Assembly (NCBI GenBank): GCA_015521085.1
Contig: WAOW01000004.1
Location: 1-64,000 of the forward strand
Direction: 5' to 3'
Length of the DNA stretch: 64,000 nt
Source: Candidatus Thermodiscus eudorianus
GTDB taxonomy: Archaea > Thermoproteota > Thermoprotei_A > Sulfolobales > Acidilobaceae
Part shown: piece by piece, positions 1-64,000 of the stretch
How the letters are laid out: every line of letters starts with the position of its first letter
Position numbering within the stretch: the first letter of the stretch is position 1
The notes under the pieces: model-generated
Told to the model about the DNA's origin: nothing
Database searches by the model: none
The model's input: only the letters and a program-made list of their open reading frames with translations
Translations under genes and position numbers: made by a program

Positions 1-228
1 CGCCGCTGCAGCGGCGAACACTGTGTTGAGTACGGGCGCGTATATCCCTGACCTGGGAGATATGCCTTGGATGACACTGCTACAGCCAGCCGGTATGACC
101 ATGACGAAGTTGTCGCCTAGGGCCATCTTCAGGTACCGCATACCCATGGTCTCGGGGCATCCTGGGCACGCGGCGTTCCCGGGCATGAGGAATTTCTTCT
201 TGGGGATTCTCTTTATGTTCACGGTCAC
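1..228 (-). CDS. porB: 2-oxoacid:ferredoxin oxidoreductase beta subunit, partial
   Basis: This is the N-terminal ~76 codons of the thiamine-diphosphate-binding beta subunit of pyruvate (or related 2-oxoacid) ferredoxin oxidoreductase; the rest lies beyond the left edge. The visible protein has the family's early CxxC pair (NAACPGCPE) and the GCSSV stretch. The GTG start at 228 overlaps the TGA of porA (GTGA), a classic coupled start. It is the last gene of a porGDAB operon that oxidatively decarboxylates 2-oxoacids to acyl-CoA and reduces ferredoxin. Which 2-oxoacid is used cannot be told from this fragment. Confidence 0.93.
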   Translation of the reverse strand, partial: MTVNIKRIPKKKFLMPGNAACPGCPETMGMRYLKMALGDNFVMVIPAGCSSVIQGISPRSGIYAPVLNTVFAAAAA

Positions 229-1436
229 CTTGCGACCACCTCCCGTGGATAGGGGGGATACTTGCCCGCGTACTTGTCGGGCAGGAGCCATTCTACGGGC
301 CTATAGACCGCCCCCTCTTCCGTCTGCGAGATAAACTTCTCTATCTCCTCTGCAATCCTCTTCGGGCCCACGTCTACTCCGGCGAGGCCAGCGATCAAGC
401 CCTTCATGTTGACCTTGTAGGGGTAGAGGGTCTGCGCGGTCTCTGCGAAGAGCACCCCGGTGCTACCCATTGATATGGCTCTATCGAATACTAGCACGCC
501 CTCTGCTCCGCTCAGTATCTCGGCTAGCCTCTCCTGCGGCCATGGCCTTAGGAACCTGATGCGTACAACCCCGACGGGTAGGCTTTTCTCGTCTCGTAGG
601 AAGTCGACTGCCCTCTTCGCGTCGCCAGCCCAGCTCCCAGCTAGTAGTACGAAGTAGTCCGCGTCATCACATCTATAGCATTCCACGAGCCCACCATAGC
701 TCCTTCCAAAGATCTCCCCGTACTCCTTGTCTACCTCCTCTATCACCTGCTTCGCCGCCTCCATTGCGGCGGCCATCGAGTACCTCATCATATAGTGATC
801 CTCGTCGGGCGCGATGTTACCCATTACAACCTCGGTCTCAGGGGCTACCACGTAGGGCTGCCTCCTCGGCGGGAGCCACTGATCCACCAGGTCCTGGTCT
901 GGTATGTCGACAGGTGCTGTCGTGTGGGATAGTATGAAGCCGTCTAGACCCACCATGACTGGCAGGTACACTCTGGGGTCCTCGCTTATCTTGAAGGCTT
1001 GGAGAGTCAGGTCGTAGACCTCCTGGTTCTCTTGAGCTATCGCTATTATCCAACCGCTATCCCGCTGGTCCATTATATCCTGGTGGTCTACGTGGATGTT
1101 CCAGGGAGGGCCTATGGCTCTAGTGACGACAGCCATCACTACCGGGATCCTGGCCCCGGCAACCCACCATACAACCTCGTGCATGTAGAGTAGACCGTGG
1201 CTTGCTGTAGCCGTGAAGGCCCTCGCACCAGCGCTAGCTGCTCCGAAGACCGCTGCTAGTGCGGAGTGCTCGCTCTCTACTCGTATCATCTTGGCATCGA
1301 GTTCCCCCTTCTCTACCATCTCCGATATCTTCTCTACTATCGTTGTCTGGGGCGTGATGGGATACGCGCTAACGACCTGGACCCTCGCTGACTTGACCGC
1401 GTGGGCCACCGCATAGTTCCCGGTCAGGGTTTTCAC
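225..1436 (-). CDS. porA: 2-oxoacid:ferredoxin oxidoreductase alpha subunit
   Basis: Alpha subunit of the heterotetrameric pyruvate-type ferredoxin oxidoreductase, about 403 aa, the usual length for separate alpha chains. The YPITPQTT motif near residue 25 marks the pyrimidine-binding domain, followed by the VESEHSA region and a C-terminal domain II. The open frame runs up to 1526, but that longer version overlaps most of the porD end. I chose GTG at 1436 because homology begins there and a GGGGTGA ribosome site lies just upstream; TTG at 1442 is an alternative. Cytoplasmic, acting with porG, porD and porB. Confidence 0.92.
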   Translation of the reverse strand: MKTLTGNYAVAHAVKSARVQVVSAYPITPQTTIVEKISEMVEKGELDAKMIRVESEHSALAAVFGAASAGARAFTATASHGLLYMHEVVWWVAGARIPVVMAVVTRAIGPPWNIHVDHQDIMDQRDSGWIIAIAQENQEVYDLTLQAFKISEDPRVYLPVMVGLDGFILSHTTAPVDIPDQDLVDQWLPPRRQPYVVAPETEVVMGNIAPDEDHYMMRYSMAAAMEAAKQVIEEVDKEYGEIFGRSYGGLVECYRCDDADYFVLLAGSWAGDAKRAVDFLRDEKSLPVGVVRIRFLRPWPQERLAEILSGAEGVLVFDRAISMGSTGVLFAETAQTLYPYKVNMKGLIAGLAGVDVGPKRIAEEIEKFISQTEEGAVYRPVEWLLPDKYAGKYPPYPREVVAR

Positions 1437-1449
1437 GACCAACCCTGTA

Positions 1450-1761
1450 TCACCCCTCGGGGACCATCTCGATCGCGTCGAATGGGCACTGGTGGGCGCA
1501 TATACCGCACCCCTTACAGTAATCATAGTCGATAGCCACCTTATCGTTCTCCAGCCTAATTATAGTGTCTTCGGGGCAGTACAGCCAGCAGATTAAGCAA
1601 CCAGTGCACTTGTCGAGATTGACAACCGGCTTCTGCGTCCTCCACGTTCCCGTCTTCCCAGCGCTACCGGGCGCGGGCTTGCTGATAGGAGCTATGAAGA
1701 CCACTCTAGGCTCCTCTAATATAGGGCCACTACTAGACGCCATCTGAACCGCCCACACCAT
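1450..1761 (-). CDS. porD: 2-oxoacid:ferredoxin oxidoreductase delta subunit (2x[4Fe-4S] ferredoxin)
   Basis: A 103-residue bacterial-type ferredoxin subunit. Two CxxCxxCxxxCP clusters are visible: Cys52, 55, 58, 62 and Cys82, 85, 88, 92. They pass electrons from the thiamine site to external ferredoxin. The N-terminal ~45 residues are the usual delta-subunit extension. The ATG at 1761 is preceded by GGAGTGA at good spacing. It sits between porG and porA, giving the canonical G-D-A-B order. Confidence 0.95.
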   Translation of the reverse strand: MVWAVQMASSSGPILEEPRVVFIAPISKPAPGSAGKTGTWRTQKPVVNLDKCTGCLICWLYCPEDTIIRLENDKVAIDYDYCKGCGICAHQCPFDAIEMVPEG

Positions 1762-1813
1762 ACATTAATCACTCCATCCAGGGGGTTATTATTTAGGAGC
1801 CAATACCTCCGTG

Positions 1814-2362
1814 CTAGCACTCCCTAACCTGCCGGGCCGCCTCCCTAATCGCCTCAGCGTTCAACTCGCCGATCTTCCCCGGGAACTGCTCCATGACAGC
1901 GTCGATAACCGATTCAAGCTTTACAAGACCTAGCGCCTTAGCCAGCGCGCCAAGCATGACCGTGTTCACAACAGGCCAACCGCTGACGACCAAGCCAAGC
2001 CGTAGAGCTATAGAGGTGGCATCAACACAGTAAACCCTATAGTTACCCGTGATTTGAGGCCTCTCCCTCGCATTCGCAACAATGACTCCACCATCCTTCA
2101 AGCCAACGGTAACATCGGCCAGCTCGAACAACTTGGGGTCCAAAACCACTACAACGTCGGGATTCTCAATCCTAGAGTGGGTCTCTATGGGCTTATCGCT
2201 TATCCTTGCAAAGGCAACTACCGGGGCCCCTCTACGCTCGGCCCCAAAATAAGGAAATGCCTGCGCATACTTCCCCTCGCGAACCGCGGCGTTGGCCAGA
2301 AGGTTGGCAGCCGTAACCGCACCCTGCCCGCCGCGGCCGTGGAAACGTATCTCGACCAGCAC
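1814..2362 (-). CDS. porG: 2-oxoacid:ferredoxin oxidoreductase gamma subunit
   Basis: Gamma subunit, 182 aa, first gene of the por operon. The start MLVEIRFHGRGGQG is the glycine-rich hallmark of the gamma chain, followed by PYFGAERRGAPV, also conserved in this family. GTG at 2362 is the start; a TATA-like element at 2378-2388 on the minus strand would place transcription within a few bases of it, so the mRNA may be nearly leaderless. Some relatives accept 2-oxoisovalerate or 2-ketoglutarate instead of pyruvate. Confidence 0.94.
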   Translation of the reverse strand: MLVEIRFHGRGGQGAVTAANLLANAAVREGKYAQAFPYFGAERRGAPVVAFARISDKPIETHSRIENPDVVVVLDPKLFELADVTVGLKDGGVIVANARERPQITGNYRVYCVDATSIALRLGLVVSGWPVVNTVMLGALAKALGLVKLESVIDAVMEQFPGKIGELNAEAIREAARQVREC

Positions 2363-2377
2363 CAGCCCACACCCTTA

Positions 2378-2388
2378 GAAAATATTAG
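2378..2388 (-). promoter_or_regulatory. TATA box of the porGDAB operon
   Basis: The minus strand reads CTAATATTTTC, centred about 26 bp before a site next to the porG GTG start. Spacing fits an archaeal TBP-binding element giving a near-leaderless transcript. Sequence-only inference. Confidence 0.45.
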
Positions 2389-2445
2389 CAGGGTGTTTCA
2401 TTATAGCCTTGTACCCATAGGATATCTAGACGGTGGAAGCCCGGG

Positions 2446-2925
2446 ATGAGCCACGTATACCCGAGAGAACCCTTGGTCGGCGTGGGAGCCCTTGTGTTAG
2501 AGGGCGATAGAATCCTCCTGGTCAAGAGGAGGTACCCGCCTGGGAGGGGTAGGTGGAGCCTGCCGGGCGGCCACCTGAAGCTAGACGAGGGCGTCTTAGA
2601 GGCCGCCAAGAGGGAGCTTGAGGAGGAGACTGGCGTCGTCGGGGAACCGTTGGGCGTGGTCAACGTTGACGACGCTATAATATATGATGAAAATGGCAGG
2701 ATAAAATACAGGTATGTGTTGGTGACTGTGCTCCTGAAAATGAAGGGGGGCACGGTCAAGCCGGCCAGTGACGCCGAGGAAGCCAGGTTCTTCGGTCTCG
2801 ACGAGGCCCTGGGGCTTCAACTCACAGACTCGACTAGGGGCTTGATCTTCAAGCTAAAGGAGGGGAAACTGCCGGTTAATTCACCGTGTCCAGTTAGGAT
2901 CTACACTCCGAAATACAATGATTAA
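2446..2925 (+). CDS. Nudix hydrolase
   Basis: A 159-aa Nudix-fold pyrophosphohydrolase. The Nudix box GX5EX7REUXEEXGU is intact from Gly42 to Val64, with the metal-binding RE and EE pairs. A short beta strand (VGVGALVLEGDRILLVKR) precedes it, as in ADP-ribose or NADH pyrophosphatases and MutT-type enzymes. The substrate (ADP-ribose, a nucleotide sugar or a damaged nucleotide) cannot be fixed from sequence. It is divergent from porG and convergent with the Clp1-like kinase gene, which ends 8 bp away. Confidence 0.9.
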   Translation: MSHVYPREPLVGVGALVLEGDRILLVKRRYPPGRGRWSLPGGHLKLDEGVLEAAKRELEEETGVVGEPLGVVNVDDAIIYDENGRIKYRYVLVTVLLKMKGGTVKPASDAEEARFFGLDEALGLQLTDSTRGLIFKLKEGKLPVNSPCPVRIYTPKYND

Positions 2926-2932
2926 ATTAAAG

Positions 2933-4249
2933 CTATATCCAGATGCGACGCTTAGGAACCTCCCTGTAACCCTCAAGCCTTATCCTGCCAAAGAACACTG
3001 CCTCAACGTCTCCACGATACCTAGTCTTGACTCGGATAACGCGCCTGTCTAGATCGACATCTTCAACCACTGCTGGGTAATCGCCGGTCCCGTCACTTAA
3101 CCCTACGAGCACGCCCTTGAAGCCGAACTTGTCTAGGATAATAACATCTCCTGACAACTCTCTCTGCACCGCCTTTGATATAGCGCCTAAGCTCTCCTCT
3201 CCAGTATCGACAACAAGACAATACCCACCGGGATACCTCCCAATATACTCCACCGTCTTCCCTAGCGTCGACTCCAGTCTACTCTTGATGCCATCACCGC
3301 CGAAGGGTTGGGACGAAAAGAGACAACTACCAAAGACAGAGACCCCTCTCAAGTCGATCTCACGGGTAAACCCTCCCTCCAAGAACCTCCGGTAATTCAT
3401 GCTCCGCAGGTTCCTCCTATCCGACGCGTCTCTTGATACTCTGACAACCGGGCTCCTAGCATAGTACACTCCACCAGGCCTCAGCTTCTGGAAGAACTCG
3501 TAGAGGCCAGGATCACCCAACACTACAATCCTGTCTATGTCCGCCGCCCTAACCAGGTCGCCCTTGTACTCTAGAGCATTCCACCCCTCCACCCACCCGT
3601 CGGTGTCCACGACAGACAGACCAACACCCTCGCGTTCAGCACGTTCCACTAGTATACTCGTCTGGGACACGATCCTACCCACAACGGGGGCAGGCTCTAT
3701 CGAGCCAATGAACCGCATCAAGCCAGGCTCAAGCTCCCTCAACCATAGGATCCAATCGGATGGAATAGATAAGCTAATGAACCCGGGCGGCCCGATATCA
3801 GCCTGCCCCACGTCGCTATCGATCACTGCGACAGGCACTCCTCTAGCTAGGGCCCTATTAGCGAGCAACGCCGTGAAGCTAGTCTTCCCAGAGTCAACGG
3901 GTCCTATGATGGCAACCCTGCAAGGCAGGGTACAGCTGTCAATAACCGCTTCGGCGATAGACACCCACTCCTCTAGGGGCTCCGTATCGGAGCCTACCCA
4001 CTCGATCCTACCCTGCCCGCCCAAGCCAACTAGTATCCTAGTATCCTCCAGGGCCTTCAGCGCGTAGCTGCGGTACTCGCTTATCGAGAGCCTGTCCCCC
4101 TCGGCCAGTTCGGCCCCCAAGACCACCAGCGAGCCTTCTCTAATGACTATCTCGGCTGGCCCGCTAATCCTAACCATGCCATTTCGTGGGATTTTCAGTT
4201 CGAGTTCCGGCAATTCGTCACCTGGCCTAGTAATTAAACCCCAGGCCAT
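2933..4249 (-). CDS. Clp1/Grc3-type polynucleotide 5'-hydroxyl kinase
   Basis: A 438-aa P-loop protein of the archaeal Clp1 type, which phosphorylates 5'-hydroxyl RNA ends. A beta-rich N-terminal domain (1-100) precedes the Walker A motif GPVDSGKT at 116-123; DSDVGQADIGPPG follows as the characteristic second motif, and a C-terminal beta domain covers about 320-438. The family acts in RNA repair or processing. Its start lies only 23 bp from the divergent start of the OB-fold protein at 4273. Confidence 0.85.
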   Translation of the reverse strand: MAWGLITRPGDELPELELKIPRNGMVRISGPAEIVIREGSLVVLGAELAEGDRLSISEYRSYALKALEDTRILVGLGGQGRIEWVGSDTEPLEEWVSIAEAVIDSCTLPCRVAIIGPVDSGKTSFTALLANRALARGVPVAVIDSDVGQADIGPPGFISLSIPSDWILWLRELEPGLMRFIGSIEPAPVVGRIVSQTSILVERAEREGVGLSVVDTDGWVEGWNALEYKGDLVRAADIDRIVVLGDPGLYEFFQKLRPGGVYYARSPVVRVSRDASDRRNLRSMNYRRFLEGGFTREIDLRGVSVFGSCLFSSQPFGGDGIKSRLESTLGKTVEYIGRYPGGYCLVVDTGEESLGAISKAVQRELSGDVIILDKFGFKGVLVGLSDGTGDYPAVVEDVDLDRRVIRVKTRYRGDVEAVFFGRIRLEGYREVPKRRIWI

Positions 4250-4272
4250 ATAGCCTCTTCTCCCGGGAAAGG

Positions 4273-4959
4273 GTGTCGAGCTTGGATACTGCCAGGGACT
4301 ATAGGATTCTGGTCGCCGAGGATGCGGTTAATCGACTCGAAAGGAGGCTAAGGCAGTGGGGGTTGCCGTGGCCCTTTAACAGGGGCAAGGCTTTGGAGAG
4401 CCTCGAAAGAGCTAGGAAGACTCTCTTGAAGCTGAAATACTCCTATCTCCCCGTGGATATGGTGCTCGAATCCCAAGAGCTGAAGACGATTGTCGAGTCG
4501 GCTAGAGAGATCGCTGATACAGTAATGCCTAAGACGAGTTATAAGTTAGAGGGGAGTAAGGCTCTAGCCTTTGCCGAAATCCGCTATGCACTACTTATAC
4601 TAATAGGGCTTCCATCCAGGATCTCCCTCGGAGAAGCTAACCACCCGGAGTATGCTGTAGACGTCGTCGGGGTAGAGGTCACCAGGGTAGAACCGCTCCC
4701 ACGCTCCGACAAGTTGAAACTCACAAGGGCATCGGCGGGGACCGCCGTCTTCACGATAGTAACCAACCTGGACGATATAAGGGTCAGCGATGTACGGGCC
4801 GCCGCTATACTGCCTCCCGTGGAGTTCTCTGGTGTAGTCAGCGAGGCAATGTACTCGTCCGATCCCATAGACAAGAGGTATATTGGAAAGAGGGTCCCTC
4901 GGAGCCTCCTCTCCTCGGAGCTCAAAGCCAGGATCATCTCACTAGTCGAGAGTAGATAG
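4273..4959 (+). CDS. OB-fold tRNA-binding-domain protein
   Basis: A 228-aa protein with a helical N-terminal half (1-120) and a C-terminal OB-fold resembling the Trbp111/EMAPII tRNA-binding domain (about 130-200): VEVTRVEPLPRSDKL, then TIVTNLDDIRVSD, then GVVSEAMYSS, which match the three signature strands of that domain. The GTG start at 4273 follows a GGGAAAGG ribosome site. It probably binds tRNA or another structured RNA; no catalytic domain is visible. Its 3' end overlaps that of the convergent lyase gene by 26 bp. Confidence 0.7.
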   Translation: MSSLDTARDYRILVAEDAVNRLERRLRQWGLPWPFNRGKALESLERARKTLLKLKYSYLPVDMVLESQELKTIVESAREIADTVMPKTSYKLEGSKALAFAEIRYALLILIGLPSRISLGEANHPEYAVDVVGVEVTRVEPLPRSDKLKLTRASAGTAVFTIVTNLDDIRVSDVRAAAILPPVEFSGVVSEAMYSSDPIDKRYIGKRVPRSLLSSELKARIISLVESR

Positions 4960-6385
4960 CCCACTCCAGCGAGGCCCTCCTAGCCACTTCCCCCACGTAT
5001 TCATCTATCTTAGAGCGCAACTCCTTCACTCCACCCTCCATGCCGGTTGAGGCATAGCTTGCCAGAGCCTTCTCAAGGGAGATGAGATGGGCTAGGTGCA
5101 CGAGCGACTCGGCTAGACTATACCCGGCCTCGGGCGATTGGGGCACAACGTCCTCCTGGAGACCGCTCGTTGGTATGTTATGCACGGTCACGGGATTGGC
5201 TAGCCACCGGATCCTTGAGGCGAGGCTAGCCGAGGTATACTGTAGTATCATCGCACCCACACTATCATCTTCCCTGGCCAGGAAATCGGGTAGCCCTGTT
5301 ATCTCCGAGCGGAGCAGTTGCGCTATCCTCCTCTCGACGAGGTTTGCAAGGTGGGCTATGCCGAGGCGTAGCAGATCGGCGGCGATACCAGCGTAGATGC
5401 TGTGGAACCCGCACCAGTGGTATAGCCCGCCATCTATTACGACTGGGTTCTCAGTGGAAGAGCAAGCCTCCTCAACGGCTATCCTCTCGGCGAACTCTAG
5501 TATATCGTGGACGGCTCCCATGACCTGGGGCGTGCACCTCAAGCTGTAAGGGTCTTGGAGCCTCCTCCCACTACACTCCCCTGCTAGGGCTCTGATCAAG
5601 GAGCCTACCTTCCGCACGCCCTCGTGAGCGGAGGATCCCAGCACGTCAGCATTGTAGTGTTGATGGTTGCAGCCAGCAACTCTGGCCGACTGCGCGAAGG
5701 AGTCCAGCGCCGTAAACCACAGTTCTCGGAGAGACCGTGTAGATAAGATGAGGATGCCGGTGCTCCAGGCAGTGTTATTTATAAGTGCTAGAGCCTCGCC
5801 CCCTTCAAGCTCAAGCGGCTCTAACCCGTGCTTCTTGAGAGCCTCTCTACAGCTGGATACACTCCCGTTGGAGTACGCGGTCCCCTCTCCGTAGTAGAGG
5901 CAGAGGAAGGCCTCCGCCGACGGGGCTAGGTCTCCACTGGCCCCCACACTCCCATGGAGGTGTACCAGTGGCGTGATGTCGTTGTTTAACGCGTCTACAA
6001 GCCTCTCTATAACTACACCCCTAACAGGGGCTCTTGCCCTTGAGAGCTGTATCAGCCTAACTGTTAGGAAGGCCCTAACGATGTCTAGGGCCGCGTATTC
6101 CCCAACCCCCATAGCGTGTTCTTCGAGCACGTGCTTCTCCCATGCCGGACCGCATCTACCGGGATTCCTTGTATATAGTTGGCCGAGGCCAGTGCAGTAT
6201 CCATAGACCTTCTCTCCCCGCTCTACGAGCTCCTCGTAGCGCCTCCTCACGTCATCGGCCAGGCGCAGGGTTTCTCTACTTACACTAACCATCCTCTTCC
6301 TCTCGACCACGTCAAGGATCTCGGAGATGGCCGGACACGAGTCGTGGCTAATCTCTAGGAGTCCCGGAGAATCCACCCTATCCAC
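4934..6385 (-). CDS. Aromatic amino acid ammonia-lyase (HutH/PAL family)
   Basis: A 483-aa member of the MIO-dependent lyase/aminomutase family. The Ala-Ser-Gly triad that cyclises to the MIO cofactor is at about 149-151 in GSVGASGDLAPS. The catalytic Tyr61 lies in VYGYCTGLG, and LINNTAWS, RCTPQVMGA and STENPVV correspond to the family's later active-site blocks. Histidine ammonia-lyase makes urocanate from histidine, but no urocanase or other hut gene is nearby. The usual xNFHG block reads CGFHS here, so histidine, phenylalanine or tyrosine, or an aminomutase activity, all remain possible. Confidence 0.85.
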   Translation of the reverse strand: MDRVDSPGLLEISHDSCPAISEILDVVERKRMVSVSRETLRLADDVRRRYEELVERGEKVYGYCTGLGQLYTRNPGRCGPAWEKHVLEEHAMGVGEYAALDIVRAFLTVRLIQLSRARAPVRGVVIERLVDALNNDITPLVHLHGSVGASGDLAPSAEAFLCLYYGEGTAYSNGSVSSCREALKKHGLEPLELEGGEALALINNTAWSTGILILSTRSLRELWFTALDSFAQSARVAGCNHQHYNADVLGSSAHEGVRKVGSLIRALAGECSGRRLQDPYSLRCTPQVMGAVHDILEFAERIAVEEACSSTENPVVIDGGLYHWCGFHSIYAGIAADLLRLGIAHLANLVERRIAQLLRSEITGLPDFLAREDDSVGAMILQYTSASLASRIRWLANPVTVHNIPTSGLQEDVVPQSPEAGYSLAESLVHLAHLISLEKALASYASTGMEGGVKELRSKIDEYVGEVARRASLEWAIYSRLVR

Positions 6386-6394
6386 CCGTCTCTT

Positions 6395-6925
6395 CTAGCG
6401 TGGAGGGAAGAATTTTGGCAGTCTCACTCCCCTCTGACCCTTATACTGGCCCTCATAGGGTTTTAATGCTGGAGTGTTTAGCTTGACCATCACCAGGTGG
6501 AGGAAGCGATCGCCCGGATATAGCTTCACTGGGAAGCTCGACCCTACGACCTCGATGGTTAGCTGGCCCTCGAACCCCGCGTCGACGACCGTGGCGGGAA
6601 CATAGATCCCGCTCCTAGCCCAGGTGCTCCGCAGGTTTACTAGGCCCGCCACATATGATGGTAGCTTTATGTATTCGAGCGTGTGTAGGAGTACATGCTT
6701 CCTGGGTGGGATGATTATCTCGTCTCCAGCGTGGCACTCGTAGAACTCTTCCGGGTCCCCGGGATGCCTGGGGTCGAGTATAGTGTCGGTGTCTTTGAAC
6801 TCGCAGTACTCCCTGCCGAGCCTGAGGTCCAGGCCGTTCTCTCTAACGATTTCCTCGTCGAAGGGCTCGATTACCAGGTCTCCTGCCCGTAGGAGCAGCA
6901 TTATATCGTAGTCTCCTAGGATCAA
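6395..6925 (-). CDS. dcd: dCTP deaminase
   Basis: A 176-aa trimeric dCTP deaminase converting dCTP to dUTP for dTTP synthesis. It shows the LRSTWARSG block (98-106) and DAGFEGQLTIE (115-125), which hold substrate-binding and catalytic residues of the dCTP deaminase/dUTPase superfamily. TTG at 6925 gives the family-typical start MILGDYDI. Bifunctional deaminase-dUTPase relatives exist, so dUTPase activity cannot be excluded. The lyase gene follows 9 bp downstream on the same strand. Confidence 0.9.
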   Translation of the reverse strand: MILGDYDIMLLLRAGDLVIEPFDEEIVRENGLDLRLGREYCEFKDTDTILDPRHPGDPEEFYECHAGDEIIIPPRKHVLLHTLEYIKLPSYVAGLVNLRSTWARSGIYVPATVVDAGFEGQLTIEVVGSSFPVKLYPGDRFLHLVMVKLNTPALKPYEGQYKGQRGVRLPKFFPPR

Positions 6926-7057
6926 GGCGTGTCACCCAGGGTAGCCCTAGGTGCCTACTGTTACGTTGGGCGGGATTATAATGACTCTTGGTTGGAAAAC
7001 CCTCAAATACCCTCTAATAGCTCCTACGTTAGTCGGTTGCATGAGGGTGTGGTAGAC

Positions 7058-7423
7058 GTGAAGGCGCTCATGGTGCTGTTGAAGGACAGGAGGTTCAGGC
7101 TTCTAACACTAGTGGTCGCGGTCTTCGCGTTCTTCGCCGCATTCATGACTGTCGGGTACCTCGCTTCAGCCCAGGAGGCTGGAGGCGATCAGGGCGGTTT
7201 AGCTGCTAATACGACCTTTGCCAAGGGATTGGGAGCCGCTCTAGCCGTTGGCCTGGCCGGCATAGGCGGAGGATACGCTGTAGGTGTTGCTGGCGCCGCT
7301 GCGGTTAGTGCTGTGGCCGAGAATAGGGAGTTGATGGGTACCGCGCTTCTCTACGTCGCCCTTGGAGAGGGAATCGCTATCTACGGCTTGCTGGTGGCGT
7401 TGCTGATACTCTTCGTAATATAA
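7058..7423 (+). CDS. atpK: A-type ATP synthase subunit K (proteolipid)
   Basis: A ~121-aa membrane protein forming the rotor ring of the archaeal ATP synthase. A hydrophobic leader (VVAVFAFFAAFMTVGYLAS) is followed by one hairpin: helix 1 GLGAALAVGLAGIGGGYAVG and helix 2 with the ion-binding glutamate in LLYVALGEGIAIYG. The frame is open from 6929, but GTG at 7058 has GAGGGTG just upstream; ATG at 7070 is an alternative. It stands alone here, away from other ATP synthase genes. A T-rich run follows the stop. Confidence 0.9.
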   Translation: MKALMVLLKDRRFRLLTLVVAVFAFFAAFMTVGYLASAQEAGGDQGGLAANTTFAKGLGAALAVGLAGIGGGYAVGVAGAAAVSAVAENRELMGTALLYVALGEGIAIYGLLVALLILFVI

Positions 7424-7450
7424 AAATATCAAAAATAATTTTTATTAGTA
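7424..7450 (+). terminator. T-rich terminator after atpK
   Basis: The stop codon is followed directly by an A/T-only stretch with an A5 run and a T5 run (AATTTTTATTAG). Oligo-T in the coding strand is the usual archaeal termination signal. Confidence 0.5.
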
Positions 7451-7461
7451 TTTCAATCGGC

Positions 7462-7470
7462 GTTATATAC
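7462..7470 (+). promoter_or_regulatory. TATA box of proS
   Basis: GTTATATAC lies about 45 bp before the proS ATG, predicting a transcript start near 7492 and a leader of about 15 nt. Confidence 0.5.
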
Positions 7471-7507
7471 GGGGTACCACACAACCAATTGCAGGGTACG
7501 ACCAGGA

Positions 7508-8962
7508 ATGCCCCAGGGCAAGAGAGAGAAGTGGCAATCAGACTATCCTCGATGGTTCGACTGGGTAATAGAAGAGGCAGAAGTCTACGACTACGGAAGA
7601 TACCCAGTCAAGGGAATGGGCGTCTGGAGGCCCTACGGCTTCAAGATAAGAAGCAAGATAATAGAACTCATCAGGAGGATCCTAGACTCTAAGGGGCATG
7701 AGGAAGTACTCTTCCCACTCCTAATCCCGGAGCACCTACTCAGGAAAGAATCCGAGCACGTCAAGGGGTTCGAGGACGAGGTATACTGGGTGACCCATGG
7801 GGGCCTAGAGCCGCTGGACGTGAAACTAGCCCTCAGGCCCACCAGCGAGACCAGCATAACATTCATGGAGAAGTACTGGGTGAAGAGCTACAAACAGCTC
7901 CCGAAGAAATACTACCAGATAGTCAGTATATTCCGCTACGAGACAAAGGCCACGAGGCCCATGATAAGGCTGAGGGAGGTCACTACATTCAAAGAAGCAC
8001 ACACGCTCCACGACACCTTCGAAGACGCGGAGAGACAGGTGCTAGAGGCCATAGAATCCTACAAGGAGTTCTTCGACTCCCTAGCGATACCATACTTAGT
8101 CTCCAGGAGGCCAGAGTGGGACAAGTTCGCGGGAGCACTATACACGATAGCTTTCGACACAGTAATGCCCGATGGAAGAGCCCTCCAGATAGGGACGGCC
8201 CACAACCTAGGGCAGAGCTTCACCAGGGCGTTCGACTTCAAGATCCAGCTGGCCGACGAGAGCCTGGACCACCCATGGCAGACGAGCTACGGTATAAGCG
8301 ACAGGGTCGTAGCCACAGTCATATCGCTACACGGAGACGACAACGGCATGGTCCTACCCCCCGAGATAGCCCCCATCCAGGTAGTAGTAATCCCGATACC
8401 AGCCCGGGAAGAAGAGGACCGCATACTGGTGAAGAAGACCATTGAGAAGGTAGCCGAGCTACTGGAGGAGAACCGTGTGAGGTATCGGATCGATGATCGC
8501 GAGGAGCTGAGGCCTGGAGCCAAGTTCTACTACTGGGACGCGAGAGGAGTACCTGTGAGGATCGAGATAGGGGCCAGGGAGGCCAAAGCAGGCAAAGTCA
8601 CCCTGGTCAGGAGGGACACCCTTGAGAAACTACAGGTGGACATAGAGGAGCTGGCAGACGCTATAGAGAGACTCTTCAACGAGATATTCAACAGCCTCCG
8701 AGAGAGGGCATGGGAGTACCTAAAGTCGAGAGTGCTGAGGACATCAAACATAGAGGAAGCTAGGAAGTGGATAGCAGAGCGCAAGGGTGTAGTAGAGATA
8801 CCCTGGTGCGGTAGGGAAGAGTGCGCAGTCCACCTCCAGGACGAGCTTGAGGGCAAGGCCCTCGGCACGCCATGGCCACTTGAGGAAGCCGGGGAGGGCG
8901 AGGCTTGCCCGGTGTGTGGAAGGAAGGCTATAACATACATGAGGTACTCGAAGACGTATTAG
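7508..8962 (+). CDS. proS: Prolyl-tRNA synthetase (archaeal/eukaryotic type)
   Basis: Class II synthetase charging tRNA-Pro, 484 aa, the usual length for the archaeal type without an editing insertion. Motif 2 contains [17 protein letters not shown] with its catalytic arginines, the proline site has the TSET signature, and motif 3 has GISDR. An anticodon-binding domain (about 285-400) and a C-terminal zinc-type domain ending with CPVCGRK and the typical terminal tyrosine follow. Confidence 0.97.
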
Positions 8963-9033
8963 GATAACCATATCGGAGGGCCTTACAAATAATAATCCCA
9001 TACTCCAGGTTATGGCCTGGGTGGAAGATAGGG

Positions 9034-9321
9034 ATGCCGAAGAAGAGGGAGAGCAGGGGAAGGAGAAAGGGCGCCAAGGGAAAGACCGGGACCGTGCAAT
9101 GCGATAACTGCGGTAGGATCGTTCCCGCCGACAAGGCAATCTGCGTGACCAGGATGTACAGCCCCGTAGACCCACAGCTGGCGAGGGAGCTTGAGAAGAA
9201 GGGCGCAATAATAATGAGATACCCTGTGACCAAATGCTACTGCGTCTCATGCGCTATACACTATGGTATAATAAAGATAAGACCCGAGGAGCAGAGGAAG
9301 CCGAAGGGCCTGGAACTCTAG
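9034..9321 (+). CDS. rps26e: Ribosomal protein S26e
   Basis: A 95-aa small-subunit protein shared by eukaryotes and crenarchaea. A basic N-terminus (MPKKRESRGRRKGAKG) is followed by a zinc-binding CDNCGR and a CYCVSCAIHYGI block that are diagnostic of S26e. It follows proS by 71 bp, with a TATA-like CTTACAAATAATAA stretch between them, so it probably has its own promoter. Confidence 0.95.
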   Translation: MPKKRESRGRRKGAKGKTGTVQCDNCGRIVPADKAICVTRMYSPVDPQLARELEKKGAIIMRYPVTKCYCVSCAIHYGIIKIRPEEQRKPKGLEL

Positions 9322-9400
9322 CCCTCCAACCCCTAGGGTCTTCTCGGGTTAGACACAATACCATCCCTCCTCAACCCCCTCGACGTGGGATGGCTGGCTG

Positions 9401-9865
9401 ATGGGACTCGTCGATGCGCTCTGGGGCCTAAGCCTATTAGCTGGTAGGGCGTGGGCCGTGGGAGCCGAGTTCCTCCTCTCCGGCCCGTTAAACCACTGGC
9501 TCCGGGGCATTTCGAGGGGAACACCCCAGCCTCGATATGTCCTCCTAACCCCACATTCATACTCGCGGATTCTAGCCCAGGCTCTAAGGATAGGCGGTAG
9601 GAGCATTGAGGGTCCGAGAGATCTAAGGATTGTCCGGGGCCTTCTACTGCACGTCGACCTCCGCGGTTACATAGTGACCCTGCTTGAAGACCCTATAATC
9701 GAGGGATCCAACGGACTCGTGGAGGTGGATGTTAGCGCCGAGGCTAGGAGAGCCGATATAGTCCTCGTCGACAACTATGCTATACGGCTGGCGCCATTAT
9801 CTCTGGAGGCCGAGATATGGGGTTTGAGTGAGGGTGACGAGCGGGAAGAGAGCTTGGAGGGCTAG
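9401..9865 (+). CDS. Uncharacterised protein paired with a RecB-like nuclease
   Basis: A 154-aa protein I do not recognise. It has a hydrophobic N-terminal segment (LWGLSLLAGRAWAVGAEFLL), then alternating beta and helical stretches and an acidic C-terminal tail. Its end overlaps the start of the next gene by 38 bp in another frame, so the two are probably translated together. The N-terminal hydrophobic stretch could be an amphipathic helix rather than a membrane anchor. Confidence 0.65.
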   Translation: MGLVDALWGLSLLAGRAWAVGAEFLLSGPLNHWLRGISRGTPQPRYVLLTPHSYSRILAQALRIGGRSIEGPRDLRIVRGLLLHVDLRGYIVTLLEDPIIEGSNGLVEVDVSAEARRADIVLVDNYAIRLAPLSLEAEIWGLSEGDEREESLEG

Positions 9866-10487
9866 CGAGGCCATAGCCCGCCAGCTACTGGAGGAGCTGG
9901 GATACAGGGTCCTGGAGGTCCATAAGAGGATAGTCGTGGATGGCGTGGAGATAGGCGAGGTAGATGCTATAGCCGAGAAGGAGGGAGCCAGGTATGCGGT
10001 CGAGATAAAGGCTGGCGTACTAGACGTCACCGGGGTGAGGCAGGCCTACACAAATGCACTACTCCTTGGCTACAAGCCCCTGGTCATAGCACGTGGCATG
10101 GATGAGAAAGCCGGGAAGCTAGCCGATAGGCTGGGCGTCGACACGATAATACTCTCCGACGTCATATACACGAGCGTCGACGAGGTGCGCATGATCGTAC
10201 AAGAGGCGGTCTACGACGCCATAGACAGGATCCTGGAAGCCTTCACAAAATGCCACGAGGTGGACGACGACGATCTACGCGTCCTAGAAGCGATAGCCAC
10301 CACCGACACTATCCGGGAGGCGGCAGAGGCCGTGGACACCAGTGTAGAGGACCTAGCCAGGAGGATAGGAACCCTCCACAGGAGGGGGTTGCTCCCGAGG
10401 GGCAACTACCGCCTCGTCAGGCTGATGGCACGGTTGCTCCTGGCGTGCAAGATCGCTGGAAAGCTAGAGGGTGTACCCCGCCCCTGA
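9828..10487 (+). CDS. RecB-family nuclease (PD-(D/E)XK)
   Basis: A 219-aa protein with a restriction-endonuclease-like core: a first helix (EAIARQLLEELGYRV), the catalytic Asp in VDAIAEKEG and the ExK in YAVEIKAG, then RQAYTNALL. The C-terminal ~70 residues look like a helix-turn-helix (IREAAEAVDTSVEDLARRIGTLHRRGLL). The RecB-like core is known in crenarchaeal proteins of unstudied role; DNA repair or RNA cleavage are both possible. It starts with GTG inside the preceding gene. Confidence 0.75.
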   Translation: MRVTSGKRAWRASEAIARQLLEELGYRVLEVHKRIVVDGVEIGEVDAIAEKEGARYAVEIKAGVLDVTGVRQAYTNALLLGYKPLVIARGMDEKAGKLADRLGVDTIILSDVIYTSVDEVRMIVQEAVYDAIDRILEAFTKCHEVDDDDLRVLEAIATTDTIREAAEAVDTSVEDLARRIGTLHRRGLLPRGNYRLVRLMARLLLACKIAGKLEGVPRP

Positions 10488-10504
10488 CACCCCTCGCCCA
10501 TACA

Positions 10505-10524
10505 CTCCCGAGACCCTTCGGGAG
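10505..10524 (+). terminator. Hairpin between convergent genes
   Basis: CTCCCGA and TCGGGAG form a perfect 7-bp stem around a six-base loop, just past the nuclease stop and before the 3' end of the convergent NMD3 gene. There is no oligo-T after it, so it may protect or process the 3' end instead of terminating. Confidence 0.35.
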
Positions 10525-10585
10525 GGGTCGCGGAGGCCTTAACAGCGGGGCGCCCTGGCCGATAGTAACATTGTACCGAGTGCGG

Positions 10586-11302
10586 TTAAATCTTGTAGCT
10601 CCCTCTAATCCTCAGTACCAGGGTCTTCCTGCTCCTACGCCTGCCCGACGAGTCAACTCCAACCGTCTCGTGGACAACCTCGTAGAGCCTGGCCTTGAAG
10701 CGCCTGGAGAGTTCCCTGGCAAGCTTCCTAGCAGCCCCCTTGTTGGTGAAGTAAACATCTATACCATCCCTAGACTCTATGATATCCACCAGCTGCTCCT
10801 GGAGGCCGGCGTTGGCCAGACCCTCCTCTACCCCGCGCCTCAGAGCTTCTCCCCGAGCGCCGCGTATCTGTAGGACCGTGTCATACTCTCCGCTAACGCG
10901 TATCTTACACACGGGGCATATACTGGACTTTATCTGGACGAGGATCCCTGCCCTGCCAGTTATGGTCACGCCCCTATAATGGCTGGCGAGGTGTAGGGTC
11001 AGTCTAGTGGTCCAGTTGGGCGAGCTCTCGTACTCTATTCCGGCCAGCTCAACATCCTCCAGGGGCTCTACGGGCTTAGTGCGTTCGACGACATAGCGGG
11101 CTATTGCCTCAACGGCCTCGTGGAAGCTTGAGGCATGGATCCACCTGCCCCCGAGTCTAACGGCTCCACAATACCTGCAAGCCTCAACTCTAACCGTGCT
11201 AGGTAGACTAGCCACACCGTATTTCTCAGCGAAGCACCTGGGGCATACACCCCGCACTAGCCTGTCAACCATCCTACCGCATCGGGGGCAGGGGACCCTC
11301 AT
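10586..11302 (-). CDS. NMD3-family ribosome biogenesis protein
   Basis: A 238-aa archaeal homologue of NMD3, the eukaryotic 60S export adaptor. N-terminal zinc motifs CPRCGR and CPRCF, then CRYCGA, and a later CPVCKIR pair match the family's repeated CxxC architecture, followed by a beta-rich domain with YFTNKGAARKLAREL. In archaea it is presumed to act in large-subunit maturation. Confidence 0.85.
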   Translation of the reverse strand: MRVPCPRCGRMVDRLVRGVCPRCFAEKYGVASLPSTVRVEACRYCGAVRLGGRWIHASSFHEAVEAIARYVVERTKPVEPLEDVELAGIEYESSPNWTTRLTLHLASHYRGVTITGRAGILVQIKSSICPVCKIRVSGEYDTVLQIRGARGEALRRGVEEGLANAGLQEQLVDIIESRDGIDVYFTNKGAARKLARELSRRFKARLYEVVHETVGVDSSGRRRSRKTLVLRIRGSYKI

Positions 11303-11356
11303 CCTCCAACACCCTTCTATAATTGGGTATCCAGACCTGATCCAGAGCTTAAATGC

Positions 11357-12763
11357 CTAGGGATACGTCGAGGCGAGCCTACGGGCCATATATTCGGCCG
11401 TCTCTAGTGCTTTTTCGTAGAGGCTCCTGGTTATTAGGCCGGAGGAGTAGGCATGGTCTAGTTCCTCCCTATCGATTATCCGAGCCTCGCCGCCAGGCCT
11501 CTTCACGACGTCGATGTAAAGGTCGAAGTACTTTATCCTCCCGGGCCCGAACTCGACAGGCGTATTGATATTCGCATACACTCCGAGCAGGCTCCCGGAA
11601 CTACTATAGTACTCGTGTACTATAAACCAGTCCCCCGACCTTATCCTGGTCTTCACCCAGTCGCCAGGCCGCTTCTCGACACCCAGGCCGTCGAGGGTCC
11701 CCCCACCCTTCAACCGCCTCTCCAGGTCAACCTCGACTACATCCTCGCCTAGTCGAACAGCCTTAACAGTATAAGGGCCCAGCCTAATCAAATCGCCACC
11801 GGGCTTGTGGTGCTCGACTACAACCTTCTTACCCAACTGCCGGCTCATTAGGTAGTACTCTATGCCTATCCCCTTGAGGGTCCCTCCAATCCCAAGCTGT
11901 GCCTCTGCACAATCTACCAGCGACGACGATTCATCGCTAAAGGATTTGATCGAGTGGTGCCTGTCAATGGTCGGTGTGATCTCCCTCCTAAGCTCATCCA
12001 GGTAAGACTTGGAGGGGGAGGGAAGGCCGAGTAGCGCTATGAACTCGCCCCTCCTAACAATCCTGGGCTCCTCCGAGGGCTTCTCTCCGTGGTACTTATC
12101 GAGCTCGCTTAGAAGAGACTCAACCTCGCCGGCGATGACGCTTTCGCTAGCCAGTCGAGATCCACTCCTAAAGTGGACATGGTACTCGTCTAAGTCCAAT
12201 ATCTTGCCGGCCAGTGCTATTAGGGAGGCCTTCAGCTCGGGATCGCGTATGTGCTCACTGAAGCTCACACCGCTGCCCGGCCTCGATAAGATCACGTGGC
12301 GACCGACGACCCTCAATTCGCTTCTAACGACGATGGATCTCCCAGGCTCTAGGGCCTCCCTCACGACGGTAACCCTAACAGCCTCGCCGGGCCCGGGGCA
12401 CTCGCTAGAGTCCAGTCTGCCCTCTATCCTGCCGGGGAGCTCGACCCTACAGTCGCCCAGAGACTTTGCATCGACTATGGTGTAGAGGCCGAGGGACCCC
12501 CTCCTAGTCACAGCATATGGGAGCTCTTCTAGGAGCGCCTTGTATACGGCCTCGCCGGCATCCCAGGGATACCCAATCACTAGGATGTAGTCGGGCTTGT
12601 CTTCAAGGCTCTTCACAGTGACCTCTGGCGCCCGGGAGGCGTATAGTATGTTGAGCCTCTGCTGGATGATCCTGCTGGCGTCGGATAAGAGGAACCCCTT
12701 CCTGTGCAGGAGCACGCTCAGGGCGGTTGCATAGATTCCTCTAACTCTAACCGCGTATAGCAA
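11357..12763 (-). CDS. FAU-1-type RNA-binding protein / ribonuclease
   Basis: A 468-aa protein matching archaeal FAU-1, an AU-rich RNA-binding protein related to the RNase E/G S1-like region and reported to act on 5S rRNA precursors. The C-terminal DUF402 domain is clear (about 370-460): KRPGDWVKTRIRSGDW, YANINTPVEF, YFDLYIDVV and a terminal helix. TTG at 12763 starts the protein next to a CGGGAG site. A role in 5S processing is notable because a 5S gene lies in this window. Confidence 0.85.
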   Translation of the reverse strand: MLYAVRVRGIYATALSVLLHRKGFLLSDASRIIQQRLNILYASRAPEVTVKSLEDKPDYILVIGYPWDAGEAVYKALLEELPYAVTRRGSLGLYTIVDAKSLGDCRVELPGRIEGRLDSSECPGPGEAVRVTVVREALEPGRSIVVRSELRVVGRHVILSRPGSGVSFSEHIRDPELKASLIALAGKILDLDEYHVHFRSGSRLASESVIAGEVESLLSELDKYHGEKPSEEPRIVRRGEFIALLGLPSPSKSYLDELRREITPTIDRHHSIKSFSDESSSLVDCAEAQLGIGGTLKGIGIEYYLMSRQLGKKVVVEHHKPGGDLIRLGPYTVKAVRLGEDVVEVDLERRLKGGGTLDGLGVEKRPGDWVKTRIRSGDWFIVHEYYSSSGSLLGVYANINTPVEFGPGRIKYFDLYIDVVKRPGGEARIIDREELDHAYSSGLITRSLYEKALETAEYMARRLASTYP

Positions 12764-12790
12764 CTCCCGAGCCCCGTCTGGACTGGGGGG

Positions 12791-13060
12791 CTAGTCCCTC
12801 ACGGTCTCTAGTATGCTTATGGCCTGCCATATTCTTGTCCTCGCGTGGAAAGGCATGTTGGGGTCCTGGCTGACCTCGTCCAAGGCGCTTATGGCGTTAG
12901 CGGCCCTGACCGCTGGCGATAGTTTCAAGTCGCGGAGGTATTGTAACGCGTTGGCGGCGGCCCTCCTAATGTTCCTGGGCACGCCCGTATCGTTGACTAT
13001 GCTAGCCAGTATACTCATAGCCATCCTAATCTTCGCCTCATTATCTACCGCAGCAGCCAC
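12791..13060 (-). CDS. UPF0147 family protein
   Basis: A small all-helical protein of about 89 aa of the archaeal UPF0147 family: [18 protein letters not shown], then [18 protein letters not shown], then [20 protein letters not shown]. The frame extends to 13096, but GTG at 13060 has a GGGGGTGG site five bases upstream and matches the family length. Function unknown. Confidence 0.85.
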
Positions 13061-13111
13061 GGGCAACCACCCCCGATATGGGATCCGGCTAAGCAATGAG
13101 GAGACAAACAG

Positions 13112-13127
13112 GATATTAGAGTATATA
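13112..13127. promoter_or_regulatory. Overlapping divergent TATA boxes
   Basis: GAGTATATAG (plus, 13118-13127) predicts a start near 13149 for the GNAT gene, and CTCTAATATCC (minus, 13112-13122) predicts a start near 13090 for the UPF0147 gene. The two promoters share the same few bases. Confidence 0.45.
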
Positions 13128-13172
13128 GTATTGCCGTGCTATAGCCTCTCCCTGGGGAGGCGTCTGGGAGCG

Positions 13173-14054
13173 TTGATCACCGTTAGAAGGCTGAGGGACC
13201 CCCGGGAGTTTATGGAGGCGGTCGAGGTCCAGAGGAAGGCCTGGCGGATGGACGACTACAGGGAAGCCGCTCCAGCCCACCTCCTAAAGGGGTTGTCCGA
13301 CAACGGCGGCCTGGTCCTAGGGGCCTTTGAAGGCGACAGGCTTGTGGGCGTATCGTATGGATGGCCAGCCTCACACTACTTCTATAGTCATGCGACTGGC
13401 GTCGTGGAGGAGGCTAAGTATAAAGGCGTGGGTTTCAAGCTGAAGACGGCGCAGAGATCGGAGGTCCTCTCATACTATGGGTTTAGCCTCGCTAAATGGA
13501 CATTCGACCCGCTGCAGAGTCTCAACTCCAGGTTCAACCTGGCTCGACTAGGCGTAGTCAGTAAACAGTACATGGTCGACTATTACGGCGAGATAGATGA
13601 TAGCATTAACAGGGGTCTGGGGAGTGACAGGGTGAAGGCCGAGTGGTGGCTGACTAGTCCCCGCGTGATACACAGGCTCACAGTGAAACAGAGGCCGTGT
13701 CTCAGCGTGATGAAGCAGTACAATCCTATAGCTGCTTATGGCGTGGAGTCGGGCAACGGGGTCCCCCTACCCGGGAAGAGGACTAGGGAAGAGGACTTGC
13801 TGAAGTCGGAGATAGTATTGGTCCCTATACCGAGGAGTATAGGCGACGTGAGAGATGCTAGTATTGCCGCAGCCGTCAAGTGGCGCGAGGCTACACGGTG
13901 GGCCTACTCCCTCCTAGTAGAGAACGGCTTCATACTGGTGGATAACGTTGAGGGCGGAATCAACTACACGCTGAACGTATTCTGGAGGGTCCCCCTAGGC
14001 AAGGTCCTGTCGGGACCAGAGCCTTGGAGGGGCTGCGGTGGAGAGGAGAAGTGA
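13173..14054 (+). CDS. GNAT-family N-acetyltransferase (COG3375-like)
   Basis: About 293 aa. The N-terminal part resembles GNAT acetyltransferases: EAVEVQRKAW, LVLGAFEGDRLVGVSYGWP, SHATGVVEEAKYKGVGFKLK (the acetyl-CoA loop position) and LAKWTFDPLQSLNSRFNLARLG. The last pattern is typical of the large 'predicted acetyltransferase' group whose substrate is unknown. The frame is open from 12813, but that would cover the UPF0147 gene; TTG at 13173 sits about 24 bp after the predicted transcript start. Confidence 0.75.
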   Translation: MITVRRLRDPREFMEAVEVQRKAWRMDDYREAAPAHLLKGLSDNGGLVLGAFEGDRLVGVSYGWPASHYFYSHATGVVEEAKYKGVGFKLKTAQRSEVLSYYGFSLAKWTFDPLQSLNSRFNLARLGVVSKQYMVDYYGEIDDSINRGLGSDRVKAEWWLTSPRVIHRLTVKQRPCLSVMKQYNPIAAYGVESGNGVPLPGKRTREEDLLKSEIVLVPIPRSIGDVRDASIAAAVKWREATRWAYSLLVENGFILVDNVEGGINYTLNVFWRVPLGKVLSGPEPWRGCGGEEK

Positions 14055-15034
14055 AGTACACCCGCCTCGGCCCGCTGAAAGTGAGTAGGGTAGGGCTAGG
14101 CCTATGGCAGCTGGGTTCAAGGAGCTGGGGCACCCGAGGCCTCAGAGATGCAACGGATATAATAAGGGCGGCCGTCGATTCCGGCATAAACTTCTTCGAC
14201 ACGGCCGAGATCTACGGGTGGGGTAGGAGCGAGGAACTACTGGGCCGCGCCCTGACTCGACTCGGTATCAGCGGCGAGGTGGTTGTAGCCTCCAAGATAG
14301 CGGGATTCCGCACCCTTCCATATACGATACTGAAGGCGGCCAGAGGGTCCCTCAAGCGTATAGGCAGGCCCCCCGACATAATCCAGTACCACTGGCCACC
14401 GCCAATACACGCCAGCCTATGCCGCGTCGCTCGGGGGTTAGAGGAGGTAATTGACAGGGGACTCGCCCACTATATAGGCCTCTCCAACTTCAACAAGAGA
14501 CTACTCGAAGAGATGCTCCACTGCTTCCACAGGCATGAGCCAATAAGCCTCCAAATACAGTATAACCTTGCATACCGCGTCGCCGAGAGAAAATTGATCC
14601 CCTTCGCCCGGAATCGTGGAATCGGCATTATCGCGTGGAGCCCCCTGGCCAAGGGCGGGCTAGCGGGCCTGCGGAAGCCGGCCTCCATGGCCCAGAGGGG
14701 CGATAGGGTCTTCAAGGCCTCGACGGACCAGCGCCTCCAGGAGGTCCTGGAAGTAGTCGCTAGGTCACACGGCTCCTCTAAGGCCCAAGTAGCGCTTGCA
14801 TGGCTAATCTCAAAGGGTGCACTACCCATACCGGGTACTAGGAGCGAGCGGAGGGTCGCTGAGTACGCTAGGGCCTCCGAGATCGAGCTAGCGGAAAGCG
14901 AGGTCGGGATGCTCGACGAGGCCTCGGAAAGGTTCAGGGATTCCTGGGGCGACGACTACAGCGCCCTCCAGTGGCTCAGGTACATACCTTCACCGCTCCA
15001 GTGGCTCTCCATAAGGTTCTCGGGCGGCGTCTAG
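14051..15034 (+). CDS. Aldo/keto reductase
   Basis: A 327-aa TIM-barrel NADPH-dependent oxidoreductase. The catalytic tetrad residues are visible in DSGINFFDTAEIYGWGRSEELLG (Asp, Tyr), VVVASKIAG (Lys) and IIQYHWPP (His). IGLSNF and the C-terminal PIPGTRSERR bind cofactor. The GTG start overlaps the TGA of the GNAT gene (GTGA), with GGAGAGGAG upstream, so the two are co-translated. Substrate unknown. Confidence 0.92.
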   Translation: MKYTRLGPLKVSRVGLGLWQLGSRSWGTRGLRDATDIIRAAVDSGINFFDTAEIYGWGRSEELLGRALTRLGISGEVVVASKIAGFRTLPYTILKAARGSLKRIGRPPDIIQYHWPPPIHASLCRVARGLEEVIDRGLAHYIGLSNFNKRLLEEMLHCFHRHEPISLQIQYNLAYRVAERKLIPFARNRGIGIIAWSPLAKGGLAGLRKPASMAQRGDRVFKASTDQRLQEVLEVVARSHGSSKAQVALAWLISKGALPIPGTRSERRVAEYARASEIELAESEVGMLDEASERFRDSWGDDYSALQWLRYIPSPLQWLSIRFSGGV

Positions 15035-15090
15035 CCGAGGACGCTATCCATACAATTAACCCCCACGGCCGGTATAACACCTGGTGGCGT

Positions 15091-15798
15091 GTGTTGAGTG
15101 CTTCAAAGGTTCCCGGTCCCCTGGGTGAGAGGCTTAGGGATTGCGGTTCTCTGCTACAGGTTGCTCTCGACGTCGTGTCTGTCAGGGAGGCGCTACGCAT
15201 AGGGTACTACTCCCTGGTATCGCCGGCTGTGATACTGGAGGCTGGCACGCCACTCGTAAAAAGCGTTGGGCTGGCAGAGGCCTCGTTGCTTAGGGCACTT
15301 CCGCAGGAGCCTATAGTGGTGGCTGACCTGAAAACCATGGATACGGGTAGGCTGGAGGTCAACCTAGCCGCGGACCATGGATTCCACGCCTCAACAGTCC
15401 TCTCGGTGGCTCCCGAGCAGACTATTTCGGAGGCCGCGGAAGCGGCTGGGGAGCGGGGGGTAGCCCTCTATGGAGACCTGATAGGCCAGGGGGACCCGGT
15501 TAAGGCTGCGGAGAGGCTGAGGCGGCTGGGCGTCCATATAGCCCTCCTCCACATAGGGATAGACGTCCAGAGGAGTCTGGGGATAACAGCGGGCCAGTTG
15601 CCCGAGCTCGTCTCCAAGGTGAAGGAGGCTTTCAAGGGCCCTGTGGCGGTTGCCGGGGGTATAAGGCCTGGCGACGCGGGGAACCTGGCCAGGGCGGGAG
15701 CTGATATTATAATTATAGGCTCCGCGATAACCAGGGCTGAGAACCCCCGGCAAGCAGCGCTCGACGCTGTTAGGAGCTTGAGGCCAGGGTGTCTATAG
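15091..15798 (+). CDS. 3-hexulose-6-phosphate synthase (OMPDC superfamily)
   Basis: About 235 aa of the orotidine-phosphate-decarboxylase superfamily. The DLKTMDTG motif (DxKxxD) is that of hexulose-phosphate synthase, and VAGGIRPGDAGNLARAGADIIIIGSAI closes the barrel with its phosphate-binding loop. In archaea the enzyme runs in reverse to make ribulose 5-phosphate from fructose 6-phosphate when the pentose phosphate pathway is absent. The partner isomerase is not in the window. The frame extends back into the reductase gene; GTG at 15091 gives the family length. Confidence 0.85.
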   Translation: MLSASKVPGPLGERLRDCGSLLQVALDVVSVREALRIGYYSLVSPAVILEAGTPLVKSVGLAEASLLRALPQEPIVVADLKTMDTGRLEVNLAADHGFHASTVLSVAPEQTISEAAEAAGERGVALYGDLIGQGDPVKAAERLRRLGVHIALLHIGIDVQRSLGITAGQLPELVSKVKEAFKGPVAVAGGIRPGDAGNLARAGADIIIIGSAITRAENPRQAALDAVRSLRPGCL

Positions 15799-15799
15799 G

Positions 15800-16492
15800 G
15801 TGCCCCGCTACCTACCCTATATGAGCTATAGGGAGTTCGAGGAGGGTGTTAGAGGGTCCCTCATAGTACTGCCGGTGGGGAGCCTGGAGCAACACTGCGG
15901 GGGGCCTCTGGGGGCTGACGCCCTCATAGCGGAGGCGCTGGCCTTCCGTTCCTGCCTGGTACTGGAGTCTAAAGGGGTTAGCTGCATAATACTCCCCACC
16001 CTCTACTATGGTTTCTCCCCCGAGTGGGTGAAGGCGCCCGGCACTGTCACGCTCTCCCTCAGCTCGCTGGCTAGCGTGATCGATGATATAGTGTCTTCTC
16101 TGGCGCGCCATGGGGTGGACAAGCTAGCTATAGTCAACGCCCACGGCGGTAATAGTGGCTTGCTGGAGGCCGTCTCCCGCGAGCTATCCAAAAAGTACGG
16201 CGTCCTCCTGGGGGTCTTCGACTATTGGAGGGTGTCTGGGTTGAAGCTGGGCCACTGCGACGATATCGAGAGGGATCTACTCTCAAGCCTACTATATCTA
16301 GACCCTGACTGCTCATGCGAGCACACGGCCTCGATACCACCGTATCGTCTCACAGGCCAGCTGCCGCCCGACACGGGTATAGAGGGCTCCCCCTCGCCCG
16401 GCTACCGTGTGATAGCCTACAAGCTGGCTAAAGCCCTCGAAGAGTTCTATAGGCAGGAGCGCTCCCAGCCCCCGCGCCGGGTAGGAGAATAG
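15800..16492 (+). CDS. Creatininase-family amidohydrolase, candidate ArfB
   Basis: A 230-aa creatininase-fold metalloenzyme: LPVGSLEQHCGGPLGADA gives the metal-binding Glu, His and Asp, and IVNAHGGN is the second signature. One archaeal branch is ArfB, the FAPy-nucleotide deformylase of riboflavin and F420 synthesis. The window also codes for the preceding enzyme (GTP cyclohydrolase III) and later flavin genes, so ArfB is my preferred reading, though the gene is 25 kb from them. The metal loop reads HCGGP where many relatives have HGPHLP. GTG start 1 bp after the synthase stop. Confidence 0.75.
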   Translation: MPRYLPYMSYREFEEGVRGSLIVLPVGSLEQHCGGPLGADALIAEALAFRSCLVLESKGVSCIILPTLYYGFSPEWVKAPGTVTLSLSSLASVIDDIVSSLARHGVDKLAIVNAHGGNSGLLEAVSRELSKKYGVLLGVFDYWRVSGLKLGHCDDIERDLLSSLLYLDPDCSCEHTASIPPYRLTGQLPPDTGIEGSPSPGYRVIAYKLAKALEEFYRQERSQPPRRVGE

Positions 16493-16505
16493 TAGGGGAG
16501 TTCTA

Positions 16506-17276
16506 TTGAGGGTCGTCTACACGAGCCCGAAGGACGTGGAGGAGGCGGTCGAGCACCTCAAAGGCGTCATACCCAGGAAGCCGTGGATAGCCTTCTTCGG
16601 CCAGTGCCGCGTCGAGTATGAGGGCAGGGCCGCGAGCAGAAGCACGCCCGGCGACAAGCTGGTCATAATCAAGCCTAGCGGGAGCGTTATAGTGCATGGG
16701 CCCAAAGGGTTCAAGCCCCAGAACTGGCAGCCTGATACCTATACGATAACAGTCTCGCTGGAGAACGAGGAGCTAGTCCTAAAGGCCTATAGGAGGAGGC
16801 CCTACGAGATACTGGTCGTGAGATGCAACAGGGTCTACCATATAATGGAGGGATACGAAGCCCTAGACAGCGCGTTTTGGATGTACATAAACGAGTACGA
16901 GATACGGGACGTCCTCGCAAGCAAGCCCAGCCTGATAGAGGATGGACTGAGGATTACAAGCGTCGAGAAGCCCGTGGAGCCCGGGTTCGTGGACCTCTAC
17001 GGCAGGGACTCGCTCGGGAGGCTCGTTGTGATAGAGTTGAAGAGGGTTAAGGCGGGCGAGGAGGCCGTCCACCAGCTCCTGAAGTACGTTGAGGCGTTTA
17101 GGAAGCGCGGTGTAGATGTGAGGCCTATCCTGGTGGCCCCCGACTTCACGGACTCCGCGAGACTGCTCGCGAGCAGGTCTGGCGTCGAGCTCAAGAGGAT
17201 AGACTTGAAGAGTATCTACGAACTCGTAAAGTCCAGGGAGAGGAAGAAGCCCGGCAGCCTAGCAGACTTCCTCTAG
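16506..17276 (+). CDS. nucS: Mismatch-specific endonuclease NucS/EndoMS
   Basis: A 256-aa NucS. The N-terminal beta domain (1-120) dimerises and binds DNA; the C-terminal RecB-like domain carries FVDLYGRDSLGRLVVIELKR with the catalytic Asp and ExK. The extreme C-terminus GSLADFL looks like a weak PCNA-interacting motif, as in other archaeal NucS. The enzyme makes double-strand cuts at mismatches or trims flaps. TTG start with GGGGAG upstream. The stop TAG lies in a CTAG shared with the LSm gene on the other strand. Confidence 0.93.
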   Translation: MRVVYTSPKDVEEAVEHLKGVIPRKPWIAFFGQCRVEYEGRAASRSTPGDKLVIIKPSGSVIVHGPKGFKPQNWQPDTYTITVSLENEELVLKAYRRRPYEILVVRCNRVYHIMEGYEALDSAFWMYINEYEIRDVLASKPSLIEDGLRITSVEKPVEPGFVDLYGRDSLGRLVVIELKRVKAGEEAVHQLLKYVEAFRKRGVDVRPILVAPDFTDSARLLASRSGVELKRIDLKSIYELVKSRERKKPGSLADFL

Positions 17277-17575
17277 GATTGGCTCCCTGCCAGGGCCTCG
17301 AATGCCGCCTTCTCGGGCTCGAAGCTGATGTACTGGATCATGCTCCCGCGTATAAAGACCTTTCCGAGCACAGCCTTTACCTCACGTCCCCCGCCCTGGA
17401 GCCTCTTAGCATCGTCCAGTACCAGGTTCATCGTGGTATCAGTGGCTATCAGCTTGCCTATGTACTCGCTGCCATCCTTAAGCCGGACGTAGATCTCCTT
17501 GTTTATCTGGTTTCTGAGGTATTTTACCGGGTTTAGCTGTGCCACGCTGTCGCACCCTTGGAGTGTACCTGGCAT
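17273..17575 (-). CDS. LSm (Sm-like archaeal) RNA-binding protein
   Basis: A 100-aa Sm-fold protein. The Sm1 motif (NKEIYVRLKDGSEYIGKLIATDTTMNL) and the Sm2 motif (VFIRGSMIQYISF) are clear, so it should form a heptameric ring binding U-rich RNA ends. The N-terminus carries ~15 extra residues before the fold. Its stop codon shares a CTAG with nucS. Confidence 0.93.
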   Translation of the reverse strand: MPGTLQGCDSVAQLNPVKYLRNQINKEIYVRLKDGSEYIGKLIATDTTMNLVLDDAKRLQGGGREVKAVLGKVFIRGSMIQYISFEPEKAAFEALAGSQS

Positions 17576-17581
17576 GTTCCC

Positions 17582-17959
17582 TTAAGAATCTAAGCCCTCC
17601 CCTTCGAGCAACTCCTCTATATCAACTATGTACTCTTCCTTAACTCGTCCCGTCGAGTCGAACGCCACCCCTTCAAGCTCAAGGAGTCGTCTCTTAACGC
17701 CTACACCCCCCAGGCTATAGCCGCCCAGGCTCTTATCGCTCGCTATAACACGATGGCATGGGACAACTATCGGCTCGTCATTCAACGCCATCAGCCTCCC
17801 GGCCAGTCGCGGACTTATCCCGAGCAGACGCGCTATTGAGGCGTAGGTGGTCACACGTCCCGGTGGTATTAGCGACAACAGGGCTTTGGCCGCCTCAATA
17901 TAGTCCTCCAGCCGGGCCCTCCTAACCCTGCCATCCTCCTCTAGCACGAGGAGCGGCAA
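17582..17959 (-). CDS. ogt: Methylated-DNA--protein-cysteine methyltransferase
   Basis: A 125-aa O6-alkylguanine repair protein. The acceptor Cys68 lies in VVPCHRVI, preceded by the DNA-recognition helix (YASIARLLGISPRLAGRLM). Only the alkyltransferase domain plus a short N-terminus is present, shorter than the ~165-170 residues common in archaea, but no key residue is missing. TTG start at 17959. Six bp separate it from the LSm gene downstream. Confidence 0.92.
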   Translation of the reverse strand: MPLLVLEEDGRVRRARLEDYIEAAKALLSLIPPGRVTTYASIARLLGISPRLAGRLMALNDEPIVVPCHRVIASDKSLGGYSLGGVGVKRRLLELEGVAFDSTGRVKEEYIVDIEELLEGEGLDS

Positions 17960-17984
17960 AAACCGGCACCTGGGTCATCCCGGG

Positions 17985-18434
17985 TTATATGGGCTTAACC
18001 GGCTGCTCGGCTCCGCAAGCCTCGCAGACAAGCACCCAGGTCCTGCCCCTCTTCTCAAGCCTGGTATCGACGCTCCCGCAGGTCGGGCATTTCACATAGT
18101 TCTTTAGGAAGAGGTCGAGGAATTTCGCCAGCACTTTCCTGGAGACCTTGACGTTGAGCACGAGCTGGCCGCTGTTGGGGTCGTAGGATCCAGCCGCGGC
18201 TAGCTCCTTCTGGAGGTATCTAGCCACTATTTGCGGGTCGCGTTTTAGCCTCATCGAGATCTCGCGGAAATTCTGTATTATGGTCTGGGAGCCTATCCTG
18301 AGCACCTGTAGCTCTGGAAGCCTATACTCTGCTGAGCCGCTCTTCGGTGGCACCTTCTGGTAGAGCCTCTCCAGTAGCCACTCGTAGTCCTTTAACTTCT
18401 CCGCCTCTGCCTTCTCCACCGTAGCATCCCTCAT
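17985..18434 (-). CDS. eif2b: Translation initiation factor aIF2 subunit beta
   Basis: A 149-aa aIF2-beta: an N-terminal helix binding the gamma subunit, a central alpha-beta domain (GSQTIIQNFREI, PQIVARYLQKEL) and a C-terminal zinc ribbon with CPTCGS and CEACGA. It is part of the trimer delivering initiator tRNA. A TATA element at 18454-18464 is 26 bp before the ATG, predicting a leaderless mRNA. Confidence 0.95.
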   Translation of the reverse strand: MRDATVEKAEAEKLKDYEWLLERLYQKVPPKSGSAEYRLPELQVLRIGSQTIIQNFREISMRLKRDPQIVARYLQKELAAAGSYDPNSGQLVLNVKVSRKVLAKFLDLFLKNYVKCPTCGSVDTRLEKRGRTWVLVCEACGAEQPVKPI

Positions 18435-18453
18435 GGGTCCTGTTGCGAGTGGA

Positions 18454-18495
18454 GGCTATTAAGGTGGCGGCTCGACTGTACTAGTAGATATATTG
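18454..18495. promoter_or_regulatory. Divergent TATA pair for aIF2-beta and MtaB
   Basis: CCTTAATAGCC on the minus strand (18454-18464) and TAGATATATTG on the plus strand (18485-18495) each lie about 26 bp from the respective ATG codons (18434 and 18516). Both mRNAs are predicted to be leaderless. Confidence 0.5.
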
Positions 18496-18515
18496 TCTCG
18501 GCTAGTGACCTGGCT

Positions 18516-19826
18516 ATGGGAAAGGGAGTGACTGGAAGATACTATATCGAAACGTATGGATGCGCCCTTGCCCAATTCGAGGCCAGGGCTATGATGGAGT
18601 TGTTAGAGAAGGACGGCTATAGACGTGTTCCACGCCCCGAGGAGGCAGACGTCATAGTTGTGAATACATGTGCTGTCAGGCTCGACACCGAGCAGCGCAT
18701 AGCTGAGAGGCTTGAGAAACTCTACAGGAAGCTACCCAGTAAGAGGTACGTTGTAGCCGGGTGCCTGGCTAAGGCTAGGCCAGGCCTCATCAGGAGGATA
18801 ATCCCGAAGGCGAGCCTACTCTCGCCCCAGGCAGTAGATAGGGTCGTCGAGGCAGCCCGGTCGGGAGTCCCCCGCTTGTTCTTGGACGGTAGCAGGAATA
18901 CCCGGTGGATGCCCGCTAGCCTAGTCGACAGGGATAGAGGCCTCGTCGCGTCTATAATGATCCAGGAGGGATGCCTGAACAATTGCAGTTATTGTATAAC
19001 TAAGCTAGCTAGGGGCGGTCCGAAGAGTTATCCTCCAAGGGTTGTAGTTGACGCGGTTAAGAGGGCCGTGGAACAGGGAGCGGTGGAGATACGCCTGACG
19101 GGAACCGATACAGCTGCTTACGGAGTTGACCTCCCGGGCAGGCCTACGTTAGCCGACCTGGTCTGGAGTATCTTGGAGAAGGTCGAGGGCGAATACATGT
19201 TGAGGATAGGTATGATGACGCCGGAGATGGCGATGGAGCTCTCTCGTGACCTGATTGAGGCCTATAGGAGCGCTAGGGTATACAAGTTCTTCCACATACC
19301 CGTCCAGTCCGGCGATGACAGGGTTCTGGGCATTATGGGGAGAAGGTATACTGTAGACGAGTTCAAGGGGCTCCACGCCTTCATAAAACACAACTACCCG
19401 GACTCCATGTTCGCGACCGACATCATAGTCGGCCACCCGGGCGAGGACGATGAAGCTTTCCTAAACACTGTTAGGCTCGTTGAAGAGCTAAGATTCGAGC
19501 GAGTACACCTGGCGCAGTACAGCATAAGGCCACATACCAGAGCCGCCTCCATGAGACAGGTGTCAGATGGCGTGAAGAAACAACGGTCGAAAATCCTCTC
19601 AAAGATAGTAGAAGAGATAACGCTGGATATCCACAGGAGGTACATAGGATCAAGGCACAACGCGTTAATCACAGAGATCGGGTGGAGGAGGAACGCGTTA
19701 ACCGCGCGATTAGACAACTACTTCCCAGTGGTCCTGATAGGCGGGCACGCAGTGTTGGGTGAGAGGGTTATCGTCGAGATTAGGGATGCAACCTACTTTG
19801 ACCTCAGAGGAGTCGTCGTGGAGTAG
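18516..19826 (+). CDS. tRNA-t6A37 methylthiotransferase (MtaB/CDKAL1 type)
   Basis: A 436-aa radical SAM methylthiotransferase making ms2t6A at tRNA position 37. The N-terminal UPF0004 domain has TYGCALAQFEA and VVNTCAVR and CLAKARP cysteines; the radical SAM cluster CLNNCSYC lies near residue 150; a C-terminal TRAM-like beta domain follows after about 370. The archaeal/eukaryotic CDKAL1 branch is favoured by the YIETYGCA start. Cytoplasmic tRNA modification. Confidence 0.93.
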   Translation: MGKGVTGRYYIETYGCALAQFEARAMMELLEKDGYRRVPRPEEADVIVVNTCAVRLDTEQRIAERLEKLYRKLPSKRYVVAGCLAKARPGLIRRIIPKASLLSPQAVDRVVEAARSGVPRLFLDGSRNTRWMPASLVDRDRGLVASIMIQEGCLNNCSYCITKLARGGPKSYPPRVVVDAVKRAVEQGAVEIRLTGTDTAAYGVDLPGRPTLADLVWSILEKVEGEYMLRIGMMTPEMAMELSRDLIEAYRSARVYKFFHIPVQSGDDRVLGIMGRRYTVDEFKGLHAFIKHNYPDSMFATDIIVGHPGEDDEAFLNTVRLVEELRFERVHLAQYSIRPHTRAASMRQVSDGVKKQRSKILSKIVEEITLDIHRRYIGSRHNALITEIGWRRNALTARLDNYFPVVLIGGHAVLGERVIVEIRDATYFDLRGVVVE

Positions 19827-19863
19827 GAAACACCCGGGGTTTAATTTGCGTGGAGTGGCCTGG

Positions 19864-20055
19864 TTATTCTTCCTCTTCTTCCCAGAACTCTTCCTCTTCC
19901 TCCTCCCACTCCTCTTCGTCCTCGAACTCTTCTTCCCACTCCTCGTCTATATCTTCTTCCTCTTCCCATTCTTCCTCTTCTTCCCAGAACTCCTCTTCTT
20001 CCTCCTCCCATATCGGCGTTATCATGGTTGAGGCACCCCGTCGATTTCCCCTCAT
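19864..20055 (-). CDS. Tiny Glu/Trp repeat protein
   Basis: A 53- or 63-residue protein made almost only of glutamate broken by Trp, Phe and a few Asp: the ends carry near-identical units of the type WEEEEEEFWEEEEE. I know no family for it. Two starts are possible: ATG 20055 fits a leaderless transcript from a TATA box at 20073-20085, while ATG 20025 follows a GGGGTG site. The mature chain would be extremely acidic and probably unfolded or a charged helix. Nucleic-acid mimicry, metal or cation binding, or chaperoning of a basic partner are guesses only. The coding DNA is a long pyrimidine tract on the plus strand. Confidence 0.6.
   Translation of the reverse strand: MRGNRRGASTMITPIWEEEEEEFWEEEEEWEEEEDIDEEWEEEFEDEEEWEEEEEEFWEEEEE
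19867..20010. repeat. Polypyrimidine tract with terminal 42-bp direct repeats
   Basis: The plus strand is almost pure C and T over ~144 bp. The unit at 19867-19908 recurs at 19969-20010 with 40 of 42 bases identical. Such homopurine-homopyrimidine DNA can form triplexes and is prone to length change by slippage. Confidence 0.8.
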
Positions 20056-20072
20056 CTACGTTTGTCTGGGAG

Positions 20073-20085
20073 GGTATTAAAGGTT
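20073..20085. promoter_or_regulatory. TATA box upstream of the Glu/Trp gene
   Basis: The minus strand reads CTTTAATACCC about 26 bp before ATG 20055 of the Glu/Trp repeat gene. The same AT-rich stretch is only ~15 bp before the divergent methyltransferase ATG, too close for a TATA box on that side. Confidence 0.4.
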
Positions 20086-20091
20086 CAAGCG

Positions 20092-21015
20092 ATGAACGAC
20101 TATAATGGGATAATCGTTGGGGTCGGGGGCAACTTGTACCTAGAGTTATACGAGTACGCGCCTATACACGTCCCGGTACTAGATAAACAGCTAGCGGAAA
20201 AGATAATGAACGCATCCAGTCGTAACATAACCTATAAGATGGGTTACGCCGAAGTATCCGTAGCCAGGATAGACCGCGAGATACTACAGTTCCAGGTTAT
20301 GGGTAAGGTCTACGAGCTTTCGGTAGACGTGCTAAAGGGGATCCGCGGGGGAGACAAGCTCTACGCGGTACTCGGAGACGGGAAGCTAGTGCCGTTGGAG
20401 GTCAGAGGTAGCAGTTACTATAAACTATACCCGACGTCTCCATCGACACCGCCAACACTTGAAATAGACGGGATACACATGCACAGGATAACTGGCTCGG
20501 ACCCCCACAGAGACACTCTAGCGAAGATCAACGCCGCTAGGATACGGCGCGGGTCCAGGGTCCTAGATACCTGCATGGGTCTCGGCTACACGGCGATATA
20601 CTCGTTAGACTCTGGGGCAAGCCTAGTGGTGTCGTTCGAGGTGAGTGAGGAGGTACTCCTTCTAGCCGAGTACAACCCGTGGAGCTGGAGGCTGTCCGAT
20701 GCCAGGATAACTATACTACATAATGATGTAACCGAGGCCATACACTACCTCCCCGAAGGGTACTTCGACAGGGTTATCCATGACCCTCCTCGCCTAACGT
20801 CCTCCACAGGAGACCTCTATTCGAGGAGATTCTACGGGGAGCTCTACAGGGTTATGAAGCCCGGGGGTATCCTCTTCCATTACACGGGAGAGCCTGGCAA
20901 GCTGAGGAGGATCAATCTACCGGGCAGAGTTGCGTCGAGGCTCAAGGAGACAGGGTTTATAGTGAAATATTATGATGGGAGGGCTAGAGGGGTGGTGGCG
21001 GTTAGACCGCGTTAA
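20092..21015 (+). CDS. SAM-dependent methyltransferase with N-terminal beta domain
   Basis: About 307 aa. Residues 1-135 form a beta-rich N-terminal region; from about 150 a Rossmann methyltransferase follows with VLDTCMGLGYTAIYSL (SAM loop), VVSFEVSEEVL and the catalytic-type IHDPPRLTS. A DPP motif of this kind is common in enzymes methylating amino groups of bases, so a nucleic acid substrate is plausible, but spermidine-synthase-like folds also match. Start ATG 20092; TTG 20062 is upstream in frame. Confidence 0.75.
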   Translation: MNDYNGIIVGVGGNLYLELYEYAPIHVPVLDKQLAEKIMNASSRNITYKMGYAEVSVARIDREILQFQVMGKVYELSVDVLKGIRGGDKLYAVLGDGKLVPLEVRGSSYYKLYPTSPSTPPTLEIDGIHMHRITGSDPHRDTLAKINAARIRRGSRVLDTCMGLGYTAIYSLDSGASLVVSFEVSEEVLLLAEYNPWSWRLSDARITILHNDVTEAIHYLPEGYFDRVIHDPPRLTSSTGDLYSRRFYGELYRVMKPGGILFHYTGEPGKLRRINLPGRVASRLKETGFIVKYYDGRARGVVAVRPR

Positions 21016-22162
21016 ACCTCTTGCGCCAGTTCTCTAGGGCCTTTAGGTTCTCGGGGTCGACGCTAGGCTTCCTCTTCCTGATAACATCCCTGAAGTCGTC
21101 CATCGTTACGGGCCTTGGACTGTCGCTGTCGCTTCCGTTCTTGAAGAACTCTTTCACGGTCCTCATGTAGGCATCGAATACTATGTCTTTGATGTCGCTT
21201 CCATTATAGCCTTCGAGCATATCGGCCAGCTCGTCTAGATCAACGTCCGGGGCAAGCTTTATCTTCGAGGTCAACATCTCCAGGAGTCTCTTCCTGGCCC
21301 TCCTGTCCGGTAGGGGCACGTATATCCTCTTCTGGAACCTCCTTATGAAGGCTTCATCCAGCTTCCAGGGCTTGTTAGTGGCGCCGATCACATAGATGTG
21401 CAGTTTCTTGCCCTTATCCAGGAGCCCGTCCATCTCTTTGAGGAAGTGGTTCCTAACCCTGACCTCGCCTCCGACCTCGCTGGAGTGAACGCCGAAGAGA
21501 TCGTCGATCTCGTCTATGAATATTATGACCGGGATCCCCTGCTCCGCGCGCCTCCTAGCATAGTCGAATAACCTCTTCACATTCTTCTCTCCCTCCCCAA
21601 GCCACTTACTCATTATATTGGCTGCACTAACGTAGAGGAACTCGCCGTTCACTTCATTAGCCACAGCGGCTCCCAACATAGTCTTCCCGGTTCCGGGAGG
21701 CCCGTAGAGCAGTATTCCCCGGGGCCACTCTATGGGGAACAGGTCGGGCCTCTTTATCGGGTAGATTATGGCCTCCCTTATAGCCTCCTTCGCATCGTCG
21801 AGCCCGGCTATGTCGTCGAAGGTTATATTGGGCTTCTCCTTGAGGACGAACTCTGGTGGAACATCGCTTTTACCCTCGCCCTGTATTTCAACCCTGTACT
21901 CCTCGTCGGGCCCATTAGCGGGGAGCAGCTTCCCCTCAAGATGCTTTATCTTGGCCTTGTACTGCTTCAGGCTCTTCATGTAGAGGCTTATCAACGGGTG
22001 GTCTGGATAGTTGCGTATAAGGTTCTCAAGTATCTCCACAGCCTTCTTCATGTTATAGAGAGCTACCTCATAGTCTCCCCTCTTCTCGGCCTTCATAGCC
22101 GCCAGCACATGGTTCCTCACAGCCTTCTCTAGAACCTGCACCCCTCTGCTGATCACCGCCAC
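21002..22162 (-). CDS. cdvC: Cell division AAA ATPase CdvC (Vps4 homologue)
   Basis: A 386-aa Vps4-type ATPase that remodels ESCRT-III polymers at division. The N-terminal MIT three-helix domain (about 5-80) binds CdvB; Walker A GPPGTGKT is at 154-161, Walker B IIFIDEID near 214-221, and the arginine-finger region FIRRFQKRIYV follows. It lies downstream of cdvB on the same strand, separated by 31 bp. The 3' end overlaps the methyltransferase gene by 14 bp. Confidence 0.95.
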   Translation of the reverse strand: MAVISRGVQVLEKAVRNHVLAAMKAEKRGDYEVALYNMKKAVEILENLIRNYPDHPLISLYMKSLKQYKAKIKHLEGKLLPANGPDEEYRVEIQGEGKSDVPPEFVLKEKPNITFDDIAGLDDAKEAIREAIIYPIKRPDLFPIEWPRGILLYGPPGTGKTMLGAAVANEVNGEFLYVSAANIMSKWLGEGEKNVKRLFDYARRRAEQGIPVIIFIDEIDDLFGVHSSEVGGEVRVRNHFLKEMDGLLDKGKKLHIYVIGATNKPWKLDEAFIRRFQKRIYVPLPDRRARKRLLEMLTSKIKLAPDVDLDELADMLEGYNGSDIKDIVFDAYMRTVKEFFKNGSDSDSPRPVTMDDFRDVIRKRKPSVDPENLKALENWRKRFNAV

Positions 22163-22193
22163 ACACCCCTCGGGTGAGGATGGGGCCCGGGTG

Positions 22194-23018
22194 TTACGCC
22201 GGCAGGCTCTCCCCGCCGGCGGGGCTCTTCGAGGTGATCCTTATGACGCCCTTCTGTTCCAGCCTGTAGAGCACTTCCTTGACCACTCGCGTTGACACGC
22301 CGAGCTCAGCGGCGGCCTTCCTCACATTGAGGACGCCGCCATTCCTCCTAAGATACGCTAGCAGCTTCTCCTCTAGCACCTCGTAGTCGACGACTATCGA
22401 CTCTGGTATGGATGGGGCCAGGTTCTTAGCCTCCCTCTCAGCCTCCTCGAAGGCGCTTGCCAGTAGCCTCTTAACCTCTGGGTCCAGCTCGGCTATGCTG
22501 TTTGGAACAGGCATGCTCTCAGAGAGTATAGTTGACTGTGATATCACTGATTGCGCTGCATTGGCGAACTGGGCGAACACGGCTGTCAGCTCTGGGGAGT
22601 CATACATGTATGACTCCATGTTCTTCAACACTAGGTTTACTGTTGCAAATATCTTCGCTGTCTCTGTGAAGTCTCTTGTCGTCCTTATCCTTGATATGGC
22701 TGCTTCTAGCAACTTTATATAGGCTATGAGTATCTTTAGATGCCTCTTCTTAACTACGAGCTCGGCTGCGATGATCTCAGCGGTGTCCTTGTCATTCTTC
22801 TTTATGGACTCGTAGAGTTTGCCATGGAGATTGTTTATCTCGTCGGTGATCCTATAGTAGACTTCCTTTGCCTTATCCCTCGCGATCGAGAGCTGGGCTA
22901 GGACGTCGTCGAAGTCATAGTCGAACTCTTCACCGGGAACACCAGCTACGGGATCGACGCTCTCCTCGGCAGTCCAGGTAGCCCTCGCCCGTAACCTCTT
23001 TATGATGCCGAACACCAA
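22194..23018 (-). CDS. cdvB: ESCRT-III-like cell division protein CdvB
   Basis: A 274-aa ESCRT-III (Snf7-type) protein that polymerises at midcell. A basic N-terminus (MVFGIIKRLRARATW) leads into the long alpha1-alpha2 hairpin and further helices (about 35-190), then a C-terminal winged helix (about 205-265: LLAYLRRNGGVLNVRKAAAELGVS) that binds CdvA in relatives. TTG 23018 follows an ACGGGGTG site; GTG 23015 is equally possible. No cdvA precedes it here: the next gene upstream is 5S rRNA. Confidence 0.95.
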   Translation of the reverse strand: MVFGIIKRLRARATWTAEESVDPVAGVPGEEFDYDFDDVLAQLSIARDKAKEVYYRITDEINNLHGKLYESIKKNDKDTAEIIAAELVVKKRHLKILIAYIKLLEAAISRIRTTRDFTETAKIFATVNLVLKNMESYMYDSPELTAVFAQFANAAQSVISQSTILSESMPVPNSIAELDPEVKRLLASAFEEAEREAKNLAPSIPESIVVDYEVLEEKLLAYLRRNGGVLNVRKAAAELGVSTRVVKEVLYRLEQKGVIRITSKSPAGGESLPA

Positions 23019-23130
23019 CTATAGCACCCCGTTGCACCAGCTCCAACACTATAACTATTGCCCGGGGGATTGTATCAGAGATAGAACCCGGTATCACTGG
23101 GAGACTACCCGGCATCCGGGCCCAGTAAAA

Positions 23131-23139
23131 CTTAAAACC
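23131..23139 (+). promoter_or_regulatory. TATA box of the 5S rRNA gene
   Basis: CTTAAAACC preceded by an A-rich BRE-like stretch is centred about 27 bp before the first base of the 5S helix I. The position matches a standard archaeal promoter. Confidence 0.65.
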
Positions 23140-23162
23140 TGGAATCCACTAGCAGATTCAAA

Positions 23163-23290
23163 TGCCCGGCCCGGCCATAGCGGTCGGGAAACACCCGGAC
23201 TCATATCGAACCCGGCAGTTAAGCCGGCCGCGTTGGGGGATCCAGTGGGGTCCGAGAGGCCCCGCAGGGCCCCCAAGCCGGGACCGGGCA
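23163..23290 (+). rRNA. rrf: 5S ribosomal RNA
   Basis: About 128 nt with unmistakable archaeal 5S features. The ends TGCCCGG and CCGGGCA pair as helix I; the internal core contains AACACCCGGACTC and ATCGAACCCGG followed by AGTTAAGCC, the universally conserved loop A/B and helix III sequences. The gene stands alone with its own promoter, as is usual in crenarchaea. Boundaries are from helix I pairing and could shift by one or two bases. Confidence 0.95.
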
Positions 23291-23434
23291 TTACACTCCT
23301 CAACAGACACGTCTACAAGCCCTCCGGTATCCGAAATCTATCCTGGAGTTAGGACCTCGTTTCTTGATACGTATGACGGAGCCCCGCCTCATTCCAACCG
23401 CTCCACGCGGGCGTCGGCGGGGAGGAGGTCCCCG

Positions 23435-24793
23435 TCACGTATCCCATTGTTTAGGTGGACGGTTAAATCCTGTCTCTCCGCTGGATTCTATTATGCTAGA
23501 GTATGTTATGTAGGCTAGTGGAACGGTTAGGGCTGTCAGTGTTAGTATGCGGCGTAGGTATGGTTTCTCCTCGTGGAGGATCCGTTTGGGCGTGTTTAGC
23601 TCTTCTACAGGTATATCTAGTTTTTCCGGCTCGCTGACATGGAGTCTTGCTTTCCCGCGAGTTGTATCGCCTGGGAGATACTTCATTTTTACGTGTATGA
23701 TGCTTGGATCGTTGCCAGTGTGTTTGGCGACGAAGACAGTATTCCACTCGCTTATTATGCCAGTATTGTCTGAGAGGGCTTTCAGTATTGAGATGTATCT
23801 CTGGGAGCCGTTGTATGTTATCCCCACTATGTCGATTCCACGGGTTTCGTCTGATGTTGCGTAGAGGAATGAGTACATGTATGAGGAGAAGAGCTCTATA
23901 TTAGTCGCTTTATCGCTGGGTTCTATCTCTACGATTTGCATCCATGATGCAGGGGGTCTGACGAGGGCGACAACCCTGTCCTTGTCTTGTATGACCACTT
24001 CTATTAGGGTCTCGCCCGTGGAGTTGTATTTGATCCTGTAGAGATCCAGTGTCTCTGGGATGTATATTGCTCCGATGTTGCCGTTCGACCCTAGGATGTA
24101 TAGTCTGTCCGTGTATATTATCTTATTTATGCTTATATTCATGTATTGTGGTATTATTATAGATTTGATGATTCGTCCATCGCTGAGCCTCACCAAGGAT
24201 ATTTCCTGTATATTATCCTTATTTAATGCAATATAGAGTTTATCGCCGGAGGCTGTTTCACTAATCAAGCTCCCCTCAAGGCGGAACACATACCTTACAC
24301 TAGGTTTATCCCCCATGGTTATACCGGCTATAGTAGTATAATCATTTGATGATAATATAACAGCTAGTACGTCTCCACATATTATACGCGACCCAGTCGA
24401 CCCGGCCGGCTCTAGCTGGAGCATCCAGGCTCCACGCGAAACAACGTCATATTTTATTACTTTATTCTGACTAGTCAATATATAAACATAGTTGCCACGC
24501 GTACACGCGTCTCTAGGTTCACCAAACCCCTTCAACGAGATAAACACGGTCCGACCAGCAGACTCTACTAACACGCCTACTCCTCTACTAGTGCTGATTC
24601 TAGCCACCAAAACACCACTTGAGGAATTATACTCCAGGACTCTCATTATACCCGAGTAGCCCTCTGGCAGGGGCCCGATTAACGATAGCTCGTAGCTCGG
24701 TTGACGAGGTATCGAGAAGATCGAGGTCGCCATTATCATTAACAAGGCGTATAGCACTATGATGGCGTAGAGCCTGGCTCTAGGGATACCCAT
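23435..24793 (-). CDS. Membrane-anchored extracellular repeat protein, unknown
   Basis: A 452-aa protein I cannot assign. It starts with a signal-anchor helix (LYAIIVLYALLMIMATSIFSI, about 8-28) and has a second hydrophobic helix near 410-430 (LTALTVPLAYITY). Between them are repeated beta-strand blocks with patterns such as DKLYIALNKDN, DRLYILGSNGN and GNYVYILTSQN, suggesting a beta-propeller outside the cell. Several NxS/T sites are present. The DNA, especially around 24100-24370, is visibly more A+T-rich than its neighbours. It ends a minus-strand run argS, MgtE-like, 24800 gene, this gene. Confidence 0.7.
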   Translation of the reverse strand: MGIPRARLYAIIVLYALLMIMATSIFSIPRQPSYELSLIGPLPEGYSGIMRVLEYNSSSGVLVARISTSRGVGVLVESAGRTVFISLKGFGEPRDACTRGNYVYILTSQNKVIKYDVVSRGAWMLQLEPAGSTGSRIICGDVLAVILSSNDYTTIAGITMGDKPSVRYVFRLEGSLISETASGDKLYIALNKDNIQEISLVRLSDGRIIKSIIIPQYMNISINKIIYTDRLYILGSNGNIGAIYIPETLDLYRIKYNSTGETLIEVVIQDKDRVVALVRPPASWMQIVEIEPSDKATNIELFSSYMYSFLYATSDETRGIDIVGITYNGSQRYISILKALSDNTGIISEWNTVFVAKHTGNDPSIIHVKMKYLPGDTTRGKARLHVSEPEKLDIPVEELNTPKRILHEEKPYLRRILTLTALTVPLAYITYSSIIESSGETGFNRPPKQWDT

Positions 24794-24799
24794 CTCTCT

Positions 24800-25345
24800 T
24801 CAGCCCTTTTCCAGGTTCTCCGGGTTCCTGGAGTACACCACCCTCCCGCTCCCACGAACCACTCTACCCGGGTCAGCGGTCAAGGTTTCGAGCCTTCCCG
24901 TGTACTCGTTGACCCCGTCTTTACTTATGAGTTTCCCCCCAAGCATCTTGAAACAATAATAGTCGAGGGGAGTCAGAACCCCGATCTTCTTACCCTGCGG
25001 ATCATGGTCTTGCAGGGCTATCCTATAGTACATTGATGTGGCGTAGTTGTAGCAGTAGAGCTCGCCGTCCTTCTTGCATAGGAAGGAGTGCTTTCTGGGC
25101 CAGTATGTCACGTTACCGCCGCATATGTCCGTTAGCTTTTCGACCCCACGGATCTTGGGTTGGGCCGAGTAGAACCAGTAAGCCAGAGCCACTATAATAC
25201 TTAATATAACCATGAAAATGCCAATGTACAATCCGGAGCGGCCTGGGAGCAACTCCAACGCCACAACGAAAGCTATACCTCCCGACATCATAATCATCAG
25301 GAGCCATATCCTCTGCATAACCATGAATAGCCTAAGTGTAGCCAT
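24800..25345 (-). CDS. Two-helix membrane protein, unknown
   Basis: A 181-aa protein with two transmembrane helices near the N-terminus (about 13-32 and 38-60) and a soluble domain of about 115 residues with four cysteines (ICGGN, FLCKK, LYCYN, YYCFK). No family recognised. It lies 6 bp before the membrane-anchored repeat protein and 22 bp after the transporter gene, so it is probably co-transcribed. The two unknown proteins may form one envelope complex. Confidence 0.7.
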   Translation of the reverse strand: MATLRLFMVMQRIWLLMIMMSGGIAFVVALELLPGRSGLYIGIFMVILSIIVALAYWFYSAQPKIRGVEKLTDICGGNVTYWPRKHSFLCKKDGELYCYNYATSMYYRIALQDHDPQGKKIGVLTPLDYYCFKMLGGKLISKDGVNEYTGRLETLTADPGRVVRGSGRVVYSRNPENLEKG

Positions 25346-25367
25346 CGCGGATCCCCCTAGAGCCTCT

Positions 25368-26492
25368 CTACATGTAGATCGCCGTGGCGATCAAGGCCAG
25401 TAGTGGTATGGAGAGGGCGTCTACTATAGAAGTCAGCACCGGTATTACAACGTTATCGGGATCCGCTCCCGTTATGATGCTTGCGTGTACAAGAGCCAGG
25501 GATACAAGCGAGAAGGCTAGGATGCTGACCAATCCCCCGATGCATATCACCGTAGCGAGGACTCCTATCTCGGGCGTGAACCCAGCGATGGACCCTGTCA
25601 TAAACGCGATAAGAGATAATGCGAGGAGCGGACTTATGCTTCCCACAATCACCTCAAGGATGACCGCTGGGACCTTCTTGATAGAGCCAGTTAGCCCGTA
25701 GAGGTGTGACAAGGTCGACAGCCTCGATGCAACAACGCTAGCTGCAGCACCTACATCCTCCATTATACTCGGTATAGCATGTAATATTCCGACGGCGACG
25801 AACAACTGAGAGTACTTCACCAGGGATCCACCCGCGTAGGCCTCGAAGAGTCCGACGATTGCTAACGCGGTTATCGACTCGGCTAGAACCCTCGCCCTGC
25901 CGGGCAGCCCCCTAGCTAGGACTATAATCGATGACAGCGAGGCGTACGCCAGTGTCAAGGCTATAAGAATCGACCCATCCCCGCTCACTCTATCGAGGAG
26001 CAGGACAACAGCGACTATCGTCGGCGACGTCGATATATCGCCTATAACCGTCAATATGGGGGCCATATACCGGTCCGGGTCCAAACCCCTACGGTATCCG
26101 AAGGTCGCTATCGCTACACTAGTAGGGGCTAGGAATATTATGGATAGGAGCCCTGAGAGTGCTCCTATCCCTATCTCGCGGTAGATGTCGTATCCAGTCG
26201 TTACGCCCACGATGATCGCCGCGTATGTGCTCGTTAGGAGGGCCAGCGATAATAGAACCGGGAATTCCCTCTTTAATATTATTGTATTTGAGGGTTTCAG
26301 TGTTCCCAGGTGTAGAGCCGTAGATACGCGGGAGGCCATGCTCGTGACTATAGCCCCCCTCATGGCGGCTAGGCTAGGGACCAGGGCTAAAGCCTCGGGA
26401 TGCCTCAGCAGTGTCTTGGCGAAGAACGCCATGAGCACGATATTAAAAAAATCGCCGATGTTAGCTATGTGTAGGCCAGCGGCTACCTGCAA
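25368..26492 (-). CDS. MgtE/SLC41-type divalent cation transporter
   Basis: A 374-aa polytopic membrane protein with two tandem MgtE transmembrane domains. The duplicated blocks are visible: PSLAAMRGAIVTSMASRVST with DPDRYMAPILTVIGDIST in the first half, and PSIMEDVGAAASVVASRLST with DPDNVVIPVLTSIVDALS in the second. No cytoplasmic CBS domain is present. Likely Mg2+ or other divalent cation transport. TTG 26492 is the only standard start codon between the argS stop and the protein, with GGGAG four bases upstream. Confidence 0.8.
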   Translation of the reverse strand: MQVAAGLHIANIGDFFNIVLMAFFAKTLLRHPEALALVPSLAAMRGAIVTSMASRVSTALHLGTLKPSNTIILKREFPVLLSLALLTSTYAAIIVGVTTGYDIYREIGIGALSGLLSIIFLAPTSVAIATFGYRRGLDPDRYMAPILTVIGDISTSPTIVAVVLLLDRVSGDGSILIALTLAYASLSSIIVLARGLPGRARVLAESITALAIVGLFEAYAGGSLVKYSQLFVAVGILHAIPSIMEDVGAAASVVASRLSTLSHLYGLTGSIKKVPAVILEVIVGSISPLLALSLIAFMTGSIAGFTPEIGVLATVICIGGLVSILAFSLVSLALVHASIITGADPDNVVIPVLTSIVDALSIPLLALIATAIYM

Positions 26493-26570
26493 GGCTCCCT
26501 TTAGACTGAACTCGCCAAGTAGCCATCTCCGCGATGGAAACCTGGGGGACAGAGCGGCTCGCCCCGGAAG

Positions 26571-28538
26571 CTACATTCTATCGGGCGTGGGGACACCTAG
26601 TAGGCTGAGGCCGTCTCGGAGGGTCTGTCGGAGAAGCTCGACGATTAGGGCCTTGCACTCGCGGGCTCCCTCGTTAGTCTCCCTGATAACGGGGTCGACC
26701 TGGTACCAGCTGTTGAACTCGTCGGCTAGCTTCAAGAGGTAGCTGGCTAGGTCTTCTGGAGCCATGTCATCTATTGCTTTAGCGGCTGTGAGGGGGTAGC
26801 GGAGGGCTTTCAGTATGAGAGTCCTTCTCTTATCTAGGTTGCACTGGCTATAGTCTATAGAGTCGTAGTTCACCGGGCCATGCTTCCTCAGGATCCCGAC
26901 GGCCCTCGCATGGGTGTACTGGAGGTAGGGACCCGAGTTCTCCTCTAGATTCAGGGCCCGCTCGGGGTCAAACACTATAGGCCTCCTGGCATTGGTTCTT
27001 ACAAGAGCGAACCTTAAGGCTCCAACAGCTATCTTCCACGCCACATCATCGACCCACTCTTCACTGGCCTCAGGGTTCCGCTTCCTGACCTCCAAGGACG
27101 CCCGTGCATGGAGGGAGTCCAGGATGCCGTCTAGATCCACTAGTTTACCTCTTCTACTACTCATCCTCTGCCCCGGGAGACTCACTATCTCATAGTCATA
27201 GTGTATGAGGTTTAGCGCCTCCTTCTTATAACCCAGTCCTAGAAGTGCCAGTCTCAACTGTAGCTGAGCCAGTCTCTGGTCCGCTCCTATAACGTTGACT
27301 ACCTTGTCCGACGAGAATTCCTCGAACTTGTAGAGCGTATACGCTAGGTCTCTCGTCGTGTAGAGGGTCGTCCCGTCGGCCCGCACTAGTATTAGGGGAG
27401 GGATCTCCCATCCCTTCGGGATCCTTATGGCATTCCTAGCTTCCAGGTCCCTCTCCAGAACCTCTTCTATTATCCTAGGTATGTCTATGGCGTCTGTTCC
27501 CTTGTATTTGATATAGTAGGGACTCTTCTTCGCCTCCTCTATTATCTTTGCAACCCGGCTACTCCACACAATATCGCTCTCCCAGTCCCAGTCATCGAAT
27601 TCCACTTCAAGGCGCGAGAGCGTCTCCTTGAATCCTTCGAGGACTGTGCCCGTGACACGCCGAACCAGGCTCCTCTCGGGTTCAAGCCCCCTCTCATAGC
27701 GCTGCATAAGCTTCTGTATCTCGGCTTCATGGTCGACTCCAGGTTCAAGCCCTGCTAGTAGCTTATCGAAGTAGGATCCGGGATCTCGCTCTTTTAAACC
27801 GGCCGCTATAGCGATTAGCTCGTCTAGCTTGCCGAGTAGAGTCTTCTTATCTTGGTCGTCTGTTAGCCCGTCTATCTCTCTTTTTAGCCTGGCTATATCG
27901 AGTAATGTGAACGTCGTGGCGTAGACCCAGCCGACTAGGTGGTCGGGCTTCATATTAAGCTTCCTGGCCTCCTCCAGCGGGTCTACGCCTAGCACTTTGA
28001 ACCCGTAGGCTACGATGGCGACTTGCTTGCCGACGTCATCTATGTAAAACCTGGTATTTACTATGTGGCCCCGGGCCTCCAGCATCCGGGCCAGTGTATC
28101 GCCTATACTAGTATTCCTCGCGTGTCCTATATGAAGTGGATGAATCGGGTTAGCGCTGGTGTGCTCGACTACTATCCTGAGAGGGTTATCGATGGGCGGT
28201 ATCCTGACTGTCCACCCCCCGCTTAGCATGGCTGAGAGTCTCTTCACGAGCTCGGGCACGTCCAGGGCCAGGTTCATGTATCCCTTCTCAAGAGAGGCTT
28301 TTTCGATGGGAAGCCCGAGATCCTTTATATCGCTTAGAATATCGGAGAAGAGCGTGTCCGGGCTTATCCCGTGTCTTCGGGAGAACCTGACGAGGGGTAT
28401 AGAGAGGTCTCCATACCCCTTCCGCGGAGGGGTTATCAGCCACGAAACCCTCCTGGGATCCTCGCCAGTTCTCCTGGATACGATCTCGGTCAACTTGGTG
28501 TGTAGCTCTGTATAGGGATCGGCTCTGTTGGAGTTCAT
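26571..28538 (-). CDS. argS: Arginyl-tRNA synthetase
   Basis: A 655-aa class I synthetase. The N-terminal Add1 domain is followed by the HIGH-type motif in HPLHIGHARN, the catalytic core with LVRADGTTLYTTRDLAY, a PGQRMSSRRGK segment at the KMSKS position, and a C-terminal helical anticodon domain ending in VPTPDRM, the typical family end. It starts a four-gene minus-strand run. Confidence 0.97.
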   Translation of the reverse strand: MNSNRADPYTELHTKLTEIVSRRTGEDPRRVSWLITPPRKGYGDLSIPLVRFSRRHGISPDTLFSDILSDIKDLGLPIEKASLEKGYMNLALDVPELVKRLSAMLSGGWTVRIPPIDNPLRIVVEHTSANPIHPLHIGHARNTSIGDTLARMLEARGHIVNTRFYIDDVGKQVAIVAYGFKVLGVDPLEEARKLNMKPDHLVGWVYATTFTLLDIARLKREIDGLTDDQDKKTLLGKLDELIAIAAGLKERDPGSYFDKLLAGLEPGVDHEAEIQKLMQRYERGLEPERSLVRRVTGTVLEGFKETLSRLEVEFDDWDWESDIVWSSRVAKIIEEAKKSPYYIKYKGTDAIDIPRIIEEVLERDLEARNAIRIPKGWEIPPLILVRADGTTLYTTRDLAYTLYKFEEFSSDKVVNVIGADQRLAQLQLRLALLGLGYKKEALNLIHYDYEIVSLPGQRMSSRRGKLVDLDGILDSLHARASLEVRKRNPEASEEWVDDVAWKIAVGALRFALVRTNARRPIVFDPERALNLEENSGPYLQYTHARAVGILRKHGPVNYDSIDYSQCNLDKRRTLILKALRYPLTAAKAIDDMAPEDLASYLLKLADEFNSWYQVDPVIRETNEGARECKALIVELLRQTLRDGLSLLGVPTPDRM

Positions 28539-28587
28539 CTCTTACACCATTAGCCCTCCTGGGTGTAGTGTTGAAGCTCGGTCCCAA

Positions 28588-28630
28588 CTAAAATATAGGT
28601 AGTGACTCCATGGATATCTGACATGGTCAG
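28588..28630 (+). promoter_or_regulatory. taw3 promoter with overlapping dyad (possible operator)
   Basis: A TATA element (CTAAAATATAGG, 28588-28599) predicts a start near 28618. Exactly there sits the palindrome CTGAC-ATG-GTCAG (28618-28630), flanked by two copies of CTCCATGGAT, the second holding the taw3 start codon. A repressor bound here would block initiation. Confidence 0.4.
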
Positions 28631-28635
28631 CCTCC

Positions 28636-29211
28636 ATGGATGAAGATCAGTGGGCCTCGTCCAGGGCTTACGCTCTATCCAGGCTCGAAGAGCACATGCG
28701 GGCGGGCAAAGTTGACCAAGACATAGTAGAGTTCCTGGCGGAGTTCAATAGAGACAGGGAGTGTATGTTTACCACAAGTAGCTGTAGTGGAAGAATAGTT
28801 GTTTTGAGGGGAAGAAGCCTCTTCGATAAACGCGGCGCCGAGATAGTCTACTCGTCGCACAGCGCGGAGAGATGCCTCGAAGTACTCGACAACATCGAAG
28901 GGGACAACCCAGGTGGAAACGATCTCATCACCTGGATTAGCCTGCAACCACCGATACTGCACATAGCGGCCAAGACCCTGGAAGACGCCGAGTCGGTGGT
29001 TAGATGCGGGGTAAGAGCTGGCTTTACCCGGACTTGCTATAGGAGGATGAAGCCCCTTGGCTACCACGTTGAAATAGCAGCCCATGACAAGCTCCACATC
29101 ATACTACCAGCGGAGAGGCATGCTCTGGAGGAGGTCTGCAACGTGTTAAGGAGGTATAAGGCTAGGTTGAAGACGCTGATCGACTGCCTGCGCAGCTTAA
29201 CCTGTACGTAG
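28636..29211 (+). CDS. taw3: tRNA wybutosine-synthesising protein Taw3 (Tyw3 homologue)
   Basis: A 191-aa methyltransferase of wyosine synthesis at G37 of tRNA-Phe. The FTTSSCSGRI motif is the family signature, followed by KTLEDAESVVRCGVRAGFTRT and the GYHVEIAAHDKLHIIL region. Start ATG 28636. Its end lies 1 bp from the 3' end of the convergent DUF711 gene. Confidence 0.92.
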   Translation: MDEDQWASSRAYALSRLEEHMRAGKVDQDIVEFLAEFNRDRECMFTTSSCSGRIVVLRGRSLFDKRGAEIVYSSHSAERCLEVLDNIEGDNPGGNDLITWISLQPPILHIAAKTLEDAESVVRCGVRAGFTRTCYRRMKPLGYHVEIAAHDKLHIILPAERHALEEVCNVLRRYKARLKTLIDCLRSLTCT

Positions 29212-29212
29212 T

Positions 29213-30289
29213 TCAGATAGGTATCACTGGTGTTTCGCCGAACTTCTCAAGGAAGACTTTATCCCCCGGCTCCACCTCGTCGACCGGTATGATTCTGACG
29301 CCTAAGGGCTTACCCTTGGAGATGGAATAGCCCTTCACCTCTAGCAGCAACCCGGCGACCTTGTCGATGTCAGCGGGAACCACGGCTAGGTCTAGCCCGG
29401 CTAGACAGACGCCGCTTAGCCTTGCTATATCTCGTGCACTTGTATTCAGCTCGGAGACCCGGGCTTTCATCTTCAAGTCCTCTGCTATAGGCAATTGGAC
29501 CTCGTTGAACCCGGTTAGCGGTACGCTATTGACTTGCTGGATAGCCTTGTTAACCAGTGAGATACCGTAGGCTATGCCCGGCTCGGGTAGCCTGACCCCG
29601 GCTACATATTCCACGAGGCCTAGGGTGGACTCGGCCATCCAAGGAGAGGGGCTCAAGTCCACCCCGACTGGAGTCGCCTTGGCTATCTCCGAGGCTCTCT
29701 GCAGCATCTCATGGGCTCCTCTAGCCGCTGAGTTTATCGCTGAGACGAGGCCGTCGAAGCCGCCCTTCCTATAGGCTTCGAGGAGGTAATTCGGGTAGAG
29801 GAGTCCCAGCGTGAGCCCCCTGTGGGTCTTTGTACCAGCCAGTGGGAAGTAGGGTGTCTCGATGGGTTCTCCAAGAGTGTTTATCCCGATATGGGTGGCT
29901 CTACTGGGCTCCTTCTCCGATAGTTCATGGATTAGTTTACTCGCGTGTCTAGCCTCTTGCCATCCCTCTCCCAGTTGAAGCGATGCATAGTATCCTTCCT
30001 CGGTCAGCCTCTCCAGGAACCCTGTGGTTACGCTATCAGCCCTGTAGTTGCCGAGGGAGACAAGTTCTTCGCCTGACATGTTGGATTCGATTACTTCTGA
30101 GGCTTCATCTATGCTACAGTTGTCCAGGACTATCCTCCTAGTCCAGACCTCATAGCCGTACTCTCCTACTATAACGTCGCTGGCCTCCGATAGCCGGTAG
30201 GATGCATCTTCTAGCTCGCCTAGGGGATCCTCGACGCGCTTACAGTCTAGGTGGAGTGTTAGCATCCTTACACGGTAGGGTTTAGTCAT
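29213..30289 (-). CDS. DUF711 (UPF0210) family protein
   Basis: About 358 aa of the DUF711 family, whose crystal structures resemble anaerobic glycyl-radical-like barrels but lack a proven activity. Conserved features include THIGINTLGEPIETPYFPLAGT, GVDLSPSPWMAEST and the terminal GLDLAVVPA with KPLGVRIIPVDEVEPGDKV. The frame runs to 30319, but ATG 30289 has a GGTGG site and avoids overlap with the preceding PPC gene. Confidence 0.82.
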   Translation of the reverse strand: MTKPYRVRMLTLHLDCKRVEDPLGELEDASYRLSEASDVIVGEYGYEVWTRRIVLDNCSIDEASEVIESNMSGEELVSLGNYRADSVTTGFLERLTEEGYYASLQLGEGWQEARHASKLIHELSEKEPSRATHIGINTLGEPIETPYFPLAGTKTHRGLTLGLLYPNYLLEAYRKGGFDGLVSAINSAARGAHEMLQRASEIAKATPVGVDLSPSPWMAESTLGLVEYVAGVRLPEPGIAYGISLVNKAIQQVNSVPLTGFNEVQLPIAEDLKMKARVSELNTSARDIARLSGVCLAGLDLAVVPADIDKVAGLLLEVKGYSISKGKPLGVRIIPVDEVEPGDKVFLEKFGETPVIPI

Positions 30290-30303
30290 CCTAGAGCCAC
30301 CCG

Positions 30304-30747
30304 TCACCACTGGCTCCATCTATTGGACAGGAGGCGTTGCACGTCTCCTAGGGAGCCTATATTCTCTTCTATGAAGATCTCCGCCAGGGGATGTATCTCC
30401 GCTTCGATAAGATGCCCCGAGTATACTTCGCCTGGCTTCCTAGCTAGCACTATGTGGAGGTGCGTGTAGTATGTGTTGTCGGGGCCTAACACGCTGTTAC
30501 CCAGTAAACTCGTCATCTCCATCGTCATTCCCGGCTCTGCCTCCAGGTCGACTGGATAGTATTTTTTCTCGGCGGGGCTGAACACCGCGATTCTAGCCCA
30601 TCTAATACCGCCGATTCCCTTTATCGACGCGAACTTTATCCCCTGCTTTTCGAGCTCGGAGTCGATGGCCTGTGGAAGCCGGAATCCGTCGTCTAGCCTG
30701 AGGAAGAGGACACGGCCGCGTGATAAGAGGGCCTTGCCGCTCGCCAT
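30304..30747 (-). CDS. PPC domain (DUF296) protein
   Basis: A 147-aa single-domain PPC/DUF296 protein, a trimeric fold found in plant AT-hook proteins and many prokaryotic proteins of unproven, possibly DNA- or ligand-binding function. Characteristic are GIGGIRWARIAVF, YYPVDLE, GNSVLGPDNTYYTHLHIVLA and SGHLIEAEIHPLAEIFIEE, with two histidines likely holding a metal. It is followed by DUF711 on the same strand. Confidence 0.85.
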   Translation of the reverse strand: MASGKALLSRGRVLFLRLDDGFRLPQAIDSELEKQGIKFASIKGIGGIRWARIAVFSPAEKKYYPVDLEAEPGMTMEMTSLLGNSVLGPDNTYYTHLHIVLARKPGEVYSGHLIEAEIHPLAEIFIEENIGSLGDVQRLLSNRWSQW

Positions 30748-30771
30748 ACCGGTTCACACCCTGACAGCAGG

Positions 30772-32058
30772 TTATACTACTAGGTCGTGGGGTTTAACTT
30801 CCCTAGAGCCTATAGGCGTGATCCTAGCTAGCCTGGACTTGGACCACGCCTCCTTTATATCGCGGGCCCCAGCATATCCTAGTGCAGCCTGTAGGCCTGT
30901 CGCCATCTCCATTACCTTGACCAGCGCGCTGCCAGTGTAGGGTACTAGGCCCTCTACCCCCTCTTCTATCGCCTTGCTGGGCTTGGAGTACCTGTCTGCT
31001 GCGAATCTCCTCTCCATAGCCCCTCTGCTGGCCATTCCACGGTAGACCTTGTAGAGCCTGCCTCCAACCCTGATCTTCTGGCTAGCAGCTTCCTCGCTCC
31101 CAGCCAAGAATCTACCGGTCATCACGCTGCTCGCCCCGGCGATGATCGCCTTGGCTGCGTCGCCAGGGTTCTTTATGCCCCCGTCAGCTACTATCGGGAT
31201 CTTTCCAAGGAGCCCCATCTCCTTGAGTGCATCTGCTACGTTGATTACTGCCTGGAGCGTTGGCACGGCTGTGCCTGCTACCTCGCCCGTGCTGCATATA
31301 CTCCCGCTGGAGATGCCTACCCTGAGCCCGGCTATGTTGTCTATCCGTGAGATTATATCGACCGCGGCCTCCCTGGTACCTATGTTGCCGGCCACGATAT
31401 CGACGTCGACTATCTTGGACAGCTTCTTCAGGGCGCTGAGAGCCCCTTCATTATGTAGGTGGGCTACGTCTGTGAACAAGACGTCGGCCCCCGCCTTCAC
31501 GAGCTCCACAGCTCTTTTCTCGTCGAAGGGACTTATGGCAGCGCCTACCATCAACCTACCCATCTCGTCTGTGAGTGGCGCAGGGTTAACCAGATCGAGC
31601 AACGTTATCAGTGCATGCGCCTTACCCGACCAGTAGGCATGGTCAGCTTCTCGGGCTATGAAAACCCCGATGGGAACGCCTCCGTGGTAGACTATGGCGG
31701 CCTCGCTGTTGGTCTCCTCAAGCCTCAGTAGCATGTCCTCCAACGCCTCGGGGGAGTCGACGCGCGGTACCTCAGCCCATAAGCTGGGGTTCGACTTCTT
31801 CACAACCTTCACATGCTCTACTTGCTCCTCTATACTGTTGTTCCTATGTATAACGCCTAGCGCGCCGAACCGCGCTAGTAGTATCGCTAGTCTACTCTCT
31901 GTAACCGTGTCCATGGGGCTTGAGACGAGGGGTATGGATAGCATGATGCTCTTCGAGGCGTACCCCGTTATATCGACTTGGGAAGGCTCCACGCGGGAGA
32001 GCCCGGGTACTATGACTGTATCGTCGAAGGTCAGGTATTCGCCCACGATTTTACCCAT
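30772..32058 (-). CDS. guaB: IMP dehydrogenase-type enzyme with reduced CBS region
   Basis: A 428-aa IMPDH/GMPR barrel. LTFDDTVIVPG opens the chain, the active-site loop reads SSGSICSTGEVAG with its cysteine, and VADGGIKNPGDAAKAIIAGA binds phosphate. The flap with ADRY and EGVEGLVPYTGS favours IMP dehydrogenase over GMP reductase. Two oddities: the insert holding two CBS domains is only ~70 residues (about 95-165), and the loop has SS for the usual GP and Gly for the Arg after the Thr. Reaction: IMP to XMP, in GMP synthesis. Confidence 0.8.
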   Translation of the reverse strand: MGKIVGEYLTFDDTVIVPGLSRVEPSQVDITGYASKSIMLSIPLVSSPMDTVTESRLAILLARFGALGVIHRNNSIEEQVEHVKVVKKSNPSLWAEVPRVDSPEALEDMLLRLEETNSEAAIVYHGGVPIGVFIAREADHAYWSGKAHALITLLDLVNPAPLTDEMGRLMVGAAISPFDEKRAVELVKAGADVLFTDVAHLHNEGALSALKKLSKIVDVDIVAGNIGTREAAVDIISRIDNIAGLRVGISSGSICSTGEVAGTAVPTLQAVINVADALKEMGLLGKIPIVADGGIKNPGDAAKAIIAGASSVMTGRFLAGSEEAASQKIRVGGRLYKVYRGMASRGAMERRFAADRYSKPSKAIEEGVEGLVPYTGSALVKVMEMATGLQAALGYAGARDIKEAWSKSRLARITPIGSREVKPHDLVV

Positions 32059-32116
32059 ATTCTAGGCACCGTGGAGAGAGTTGGGATGGGGGTTATTGCG
32101 TTTAGCGTTGCCCTTG

Positions 32117-32869
32117 CTAGCGTGTCTCGATCCTGAAACCTCGCCCGAGCCTTACGACTTTATCTGGGTAGACCCTGATCCCCTTGTCGGTTATGTCGAA
32201 GGGATGCCTCTTCATGCTGTGTTTTGTCCCCCTCATCTTCCAGACGAGTAGACTCCTCACCAGCTCGCCTTCAACCTCGTCGAGGTCTAGCCTGATTATC
32301 CCGTCGGCTGCATGTTCGACCCCGGGACCGCCGAATCCCCTCTCCGTCACGGATACCTGGCTTACCAGGATGCTGGTAGTGCCTAGCCCCGAGAGGACTC
32401 TTTTCAGTAGCATCACCGTCCTCCTAGCCAATACCGGCTTAGCCAGGTACAGTGTCGAGACTGAGTCCACTGCGACCCTGACCGCCCCCGTGTCCCGGAT
32501 AGCCTGTTTTAGAACGTCTACTAGCAATCCCACATCCTCTGGATCCGCCACGACATACCTCTCCTTTTTAGCCGCCTCGCCGATCCCGCCTGTGAAAGCG
32601 TCGACTATAGCGAAGCTTCCCTCCTTCTCGTAATGCCTTACATCCCATCCGAACTGGGCCATGTTTATCCTAACCTGTACCGGGTGCTCTTCGAGGGCGA
32701 CGAAGACGCCTGGCTCCCCGTTCTTCAAGCCGTTCCAGAGATACTGGTATGAGAATATGGACTTCCCTGTTCCTGGTCCCCCGCTTAGGAGTACGACGTT
32801 CCGCTTGGGGATTCCACCGTAGAGTATCTCGTCTAGGCCCGGTATCCCGGTCTTGACCCTCTCAACCAT
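32117..32869 (-). CDS. KaiC-like RecA-superfamily ATPase
   Basis: A 250-aa single-domain KaiC/RadA-related ATPase. Walker A GGPGTGKS is at 30-37, and Walker B lies in [13 protein letters not shown]; the C-terminal half has [27 protein letters not shown] typical of this archaeal group. Homologues are often membrane or motility associated signalling ATPases, but the role is unknown. It follows glnA by ~100 bp with a hairpin between. Confidence 0.85.
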
Positions 32870-32934
32870 GGTTCGACACCGTTATAGTAGAGGCGTCTGC
32901 GGGTAATAATCAATGCGCGGTGAAGTGTCTAGCT

Positions 32935-32948
32935 GGGGGTCTTCCCCC
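32935..32948 (-). terminator. GC hairpin between glnA and the KaiC-like gene
   Basis: GGGGG and CCCCC form a 5-bp all-GC stem around a four-base loop, just past the glnA stop. No oligo-T follows in the transcript direction, so it may separate rather than end the transcripts. Confidence 0.3.
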
Positions 32949-32972
32949 CGTGTATTCAGGCTCTGATGGGTT

Positions 32973-34316
32973 TTAGACTGCGCCGTATAGGTAGAATTCG
33001 TAGGGGTGCGGCATCGTCCTTATTGTCTCTGCTTCCTTCCTCTTCATCTCTACGTAGGCTTCTATGACGTCATCGTCGAAGACTGGCTTCAGGTATTCGT
33101 TATCGGATTCTAGAGCGTCGAGGGCATCGTCGAGGGACTTGGGCAGCATCCTTATACCGTACTTTTCAAAGTCGCTTGGACTTATGTGATATACGTTCTT
33201 GTCTATGGGGTCCCCCGGATCCAGTCTCTTCTTGACGCCATCCAGCCCGGCCAACAGCGTGCCAGCTATGGCTAGGTAGGGGTTGGCTGACGGGTCAGGG
33301 GTCCTGAACTCTATCCTGGCAGCCGAAGCGCTCTTGAACGCGGGAACCCTTATCATGGCGCTCCTGTTCCGGTAGCCCCATGACACGTACACGGGGGCCT
33401 CGTAGCCTGGGACAAGCCTCCGATAGCTGTTTGTAGTTGGCGCTACGAGTGCTGCGAGGCTCTCGGCGTGCTCTAGGATTCCAGCTATGAAGGATCGGGC
33501 CACCTGTGATATGCCGGTGCCTCCCTCTTCGTAGAATGCGTTCTTACCGTTGGACCATAGGCTTAGGTGCAGGTGCATCCCGCTGCCATTGTCGCCGTAG
33601 ATAGGCTTGGGCATGAATACAGCGATCTTCCCCTCCGACATGGCTAGTGTATGTGCAACCCACTTCAAGGTGATTATGTTATCGGATATAACCAGCGGGT
33701 TGCTGGCTTCCAGGTCGACCTCGATCTGTCCTAGTGCGACCTCGTGGTGTGTTTCGAGGACCCTCGAATATCCTACGGTGGCCATCAGCTCCCTGAGGCT
33801 GCTCCTGTACTCAAGTAGCTTATCGACGGGCTCGACAGTATGGTATGCGGCTTTGAGGCGGCCTACTGAATTGGCCTCCCAGGGGTGTTCCTCCGATGTG
33901 GTAGAGTAGCTGATACCGGAGTATGGGTGAGTTACATCGAGTTCTAGACTGTCTAGAACGAAGAATTCCAGCTCGGCGCCTACCAATGCCTCGAATCCAT
34001 GTGACTCCCTGAGGTAATCCTGTACTTTGCCAGCTATGTACCTAGGGTCCCTGTTGTATCTCTCACCACTGGTGCTATAGATCTCGGACAATATCCTATA
34101 GTAGCCCTTGATCCATGGAACCCTCCTCAGGGTAGAGGGATCACCTACCAGGAACAGGTCGCTATCGTTAATAGGCCTGAATCCCGGGACGCTGCTCCCG
34201 TCAAATGCCGTCTCGAAGCGGCCGCCCTGGTAGACCGACTCGACACTCCTAAGGAAGCCGGCCAGGTCTATGTACTGGAACAGTATAACGGAGCCCGGTT
34301 CGACTGACTGCTCCAT
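32973..34316 (-). CDS. glnA: Glutamine synthetase
   Basis: About 447 aa of type I glutamine synthetase, making glutamine from glutamate, ammonia and ATP. The metal and substrate motifs are present: VGAELEFFVLD, THHEVALGQIEVDL, GDNGSGMHLHLSLW, NSYRRLVPGYEAPV and IEFRTPDPSANPYLA. The frame is open to 34403, but ATG 34316 matches family starts and lies ~25 bp from a strong TATA box, suggesting a leaderless mRNA. Confidence 0.95.
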   Translation of the reverse strand: MEQSVEPGSVILFQYIDLAGFLRSVESVYQGGRFETAFDGSSVPGFRPINDSDLFLVGDPSTLRRVPWIKGYYRILSEIYSTSGERYNRDPRYIAGKVQDYLRESHGFEALVGAELEFFVLDSLELDVTHPYSGISYSTTSEEHPWEANSVGRLKAAYHTVEPVDKLLEYRSSLRELMATVGYSRVLETHHEVALGQIEVDLEASNPLVISDNIITLKWVAHTLAMSEGKIAVFMPKPIYGDNGSGMHLHLSLWSNGKNAFYEEGGTGISQVARSFIAGILEHAESLAALVAPTTNSYRRLVPGYEAPVYVSWGYRNRSAMIRVPAFKSASAARIEFRTPDPSANPYLAIAGTLLAGLDGVKKRLDPGDPIDKNVYHISPSDFEKYGIRMLPKSLDDALDALESDNEYLKPVFDDDVIEAYVEMKRKEAETIRTMPHPYEFYLYGAV

Positions 34317-34335
34317 ATCGGCCACCTGCCGGAGA

Positions 34336-34344
34336 CTTATAATT
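34336..34344 (-). promoter_or_regulatory. TATA box of glnA
   Basis: AATTATAAG on the minus strand is centred ~25 bp before the ATG at 34316, with an A/T-rich upstream flank. It supports both the chosen start and a leaderless transcript. Confidence 0.55.
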
Positions 34345-34458
34345 ACATATTCACAAGAACATTCAACACAGTGGTTAATAAAGTTGTACAAGGGGATGAC
34401 CAACTGTTATCCCGTGAGGATCTGTATGGTTGTATGCCTACCATCGGCATATATCCCG

Positions 34459-34467
34459 TCTTTAAAC
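34459..34467 (+). promoter_or_regulatory. TATA box of the Lhr helicase gene
   Basis: TCTTTAAAC lies about 52 bp before the ATG, predicting initiation near 34489 and a leader of about 25 nt. Confidence 0.45.
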
Positions 34468-34514
34468 ACTTGGAGACCGAGAAGGAATAGTGACGCCGCG
34501 AGGGTCAATAGACT

Positions 34515-37166
34515 ATGCAGCGAGCACTGCTAAGCGACGACTATACACTGGAGAAGTTGCAGCCCTTTACGAGGGAGTGGTTTAAACGCAAGTACTCCTC
34601 CCTGACCCTCCCCCAGCGACTTGCTATACCCCTCATAAAGGATGGACACAATGTACTTATATCGAGTCCCACGGGAACGGGTAAGACGCTCGCTGCATTC
34701 ACTGCCATAATAGACGAACTCTTCAAGCTATCCCTCTCAGGGAGCCTGGAGGATAAGATATACGCGGTCTACGTCTCTCCCCTGAGAGCGCTGAACAACG
34801 ACATGTACAGGAACTTGATAGTGCCTATCAAGGAGATCGCAGAGATAGCCAGGGAGAGCGGATATGACCTAGGCGAGATCAGGGTCATGGTCAGGACTAG
34901 CGATACCCCACCTAGTGTGAAGCAGAAGATGGTCCGGAAGCCCCCGCACATCCTCATCACGACCCCAGAGAGCCTCTCTATAGCCCTTGTGGCTCCAAAG
35001 TTCAGGGAACGCCTAGCGACGGCTCGATGGATTATAGTAGACGAGATACACGAGGTGGCCTCCAGCAAGAGGGGCTCGCATCTAGCCCTCAGCATAGAAA
35101 GGCTGGACTACCTAGTCAAGGAGAAAGGAGGGAGACTACAGCGTATAGGGATGTCGGCGACCATAGCGCCCCTAGACGAGGTGGCTAGATTCCTAGCCGG
35201 GTATAATGATGATGGGACTCCGCGCGAGGTCAAGATAGTCGACGCGCGTTTCGCGAAGCCCATCGACATACGTGTATTGACCCCGAAGGTCGACCTCATA
35301 AACGATCCAGCCAACGTCGTTAACGACGCTATCTACAGGCTTCTGATAGACCTGGTGAAGCAGCACCGCACGACTCTCGTATTCACTAATACGCGGAGCG
35401 CCACGGAGCGCGTAGTCTACAAGCTACGCAGTATCCTCGGCAGCGAAGGGTTCTTCGATGCAGACATGATAGAGGCGCACCATTCAAGCCTATCCCGGAG
35501 GGTGAGGCTCGAAGTCGAGGAGAAGCTTAAGAGGGGCGAGTTGAAGGTAGTTGTATCGAGCACAAGCCTGGAACTAGGGATAGACATAGGCTACATAGAC
35601 CTAGTCGTGCTACTCAGTAGCCCGAAGAGCGTTAGCAGGCTCCTCCAGAGGATTGGCAGGGCTGGCCACCACATAAAGGCCGTTAGCAAGGGGAGGATTA
35701 TCGTAGTTGATAGAGACGACCTCCTGGAGTGCACTGTTCTGGCCAAGTCTGCCATGGAGAGGTTTATCGACAAGGTTAGAATCCCATGTTGCCCGCTAGA
35801 TGTACTGGCCCAGCACCTGGTCGGGATGAGCATAGAGAGGAAATGGAGCGTCGAGGAAGCCTACAAGCTGGTCAAGAGGAGTTACCCCTTCCACAACCTC
35901 TCCTTCGAAGACTTCAAGTCGGTACTGGAGTACCTGGCCGGAAGGTACGGGCTAGAGGAGGAGCGCGTCTACGCCAAGCTCTGGTATGACGAGGAAGAAG
36001 GCGTATTCGGGCGCAAGAGGAGTGCCAGGATGATATACCAGCTGAACACAGGGACTATACCCGACGAGGCCGATGTGAAGGTTGTGACGGTCGACGGAAA
36101 ATACGTGGGCAATGTTGAAGAGGAGTTCGCAGAGGTATTGGTGCCTGGAGACGTCTTCGTACTCTCCGGGAGAACCTTCAAGTTCGTCAAAAGCGATGGG
36201 ACGAAGATCGTAGTTGAGCCCGCGAAGGACGCTAGGCCCACAGTGCCGAGCTGGTTCAGCGAGATGCTCCCGTTAAGCTTCGACAGCGCGTTGCGGGTGG
36301 GCGAATTCAGGAGGAGGATCTGGGAGTTATTGAAGAGGGGGGACTATGATACTGCGAAGAGGGTTCTTGTAGAGGAGTATCTCCTAGAGGATCATGCGGC
36401 GAGCGTGATATTGGAGTATATATCGCTGCAGGACCGGTACGTTGGGGTCGTGCCCTCGGATAAACTCTTGCTGGTAGAATACTTCCCCGACGAGGAAAAG
36501 GGATACTGGAGTATCGTATTCCACACACTCTACGGTAGAAGGGTCAATGACGCTCTCTCACGACTGTTTGCAAGCAAGCTCTCAGACATCGTGGATCTGC
36601 CCGTTAGGATAACTGTTAGTGACAACGGGTTCATGCTGACACTGAAGAAGAAGCCGTCTAAGAAGCTACTCCGAGAGCTGCTGGAGCTCACACTCTCATC
36701 GGATCCGCGCGAGGTCCTCAAGAAAGTGATATCGAGGACAGAGCTTATGAAGAGGCGGTTCCGTCATGTTGCTCAGAGGAGCTTCATGATACTTAGAAGG
36801 TATAAGGGGAGGGAGCGCTCCCCGGAGAGGTTACAGCTCAGTGCACAGCACATCCTAAAGATACTCCTAGACGCGTTCCCAGAGCACCCAATAGTAAGGG
36901 AGACCTATAGGGAGATACTCGAAGACTACATGGATATAAAGAACGCTGAAAGGGTTCTCGAATGGCTGAAGACAGGCGAGGTCAAAGTAGAGATAAAGGG
37001 GCCTCTGAGCTATCCCTCTCCATTCGCTCACTCGCTAGTGGTGAGGGGGTACAGTGATATTGTATTGATGGAGGATAGGAAGAAGATCCTAGCCTTGCTC
37101 CACAAGAGGATCCTAGAGTACCTAGGCGGCGATGGCGCTAGTGGCTCGTCTGCAGTGACAGTATGA
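34515..37166 (+). CDS. lhr: Lhr-type ATP-dependent helicase
   Basis: An 883-aa superfamily 2 helicase of the Lhr family, 3'-to-5' DNA or hybrid unwinding enzymes linked to repair. Walker A SSPTGTGKT lies near 50-58, the DEIH box in VDEIHEVASSKRGSHL near 175, motif III in IGMSATIAP, and motif VI in QRIGRAGHH near 380. A winged helix and the large Lhr 'domain 4' fill 400-860. Its 3' end overlaps the convergent HTH-CBS gene by 29 bp, the largest such overlap in the window. Confidence 0.92.
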   Translation: MQRALLSDDYTLEKLQPFTREWFKRKYSSLTLPQRLAIPLIKDGHNVLISSPTGTGKTLAAFTAIIDELFKLSLSGSLEDKIYAVYVSPLRALNNDMYRNLIVPIKEIAEIARESGYDLGEIRVMVRTSDTPPSVKQKMVRKPPHILITTPESLSIALVAPKFRERLATARWIIVDEIHEVASSKRGSHLALSIERLDYLVKEKGGRLQRIGMSATIAPLDEVARFLAGYNDDGTPREVKIVDARFAKPIDIRVLTPKVDLINDPANVVNDAIYRLLIDLVKQHRTTLVFTNTRSATERVVYKLRSILGSEGFFDADMIEAHHSSLSRRVRLEVEEKLKRGELKVVVSSTSLELGIDIGYIDLVVLLSSPKSVSRLLQRIGRAGHHIKAVSKGRIIVVDRDDLLECTVLAKSAMERFIDKVRIPCCPLDVLAQHLVGMSIERKWSVEEAYKLVKRSYPFHNLSFEDFKSVLEYLAGRYGLEEERVYAKLWYDEEEGVFGRKRSARMIYQLNTGTIPDEADVKVVTVDGKYVGNVEEEFAEVLVPGDVFVLSGRTFKFVKSDGTKIVVEPAKDARPTVPSWFSEMLPLSFDSALRVGEFRRRIWELLKRGDYDTAKRVLVEEYLLEDHAASVILEYISLQDRYVGVVPSDKLLLVEYFPDEEKGYWSIVFHTLYGRRVNDALSRLFASKLSDIVDLPVRITVSDNGFMLTLKKKPSKKLLRELLELTLSSDPREVLKKVISRTELMKRRFRHVAQRSFMILRRYKGRERSPERLQLSAQHILKILLDAFPEHPIVRETYREILEDYMDIKNAERVLEWLKTGEVKVEIKGPLSYPSPFAHSLVVRGYSDIVLMEDRKKILALLHKRILEYLGGDGASGSSAVTV

Positions 37167-38049
37167 ACCGGAGTATATCGGTTCGAGTCACTATGCCGAC
37201 CGGGTTACCTGCATTGTCTATAACCAGTAGCCGTCCCACGCCGTAGACGTCCATCAGCTTCATCGCTTCAATTATGGTTTCATGCTCGTTTATCGTGAAC
37301 ACGTTCCTCCTCATATACCTGGATACAGGCGCGTCTAGATCCCCTCCCGTACCCACGATCATTGATATATCTGTTGTCGTGAGGAACCCCACTACCTTGT
37401 TGTCGCGGTCAACTACAGGCGCCCCCCTTATCCGCTTCTCATAGAGTAGCTTGGCCGCGTCCCTAACGCTCATCGACTCCGATATAGTGTGTAGCCTCCT
37501 CGTGGCTACGCGGCCCACCAGCTCGTCTGGTATAATCACGAGCTTGTCGATATCAATAGATACCTCGCCCCCCTGGGGGTTCACCTTACTCACGATCCCC
37601 TCTACGATGAGCTTGCCCGCGGGGCCGCTCTCGACCCTAACCTTGTCACCCACCCGGATTACGCTTATATCGCCTCCCACCCTGGCCAGCGCTCTGGGCT
37701 TCTCCGGGCGGAAGATGTTTATGATCTCCATGTGGATAGCCGGTAGTCTCTTCACGCCATCCTCCTTATATACAAGCATGTACCCGTAGCCTAGGTGCGT
37801 ATAAGTTGCTGGGGTGCCGAGTACCTCGTAGGCTTTAAGTGTAGGCGCGTAGCCGCCCGCGGGCCCGGTCCTGCTCTCTACCAGACCCATGTTTTTGAGC
37901 ATCATTATCACGTTCCTGACAGTCCCCTCGTCTTTGTTGAGTAGCTTGGCTACCTCCTTACTCTTAACCATCCCCTTCCTTCCCTTCTTCTCGTAGAGTT
38001 CTACTAGCACGTTCAGTATGGCTTTCTGTGTTTCCGTCAATACAACCAT
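37138..38049 (-). CDS. Winged-helix regulator with paired CBS domains
   Basis: A 303-aa protein: an N-terminal winged helix (about 5-65: SKEVAKLLNKDEGTVRNVIMMLKNMGLVESR), a middle beta domain (about 85-185) and two C-terminal CBS motifs (about 190-300) with IRGAPVVDRDNKVVGFLTTTD and GVGRLLVIDNAGNPVGIVTRTD. CBS pairs usually sense adenine nucleotides or SAM. It is probably a metabolite-responsive transcription regulator; targets unknown. Confidence 0.85.
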   Translation of the reverse strand: MVVLTETQKAILNVLVELYEKKGRKGMVKSKEVAKLLNKDEGTVRNVIMMLKNMGLVESRTGPAGGYAPTLKAYEVLGTPATYTHLGYGYMLVYKEDGVKRLPAIHMEIINIFRPEKPRALARVGGDISVIRVGDKVRVESGPAGKLIVEGIVSKVNPQGGEVSIDIDKLVIIPDELVGRVATRRLHTISESMSVRDAAKLLYEKRIRGAPVVDRDNKVVGFLTTTDISMIVGTGGDLDAPVSRYMRRNVFTINEHETIIEAMKLMDVYGVGRLLVIDNAGNPVGIVTRTDILRFILSLQTSH

Positions 38050-38166
38050 TATTTAACCGCCGGAGAGTCGATTGTCATATGTTGTGGTATATAAAAATGT
38101 GAAGATAATAGCGACCGGTACCCGGGATCATATTTCTCTAAAAAACTATTTCCAAGGAGGCACGTG

Positions 38167-38913
38167 TTATTTCTTCTTAGCCTTTCGTCCCCCAGCGAGT
38201 ATATGCCTCAAGTTATTCCTCCTGACGCCGAAGACCCCCGTGGCTATCTTCTCTATATAGGAATCGTCCGGTATAGAGCCCTGCAGATCTGAGAACGCGA
38301 GGGCTGATGCCTGCTTTAACGCCTCCTTCGTTATCCTATCCCTAACCTCCCCCCGGTAGATCGAAGCGGCTACCTTGAATGCTATATAGAATCTAGCGTA
38401 CTTCACGGCTATCCTCTCCTTCTCGGGGAACGCCTTGGTGAACGCCTTGAGTAGCTCTGCCAGCGCTTTTTCATCGCTGAACCCGAAGTATATCTCGGTG
38501 AATTTCAACCTGAACATCCTGGCTACCGTGTTGTCGTCGAGCCTCCCGCCCATTAGGGCTACTATCTTGTCCTTGGCTTTCTCGGGTTCCTCGGATAACA
38601 GTATCTTTATCGCCTTGTCGTATCTTATTTCGTTCGGGAATAGAGCGTCGAAGAGCTTGGGGTATAGTTCCTCCAGGCCCATACCGTATTTGCCGACTAT
38701 GTAGAGGCTGGTCATCTCTTTGTCGTAGAGGTCTTCGGGGGTGCTTGCCCCCTTTAGCGGGGTTATCTTTTCTTCGGCGTAGGCCTGTTTTAACAGGTCT
38801 ATTACCCGCTCCCTGGTTAGGTTCTCGTTACTCTCCCAGGAGTCTATGATCCTATTCCATAGATCCATTAGTACGGAGAGCCTTCTCTGCACGTCCCTAC
38901 TCTTTTCAACCAT
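38167..38913 (-). CDS. Helical conserved crenarchaeal protein (DUF2192-like)
   Basis: About 248 aa, nearly all helical, with a basic Gly/Lys-rich tail (ILAGGRKAKKK). It resembles a crenarchaea-only family I recall as DUF2192, an assignment I hold loosely. The C-terminal part (SDLQGSIPDDSYIEKIATGVFGVRRNNLRHIL) looks like a nucleic-acid-binding helical domain. The frame extends to 38979, but ATG 38913 fits a leaderless start from the TATA box at 38937-38948. Confidence 0.7.
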   Translation of the reverse strand: MVEKSRDVQRRLSVLMDLWNRIIDSWESNENLTRERVIDLLKQAYAEEKITPLKGASTPEDLYDKEMTSLYIVGKYGMGLEELYPKLFDALFPNEIRYDKAIKILLSEEPEKAKDKIVALMGGRLDDNTVARMFRLKFTEIYFGFSDEKALAELLKAFTKAFPEKERIAVKYARFYIAFKVAASIYRGEVRDRITKEALKQASALAFSDLQGSIPDDSYIEKIATGVFGVRRNNLRHILAGGRKAKKK

Positions 38914-38936
38914 CCCATACACCTTATTTTTAATAT

Positions 38937-38948
38937 GATATTTATATT
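38937..38948 (-). promoter_or_regulatory. TATA box of the DUF2192-like gene
   Basis: The minus strand reads AATATAAATATC, centred ~27-30 bp before ATG 38913, inside a long A/T-rich stretch. Confidence 0.45.
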
Positions 38949-39027
38949 GTTGTCCACTGTCGGTACCTATCCACCACACACATACGCTCCGCCGGCATTT
39001 AAATTAAAGGATGAAAGTGCCCTGCCG

Positions 39028-39037
39028 CCATATAAGC
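39028..39037 (+). promoter_or_regulatory. TATA box of the SpoIIM-like gene
   Basis: CCATATAAGC predicts initiation near 39059, leaving a ~23-nt leader with GAGGGTGGGG ahead of the TTG start. Confidence 0.4.
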
Positions 39038-39081
39038 TAGTATAGGACTCTAAAGCTTAACACTATAGAGGGTGGGGCCTA

Positions 39082-39705
39082 TTGCGCAGACCAGATAACA
39101 TAATAGATGACTACTTGCTCGACACGTCGATTAAGGTGAGGACGCTATCGCTAGTAGTACTCTTCGCAATTACAATGATACTCTCGACCCTATACTGGCC
39201 TGAGGTATCGTCAACCCCTATTGCGGAGTACGTCAAGCGGAGCTATAGCGATGTCGAGGAAAACGTTGACCTGTTTAGGGGCGCCACCTACTTGTTAATC
39301 CCCCTTTATATATTCGTCAGGAATCTACTAGTCGTGACCTTATCAACGATACTAAGCGTTACAGTGATCATTCCATTCGCTATAGTCGTGTTTAACGGGT
39401 CTATCATAGGGTTTGTTATCAGAAGGGCGCTGACAGAGGCTCCAATTATGCAGTCCACCAATCCAGGTCCTCTAGTGATAGCCTCGCTGTTACCCCACGG
39501 GTCCATAGAGATACCAGCTATAGCGATTGCGACATCAACAGCGTTCTACTTTGTAGATAAGTTAATGGGTAGAAGAGTGGAATTCTCTCGGGTAGCGAGG
39601 AGGAATCTATTGCTGGCGGGCTCGATACTGGTTTTCTCGGCCTTGGTTGAGGCGTTTATCACGCCGCTAGCAGTAATAATACTATTAATACTACAAATAA
39701 TATAA
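39082..39705 (+). CDS. SpoIIM/DUF95-type integral membrane protein
   Basis: A 207-aa protein with about five transmembrane helices. The block LLPHGSIEIPAIAIATS is the signature of the SpoIIM (stage II sporulation M-like) family, widespread in archaea that do not sporulate. TTG 39082 follows a GAGGGTGGGG site. The next gene, a secreted protein, begins 3 bp later, so both are probably made together. Confidence 0.8.
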   Translation: MRRPDNIIDDYLLDTSIKVRTLSLVVLFAITMILSTLYWPEVSSTPIAEYVKRSYSDVEENVDLFRGATYLLIPLYIFVRNLLVVTLSTILSVTVIIPFAIVVFNGSIIGFVIRRALTEAPIMQSTNPGPLVIASLLPHGSIEIPAIAIATSTAFYFVDKLMGRRVEFSRVARRNLLLAGSILVFSALVEAFITPLAVIILLILQII

Positions 39706-39708
39706 TAT

Positions 39709-40470
39709 ATGGTGTATGGTATGCATAAGGGTAGAACGCTCGCCCCAAGCTCAAATCCTTCCCTGAGACAACCAAATACGGGACCAGTCAATCGACATAG
39801 AACGTCCTCTATTGTATTATTATATATTATAGTATTAATTATATTTAATGGTGCCGGGGTCCACGCGCTTCAATGCACGGACAACAACATCATATACGAA
39901 GTCGATGAAAACATAACCCGTGGGACGCTGCTGTCAATAAACTGCTCGGCAGGCTACATAACACTGAAAATCCAATTCACCGGAGAATGCCCCAGGAAAG
40001 CCACAGTATCGATACCAGGCTCCCTCAATACAACGCTAATACCGATCCATGAGGCCACGGGAAACAAGTCTTGCACCGAAGAATTCACAACGAGGAAACT
40101 ATCCTTCATAAAACTCGAACCAGGAGAAAACATGACAATCCTCTTCCCGGGCCACGGCACGATAACAGTAAAGACAGCTAAAGCCGCAGAGGACGCCACC
40201 AGAGCTAGTAAACCTGTCGTCCACACCGAGAATGGCACGAATACGAGCGGCCGTAGAGTATATACACCAGAGGAACTCGATGAAAGTAGCAGTCAGGGCT
40301 TGATTAATAAAATGCCTAGTTGGTCAACTCCCCTAGTAGAGACTATAGCCATAGTGGTCTCAGCGAGCCTAACCATAGCATCCGCGGTGAAGGAGTATGG
40401 ATGGAATAGAAAAGGCGATAAGAGCCCTAGCAGAGGGGACCCCGGTACTAGTATTCGACAGCGACGATAG
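39709..40470 (+). CDS. Secreted, membrane-tethered protein of unknown function
   Basis: A 253-aa protein with a signal helix (SSIVLLYIIVLIIFNGAGVHA, about 34-54), an extracellular domain with four cysteines and many NxS/T sites, and a C-terminal helix (LVETIAIVVSASLTIASAV, about 212-230) with a basic cytoplasmic tail. No family recognised. The last 74 bp overlap ribB in another frame; GTG or ATG starts downstream of 39709 are possible. Confidence 0.65.
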   Translation: MVYGMHKGRTLAPSSNPSLRQPNTGPVNRHRTSSIVLLYIIVLIIFNGAGVHALQCTDNNIIYEVDENITRGTLLSINCSAGYITLKIQFTGECPRKATVSIPGSLNTTLIPIHEATGNKSCTEEFTTRKLSFIKLEPGENMTILFPGHGTITVKTAKAAEDATRASKPVVHTENGTNTSGRRVYTPEELDESSSQGLINKMPSWSTPLVETIAIVVSASLTIASAVKEYGWNRKGDKSPSRGDPGTSIRQRR

Positions 40471-41086
40471 AGAAGGAGAAGTTGACATGGTATTCCACGC
40501 CTCCCATGCAACGCCAGATAGAGTGTATAAGCTAAGAACTGAAGCCGGGGGATTAATCTGCTATGCAACGGATTGGAGGATTGCATCGGGTCTAGGGCTC
40601 ACGTGGGGAGACACGTTGATAGCGTTACACGACCCCCTACGCCCGCTTACGTTGAAGAGGCTGGGCTACGGTGACAGGCCCGCCTTCACCATCTGGGTGA
40701 ACCATATAGGAGTTAAAACAGGTATATCCGACGAGGACAGGGCCAGGACAATAAGAGAACTAGACAAGACAGTCTCATTGTATATCGAGAATGGCCCGGA
40801 GGAAGCCCGGGAGAAGTTCGTAAGCGAGTTCCAAGCCCCAGGCCACGTCCCTCTACTAGCTGGCAGACCGTTACGCGAGAGAAGAGGGCATACAGAGCTA
40901 AGCCTAGCCCTAGCGAGGCTAGCTAATCTAACACCAAGCGTATTCTTCGCCGAGATGCTAGACTACGGGAAGAGCATGAGCGTGGAAACCGCCACGAGAC
41001 TCGCAGAGAAAAATAAATGGCCAATCATAGACGGATTCACTATAATAGAGGCGTGCAGACGTGAAGAAGTGTGTTGGCGTGGTTGA
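40397..41086 (+). CDS. ribB: 3,4-dihydroxy-2-butanone 4-phosphate synthase
   Basis: A 229-aa RibB converting ribulose 5-phosphate to the four-carbon unit of lumazine. DSDDREGEVDMVF holds the Mg-binding acidic loop, EAGGLICYA, VKTGISDEDRARTI and RRGHTELSLALARLANL are conserved blocks. It starts inside the preceding gene and its end overlaps ribC by 26 bp, so the flavin genes are translationally linked. Confidence 0.93.
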   Translation: MDGIEKAIRALAEGTPVLVFDSDDREGEVDMVFHASHATPDRVYKLRTEAGGLICYATDWRIASGLGLTWGDTLIALHDPLRPLTLKRLGYGDRPAFTIWVNHIGVKTGISDEDRARTIRELDKTVSLYIENGPEEAREKFVSEFQAPGHVPLLAGRPLRERRGHTELSLALARLANLTPSVFFAEMLDYGKSMSVETATRLAEKNKWPIIDGFTIIEACRREEVCWRG

Positions 41087-41528
41087 CACTACCTTCGCCA
41101 GGGTCGACATGGGAGGAATAGCAGTGAGAACGATAGAGGAGAACCTCCCCGGCCACACGATTCTAAGACACACAGTCCCTGGGGTAAAGGACCTTCCAGG
41201 AGCCGCCAAGAGACTCCTAGATCAGGGATGCGAGGGGGTAATCACCCTGGGATGGATAGGATCAAGGGAGGCCGACAAGCTATCGTACCTCGCCGCTAGC
41301 ATAGGCTTGATACTAGTAGAGGTGCTCACTGGAAAGATAGTCATAGATGTGACCGTGCATGAAGACGAGGCACCTGGAGACCCGGAGAAGCTGAAAGCGA
41401 TAGCTGTAGACAGAACCAGGAAGCATGCCCTGAACCTAGTCCGCCTGCTAAGGGAGGGCCCCCAGGCTCTGGTAAGGTACGCAGGCCAAGGGCTACGACA
41501 GGGCTATCCTGACGCGGGCCCCCTCTGA
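41061..41528 (+). CDS. ribC: Riboflavin synthase, archaeal type
   Basis: A 155-aa archaeal riboflavin synthase, homologous to lumazine synthase instead of bacterial RibE. VGVVDTTFARVDMGG and HTVPGVKDLPGAAKRLLDQGCEGVITLGW match the family, with VDVTVHEDEAPGDPEKL near the C-terminal half. It dismutates two lumazines to riboflavin. GTG 41061 lies inside ribB. The 3' end overlaps the convergent coiled-coil gene by 25 bp. Confidence 0.93.
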   Translation: MKKCVGVVDTTFARVDMGGIAVRTIEENLPGHTILRHTVPGVKDLPGAAKRLLDQGCEGVITLGWIGSREADKLSYLAASIGLILVEVLTGKIVIDVTVHEDEAPGDPEKLKAIAVDRTRKHALNLVRLLREGPQALVRYAGQGLRQGYPDAGPL

Positions 41529-42277
41529 CTCCTACTGGGAATGCGTACGACCCAGGACCCTAGATCCCTATCATAATAGGCCAACCCGCTTCTCAGAAGC
41601 ACCTGGAAAAGCCTCCTAGCCTGTTCTCCCAGCTTCGTTGTTAGAAGCTTCTCCACCTCGTCCGGATCGCTTATACCCAACCTAGAGACGAGGTTGACGA
41701 ACTCCTCCCAGTATTCCGGGTCGACCCCCACGGTCTCGCCTGCACCCGATATGACAATAGCTCCCTCCCTCTCCAGCTTCTGGAAGAGCCTGTTAGGCGC
41801 CTTCATCCAGGCAACGTCACTATAGAACACGACCTTCTGCTCCTTCAACCTATCTATAGCAGAAGGCCTCTTCTGCCTCTGTTGCCTCTCATAGCGTTCA
41901 TAGGATCTAGGCCTCTCCACGTACTCTTCCCTCCTCTGCTCTTGATCCTCTCTAGCCTCAAGCAGCTCGATAACCTCTCCGAGCCGGCGGTAGATCTCGT
42001 CTATCTTCCCAGTGTAGGGGTTCAGTATATCTTCGATTCTCCTCTCAAGCCTCTTGGCGATGAGCTCTGAGAGCTCTTTGATGTCAAGCGGAGATCTAGG
42101 CACTTCTACCTCGTGCTCTCCCCCCGATAAGACCTCTGCTATGAGAGCTCTCACGAAATCGCTAGCCAGGTTGTAACCCTTCTTCTCGGCTAGAGCCTCC
42201 AGGGCTAGGTACTGGGACTTAGTCAACTCTATTCTCAGTACTATCTTCTCCTCATCCTCCAATACAAGCGTCCCCAT
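41504..42277 (-). CDS. RHH-like, coiled-coil protein in the riboflavin cluster
   Basis: A 257-aa protein without a family I recognise. Residues ~10-50 (IVLRIELTKSQYLALEALAEKKGYNLASDFVRALIAEVL) resemble a ribbon-helix-helix DNA-binding domain; 65-140 form a charged coiled coil (SELIAKRLERRIEDIL to ERYERQQRQK); the C-terminal ~110 residues look like a winged helix. It lies after gch3 on the minus strand, 23 bp from it. A regulator or architectural DNA-binding protein is plausible; it lacks the PRC barrel expected of CdvA. Confidence 0.7.
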   Translation of the reverse strand: MGTLVLEDEEKIVLRIELTKSQYLALEALAEKKGYNLASDFVRALIAEVLSGGEHEVEVPRSPLDIKELSELIAKRLERRIEDILNPYTGKIDEIYRRLGEVIELLEAREDQEQRREEYVERPRSYERYERQQRQKRPSAIDRLKEQKVVFYSDVAWMKAPNRLFQKLEREGAIVISGAGETVGVDPEYWEEFVNLVSRLGISDPDEVEKLLTTKLGEQARRLFQVLLRSGLAYYDRDLGSWVVRIPSRSQRGPASG

Positions 42278-42300
42278 GGAAACAGGGTGTAATCTCGGGG

Positions 42301-43023
42301 TTATGTTTCATAATGAGCCCCCTCCACACGTATCCTATCCCCTGCCTTGCCTGTCCTTATGTCGTGAAGCGCCTTTGCAGCGTGTTTCAACGCCTCTCTA
42401 GCAGTCGGTGCTATCCCGACGCCGGCTTTAAGATCGTGGACGACGACTAGCTCCTCGACGATGGACTTGAACCCGGTGAATGGGAGGAGTACTAGAATGT
42501 TGTCACCGCCCAGGTACTGTGCTACAGCCCCACGATAGTGCGCCCTCGTCTCTATCTCCGAGATAACGTGGAGAACGGTGTTGTATGTGGTTAGTAGCCC
42601 CAAGCGGCGCGTCATCACAGTTATCCCGTTAAGGTCGAAATGGCCGGCGACTACGATCTCGTTATCCCCGCATTCGTCGAGAACAAACTCCTCGCCCTCT
42701 TTTATGCGGGTCCAAGCGTTCTCCATAGCCTCTACAGGGGTCGAGCCGCACGAGGCGGCGAGCCTCACAGGCACTGGGGAGATCTCGCGGGCCTTATCGT
42801 AGAGCCTCTTCAATCCTTCATCAGAGACATTGGAAGCCGCCACTGCCATATAGTCATAGCGCAGCGGCAGGATGAATCCCCCGTAATCTGCTATCACTTG
42901 TTGCAGGCTCGAATAGAGCGTTGACTGGACTATCTGCAGTCTCCACTCCCTGTCATCTCCGATGGCCTCAGTCCACTCCCTGTAGCCGACTAGTTCGAGC
43001 ACCGCCATCCTGATCCTGGCCAT
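42301..43023 (-). CDS. gch3: GTP cyclohydrolase III (ArfA)
   Basis: A 240-aa archaeal GTP cyclohydrolase III, which opens the GTP ring to the formamidopyrimidine FAPy, first step of archaeal riboflavin and F420 synthesis. It resembles MJ0145: VLELVGYREWTEAIGDDREWRLQIVQSTLY, HFDLNGITVMTRRLGLLTTYN, YLGGDNILVLLPF and KAGVGIAPTAREALKHA, with the GGDN motif shared with diguanylate cyclase folds. Its product is the substrate of ArfB. Confidence 0.9.
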   Translation of the reverse strand: MARIRMAVLELVGYREWTEAIGDDREWRLQIVQSTLYSSLQQVIADYGGFILPLRYDYMAVAASNVSDEGLKRLYDKAREISPVPVRLAASCGSTPVEAMENAWTRIKEGEEFVLDECGDNEIVVAGHFDLNGITVMTRRLGLLTTYNTVLHVISEIETRAHYRGAVAQYLGGDNILVLLPFTGFKSIVEELVVVHDLKAGVGIAPTAREALKHAAKALHDIRTGKAGDRIRVEGAHYET

Positions 43024-43062
43024 TTTCCACGCACCCGTCTCCTAGAGATAGGCATCTTTGGC

Positions 43063-43533
43063 CTACTCGACCTCGATCATCTCACCGTTATACGTGGCCT
43101 CCTCTGCAAGCTTCATCCTCCTAGCCAGCTTGACAGCAGCTTCCACGGCCCTTCTAGCGTATTCCTCGGCTCTCTCAAGGGCCTGCATCCTAGTTGCTCC
43201 AGGGCCGATGACTCCAAGTGACACGGGCTTCCCATGCTCGACTCCGAGGTCCACGATCTTCCTTGCGGCCTGGTGGGCTACTACCTCGTCATGCTCGGTT
43301 TCCCCCTCAATAACCGCTCCAAGGGCGACGATGGCATCGACATAGTCCTTGCCTATGATCGAGGATACCCCGTATGGGATATCGAAGGTACCAGGTACTT
43401 TGAAGACGATTGCGACCTCAGCGCCAAGGAACTTGGCATGGCTAATGGCTTTCTCTAACATTAGCCGTGTGACGTCGTAGTTGAACTCAGCAACCACTAT
43501 GCCGAGGCGTATTCTAGCCAACTCTCTCCACAC
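43063..43533 (-). CDS. ribH: 6,7-dimethyl-8-ribityllumazine synthase
   Basis: A 156-aa lumazine synthase. [16 protein letters not shown] binds the pyrimidine, [14 protein letters not shown] and [23 protein letters not shown] hold the phosphate- and catalytic His-containing loops, and [19 protein letters not shown] is the closing block. It joins the RibB product to the ribityl-aminouracil. It lies 39 bp upstream of gch3 on the same strand. Confidence 0.95.
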
Positions 43534-43706
43534 CAGCGCTAGAATCCCCTAATAAGGAATATATCATTATTATACTAGGCAGAGAGACGGGCTATGAGGT
43601 GGCATAGCAGGGCCGAGGCTATTGTATGACGACGCCGCGCGGGCCCGAGCCCCTTATTCCAAAGATTTATCTACCCCACGACACCATTAGAGACAGGGTG
43701 TCGACG

Positions 43707-45890
43707 ATGAGCATAGATGGCTTAACCCTAAGGGTAGCTGAGGCCTACCATAGAGATGTCGGTAGGAAGATAGCCAGGATAGACAGGAAGGCCATGAAAT
43801 CACTCAGCGTAGAAACAGGCGACTACATAAAGATCAGCGGCAAGGAACACGACGTAGTCGCGTCAGTATGGCCCCTTAGACCAGAAGACGAGGGCAAGGA
43901 TATCATAAGGATAGACGGCTACTTGAGAGCCGCTCTAGGAGTCGGAATCGGGGATACTGTCACGGTATACAAGGCCACCAAAGTCGAGCCTGCACAGAAA
44001 GTAGTGCTGGCACCGCTGGAACCCATAAGATTCGGCCCCGACTTCGTGGCCTACGTAAAGGAGTTCCTGTTGAGGAAACCTATAGCCAGAGGAGAGATCA
44101 TAGTAGTACCACTCCTAGAAGGCATACCGCTAGCCGTAGTATCAACGCAGCCAGCCCAGATGGTCTACGTCACCGAGAGGACGGAAATCAACATTAAAGA
44201 GAAGCCAGTAAAGGCCGAGGAAGTCGCTAGAGCCAGAGGAGTCCCCAAGGTAACATGGGAGGACATAGGCGACCTAGAAGAGGCCAAGGAGAGGATAAGA
44301 GAGATCGTGGAACTCCCCATGAAATACCCAGAACTCTTCAAGCACCTGGGCATCGAGCCTCCTAAGGGTGTCCTCTTGTATGGTCCTCCTGGTACTGGTA
44401 AGACTCTTCTCGCCAAAGCTCTAGCCAACGAGATAGGAGCATACTTCATCTCGATCAATGGTCCTGAGATTATGAGTAAGTTTTATGGTGAGAGTGAGCA
44501 GAGGCTTAGGGAGATCTTCAAGGAGGCCGAGGAGAACGCGCCAAGCATAATATTCATAGACGAGATAGACGCAATAGCACCGAAGAGAGAAGAAGTAACA
44601 GGAGAAGTCGAGAAGAGAGTCGTAGCACAGCTCCTAACGCTAATGGATGGCCTGAAAGAGAGAGGCCGGGTGATAGTTATCGCGGCGACCAACAGGCCCG
44701 ACGCAGTAGACCCGGCTCTGAGGAGGCCCGGCCGGTTCGACAGAGAAATCGAGATCAGACCCCCCGACAAACGTGCAAGGATAGAGATCCTAAAAGTCCA
44801 CACAAGGCACATGCCACTAGCTGATGACGTGGACCTAGATAAGCTAGCCGAGATGACCCACGGCTACACGGGCGCAGACCTAGCAGCGCTGGCCAAGGAG
44901 GCCGCTATGGCTGCCCTACGGAGATTCATAAAGTCTGGCAAGATAGATCTCACAAAAGAGACTATACCCACGAGCGTGTTCAAGGAACTGAAAGTCACTA
45001 TGAAAGACTTCCTAGAGGCTATGAAGCTAGTGAGGCCAACCCTGATCAGAGAGGTATTCGTAGAGGTACCACAGGTCAAGTGGGAGGACATAGGAGGCCT
45101 AGAGAACGTAAAGCAAGAGCTACGCGAAGCCGTCGAATGGCCGCTCAAATACCCCAAGGTCTTCGAGGAAATGGGTATTAAGCCTCCTCGTGGTATTCTT
45201 TTGTTTGGTCCTCCTGGTACTGGTAAGACTCTTCTCGCTAAGGCTGTTGCGACTGAGAGTGGGGCTAACTTCATAGCAGTGCGGGGCCCAGAAGTACTAA
45301 GCAAATGGGTAGGAGAAAGCGAGAAGGCTGTTAGGAGGATCTTCGAGAGGGCCAGGCAGGTCGCCCCGACGGTCGTGTTCTTCGACGAAATAGACGCAAT
45401 AGCCCCAGCCCGCGGCTTCAGGCATGACACGAGCGGCGTGACAGACAGGATAGTCAACCAGCTACTGACAGAGCTAGACGGCATAGTCCCCCTCCAGAAC
45501 GTGGTGGTCATCGCGGCGACCAACAGGCCCGACATAATAGACCCAGCCCTACTAAGGCCCGGCCGGTTCGACAGGCTGATCTACGTGCCACCGCCGGACA
45601 AGGAGGCAAGGAAGCAGATATTCAAGGTCCATACTAGGAAGGTGCCGTTGGCTGATGACGTGGACCTGGATAAGCTGGCCGAGCTCACAGAAGGATACAC
45701 GGGCGCCGACATAGAGGCCGTGGTCAGGGAGGCTGTAATGATAAAACTCAGGGAGAAACTAGAAGTAGGCCCCGTCGAGATGAAGCACTTCATGGAGGCA
45801 CTGAAGAGGGTCCCGCCAAGCCTGACCCCAGAAGACGTAAAACGCTACGAGAGGATGGCCCGCGAGCTCAAGAAGCTCAGCCTAGGATAG
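43707..45890 (+). CDS. Cdc48/VAT AAA ATPase
   Basis: About 727 aa of the archaeal p97/VAT unfoldase, feeding substrates to the proteasome. An N domain ([19 protein letters not shown]) is followed by D1 and D2 AAA modules, each with GPPGTGKT, an IFIDEID or VFFDEID Walker B and NRPD arginine-finger region. The frame opens at ATG 43626, adding 27 residues, but homology begins at ATG 43707, which has GGGTG six bases upstream. A 33-bp stretch around the two P-loops is identical in D1 and D2. Confidence 0.95.
44381..44413 (+). repeat. 33-bp P-loop repeat, copy in D1
   Basis: This stretch around the D1 Walker A codons is base-for-base identical to 45206-45238 in D2, including third positions, and uses T-ending codons unlike the surrounding gene. 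Confidence 0.9.
45206..45238 (+). repeat. 33-bp P-loop repeat, copy in D2
   Basis: Second copy of the 33-bp P-loop stretch, identical to 44381-44413. Sequence on both sides diverges quickly at synonymous sites. Confidence 0.9.
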
Positions 45891-45989
45891 AGAGGATGCC
45901 CAGGAAAAGAACATCATCTCCTCCATATTAAACCCTTCATCCCCTAATATTTTTGGAAAGGCTTAGATAGGGTACCTAATCCACTTCGA

Positions 45990-46532
45990 GTGCCACTGGA
46001 GATCTTCATGTATGAGGTCGAAGCGAAGATCCGGGTGGACTGTGACGGGCTGGAAGCTATACTGGAGAAAGCATTGGAGCTAGGCGGCAGGCTCATTGGA
46101 AGACGACGTGAAGTTGACATCTACTATCAACACCCCTGCAGGGACTTCGTGGAGACTGATGAAGCCCTGAGGGTACGTATTATAGACGGGACCAAGTATT
46201 CGTTGACCTACAAGGGGCCCCGGATAGACAATAGAGGGGATATCAAGAAGCGCGTCGAGATAATAGTTGAGGTCAGCGGAGGCGATATAGAAAAACTCCT
46301 TGAGGAGATCGGGTTCAAACCCATGGCAACGGTCACCAAGGACAGGACATACGTAGAGCTACACGGCACGACTGTAACCCTAGACCGAGTCCAAAGGCTA
46401 GGATGCTTCGTCGAGATAGAAGGTGACAACCCAGCGGGTATAAAGCAGGTTGTCGAGGAGCTAGGCGTCAAGGGAGAATATGTTAAGGAGACATATGCAG
46501 AAATGATCGCCAGGCTAGAGGGGGCGAATTAG
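45990..46532 (+). CDS. CYTH-domain protein (class IV adenylate cyclase-like)
   Basis: A 180-aa CYTH fold: EVEAKIRV is the ExExK signature, with ETDEALRVRI, YSLTYKGP, KKRVEIIVEV and CFVEIEGD supplying the tunnel's charged residues. Members are adenylate cyclases, thiamine triphosphatases or polyphosphatases; the archaeal group is often called CyaB, but a tripolyphosphatase role is at least as likely. GTG 45990 or ATG 46008 starts it. Confidence 0.85.
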   Translation: MPLEIFMYEVEAKIRVDCDGLEAILEKALELGGRLIGRRREVDIYYQHPCRDFVETDEALRVRIIDGTKYSLTYKGPRIDNRGDIKKRVEIIVEVSGGDIEKLLEEIGFKPMATVTKDRTYVELHGTTVTLDRVQRLGCFVEIEGDNPAGIKQVVEELGVKGEYVKETYAEMIARLEGAN

Positions 46533-46563
46533 CCGCTTGGTACTCCGGCGTCTCTAAGGGCCT

Positions 46564-48015
46564 CTACCCCTTGGTCACGCCAATAGGCCTCAGCCTAGCT
46601 ACTAATAGTCCGATGCCGACTTCATGGGCGACCCGCGCTACCCTGTCAACGTCCTTGTAGGCCTCCGGCATCTCCTCTACAACCGTGGCTCTGTTACTGG
46701 CTCTTAGGTAGATGCCCTTAGACTGGAGGTCTTGTAACACTTCATGGTACCTTCTAGTCCTCTTGGCCTTTGCCCGGCTCATCCACCTACCAGCCCCGTG
46801 AGGCGAGGTATACCAGCTCTTAGCCCCCCTCGGCGACCCGATTAACACATAGCTTGCGGTACCCATGCTACCCGGTATGAGCACTGGTTGTCCCACATCG
46901 CGGTAGTCCTTCGGTATCTCTGGGTGGCCCGGCGGGAAGGCCCTTGTGGCCCCCTTCCTATGCACGACTAGCCTCTTCCTCTTCCCATCAACGTCGTGCT
47001 CCTCTATCTTAGCGATGTTATGGGCTACATCGTACACGATCTCAAGGCCCAGCTGGTCGGGATCCCTGCGGAAAACCTGGCGGAACGACTCCCTAGTCCA
47101 ATGGGTTATGAGCTGCCTATTGGTCCAGGCGAAGTTAGCTGCGGCAGCCATGGCCCTCACGTAGTTCTGGGCCTCGGGGGAATTGAAGGGTATGCTGGCG
47201 AGCTCCCTATCGGGCGGTATGGTGCCATATTTCCTCATAGCCCGCTCCATAATCATCAAGTAGTCGCTCGCAACCTGGTGTCCGAGCCCACGGCTTCCGG
47301 TGTGTATCATAACCGTGACTTGACCCTCGAAGAGTCCCAGCGCTTTAGCGAACCTCTCGTCGAACACCTTGTCGACAACCTGGACTTCCAGGAAATGGTT
47401 TCCGCTCCCCAGCGTTCCGAGCTGGTTAGCCCCCCTCCTCTTAGCGGCATTGCTGACCTTGCTAGCGTCGGCTAGCCTCCAGCTCCCCCTCTCCTCGATA
47501 TGCTCCGGATCCTCACTCCAGCCATAGCCCTTGCCGATAGCCCACTCGACGCCCTCGTTGAGCACCTTGTCAAGCTCCTGGATGCTTAGCCTCAGCTTAC
47601 CGGTGCTTCCAAGCCCGCTGGGAACGTTGTAGAAGAGTGAGTCGATCAGGTCACGTAGCCGGGGACGCACGTCTTCCTCCGTCAGGTTAGTCCTTAGCAG
47701 CCTCACTCCACAGTTGATATCGTACCCGACCCCTCCAGGGCTTATCACACCATTCTCCTCTGGGTCCATCGCGGCTACTCCGCCGATGGGGAACCCGTAG
47801 CCCTGGTGGCCATCGGGCATTACTATCGAGTATTTCTGGATTCCCTGCAGGCAGGCCACGTTTGACGCCTGGACTAGTGTGAGGTCGCTCTTCATCTTTT
47901 CGAGTAGGAAGTCGTCCGCGTATATTATGGAGGGGACCCTCATACAATTCTTCGCGTCCTCCGGGATCTTCCAGGTGTATTTGTCTATCCTTCTGAGTGG
48001 TATGTTCTGGCTCAT
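46564..48015 (-). CDS. rtcB: RNA-splicing ligase RtcB
   Basis: About 483 aa, the normal intein-free length. RtcB joins 2',3'-cyclic phosphate and 5'-OH RNA ends, as in tRNA intron splicing. Manganese and GMP sites are visible: PDGHQGYGFPIGGV, GGVGYDINCGVRLL, HTGSRGLGHQV, GSGNHFLEVQ and GSMGTASYVL; the guanylylated His lies near the C-terminal SPHGAGR. ATG 48015 gives the family start MSQNIPL; ATG 48024 is an alternative. Confidence 0.96.
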   Translation of the reverse strand: MSQNIPLRRIDKYTWKIPEDAKNCMRVPSIIYADDFLLEKMKSDLTLVQASNVACLQGIQKYSIVMPDGHQGYGFPIGGVAAMDPEENGVISPGGVGYDINCGVRLLRTNLTEEDVRPRLRDLIDSLFYNVPSGLGSTGKLRLSIQELDKVLNEGVEWAIGKGYGWSEDPEHIEERGSWRLADASKVSNAAKRRGANQLGTLGSGNHFLEVQVVDKVFDERFAKALGLFEGQVTVMIHTGSRGLGHQVASDYLMIMERAMRKYGTIPPDRELASIPFNSPEAQNYVRAMAAAANFAWTNRQLITHWTRESFRQVFRRDPDQLGLEIVYDVAHNIAKIEEHDVDGKRKRLVVHRKGATRAFPPGHPEIPKDYRDVGQPVLIPGSMGTASYVLIGSPRGAKSWYTSPHGAGRWMSRAKAKRTRRYHEVLQDLQSKGIYLRASNRATVVEEMPEAYKDVDRVARVAHEVGIGLLVARLRPIGVTKG

Positions 48016-48050
48016 GTCTCTCATCCTTAACAATATCTGGGGCGATATCG

Positions 48051-48060
48051 GTTTAAATAA
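48051..48060 (-). promoter_or_regulatory. TATA box of rtcB
   Basis: TTATTTAAAC on the minus strand predicts initiation near 48029, a few bases before ATG 48024/48015. Confidence 0.45.
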
Positions 48061-48115
48061 TCCCCGCATAGTGCCTCGTTGAAGAAGGGAGACTCCGGAA
48101 ACTTAGGGATATAGG

Positions 48116-48124
48116 CTTTAAAGG
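48116..48124 (+). promoter_or_regulatory. TATA box of the deoC operon
   Basis: CTTTAAAGG predicts initiation near 48145, which favours ATG 48155 over ATG 48140 as deoC start. Confidence 0.45.
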
Positions 48125-48154
48125 AGACAACTGGCATGGATGGGGTATCCAGGC

Positions 48155-48889
48155 ATGAAGGAGGGCAGTCTAGCGCTAGTAGAGGCCCTGGAGAACATGG
48201 TGAAGAGATACGATAGCCCGGAGAAGCTGGCCAGAGTGATAGAACACACCCTACTATCGCCATCCGCAGGCATAGAGAAGGGGCTCGCGGTCATAGGGGA
48301 AACAGCCGACTACGGCTTCAGGTGCGCCATGTTATCACCATACCATGCAAGGAGGCTTTACAAAGAGGCTAGCAATGCAGGAGTCAAGCTCTGCACCGTC
48401 ATAGGCTTCCCCTCAGGGTTCCAGCCCGTGAAGGCAAAGCTACACGAGATAGACAGTGTAGCAGACATAGTCGACGGAATCGATATAGTCGCCAACATCC
48501 AAGCCATCATCGCGGGCGATAAGCCCGAGGTAGAAGAGGAGCTCGCAGAGCTAGTATCACACGCCAGGGAGAGCGGGGTAGGCCACGTGAAAGTGATAAT
48601 AGAGGCCCCACTACTAGACGATAATACCCTAGCCCTATCGGTAAGAACCGTAGCAGACGCAAAGGCGGACTATGTGAAGACCAGCACCGGAGTCTACTCT
48701 AAGGGGGGAGACCCCTTCACAGTCCTCCGGGTATCAAGCCTGGCTAAACAATACAGCCTACAAGTGAAGGCGGCCGGTGGTATAAGGACGGCCATAGACG
48801 CATTCCTCGCGCTCGCAAGCGGGGCGCACGTCATCGGAACCAGTAGCGGGCCCCGCGTTATAGAGACTTACAAGAGGCTGGTAAAGTAG
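48155..48889 (+). CDS. deoC: Deoxyribose-phosphate aldolase
   Basis: A 244-aa class I aldolase cleaving 2-deoxyribose 5-phosphate to acetaldehyde and glyceraldehyde 3-phosphate. The Schiff-base lysine is in YVKTSTGVYS, the catalytic Asp in IDSVADIVDGIDIV, and KAAGGIRTAIDAF binds phosphate. Its TAG stop shares a base with the GTG start of the next gene, so a three-gene operon (deoC, DHPS-like, mvk) is likely. Confidence 0.95.
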   Translation: MKEGSLALVEALENMVKRYDSPEKLARVIEHTLLSPSAGIEKGLAVIGETADYGFRCAMLSPYHARRLYKEASNAGVKLCTVIGFPSGFQPVKAKLHEIDSVADIVDGIDIVANIQAIIAGDKPEVEEELAELVSHARESGVGHVKVIIEAPLLDDNTLALSVRTVADAKADYVKTSTGVYSKGGDPFTVLRVSSLAKQYSLQVKAAGGIRTAIDAFLALASGAHVIGTSSGPRVIETYKRLVK

Positions 48890-50352
48890 TGAAGGTGGCA
48901 TTAATAACTAGCAGGACGGCGGCGCCGCTGATCGAGGAGATAATAGCCTCGCGTGTAAAGGGGAACCCCAAGGTATCTGCCCAGATAATAGTACTGCCGA
49001 TACCAGCCATCGGAATGCTCGACGCCAACAAGCTGAAGAGGCTGATAGACCGGCACAGGAAGGCGGTAAAGGACGCCGACATAATACTAGTACCAGGCAC
49101 TATAGAAGGGGACGTAAGCCCCATAGCCGACGAGCTGGGGAAGCCTGTTTACAAGGCATCGCGCGACCCCGGACTCCTCCCGCTAGTGATATCCCACATC
49201 GCGGCGGGATCAAAGCTGGACACGCTGAAGCCGGCCGAGGAGATCCTGGACGTGGAGCCGCCAGAGATAGAGCCCGAGCATACAGCCTTCAACATAGGGA
49301 GCGTGGCGGTACCAAGCAGGGGTCCCCCACTAGTCCTAGCCGCGGAGATCCCGCCAGACACGGGGAACTACGTGGAGGTGGCTGAGAGGTATGTTGAAGA
49401 GGGGGCTAGTCTACTTGTCCTGGGCGCATCATCGAAGACTAGGGATCTCGCGGTAAGGATAAGGAGGGTCTTGGATAGGGTGGACGTGCCGGTTTTAAGC
49501 GAGGCACCCACACCCCGCATGGCCCGCGAAGCCGTAAGTGCCGGGGCCTCGGGTATATCGATATCAGCAGCCAAGAGCCGCTCCTACCTGGACTCCGTGG
49601 AGAAGGATAGTGTTGTGATCCTAGGGGAGAGGGACGTCAGGCTCCTCGCCGAGGCGGTGGAGCTCTACAGGAGGAGGGGGTTCGAGAGGCTGATAGTGGA
49701 TCCCGTGGTTGGGCTCCCGCTGATAGACTACTCCTCCACAAGTAGCCGGTACAACTCAGCCTACCCTCTGGATACTCCAATGCTGTTCTCGGCGGCCAAC
49801 GTGGCAACGGTCCTCGACGCCGATACACATGGGGTATACGCGTTGCTGGCTGCAATGGCGGTAGAGCTTAGAGCCTCTGTATTCCTAGTAGTGGAGGACT
49901 CGTATAAGACGATTCACTCCGTCGCGGAGGCTCGTGAAGCCCTGAAACTGAGCTATGCCGCGTGGAGTAGGAGGAGCCAGCCCCACATGCTCGGGTCAAG
50001 GCTCCTCGTAGTCAAGCAACTGGAGCCGCCGCCGAAGCCAACGATCCCCGTAGAGGACGCTCGGATCGTGGACGAGTGGATAGAGCCGGCGATGGACAGG
50101 GGGTATTTCAGGATAGAAGTAGATCACGAGCGCGGCATGATACTAGTAGAGTACAGGCAGGGTAGGCGCATAGCCAGGTTTGCTTCGAGAAAAGCTAGGA
50201 TCCTGGCGAGGGCGATAGCCAGGGAGATCGATCTAACCCCGGAGCACGCCGCTTATCTGGGAGAGGAGTTGGCTAAGGCCGAGTTGGCCCTCCGGACGGG
50301 TAGAACATACATACAGGATAGCGAGATAATGAGGATGGTGTGGGAGGATTGA
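48889..50352 (+). CDS. Archaeal dihydropteroate synthase-related protein
   Basis: A 487-aa protein of the archaeal family annotated as DHPS-related, known from methanogens. The N-terminal ~155 residues form an unrelated alpha-beta domain (IILVPGTIEGDVSPIADELG); the middle has a TIM-barrel pterin-binding-like region (LVLGASSKTRDLAVRIRRVL, LSEAPTPRMAREAVSAGASGIS); a C-terminal domain follows. It was linked to tetrahydropterin cofactor synthesis, but the reaction is unproven. GTG start in the deoC stop. Confidence 0.82.
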   Translation: MKVALITSRTAAPLIEEIIASRVKGNPKVSAQIIVLPIPAIGMLDANKLKRLIDRHRKAVKDADIILVPGTIEGDVSPIADELGKPVYKASRDPGLLPLVISHIAAGSKLDTLKPAEEILDVEPPEIEPEHTAFNIGSVAVPSRGPPLVLAAEIPPDTGNYVEVAERYVEEGASLLVLGASSKTRDLAVRIRRVLDRVDVPVLSEAPTPRMAREAVSAGASGISISAAKSRSYLDSVEKDSVVILGERDVRLLAEAVELYRRRGFERLIVDPVVGLPLIDYSSTSSRYNSAYPLDTPMLFSAANVATVLDADTHGVYALLAAMAVELRASVFLVVEDSYKTIHSVAEAREALKLSYAAWSRRSQPHMLGSRLLVVKQLEPPPKPTIPVEDARIVDEWIEPAMDRGYFRIEVDHERGMILVEYRQGRRIARFASRKARILARAIAREIDLTPEHAAYLGEELAKAELALRTGRTYIQDSEIMRMVWED

Positions 50353-51323
50353 GGCAGTCGGCCGCCAGTGCCCCCGGAAAGGTTATTCTATTCGGGGAGC
50401 ATTTCGTGGTGAAGGGGTCTAGGAGCCTGGCGACGGCTATATCCCTCCGCGTAAAGGCCATCGTCCGAGAGCATACTGGGGGGAAGATACGATTTCACAG
50501 CCCTCTGGCTAACGTTAACTCCTGGATCAACCCCGGCACACTAGAATACGGAGACGATAGACTGGCCCCCCTAGCCAGGATGCTATCCTACCTCCGCGAC
50601 GAGATGGGTTTCCAGATAGTCCCACACGAGGTCTACGTTGAAAGCAGGCTTCCAGTCGGCGCTGGCCTCGGCTCTAGCGCTAGCCTAGCGGCGGCCTATG
50701 CTCTGGCCTATACGAGCTTCTTGGGGGACCCCCTGTCCCGCGGGGATTTACTGAAGGCTTCCTATGAGGCCGAGAAGGTTGCCCATGGGAACCCTAGCGG
50801 CGTAGACAACACCATCGCAGTCTATGGGGGAGGCCTCATATATAGGAGGGGGTCGGGGTTCGAGCAGGTTGATATAAGGCTTCCCAGCGGGTCAAGGCTC
50901 CTTGTATTGGATACTGGTGTTTCGAGGGATACCCGCCGCGTGGTAGAGCACGTGTTGAGGGTCGCTGATAGGACTTGGCCGGTTAGCCGGTTGATATACG
51001 AGGCTGCTGACGGGATCATAGATCTAGCTCTAGAGGCCCTTGAGTCCGGCGATGCTGTGAAGCTTGGCTTGTTGATGGACCTCAACCAGGGGCTGCTTAA
51101 CTCGGTCGGCGCCTCCAGCGGCGTCATCGAGAAGGTGGTTTTCAGGGTTAGAGAGAGTGGAGCTCTTGGGGCCAAGTTGACCGGCGCTGGATGGGGCGGC
51201 TCTGTTATCGCCCTGGTCTGGGAGTCCGACGTTGACCGGGTCGTCGATGCTGTCAGGGGCTATGTTAGGAGTGTTCATGACGTTGAGATTGGGGTTGAGG
51301 GGGCTAGAGTCGAGGAGGCCTAG
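50349..51323 (+). CDS. mvk: Mevalonate kinase
   Basis: About 324 aa of the GHMP kinase family, phosphorylating mevalonate for isoprenoid lipids. APGKVILFGEHFVVKGS opens the chain, PVGAGLGSSASLAAA is the ATP loop, HGNPSGVDNTIA and LTGAGWGGSVIAL are further motifs. TTG 50349 overlaps the preceding TGA and has GGGAGG upstream; GTG 50340 is an alternative. Third gene of the deoC operon. Confidence 0.94.
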   Translation: MRQSAASAPGKVILFGEHFVVKGSRSLATAISLRVKAIVREHTGGKIRFHSPLANVNSWINPGTLEYGDDRLAPLARMLSYLRDEMGFQIVPHEVYVESRLPVGAGLGSSASLAAAYALAYTSFLGDPLSRGDLLKASYEAEKVAHGNPSGVDNTIAVYGGGLIYRRGSGFEQVDIRLPSGSRLLVLDTGVSRDTRRVVEHVLRVADRTWPVSRLIYEAADGIIDLALEALESGDAVKLGLLMDLNQGLLNSVGASSGVIEKVVFRVRESGALGAKLTGAGWGGSVIALVWESDVDRVVDAVRGYVRSVHDVEIGVEGARVEEA

Positions 51324-51330
51324 CCGAAAA

Positions 51331-51410
51331 GTATATAAAGACTAGTAGTCGATTAGCTAGGGGGATAAAAGGATTGCGCCCCGTAATACCCAGGCATACT
51401 CCTTATAAAC
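51331..51410 (+). promoter_or_regulatory. Three TATA-like elements before tfb
   Basis: GTATATAAAG (51331-51340), GGGGATAAAA (51361-51370) and CCTTATAAAC (51401-51410) lie in the 108-bp gap before tfb. The first two place initiation at about 51362 and 51392; the third is too close to the TTG start to serve it unless the mRNA is leaderless. Confidence 0.4.
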
Positions 51411-51431
51411 CCGGTCTAGGAGGTGGTCTGC

Positions 51432-52358
51432 TTGGAAGAATCATTTGAAAACGACCATAGAAAAAGCAAGTGTCCTCCCGACAAGATAGCATACGACCCT
51501 GCTAGGGGAATAAAGATATGCATAGAGACCGGCGAAGTCATAGAAGAGGATATGATAGGCGACGAGGCGGAATGGAGGGCCTACACGCCAGAGGAGAGGG
51601 CTAGGAGGACTAGAGTAGGAAGCCCCATACAATTCTCAAAGCCAAACCTAGGAGTAGACGTATACATATCGGCGTCGAGGGGAGGCCGCATACGCGGCCT
51701 CTCCAAGAGGCTCGACTATCTTAGGACCAGGGGCTTGAGGGGTAAAGCCGCCCTAACCAGTCTAGAGAAGAACATCAACCAAGCACTTAGATACATAGAC
51801 GATATATCAGCCCGGCTAGAGCTGCCGAGACAGATCAAGGAGGAGGCCGCGAGGCTCTACAGGGAGGCGGCTAACAAGGGCTTAACAAGAGGGCGCAGCA
51901 TCGAGAGCATGGTTGCGGCAGCCCTATACGCAGCGTGCCGTAAACACAGGTACCCCTGCACACTCGACGATATAGCGAAGAACCTGAGTATGAGGGAGAT
52001 CGATGCGAAGAGGGAGGTTGCGAGGAACTACAGGCTCCTAGTGAGGCACCTGGACATTAGGATCCCTGTTATAGACGCTGAGAGGTTCGTCTACAGGATC
52101 GCCTCCGCTCTGGGCCTGCCGGACCCAGTGGTGGCTGAGGCCATCAAGATAGTCAAGATGGCCAGGAGCAAGGGCTTGACGGCCGGTAAAGACCCCTCCG
52201 GGCTAGCGGCTGCTGCGGTATATCTAGCGGCCTTGAAGCAGGGGATCAGGAAGACTCAGAAGGAGGTCGCTCAGGTGGCTGGTGTAACCGAGGTCACCGT
52301 GAGAAATAGATATAAGGAAATTGATAAAATGCTCCGCGAGGAGGGTTATGTAATCTAG
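51432..52358 (+). CDS. tfb: Transcription initiation factor B (TFB/TFIIB)
   Basis: About 308 aa. The two cyclin repeats are clear (about 110-205 and 210-305), with [19 protein letters not shown] and [19 protein letters not shown]. The N-terminal ribbon keeps only two of four cysteines (KCPPDK and ICIETG), as I remember for the Sulfolobus TFB. The B-finger region [19 protein letters not shown] is intact. TTG 51432 has GGAGGT seven bases upstream. TAG stop in a CTAG shared with the AOR gene. Confidence 0.94.
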
Positions 52359-54181
52359 TTCAACCCGACTATCTTGTCGAGGACCTCTACAGTGAAACCG
52401 AGCCCTAACCTCTCCAACGTCTCCTTTTTCGGCACTCCCCTCTCGTCCCATCCTCTGAGCTCGTAGTAGTAGTTCAACAGTTCCTGGTACTTGTCATAGT
52501 CTAGCTTAGCGCCGGCTAGCGGGCCCCTGGTTAGAGGCTTCTTAAACCACTTCACGGGGGGCATATCCATGTCCCTGCTCCAGGAGCCCAGTTCACGTAT
52601 CCACAGCGCCCTGACCAGGGCATAGATCCTATCAGCCACAGCATATAGCTCGTCCCATCCATAGGATACTCCGGTAGCCGCTGTCAGGATCCTCGGATAG
52701 TAATCCAGGCTCAGGCCAACCTCGACCCACGGGAGCCTACAGGCTACGAAGCTCTCGAATAGCCCTCCACGTATCCGCTGCAACTCTATGACCTTCGCCG
52801 CCTTCTCCCTGCTATACGCGAATCTATCGGTGGCCACCTCCCAGCTTATGACCCATGCATCCTTATGGTGAGCCCCAATCGGGCTGGTACCATATGCTAG
52901 GGCCATGCCAGGCGCGGCATGGCAGTCGTAGGCGCTGACTTCTAGCCCCTTCACGTGTATCGCGAAGTCGCAGCCACCCTTCTCCTTACAGGCTCCTGCG
53001 ACTCCCTTGGCGAGGAGCTCGCCCAGGCTCCCCCTCCTATGCACTATATCGTCAATGAGTGCCTTGTAGGCTTCATAGTCACCCCACTCTAGCTTCTCCT
53101 CTATCAGCTTGTTCTCGCTCGCCTCAGTGGCCCAGGCTAGGACTGATCCCAGGCTTATAGTGTCTATTCCCGCCAGGTCTGCTAGCCTGTTCAATACGGC
53201 GACCTTGGATAGATCGTCTATGCCTATGTTTGAACCTAGCATAGCCACGTTTTCATAGTCCAGCTCGCTCGGATAGCCTTCAGCATCCTTCACCACGTTA
53301 CCACATACCATGTTACAGTACGGGCATCCCCTCTGGTCTATCTTCATCTCCTCCATGGTATAGCCGTTTATCCCCTTGTAACCATCAAATACACCCTCGC
53401 TGAAGTTATAGGTCGGTAGCACGCTGGCCTCCTGGGCCCAGTCCACGGTCATCATGGTACCCTGCCGCATCCAGAAGTCGTACGCCCTGGACTTCTTGAC
53501 GTCTATATAGGCCTTGGCGCCCTCACTCCTAACCCTCTTAGGATCGTGGAGCTCCACCTTCTTCGTACCCTTTACAACGACAGCCTTCAGCTTCTTGAAG
53601 CCCATGACAGCCCCCATACCGGGCCTACCAGCGCTTCTACCCTCCTGGCTAATGACCGTGGCATACCTGACGAGGTTCTCGCCAGCTGGGCCGATCTCCA
53701 GCATGCCGACGTTCTTACCGTAACGCTCCTTAAGCTTCTTCTCGGTGTCCCAGGTGTTTAACCCCCATAGATCCTCTGCGTCGTCAAACACGACGTTGTC
53801 GTCCTCGATATAGACGACCGTGGGCTTAGCCGCGGCCCCCTCAAACACGATCGCATCCCATCCAGCCTGCCTCATGTGGACTCCAGCCCAGCTGCCAATG
53901 TTTCCATCGCCATAGCCCCCGGTTAACGGGCTCTTAGCGGCGACGATCATCTTACCACTACTCGGCAGGGGCAAGCCAGTGAGCGGGCCCACGGCTAGAA
54001 TCAACAGGTTATCGGGCGAGAGCGGGTCCACGCCCGGTTTCAAGTGCTCCCACAGGATCCTGGCCGCGAGGCCCCTGCCACCGAGATAGTCTATAGCCCA
54101 CTCAGCCGGGTACTCGACCTTCTTGGCCTCCCTCCTCGACAGGTCTATCCAGAGTAGCCTACCCCACCATCCCTTAGGCAA
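52355..54181 (-). CDS. aor: Aldehyde:ferredoxin oxidoreductase (tungsten)
   Basis: A 608-aa tungstopterin enzyme oxidising aldehydes to acids with ferredoxin. The N-terminal domain has [28 protein letters not shown] and [21 protein letters not shown]; the cluster-binding [10 protein letters not shown] is in the middle, and DLAGIDTIS holds another conserved segment. Which AOR-family member (AOR, FOR, GOR-type) is uncertain. TTG start with GGAGGGGTG upstream. A MoaD-like gene lies nearby. Confidence 0.9.
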
Positions 54182-54220
54182 TAGACACCCCTCCGGTACA
54201 CGATATAATAGCTGACGCCA

Positions 54221-54230
54221 TCTATAATGG
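54221..54230 (-). promoter_or_regulatory. TATA box of the AOR gene
   Basis: CCATTATAGA on the minus strand predicts initiation near 54200, leaving a ~19-nt leader that holds the GGAGGGGTG site. A second TATA-like motif at 54201-54210 is too close. Confidence 0.4.
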
Positions 54231-54289
54231 GTGGCTGTACGAGTATTAAAGGGTGAAATAATATGGGCTTAGAGGGACCCCAAAGTACT

Positions 54290-54928
54290 CTAGGGGTAAA
54301 TCCTCTCCCCTAGCCTCTGATAGCTATTATCATAGATCTCCTCTACTCTAAACACGATCGCTGGATACCAGGGGTGGTGCCTCTCCCCCTCTGGGGCGAC
54401 GTGTACCAGGTCGTGGAGGAGGTTAGCGTACTCGTATAGGGGTCCCTCCTCTATTATCTCTGCCCTCGTCCTCAACTCGAAAGCCCCGCGGTCCGGCGGG
54501 ATGAGGATCGATATGGTTGCCTTCCCCGTCTCCATGATGTTACGGTAAGTGTGGCCCTTACTCATTAGATGCGACACTAGGACCAGTGGGTTACTCCTCT
54601 CAATATTGTAGACGTACTCCAACAGAAACCTTGCAGCAGCTCCCATAGCCCTCCATCCACCACCATACATACTCTCTATTATACTCTTCATCTTCGAGAT
54701 AGCCTCATCCATATACTCGTCCTTCACTGTAAAGGAGACCATAAACGGCGCAGCGTTAACCCCAGCGGGCCCACAGGTAGCTACAGTAGGCGCTAATAGC
54801 AGCGAGTTTTTATAGATAAGATCCCCTATCTCGTCCATTCCCTTAGCCTTCAATAGGGCCTCTACGATGCGCCGGCGCTCCAGGAAATACATCTCTATAT
54901 ACTTCCTAGGTGGTTCACCCAAGGCCAA
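54290..54928 (-). CDS. Uncharacterised protein upstream of AOR
   Basis: A 212-aa soluble alpha-beta protein. Visible blocks are VATCGPAGVNAAPFMVSF, SNPLVLVSHLMSKGHTYRNIMETGKATISI and RHHPWYPAIVFRVEEIYD. The second recalls FMN-binding split-barrel proteins, where 'T..NI..TG...' segments face the flavin, but I would not assign it on that alone. It precedes the AOR gene by ~108 bp on the same strand. TTG 54928 start with GAGGG close by. Confidence 0.6.
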   Translation of the reverse strand: MALGEPPRKYIEMYFLERRRIVEALLKAKGMDEIGDLIYKNSLLLAPTVATCGPAGVNAAPFMVSFTVKDEYMDEAISKMKSIIESMYGGGWRAMGAAARFLLEYVYNIERSNPLVLVSHLMSKGHTYRNIMETGKATISILIPPDRGAFELRTRAEIIEEGPLYEYANLLHDLVHVAPEGERHHPWYPAIVFRVEEIYDNSYQRLGERIYP

Positions 54929-55032
54929 AACCCTCGCACGATCCCATATGAGGGTGTTCGTCTCCGAGCTTTAATGCATACGTAAATAGATAACCGTCTC
55001 CAGGACCATCCAATACGGAGAGGGTAAGGACT

Positions 55033-55269
55033 ATGAGGGTCATTGTAAAGTACTTCGGATACCTCTCCGACTATGCAGGAGGCCGAGAGCAAGTAGTTAA
55101 CGCCGCTGAGGGGTCGAGGATAAGGGATGTAATCAAGCTCCCTCCAGATGTCAGCATCGAGGACCTAGTGATACTGAGGAATGGGAGGCCCGCGAAGCCC
55201 GACGAGGAAGTACAGGACGGAGATACAATATCCGTTCTACCACACATAAGCGGGGGCCAGCCCAGCTAG
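55033..55269 (+). CDS. MoaD/ThiS-like ubiquitin-fold sulfur carrier
   Basis: A 78-aa beta-grasp protein of the MoaD/ThiS/SAMP type: VIVKYFGYLSDYAGGREQVV, then DLVILRNGRPAKPDEEVQDGDTISVLPHISGG. The diglycine that is adenylated and thiolated is followed by three residues, Gln-Pro-Ser, before the stop. In standard MoaD the GG is terminal, so this form would need trimming or works as a non-carrier. Next to the AOR gene it may supply pterin sulfur. Stop shares CTAG with the next gene. Confidence 0.85.
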   Translation: MRVIVKYFGYLSDYAGGREQVVNAAEGSRIRDVIKLPPDVSIEDLVILRNGRPAKPDEEVQDGDTISVLPHISGGQPS

Positions 55270-56903
55270 CAAAGACGGCTCCACGGCCCACCTCTAACTA
55301 TGCCTAGCTCCCTGGCCTTTGCCAGCACTTTCCTTCGGGACCCCGGGGCGACTGGCACTGGTAGGCCCTCAAGGCTCCTGGCGGAGTGAACTCCGGTAAC
55401 CACGACCCTGTCGAGGAACTCATGTCTATAGAGGCTCCTGCAGGGTATCATCACGGTCAAGGGATAGCTCCCAGTCTGCCTCGCATAGCAGTAACCTGCA
55501 CCACTACACTCCTCGACCCAAAGACCCCGGAGCAACGTGCCCCGCGGCGCAATCCTCCTAAGCATCTCCCTGTCGAAGAAGCTCCTAACCCAGTGTACGA
55601 AGCTCCTGGCATGTTTCTCGCGTCTCCCCCGTATGCCATGCTTCATCCTGGACACGCGTGTTGACGGGAGTGGTAGGAGGCGCCGTATGTTGACTCTCCT
55701 CACGAGCAGGTTCCTCCGGAGGAGTTCCTCTAGGAAGAGGCGGTTGAGCCTGTAGGTTTCGCTAGTCTCGCCGGGCAGGCCCAGTATGAAGTTTATCCCG
55801 GGCAGTAGGTGCGGTAGCCCCGAGGGACCCCTGCGTTGGCCGATCTTGTTAACCAGTTCTATGGCGTATAGGGCCTCCTCGGGAGTCGTATTCAGATTGT
55901 TAGCCTCGGCGACGCGGGGATCCGCTGTCTCGACGCCCATGGCAGCGACGTCCCCGTCGGTGTGGTACTCTACTATGATCTTCAACGCCTCCAGGCTCTC
56001 CTCGGGGTGGCGGGCTATAGTCCCCGGGTTAACGTTATCTATGTGTAATACCTCAAGCCCCGGGGACACTGTCCTTATGCCGTGGAAGATCCTCCTCAGG
56101 GCTTCCGGGTTAGGCTTCGGCCACTCTGCACCAGCCAGCTCCTCCGAGCCGTAGACGAGTATGTCGGCCTGCCTCCCCAGCCGGAAGGCACGTACGCCCC
56201 ATCTATAGAGGGCCTCGACCTCGTTCACTATATCCCTAGGGTCCCTCTGGATAGGCCTACCCCTCAACGGCTCAACGCAGAAGCTGCAGCCTCCGCTGAC
56301 CCACCTGGCACAGCCCCTGTAGGTTTCGATCTCCGCTATGAGGCCCCATCCGAGCCTTGGGTGCTGCCGCACTATCCGGGAGCCTAGCCTAGCAGCCTCC
56401 TCGTAGAGTCTATAGTCCCTGCGCAGGCGGTACGGGTTGGCCTTCTCTGGCCCGTGGCGGGCTAGGTCGTAGAAGTACTCCTCTAAGTCACCCCTAACCA
56501 GTATATCGAAGCCCGAATCCGTGAAATACCGTGGAGGATAGGCTGGCTTACCTCCCTCGAAGCCCATGCCCCACCTCGCCGCCGGGCCCACTAGGATCTT
56601 TAGGGGTCCCTCTATAGACCTAGCCCATCGAGCTAGTTCCACGGGCCTCGCCGGGGTCCCTCCGATATATTTGCCCGGCACTACCACGCCTGCTATGAAA
56701 ACGACTATGTCGTATCCATGCATCCTCCTAGCTAGCAGGTCTTCATTCCTCCTGAACTGGTCTACAGTTATGTAATCGACCCTAGCAGTCTTGTCCACCA
56801 GCCATATACTACCGGCTATGAGCCTCGGATATACGTCTACGTAGGGAGGGACCCCCAGCCCTCCGGGCTCATCATTATATCCATCTACTATGGCTACCCT
56901 CAA
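55266..56903 (-). CDS. Radical SAM protein (COG1031-like)
   Basis: A 545-aa predicted Fe-S oxidoreductase. The N-terminal ~190 residues look like a B12-binding-type alpha-beta domain; the cluster is CARWVSGGCSFC, spaced Cx7CxxC instead of the standard CxxxCxxC, followed by a barrel with HIDNVNPGTIARHP, GVETADPRVAEANNLN and INFILGLPGET. A ~120-residue C-terminal part includes EECSGAGYCYAR. The family's activity is unknown. TATA at 56943-56953 precedes it. Confidence 0.82.
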   Translation of the reverse strand: MRVAIVDGYNDEPGGLGVPPYVDVYPRLIAGSIWLVDKTARVDYITVDQFRRNEDLLARRMHGYDIVVFIAGVVVPGKYIGGTPARPVELARWARSIEGPLKILVGPAARWGMGFEGGKPAYPPRYFTDSGFDILVRGDLEEYFYDLARHGPEKANPYRLRRDYRLYEEAARLGSRIVRQHPRLGWGLIAEIETYRGCARWVSGGCSFCVEPLRGRPIQRDPRDIVNEVEALYRWGVRAFRLGRQADILVYGSEELAGAEWPKPNPEALRRIFHGIRTVSPGLEVLHIDNVNPGTIARHPEESLEALKIIVEYHTDGDVAAMGVETADPRVAEANNLNTTPEEALYAIELVNKIGQRRGPSGLPHLLPGINFILGLPGETSETYRLNRLFLEELLRRNLLVRRVNIRRLLPLPSTRVSRMKHGIRGRREKHARSFVHWVRSFFDREMLRRIAPRGTLLRGLWVEECSGAGYCYARQTGSYPLTVMIPCRSLYRHEFLDRVVVTGVHSARSLEGLPVPVAPGSRRKVLAKARELGIVRGGPWSRLC

Positions 56904-57244
56904 ACCCCGCGTACCCGCCTATCGCACACACCGTGCCTAGACTTGTTTATATCAGACTCCATATGGATGTCGATGAGGGCCCCCAGGGTTAACACTATAT
57001 AACCGTGCCATGAGAACAGTTCTCTATGGGTGGGCCCGGGAGGCCCCGTGGCTTCTCGCGGGGATTGCCGTGACCGGGCCTCTCCCGGCCTAGATACTCC
57101 TAGTTTAGCGTTTACCGGTGAGACCATGGACTGTTGGCTTGTAACCGTGTTGAGAGGACTAGTATGGGGTGGCTAGTGATTTCCTAGAAAAATCGCGTTT
57201 TGTTGCCTCCCCTAGTGTCTTTCCTGGATAGGGATTTAGGGGCG
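56904..57244. other. 341-bp intergenic region with promoters and a hairpin
   Basis: No convincing protein gene. It holds the minus-strand TATA for the radical SAM gene (TTGTTTATATC at 56943-56953 on the plus strand), a plus-strand TATA (ACTATATAACC, 56993-57003) and directly after it a GC-rich foldback (57030-57092). The stretch 57100-57240 shows nothing I recognise besides the 3' flank of alba. Confidence 0.5.
57024..57095 (+). ncRNA. Candidate structured small RNA
   Basis: A TATA box at 56993-57003 predicts initiation near 57024. The predicted RNA folds strongly: GGCCCGGGAGGCCC (57032 on) pairs with GGGCCTCTCCCGGCC ending at 57090, enclosing an inner CCCCG/CGGGG hairpin. It contains no tRNA T-loop, no C/D boxes and no ACA tail, so the class is unknown. 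It could also be an untranslated DNA palindrome. Confidence 0.3.
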
Positions 57245-57547
57245 TTAGGCTTCCTTGGCGATGCAGATGTCGATGCTGCTGACTCTCCTGGTCCTCTGCT
57301 GGCCGGTGTTGGGGTCGGTCACTGTTATCTCGTGGCTGCCGATCTCGCAGGCCTCTACTTTGACGTTCTTGGCGAACCTGTTCCTCACTATCTCGACGGC
57401 GTCTACGGCCTTGTTGATGTTGCGGCCCCTTGCCTTGACTACCACCTTGTCGACGCCCTGCTCCATGAGGGTCGTCAGGATGGCCAGTACGTAGTTCATT
57501 ACGGGCTTCCTACCGATCCTTACCTCAGGTGCTCCCTCACATACCAT
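57245..57547 (-). CDS. albA: Alba chromatin protein
   Basis: A 100-aa Alba: VRIGRKPVMNYVLAILTTLMEQ with the DNA-contacting lysine in the loop, VDKVVVKARGRNINKAVDAVEIV, and a beta hairpin with TGQQRTRRVSSIDICI. It forms dimers that coat DNA and RNA. GAGGTGG precedes ATG 57547 by six bases. Confidence 0.95.
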   Translation of the reverse strand: MVCEGAPEVRIGRKPVMNYVLAILTTLMEQGVDKVVVKARGRNINKAVDAVEIVRNRFAKNVKVEACEIGSHEITVTDPNTGQQRTRRVSSIDICIAKEA

Positions 57548-57613
57548 CTGTGTCCACCTCTTTGTCCTTCTGCCCTAGTATTCTGTGGGCTGTTTCAAGG
57601 TGAAGAAAAGCCT

Positions 57614-57624
57614 CATATAAAAAT
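57614..57624. promoter_or_regulatory. Shared TATA between albA and the SPOUT gene
   Basis: The plus strand reads CATATAAAAAT. It suits plus-strand initiation near 57647 (gene start 57663) and, read on the minus strand, initiation near 57594 for albA with a ~47-nt leader. Confidence 0.4.
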
Positions 57625-57662
57625 GTAACTCCGGCGCCAGAGACCAATGCAGGGATGAAACC

Positions 57663-58286
57663 ATGGCCCTGGTAGTAATAGAACACATGGAGGAACACCC
57701 GACCAGGTGGCTGATAGCCGAGTATGCCGTAGCCAGGGACGAGGCCGTTGAAGCCGGGCTGGACCTGGTCGTGACAGGGGTAAGAGACCCGGTAGTGCAA
57801 GCGCTACTGGACGCGGAGGGCATCAGGTGGAGATGGGAGCACAGCTGGGAGCTGTACGATAACCCTAAGAGTATCGTTCTAGACCTATGGGCCGGGAGAG
57901 ACCTGCAGCCCTGGGAGGCAGCCGCTGCGGAAGCCTTCATAGTAGGAGGGATAATGGGGGACTACCCGCCCCGTATGCGGGGAATCCTCCTCTCGACGAT
58001 GTTCGACTGGGCGGCCAAGAGGAGGCTAGGAGCCAGTCAGATGAGTATACACACCGCGGTGTGGGCGGCCCTCCAGGTTAGGAATGGAGTAGGCGTGGAC
58101 CGCCTCAACCTCTGCGAGAAGGGAGAGTTCACCCTAGAGACGCCCCTCTACCAGATGACCATAACACTACCCTTCTCCTATCCATGCAGCGAGGATGGCA
58201 AGCCCATTATTCCGGGCAGGATAAGGGCTCTCCTAGCCCGTGGAGTCCTCTGGGACGAAGAGACAATCCACTTCAGAGCTCGCTGA
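57663..58286 (+). CDS. SPOUT methyltransferase (DUF431/Sfm1-like)
   Basis: A 207-aa SAM-dependent SPOUT-fold protein of the DUF431 group; the yeast member Sfm1 methylates ribosomal protein S3 on arginine. AFIVGGIMGDYPPRMRGILLSTM is the knot signature, preceded by SIVLDLWAGRDLQPWEAA; the C-terminal MTITLPFSYPCSEDGKPI is also conserved. RNA or protein could be the target. The end overlaps the next gene's end by 14 bp. Confidence 0.82.
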   Translation: MALVVIEHMEEHPTRWLIAEYAVARDEAVEAGLDLVVTGVRDPVVQALLDAEGIRWRWEHSWELYDNPKSIVLDLWAGRDLQPWEAAAAEAFIVGGIMGDYPPRMRGILLSTMFDWAAKRRLGASQMSIHTAVWAALQVRNGVGVDRLNLCEKGEFTLETPLYQMTITLPFSYPCSEDGKPIIPGRIRALLARGVLWDEETIHFRAR

Positions 58287-58704
58287 TCCCCTCCGGAGCC
58301 TCCCGGGGCGACGTTAGTGTAGCCGCCTCCTTCTCAAGCTCTAGCTTGAAGCCCTCATCGATGTATGGAGCTATTATATAGATCTTCTTCTCCTGGTACT
58401 CCTCCTCGCTAATCATCTCGCTGTCGAAGCTGATGAGGACTATTGGTATGGTCGCGTAAGCCTTGCCGCCAGACCTAGAGAGGGGGACTCCCATGTCTCT
58501 GAGCCTATCGTAGAGATCCGGGTTTATAGGCAGCTTGATCTCGACCTCCCTGAAGTCCCTGGCGATGACGAAGTCACTGGCCGCGGGCTGCCACTCCTCC
58601 AGCGCCTGTCGGGCCTCCTCCTTGACTACCTTGTAGAGGTCTCCCTCGACGACGCTGGATTCAACGACTTTACCGTACTCCGCCCTGATAACTATCGTCT
58701 CCAT
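58273..58704 (-). CDS. Conserved hypothetical protein (DUF2286-like)
   Basis: A 143-aa acidic soluble protein: METIVIRAEYGKVVESSVVEGDLY opens it, FREVEIKLPINPDLYDRLRDMGVPL and YATIPIVLISFDSEMISEEEYQEKKIYIIAPYID follow. It may belong to the archaeal DUF2286 family, held loosely. ATG 58704 has GGGTGG upstream; GTG 58716 is an alternative. Function unknown. Confidence 0.65.
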   Translation of the reverse strand: METIVIRAEYGKVVESSVVEGDLYKVVKEEARQALEEWQPAASDFVIARDFREVEIKLPINPDLYDRLRDMGVPLSRSGGKAYATIPIVLISFDSEMISEEEYQEKKIYIIAPYIDEGFKLELEKEAATLTSPREAPEGISEL

Positions 58705-58796
58705 CAGATTATCCACCCAAGCCTCCAGTCGGGAATCCGCGTTTAAGATTCCAGGTAATAACCCTTGATAACAGACTCTGGCAAGGGTGCAGGTAT

Positions 58797-60881
58797 GTGG
58801 CGAGGAGCCGAGGGCCCGACGCGTGGCCGGTGAGAGGAGAGACCTACTGGTGCCAAGAGCTGAACATACCCATGGTAGGCCGGGAGTGCCCCGATGGCGG
58901 TAGAGGCCAGTTTGTAAACGTGACGGATCCAGGAGACGTGAGGCCTGCTTTCAGCTACGACTTGAAGCGGCTTGAAGACGGGTACAGGTTCGAGACGGGA
59001 TCCCTCAACGGCTTCGACATGCTCAGGGGATACAGCGTAGTGGTCTTCAACAAGGTGCCCTTCATGGACCTAATGTACGAGGTAGTGGCCGACGGCAGGA
59101 TAATAGGAAGGCTCTACTGGGACCCTCAAGTAGAGCATTGGAGGTTCCGCTTCTCCTATCCAGGCATAGCCCGCGTATGGCACCTCGAACCGCTACCCAG
59201 GATCAAGGTAAACGGCTCCGCGAAGACCCTGAAGAGGAAGTGGATCTATGAGAACACCCTGGGCCTGCCCCCTGGGGCACAGGTTGCATTCGAAGACGTT
59301 GAAGGCGAGCCTCTAGGCATCGGCTACGTCCACCCGGAGAGTGGTAAGGTCAAGGTCCATACCATATTCTGGAGGCGCCCTGAGCCGTACGCCTCTAAGA
59401 GGAGGTCTACGTGGAGCGACGTTATCAAAGCCAACGACTACTACCTCTACTATCACTCGGCCAGGGCGGTCAAATTCATACATGTTATGAACGAGAAGGT
59501 GAATAAACCAGTCATTGTATCCTACAGTGGGGGCAAGGATAGCCTAGCGGCGCTAAACCTGACGCTAGAGGCCGGGATAAAGCCCTACGTCCTATTCAAC
59601 GACACCGGAATAGAGCTACCGGAGACCAGGGAATCCGTTGCCAGGATAGTCGAGGAGAAGGGCCTCGAACTACTGGTAGCCGACGCGGGGGACGCGTTCT
59701 GGAGGGCCGTAGAAGCCATCGGCCCGCCTGGCAAAGACTATAGGTGGTGTTGCAAGGTTACAAAGCTAGCACCACTCTCCAGGCTACTCCAGGAGAGGTT
59801 CCCAGACGGGGCCCTCAACATAGTCGGCCAGAGAGCCTATGAAAGCCTCGACAGGGCCAGGAGTCCACGCGTCTGGAGGAACAGGTGGCTGCCCCAGATA
59901 CTAAACATATCGCCGATACAGTACTGGACGCAGCTACTGGTCTGGCTCTACATATGGTCCAGGAGGCTCCCCTACAACCCGCTATACGAGAGGGGCTTCG
60001 ACAGGATAGGATGCTTCATGTGTCCCGCAGCCTTCACGGCAGAGTACAGGCACGTCGAGGAGACACACCCGGACCTCTGGAGGAAGTGGGAGGGCGTGCT
60101 TTGGAGATGGGCTGAGAGGATAGGGCTAGAGGGTCCCTCTGCGACGCTATGGGTCCGGAAGGGCCTGTGGAGGTGGCTCACCCCAGCGCCCCAAAAAGGG
60201 AGGCTGGCTCGGAGGATCGGCCTCAACATAGGCGACTGGAAGTCCTACTATAAGAAGTGGCTGAGGCCCTCCCTCAAATACTTCGCCTACGGCGAGGGCG
60301 CCAGGGCCGAGCTAGACGAGCCCCTCCCGGTAGAGAGTATAGAGGACCAGTACACTGTGCTGGGATCCTTCAAGGTAGAGTCCCGTAGAGAGGATGAGAT
60401 AGTCCTCAAGGGACCCTCCCGGGTCAAGGTAGTCTTCACCGGAGACAGGATAGAGGTCGAGGGGGCTAAGGGGGTCCTGGCCAGGGAGCTGGCTCTCGAC
60501 ACCCTAAAGCTGGCGTTCCGCTGGTATGCGTGCGCAGGCTGTAAAGCGTGCGAGGCGAGCTGTCCCACGGGGGCTATAAAGGTGGTTAGGGAGGGAGACG
60601 GGTACAGGCCTATAGTCGATGAAGCAACATGCATTCACTGCAAGCTCTGCCTAGACAACTGTCCCCTAGCCGATGTGACAGTGGAGAGGATATACTCGGC
60701 CCTGGCGCTGGGCGAGCCGACCGCTTGGAGGAGGGCTGGACGCAGGAGCAGGGAAAGCGTTATACGGAGGTACCTAGAGCTTAAGGGCTACAAGATCCCG
60801 AGCAGCGATGCTAAGATGGTCGACGAGGATACCCTGACAATGCCTCCAGGCCTCGCTATGGAAGAGGAGGGTAACGGGTAG
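58797..60881 (+). CDS. PP-loop (PAPS-reductase-type) protein fused to PUA and ferredoxin domains
   Basis: A 694-aa fusion. Residues 1-120 start with a cysteine-bearing YWCQELNIPMVGREC; ~133-192 resemble a PUA RNA-binding domain; the PP-loop SGGKDS is at about 244-249, with later WCCKV and IGCFMCPA cysteines of the PAPS-reductase/FAD-synthetase-like group; the C-terminus holds CAGCKACEASCP and CIHCKLCLDNCP, two [4Fe-4S] sites. PUA plus PP-loop suggests thiolation of RNA; sulfate reduction is the alternative. GTG start, followed by a TauE-type transporter. Confidence 0.85.
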   Translation: MARSRGPDAWPVRGETYWCQELNIPMVGRECPDGGRGQFVNVTDPGDVRPAFSYDLKRLEDGYRFETGSLNGFDMLRGYSVVVFNKVPFMDLMYEVVADGRIIGRLYWDPQVEHWRFRFSYPGIARVWHLEPLPRIKVNGSAKTLKRKWIYENTLGLPPGAQVAFEDVEGEPLGIGYVHPESGKVKVHTIFWRRPEPYASKRRSTWSDVIKANDYYLYYHSARAVKFIHVMNEKVNKPVIVSYSGGKDSLAALNLTLEAGIKPYVLFNDTGIELPETRESVARIVEEKGLELLVADAGDAFWRAVEAIGPPGKDYRWCCKVTKLAPLSRLLQERFPDGALNIVGQRAYESLDRARSPRVWRNRWLPQILNISPIQYWTQLLVWLYIWSRRLPYNPLYERGFDRIGCFMCPAAFTAEYRHVEETHPDLWRKWEGVLWRWAERIGLEGPSATLWVRKGLWRWLTPAPQKGRLARRIGLNIGDWKSYYKKWLRPSLKYFAYGEGARAELDEPLPVESIEDQYTVLGSFKVESRREDEIVLKGPSRVKVVFTGDRIEVEGAKGVLARELALDTLKLAFRWYACAGCKACEASCPTGAIKVVREGDGYRPIVDEATCIHCKLCLDNCPLADVTVERIYSALALGEPTAWRRAGRRSRESVIRRYLELKGYKIPSSDAKMVDEDTLTMPPGLAMEEEGNG

Positions 60882-60901
60882 GGTAATGTGGGTGTACCCG
60901 G

Positions 60902-61660
60902 TTGACTACCCTATTCGACGCTGTGATCTTCCTGTCCTTCGGCTTCCTGGGGGGCTTCCTAGGCTCTGTACTAGGCGTTGGCGGTGGCTCCCTAATGACT
61001 CCACTACTACTGTTGGCCGGCTATGATATATTGACGGCCGTACCAGCGAGCTTACTCGCAATAGTCGGGACCAGCATCGGCGGCCTCTACGTTTACGAGG
61101 AGAGGAATCTGATCAACTATGAGTTCGCTATCTACGCCGAGGCAGTCACGATACCTGGGAGTATTACTGGGGTGATGATAGCCACCGCCGGGTTCGAGAG
61201 GATAATGAGGCTCACGCTGGCGGCGGTTCTGGTAGTTATAAGCATGTCCATGGCTAGGACAGCGGTTCTGAAACAAGCCGCTGCCTCTTCGAGCAGGGCT
61301 AAGAGGAGGCCTGTGATAGGGTTTACAGCCATGTACGCCGCCGGCCTAGTGTCCGCGCTAGCCGGTATAGGCGGCGGTATATTGAAGGTCCCCGTCTTGA
61401 ATAGGCTACTGGGTATAGACGTCAAGGAGGCTGTGGCGACTAGCAAGCTTATGGTCGGGATAACGGGCGCGGCTAGCGCCCTCGGATACTACGCCAGTGG
61501 CTACATGAACTCGTGCCTAGCGTTATCCCTCCTGGCGGGGTCCCTGGTAGGAGGCCTTGCTGGCAGCTCGACTGGCGTGCGCTTGTCTGGTAGAGCAATT
61601 ACAGTCGCGTTCTCAATATTCCTGGCGGTCATGGCAGTGGTAGTAGTGGTAAGGGGGTGA
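60902..61660 (+). CDS. TauE/SafE-family sulfur anion transporter
   Basis: A 252-aa membrane protein of the TauE/SafE family with about eight helices in two repeats: GGFLGSVLGVGGGSLMTPLLL and GLVSALAGIGGGILKVPVL hold the repeated GxGGG motifs. Members export sulfite or sulfoacetate or move other anions. TTG 60902 start, 20 bp after the fusion gene, so a sulfur-related unit is plausible. Confidence 0.88.
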   Translation: MTTLFDAVIFLSFGFLGGFLGSVLGVGGGSLMTPLLLLAGYDILTAVPASLLAIVGTSIGGLYVYEERNLINYEFAIYAEAVTIPGSITGVMIATAGFERIMRLTLAAVLVVISMSMARTAVLKQAAASSSRAKRRPVIGFTAMYAAGLVSALAGIGGGILKVPVLNRLLGIDVKEAVATSKLMVGITGAASALGYYASGYMNSCLALSLLAGSLVGGLAGSSTGVRLSGRAITVAFSIFLAVMAVVVVVRG

Positions 61661-61666
61661 CTATGC

Positions 61667-61930
61667 TTGGGTGGGAGATATACAGAGGCGCTGTCGAGGG
61701 CTGTGACACGCTACCTCCCCATTATAGCCTTTGCCTCATCCCTCTACGGGGCCTCCAGGATATGTGGCGTCATCGTGGTATCGGTGGCGGCCGTCCCCTA
61801 CCTACTGATAGGATTGGCTTCCCTCACCCATAGTATCCCCCTGAGAGCCCGCCTGGCATCAATCTTACTCTACATAGAGGTCATACTTCTCGTCGGAGTC
61901 AAGTATGGATGGTTCTTCAACAATAAGTGA
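61667..61930 (+). CDS. Small three-helix membrane protein (DUF1634-like?)
   Basis: An 87-aa protein with three hydrophobic helices. TauE-type transporters are often followed by a DUF1634 protein, and the end RARLASILLYIEVILLVGVKYG resembles its last segment, but the match is weak. TTG 61667 follows AAGGGGGTGA, so it is translated with the transporter. Its end overlaps the glycosylase gene's end by 14 bp. Confidence 0.6.
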   Translation: MGGRYTEALSRAVTRYLPIIAFASSLYGASRICGVIVVSVAAVPYLLIGLASLTHSIPLRARLASILLYIEVILLVGVKYGWFFNNK

Positions 61931-62504
61931 ACCCAACAGTCTTCTCCGGCCTATAACGCCTGGGCCTAAAGAACCCCCCATCAGCATACCTAAACGGCTC
62001 GTCGAAATCCACCCTGACATTGACGCGATACAGCCTAACCGGGCTCCTAGCCCTATAGCCACACCTCACGCCCGGACTGCTATTTCCTCCGACTATAGCT
62101 CCATCGTATTCCATAGCTACACCCAGGTACCGAGACAGTTTTCCAGGCCCCTCAACTACTCCATCAACTGGCGAGTAGCACGATCGAAGCAACACTGCTC
62201 CTCCCCGACCAGGCTCGTGTGATACGATGTTGGTTAGTAGCCACCCGTGCATCCCGTATATCAGGAACCTGCCGGGCTCCCCGTAGAACCTCTCCCTGAT
62301 CCTTCCGCCCTTGTACTTGCTGGCACGGGAACCGGGGTCGCAGTCGCCAAAGTAGGCTTCCGTCTCGATTATTATACAGGTCCTAGAGCCAGCCACTATG
62401 AGGCTCCCCAGCAGGTCTCGGGCCACTATATCGGGCCTCCTAGCGTAGAATTCTTTTGGGTACCTGGATCCGTGGCATTCCCTCTCGACCAGTCCTTTGA
62501 TCAC
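61917..62504 (-). CDS. 3-methyladenine DNA glycosylase (AAG family)
   Basis: About 195 aa of the eukaryotic-type alkyladenine glycosylase (AAG/MPG). The YPKEFYARRPDIVARDLLGS start, TEAYFGDCDPGSRAS with the catalytic Glu, YGMHGWLLTNIV and the VEGPGKLSRYLG segment match the fold. It removes alkylated or deaminated purines. The frame opens at 62576, but GTG 62504 has GGTGAGGG upstream and fits the family length. Confidence 0.88.
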   Translation of the reverse strand: MIKGLVERECHGSRYPKEFYARRPDIVARDLLGSLIVAGSRTCIIIETEAYFGDCDPGSRASKYKGGRIRERFYGEPGRFLIYGMHGWLLTNIVSHEPGRGGAVLLRSCYSPVDGVVEGPGKLSRYLGVAMEYDGAIVGGNSSPGVRCGYRARSPVRLYRVNVRVDFDEPFRYADGGFFRPRRYRPEKTVGFTYC

Positions 62505-62835
62505 GCGGCCCTCACCCTCCCCCGTGGTGGCTCCCCATGGGGTATTATGGGGGTCGAGCCGCAGAGAATTCATCATCTCTACGTGCGGTGGTTTTCAGCT
62601 AGGTGTTGGCTCTTCATCCCTCCCGGTAGTGGTTGTTTGGGCTTGAAGGGTTTTTATCTTAAAAATGATTCCATGAATCATTATCAATTAGTATGTGTAA
62701 AGTTTGTATTGTAGATAGGTAATTGAAGTATGTATGTATAATGACTCAATAACAAATAAAATCTTTGAATTCTCATAATATGACGTGGAAAGCGTAAAGC
62801 GAACGTGTTAGAGGATGAGTGGGGTGTTATGAATA
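62505..62835. other. AT-rich regulatory region between aag and a wHTH gene
   Basis: Roughly 62650-62800 is far richer in A+T than the rest of the window. It carries a perfect palindrome (62664-62682), a minus-strand TATA for the glycosylase (AAGATAAAAACC, about 62649-62660) and a plus-strand TATA (TCATAATATG, 62773-62782) for the wHTH gene. 62577-62640 holds nothing I recognise. Confidence 0.5.
62664..62682. repeat. Perfect inverted repeat, candidate operator
   Basis: AATGATTC and GAATCATT are exact reverse complements separated by CAT. It lies directly upstream of the predicted minus-strand TATA of the glycosylase gene and in the leader region of the divergent wHTH gene. Confidence 0.55.
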
Positions 62836-63186
62836 ATGGCAAAACAAGTCGGGTTAGATAAGGCAGAACTTGAGAGGGCCCTGAGGCACCTACTCCACTG
62901 CTTCAAAGCTGCAAACCCAGAGGTCTCGGCTAGAATAGTAATGCTCTTGATGGATAACCCGCAGGGGCTAACGGTCAGCGACATCAAGGAGAGGCTAAAC
63001 GTCAGCTACGCGATGGCGCTGAGGATCGTCAGCGAGCTAGAGTCGCTAGGCGTCGTGGAGACCGATAGAGTCAAGGTGGTCAAAGGCCGCGGGAGAGCCA
63101 GGAAGCTGGCGAAGCTTTCGAAGGACGGTATCTCCAGGCTTGCCAGCCAGTGTATAGAGCAGCTCCAGCCCCTAACCAAAATATAA
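62836..63186 (+). CDS. Winged-helix transcriptional regulator
   Basis: A 116-aa wHTH protein: helices LERALRHLLHCFKAANPEVSARIVMLLMD, then the HTH GLTVSDIKERLNVSYAMALRIVSELESLGVVE and a basic wing VVKGRGRARKLAKLS. The architecture is ArsR/MarR-like, but the family is not certain. It may act on the palindrome upstream and so control itself and the glycosylase. ATG 62836 is the start. Confidence 0.75.
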   Translation: MAKQVGLDKAELERALRHLLHCFKAANPEVSARIVMLLMDNPQGLTVSDIKERLNVSYAMALRIVSELESLGVVETDRVKVVKGRGRARKLAKLSKDGISRLASQCIEQLQPLTKI

Positions 63187-63221
63187 CTATTTTATTATTT
63201 TAATTAATAATATTTTTGATT
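63184..63221. terminator. Shared bidirectional A/T terminator
   Basis: Between the convergent wHTH and TIM genes lies an A/T-only stretch with T4 and T5 runs on the plus strand and matching T-rich runs on the minus strand. It can end transcripts from both sides. Confidence 0.5.
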
Positions 63222-63896
63222 TTATGCCGTATCGAGTGATACGGCCAACTCCTCCAGCCTACCAGCAGGGTCCTCAGCCTTCATGACAGCACTAGCCACC
63301 AGCACCCCCCGAGCCCCCAGCTCATACGCCCGCCTAACATCGTCTCCCGAAGTGATTCCAGCACCGGCAAGAACCGGTATACTCGGGTCCACACTATGCA
63401 CCGCCTCCACACTCATCGTAACGACCTCGGGCCTAGCCTTGCTAACCGGTATACCGGTCCCTATGAGCTCCGGCGGCTCCACTGCTATAGCGCTAGGCCT
63501 GAGATAGGCAAGCCCGGAGGCCTCGCCAGGGGTATCAGCGCACGCAACCACCTCCTTACCGACGCCCTTGACCGCATCTATGACACGGGCTACATCACGG
63601 TAGACTAGTTTATGCTCGCTATGATTCACGAGGGTCCCCCTCACGGGAAGCTTCTCCAGCGACACGGCCGGAACGAACCCCGTCTTCGACCCATAATCCA
63701 CGGGGTCCAGATGCTGTAGGTAGACGTCGTCATAGACTTCAACGATCTTATACACGAGCGGTGATGGCACAGAGAGTATAATTCTAGTATTCGATAACCT
63801 GCCAGCCAACAGCCTCGCGGCCCTGGCTATCTCCAGCCCCGGCTCGCCGAAGGCTTGGGGATAGGCCTTGTAGTTTATGATCACTACTCTCTCCAA
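63222..63896 (-). CDS. tpiA: Triosephosphate isomerase (archaeal)
   Basis: A 224-aa archaeal TIM, ~25 residues shorter than bacterial forms. NYKAY holds the catalytic Lys, LVNHSEHKL the His, AVEPPELIGTG the Glu, and the last loops have GITSGDDV and GVLVASAVMKAEDP. It interconverts dihydroxyacetone phosphate and glyceraldehyde 3-phosphate. Confidence 0.96.
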   Translation of the reverse strand: MERVVIINYKAYPQAFGEPGLEIARAARLLAGRLSNTRIILSVPSPLVYKIVEVYDDVYLQHLDPVDYGSKTGFVPAVSLEKLPVRGTLVNHSEHKLVYRDVARVIDAVKGVGKEVVACADTPGEASGLAYLRPSAIAVEPPELIGTGIPVSKARPEVVTMSVEAVHSVDPSIPVLAGAGITSGDDVRRAYELGARGVLVASAVMKAEDPAGRLEELAVSLDTA

Positions 63897-63948
63897 CGTC
63901 GTACAGCCTCCAGAATAAATAATGAGGAATTGGGGGTTCTTATGGAGG

Positions 63949-64000
63949 CTAGTCGTGTATCTCCTCGCCGGTAAGCTCCTCGCTATGCTTGACCATGGGC
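63949..64000 (-). CDS. C-terminal fragment of an unidentified protein
   Basis: The minus strand ends an open frame with ...PMVKHSEELTGEEIHD and TAG at 63949-63951; the rest lies past the right edge. Too short to assign. It lies ~50 bp upstream of tpiA on the same strand and could be in its operon. Confidence 0.45.
   Translation of the reverse strand, partial: PMVKHSEELTGEEIHD

Follow-up and report, generated by a model that had tools for sequence, protein, structure and literature searches.

Glu/Trp microproteins of the Thermoproteota: a conserved gene family recurrently encoded beside ABCE1

Archaea of the phylum Thermoproteota encode a family of microproteins made up essentially of Glu and Trp, often no more than a few dozen residues long. 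We are nearly certain that these are real protein-coding genes, and comparison of codons between close relatives shows strong purifying selection acting on the sequence of the microprotein. The ancestral place of the gene appears to be beside the gene for ABCE1 (Rli1), often together with TFS and with the genes for Cgi121 of KEOPS and S17e nearby.

The microprotein gene and its close relatives

The member described in most detail here is encoded on the minus strand of the window (by which we mean the whole 64-kb stretch of DNA analyzed), where an open reading frame (ORF; 20055-19864) runs from ATG through 63 codons to TAA and includes 35 Glu, 3 Asp, 6 Trp, and 3 Phe residues. The first-pass annotation had described a Glu-rich frame with interspersed Trp and Phe, a start, a stop, and nearly identical ends, and this description holds: EEEEEEFWEEEEE is present twice, at both ends of the ORF, in copies with identical translations and 37 of 39 bases in common. 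The corresponding plus-strand tract (Table 1) has the strongest strand asymmetry in the window (most asymmetric 140-bp stretch). Downstream of Trp16, the purine-only codons are 18 GAA and 17 GAG, and no AAA, AAG, AGA, AGG, GGA, or GGG codon occurs after that residue. Thus, the purine tract has a codon phase.

A second in-frame ATG at 20025 gives a 53-aa form, which reads MITPIWEEEEEEFW...EEFWEEEEE before the TAA. Judging from the sequence, this inner ATG is most likely the start rather than the ATG at 20055, because GGGGTG stands 8 nt upstream of it and the N terminus that it gives matches the short N termini of relatives, whose Glu body begins equally far from the start; the 10-aa extension of the longer form shows no conservation in the N termini of relatives. 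The TTTAATA motif (20081-20075) would set the start of transcription at about 20055, making the 63-aa form leaderless or providing the 53-aa form with a 30-nt leader. TATA-like motifs also lie upstream of 75 of the 104 family members described below, a count made without a control that carries no evidential weight.

Table 1. Features of the window in and around the microprotein gene
Feature	Position	Strand	Basis
Glu/Trp microprotein gene, preferred 53-aa form	19864..20025	-	ORF; frame conserved in relatives; pN/pS; GGGGTG
Possible 10-aa N-terminal extension (63-aa form) or 30-nt 5' leader	20026..20055	-	ATG at 20055
TATA-like TTTAATA, about 23 nt before ATG 20055	20075..20081	-	read from sequence; putative function
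Homopyrimidine-rich tract (plus strand), complement of the GAR codons	19867..20013		86% pyrimidine
MiaB/MtaB-type tRNA methylthiotransferase, separate from the microprotein	18516..19826	+	TIGR01578, E = 2e-115
Archaeal SAM methyltransferase, separate from the microprotein	20062..21015	+	weak Methyltransf_25 match; conserved family alignment

The ORF is convergent with the methylthiotransferase gene across a gap of about 40 bp, divergent from the methyltransferase gene, and has no co-directional gene directly downstream. The ABCE1 gene of the same genome (G000, C4:65186-66994, minus strand) lies 45 kb away, about 1.2 kb past the end of the window, and no microprotein was found beside it at that locus. 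The methyltransferase gene is itself convergent with the cell division genes for CdvC and CdvB (20062-23018), and the methyltransferase-CdvC adjacency is seen again in many genomes of the window's family.

The first-pass annotation took absent or frameshifted counterparts in relatives as evidence against a gene. Using the methyltransferase gene as an anchor, we instead recovered, in several relatives, acidic frames containing Trp that occupy the corresponding site and strand. The pattern EEEFWEEEE, with up to 3 mismatches, was present in 31 of the 48 genomes of the window's family; the contexts fetched for these matches contained an acidic ORF in all but two cases (L171 and L172), and a few are isolated matches. 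The placement between mtaB and a methyltransferase gene is true of the window, but the neighbors vary within the family: mtaB and the methyltransferase in some genomes, an EamA transporter and the methyltransferase in others (Aeropyrum-type), and PyrE-like and Spt4 genes in still others. Because the neighbors change, it is the gene that is kept and not its setting; a function tied to mtaB or the methyltransferase was rejected on this ground, and the mtaB/methyltransferase site is a recent, family-level location, the recurrent neighbor across the phylum being ABCE1. One member of the microprotein family (L175) has an internal duplication, suggesting growth through repeat duplication. The Spt4-adjacent members (L143, L144, L145, and L152) contain more Gly, Ser, and Phe with fewer or no Trp residues; they may have branched off and diverged, or else represent an acidic protein that arose by convergence.

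Over 20 pairs of close relatives, 276 base differences are distributed as 29, 19, and 228 at codon positions 1, 2, and 3, respectively, and pN/pS is 0.033; alignment of low-complexity proteins can hide changes, but pairs of equal length point the same way (e.g., 14 synonymous versus 1 nonsynonymous codon in L183/L184 and 11 versus 0 in L232/L233). Adjacent Glu codons are identical at a frequency of 0.436 versus 0.552 expected, i.e., GAA and GAG alternate above chance, which is the opposite of repeat expansion. These observations bear on the alternative that the tract is not a gene at all, being either a repeat expansion or the triplex-forming DNA element raised by the first-pass annotation. 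Its 86% pyrimidine content would suit such an element, which should conserve the purine tract irrespective of frame; against this, the purine-only codons are all GAR, the changes fall mainly at third positions with the GAR phase kept, neighboring Glu codons alternate, and start and stop are preserved in the 104 members. The tract is thus neither a microsatellite nor a triplex element, the DNA-element reading is for practical purposes refuted, and we see hardly any chance that no gene is present. Codon phase, the same frame and site in relatives, and strong purifying selection together argue that the ORF of the window did not arise by chance.

A phylum-wide family and its linkage to ABCE1

A protein-level homology search with the microprotein recovered one self-match in its own genome and one weak match among 40 relatives. 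Because alignment searches miss the family on account of its low complexity, we used DNA pattern searches instead, with the 21-base pattern GAR3-TGG-GAR3 (EEEWEEE) as the query and the reversed pattern as a control. The pattern was found in 105 of 214 genomes of the order (reversed pattern, 10) and in 197 of 398 genomes drawn from across the phylum Thermoproteota (reversed pattern, 9 of 398), the exact pattern being a lower bound on presence. The family is not confined to Desulfurococcales. Usually a single locus per genome carries the pattern, and the loci sampled are almost all short stand-alone ORFs (e.g., MLFEEEWEEEEEEEWWEEEEEWEEEEW and MVFEEDWEEDFDEFDEEEDWEEEEDWEEEEW).

We read and collected 104 distinct members, which range from 21 to 68 aa (median, 32.5 aa) and consist of 68% Glu and 11% Trp. 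Acidic residues make up more than half of every member, and basic residues number 0 to 3, about half of the members having none. After a short N terminus, Glu runs are punctuated by Trp, Phe, or Leu every 5 to 8 residues, and EEEWEEE or its variants are present in most members, repeated within the protein. Trp residues recur every 5 to 8 positions or as WW doublets, which are common in some lineages; relative to shuffled sequences, Trp-Trp gaps of 2 to 3 are avoided and gaps of 5 to 8 are favored (gap 2, 0.3% versus 14%; gap 5, 19% versus 8%). The C-terminal residue is Trp in 58, Glu in 22, and Phe in 15 members and is preceded by Glu.

The exceptions to stand-alone ORFs are of three kinds. 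In family f15 (L203, L204, L205, L239, and L240), a large membrane-anchored protein (about 880 to 925 aa where complete, with no Pfam match) ends after a transmembrane segment in a tail ...KKSKTNLEEEWEEEEEL (EEEWEEEEEL), a fusion-like use of the acidic Trp motif. In L221 (2923-3174, minus strand), a Cys-rich, zinc-ribbon-like start (MPICDICG...CYDCLG) is followed by a EEEWEEEEWEEEWEEEE tail, and in L282 (286-1521), a PhoU/TrkA_C protein has the C terminus IQEEEWEEE. A viral origin was considered and rejected: the pattern matches 96 stretches of IMG/VR contigs, of which just 4 fall within short acidic ORFs.

The first-pass annotation knew of no family of this kind, and all our profile and structure database comparisons bear this out: no Pfam or NCBIfam family was matched by five members even at an E value of 10, the PDB contains no sequence match to the microprotein, and no description of such a family was found in searches of a partial literature library. 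We therefore regard the microprotein as a new kind of protein that belongs to no named family in these databases, with a proposed mode of action resembling a known motif (see below).

When we clustered the genes that flank 40 loci of distant families, one recurrent partner of ~600 aa emerged, with ABC_tran, Fer4_RLI, and Fer4 domains, i.e., ABCE1/Rli1; TFS (Zn_ribbon_RPB9), Cgi121 of KEOPS, S17e, and a THUMP protein also recur nearby. ABCE1 was then located in 80 pattern-positive genomes, with a match in 78, and the microprotein lies within 1 kb of it in 42 and within 5 kb in 49 of these 78, against about 0.6 genomes expected at random. Linkage at ≤5 kb extends over 19 of 31 families, which as GTDB families share ancestry and are not independent trials, so that the synteny may be inherited; in the other 12, the window's own included, the gene is not near ABCE1. 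A linked microprotein is mostly directly upstream of ABCE1, and in most linked lineages the ORF is co-directional at a distance of 50 to 400 nt. A look that started from ABCE1 covered 30 genomes, many of which lack the exact pattern, and placed the microprotein upstream of ABCE1 in further families, among them a family of large genomes (f11, which we take to be Sulfolobaceae) in which the distance is about 45 to 55 nt. In L223-L226 and L234, which presumably are Staphylothermus/Desulfurococcus-type loci of one family, the microprotein gene is divergent from TFS-ABCE1 and its sequence is still conserved. The fair reading of these data is an old ABCE1 locus that includes the microprotein; in the window's family, the gene appears to have left that locus and yet to have been maintained.

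A possible role with ABCE1 and the alternatives

Tentatively, and with less than even confidence, we favor the reading that the gene encodes a disordered peptide of acidic and aromatic residues that acts in trans, in concert with ABCE1 or the small ribosomal subunit. The microprotein would be translated as an intrinsically disordered polyanion. ABCE1, or a partner that it has at the 30S subunit, would offer hydrophobic pockets with basic rims into which the Trp residues dock from their acidic surroundings, and the peptide would thereby assist or limit splitting of the ribosome, release of ABCE1, or reinitiation. Action in trans is suggested by position, since the gene is divergent from ABCE1 in L223-L226 and L234 and isolated in the window with its sequence conservation undiminished. 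The idea in the first-pass annotation of an extreme polyanion is still compatible with these findings.

The mode of action would be comparable to that of the acidic Trp motif of eIF3j/Hcr1. To our knowledge, archaea have no eIF3j and the organisms carrying the microprotein have no eIF3. In eIF3j, Trp52 of the acidic motif fills a hydrophobic pocket of the eIF3b-RRM, and the surrounding acidic residues are needed for affinity (PMC2824034); HCR1 binds RLI1/ABCE1, and its deletion is suppressed by excess RLI1 (PMC3836723), while eIF3j is named as a recycling assistant in a study of an archaeal ABCE1-30S complex (PMC7196836). The microprotein shares with the N-terminal acidic motif of eIF3j/Hcr1 a conserved Trp set in acidic residues, except that it repeats the motif several times, and the functional partnership of eIF3j/Hcr1 with ABCE1/Rli1 (PMC2824034 and PMC3836723) is the likeness proposed for it. 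However, eIF3j is larger and includes a C-terminal half with a KERR motif, whereas in the microprotein the motif is the whole protein; members (21 to 68 aa, with 0 to 3 basic residues) have no such C-terminal half, which rules out membership in the eIF3j family. The likeness to eIF3j is one of composition only.

AlphaFold2 gave no docking signal for an in-frame microprotein-ABCE1 read-through chain (20 sequences), in which ABCE1 had a mean pLDDT of 85 and the microprotein was disordered (pLDDT, 25 to 30); since low-complexity peptides rarely model, this result lends docking no support and says little against it. Any of the other informational genes near ABCE1 (TFS, S17e, Cgi121, and Sua5) could encode the true partner.

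The strongest competitor is a general nucleic acid mimic or a chaperone for a basic protein (chromatin, ribosomal, or RNA polymerase factor) with no specific ABCE1 role, which we consider fairly unlikely. Extreme negative charge with aromatic anchors agrees with it, as do the different locations of the gene between families and the Spt4 or TFS neighbors in several, but it leaves the ABCE1 adjacency in 19 of the 31 families unexplained. The acidic tips of the single-stranded DNA-binding proteins SSB (SSB-Ct) and T7 gp2.5 (its tail) are among the closest known systems. They resemble the microprotein in combining an acidic run with a terminal aromatic residue and in DNA mimicry or partner docking, whereas they are Asp-rich tails of folded proteins and, unlike it, have no stand-alone gene.

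Two further readings are each improbable. One, which nevertheless has real appeal, is a cis-acting leader peptide, in which translation of the Glu run would destabilize the ribosome and couple ribosome stability to the expression of downstream TFS-ABCE1. N-terminal Asp/Glu runs, such as ten Glu, do destabilize bacterial and yeast ribosomes (PMC9718836), and the leader peptide MgtL works by intrinsic ribosome destabilization, buffered by an ABC-F ATPase (PMC11282234). Like MgtL, the microprotein would be an acidic nascent chain upstream of a gene with an ABC ATPase involved, and many ABCE1-linked loci have the upstream, co-directional arrangement. In contrast, the window ORF faces mtaB, the copies in L223-L226 and L234 are likewise not upstream and co-directional, and conservation persists at these positions; this rules out a leader peptide as a general class. 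The microprotein also differs from MgtL in needing no downstream gene, in its far longer acidic run, and in its conserved regular Trp spacing, for which destabilization has no need.

The other, of similarly low probability, is mimicry of the acidic C-terminal tail of the stalk protein aP1, whereby the microprotein would compete for the surface on ABCE1 or translational GTPases to which the stalk binds. The ribosomal stalk tail binds ABCE1, and, like the microprotein, it is rich in Glu, carries hydrophobic anchors, and ends in an aromatic residue. However, the aP1 tail belongs to a folded protein and has an end of the VDIGEGLSGLFGF type (stalk tails in the fetched loci end EEEEEKEEEVDIGEGLSGLFGF), whereas the microproteins have Trp instead of Leu/Phe; none of the 104 members has a GLFxLF-like C-terminal anchor, and with no GLF end, membership in the stalk family is ruled out. 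Least probable among the functional readings is a cation- or metal-buffering polyanion, which would account for the large net negative charge and the acidic majority in every member but would not lead one to expect conserved Trp spacing, a C-terminal Trp, usually one locus per genome, or a recurrent neighborhood.

Implications

Few known functional proteins would be simpler than one built essentially from two amino acids and conserved across an entire archaeal phylum under strong purifying selection. The family is invisible to standard annotation and alignment, and low-complexity microproteins of this kind are systematically missed. The family is, in addition, a natural setting in which to test how cells manage the translation of long runs of Glu, which destabilize ribosomes elsewhere. 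The further proposal that archaeal ribosome recycling has in this Thermoproteota-wide family its missing accessory factor, a partner of ABCE1 made only of Glu and Trp and comparable to the eIF3j motif, is somewhat unlikely as it stands; with the gene placed beside ABCE1, the old question of what helps recycling in archaea, where eIF3j is missing, can be put to a direct test in Sulfolobales that are amenable to genetics. If true, the microprotein would be an unrecognized helper of protein synthesis, hidden because low complexity defeats both gene callers and homology searches.
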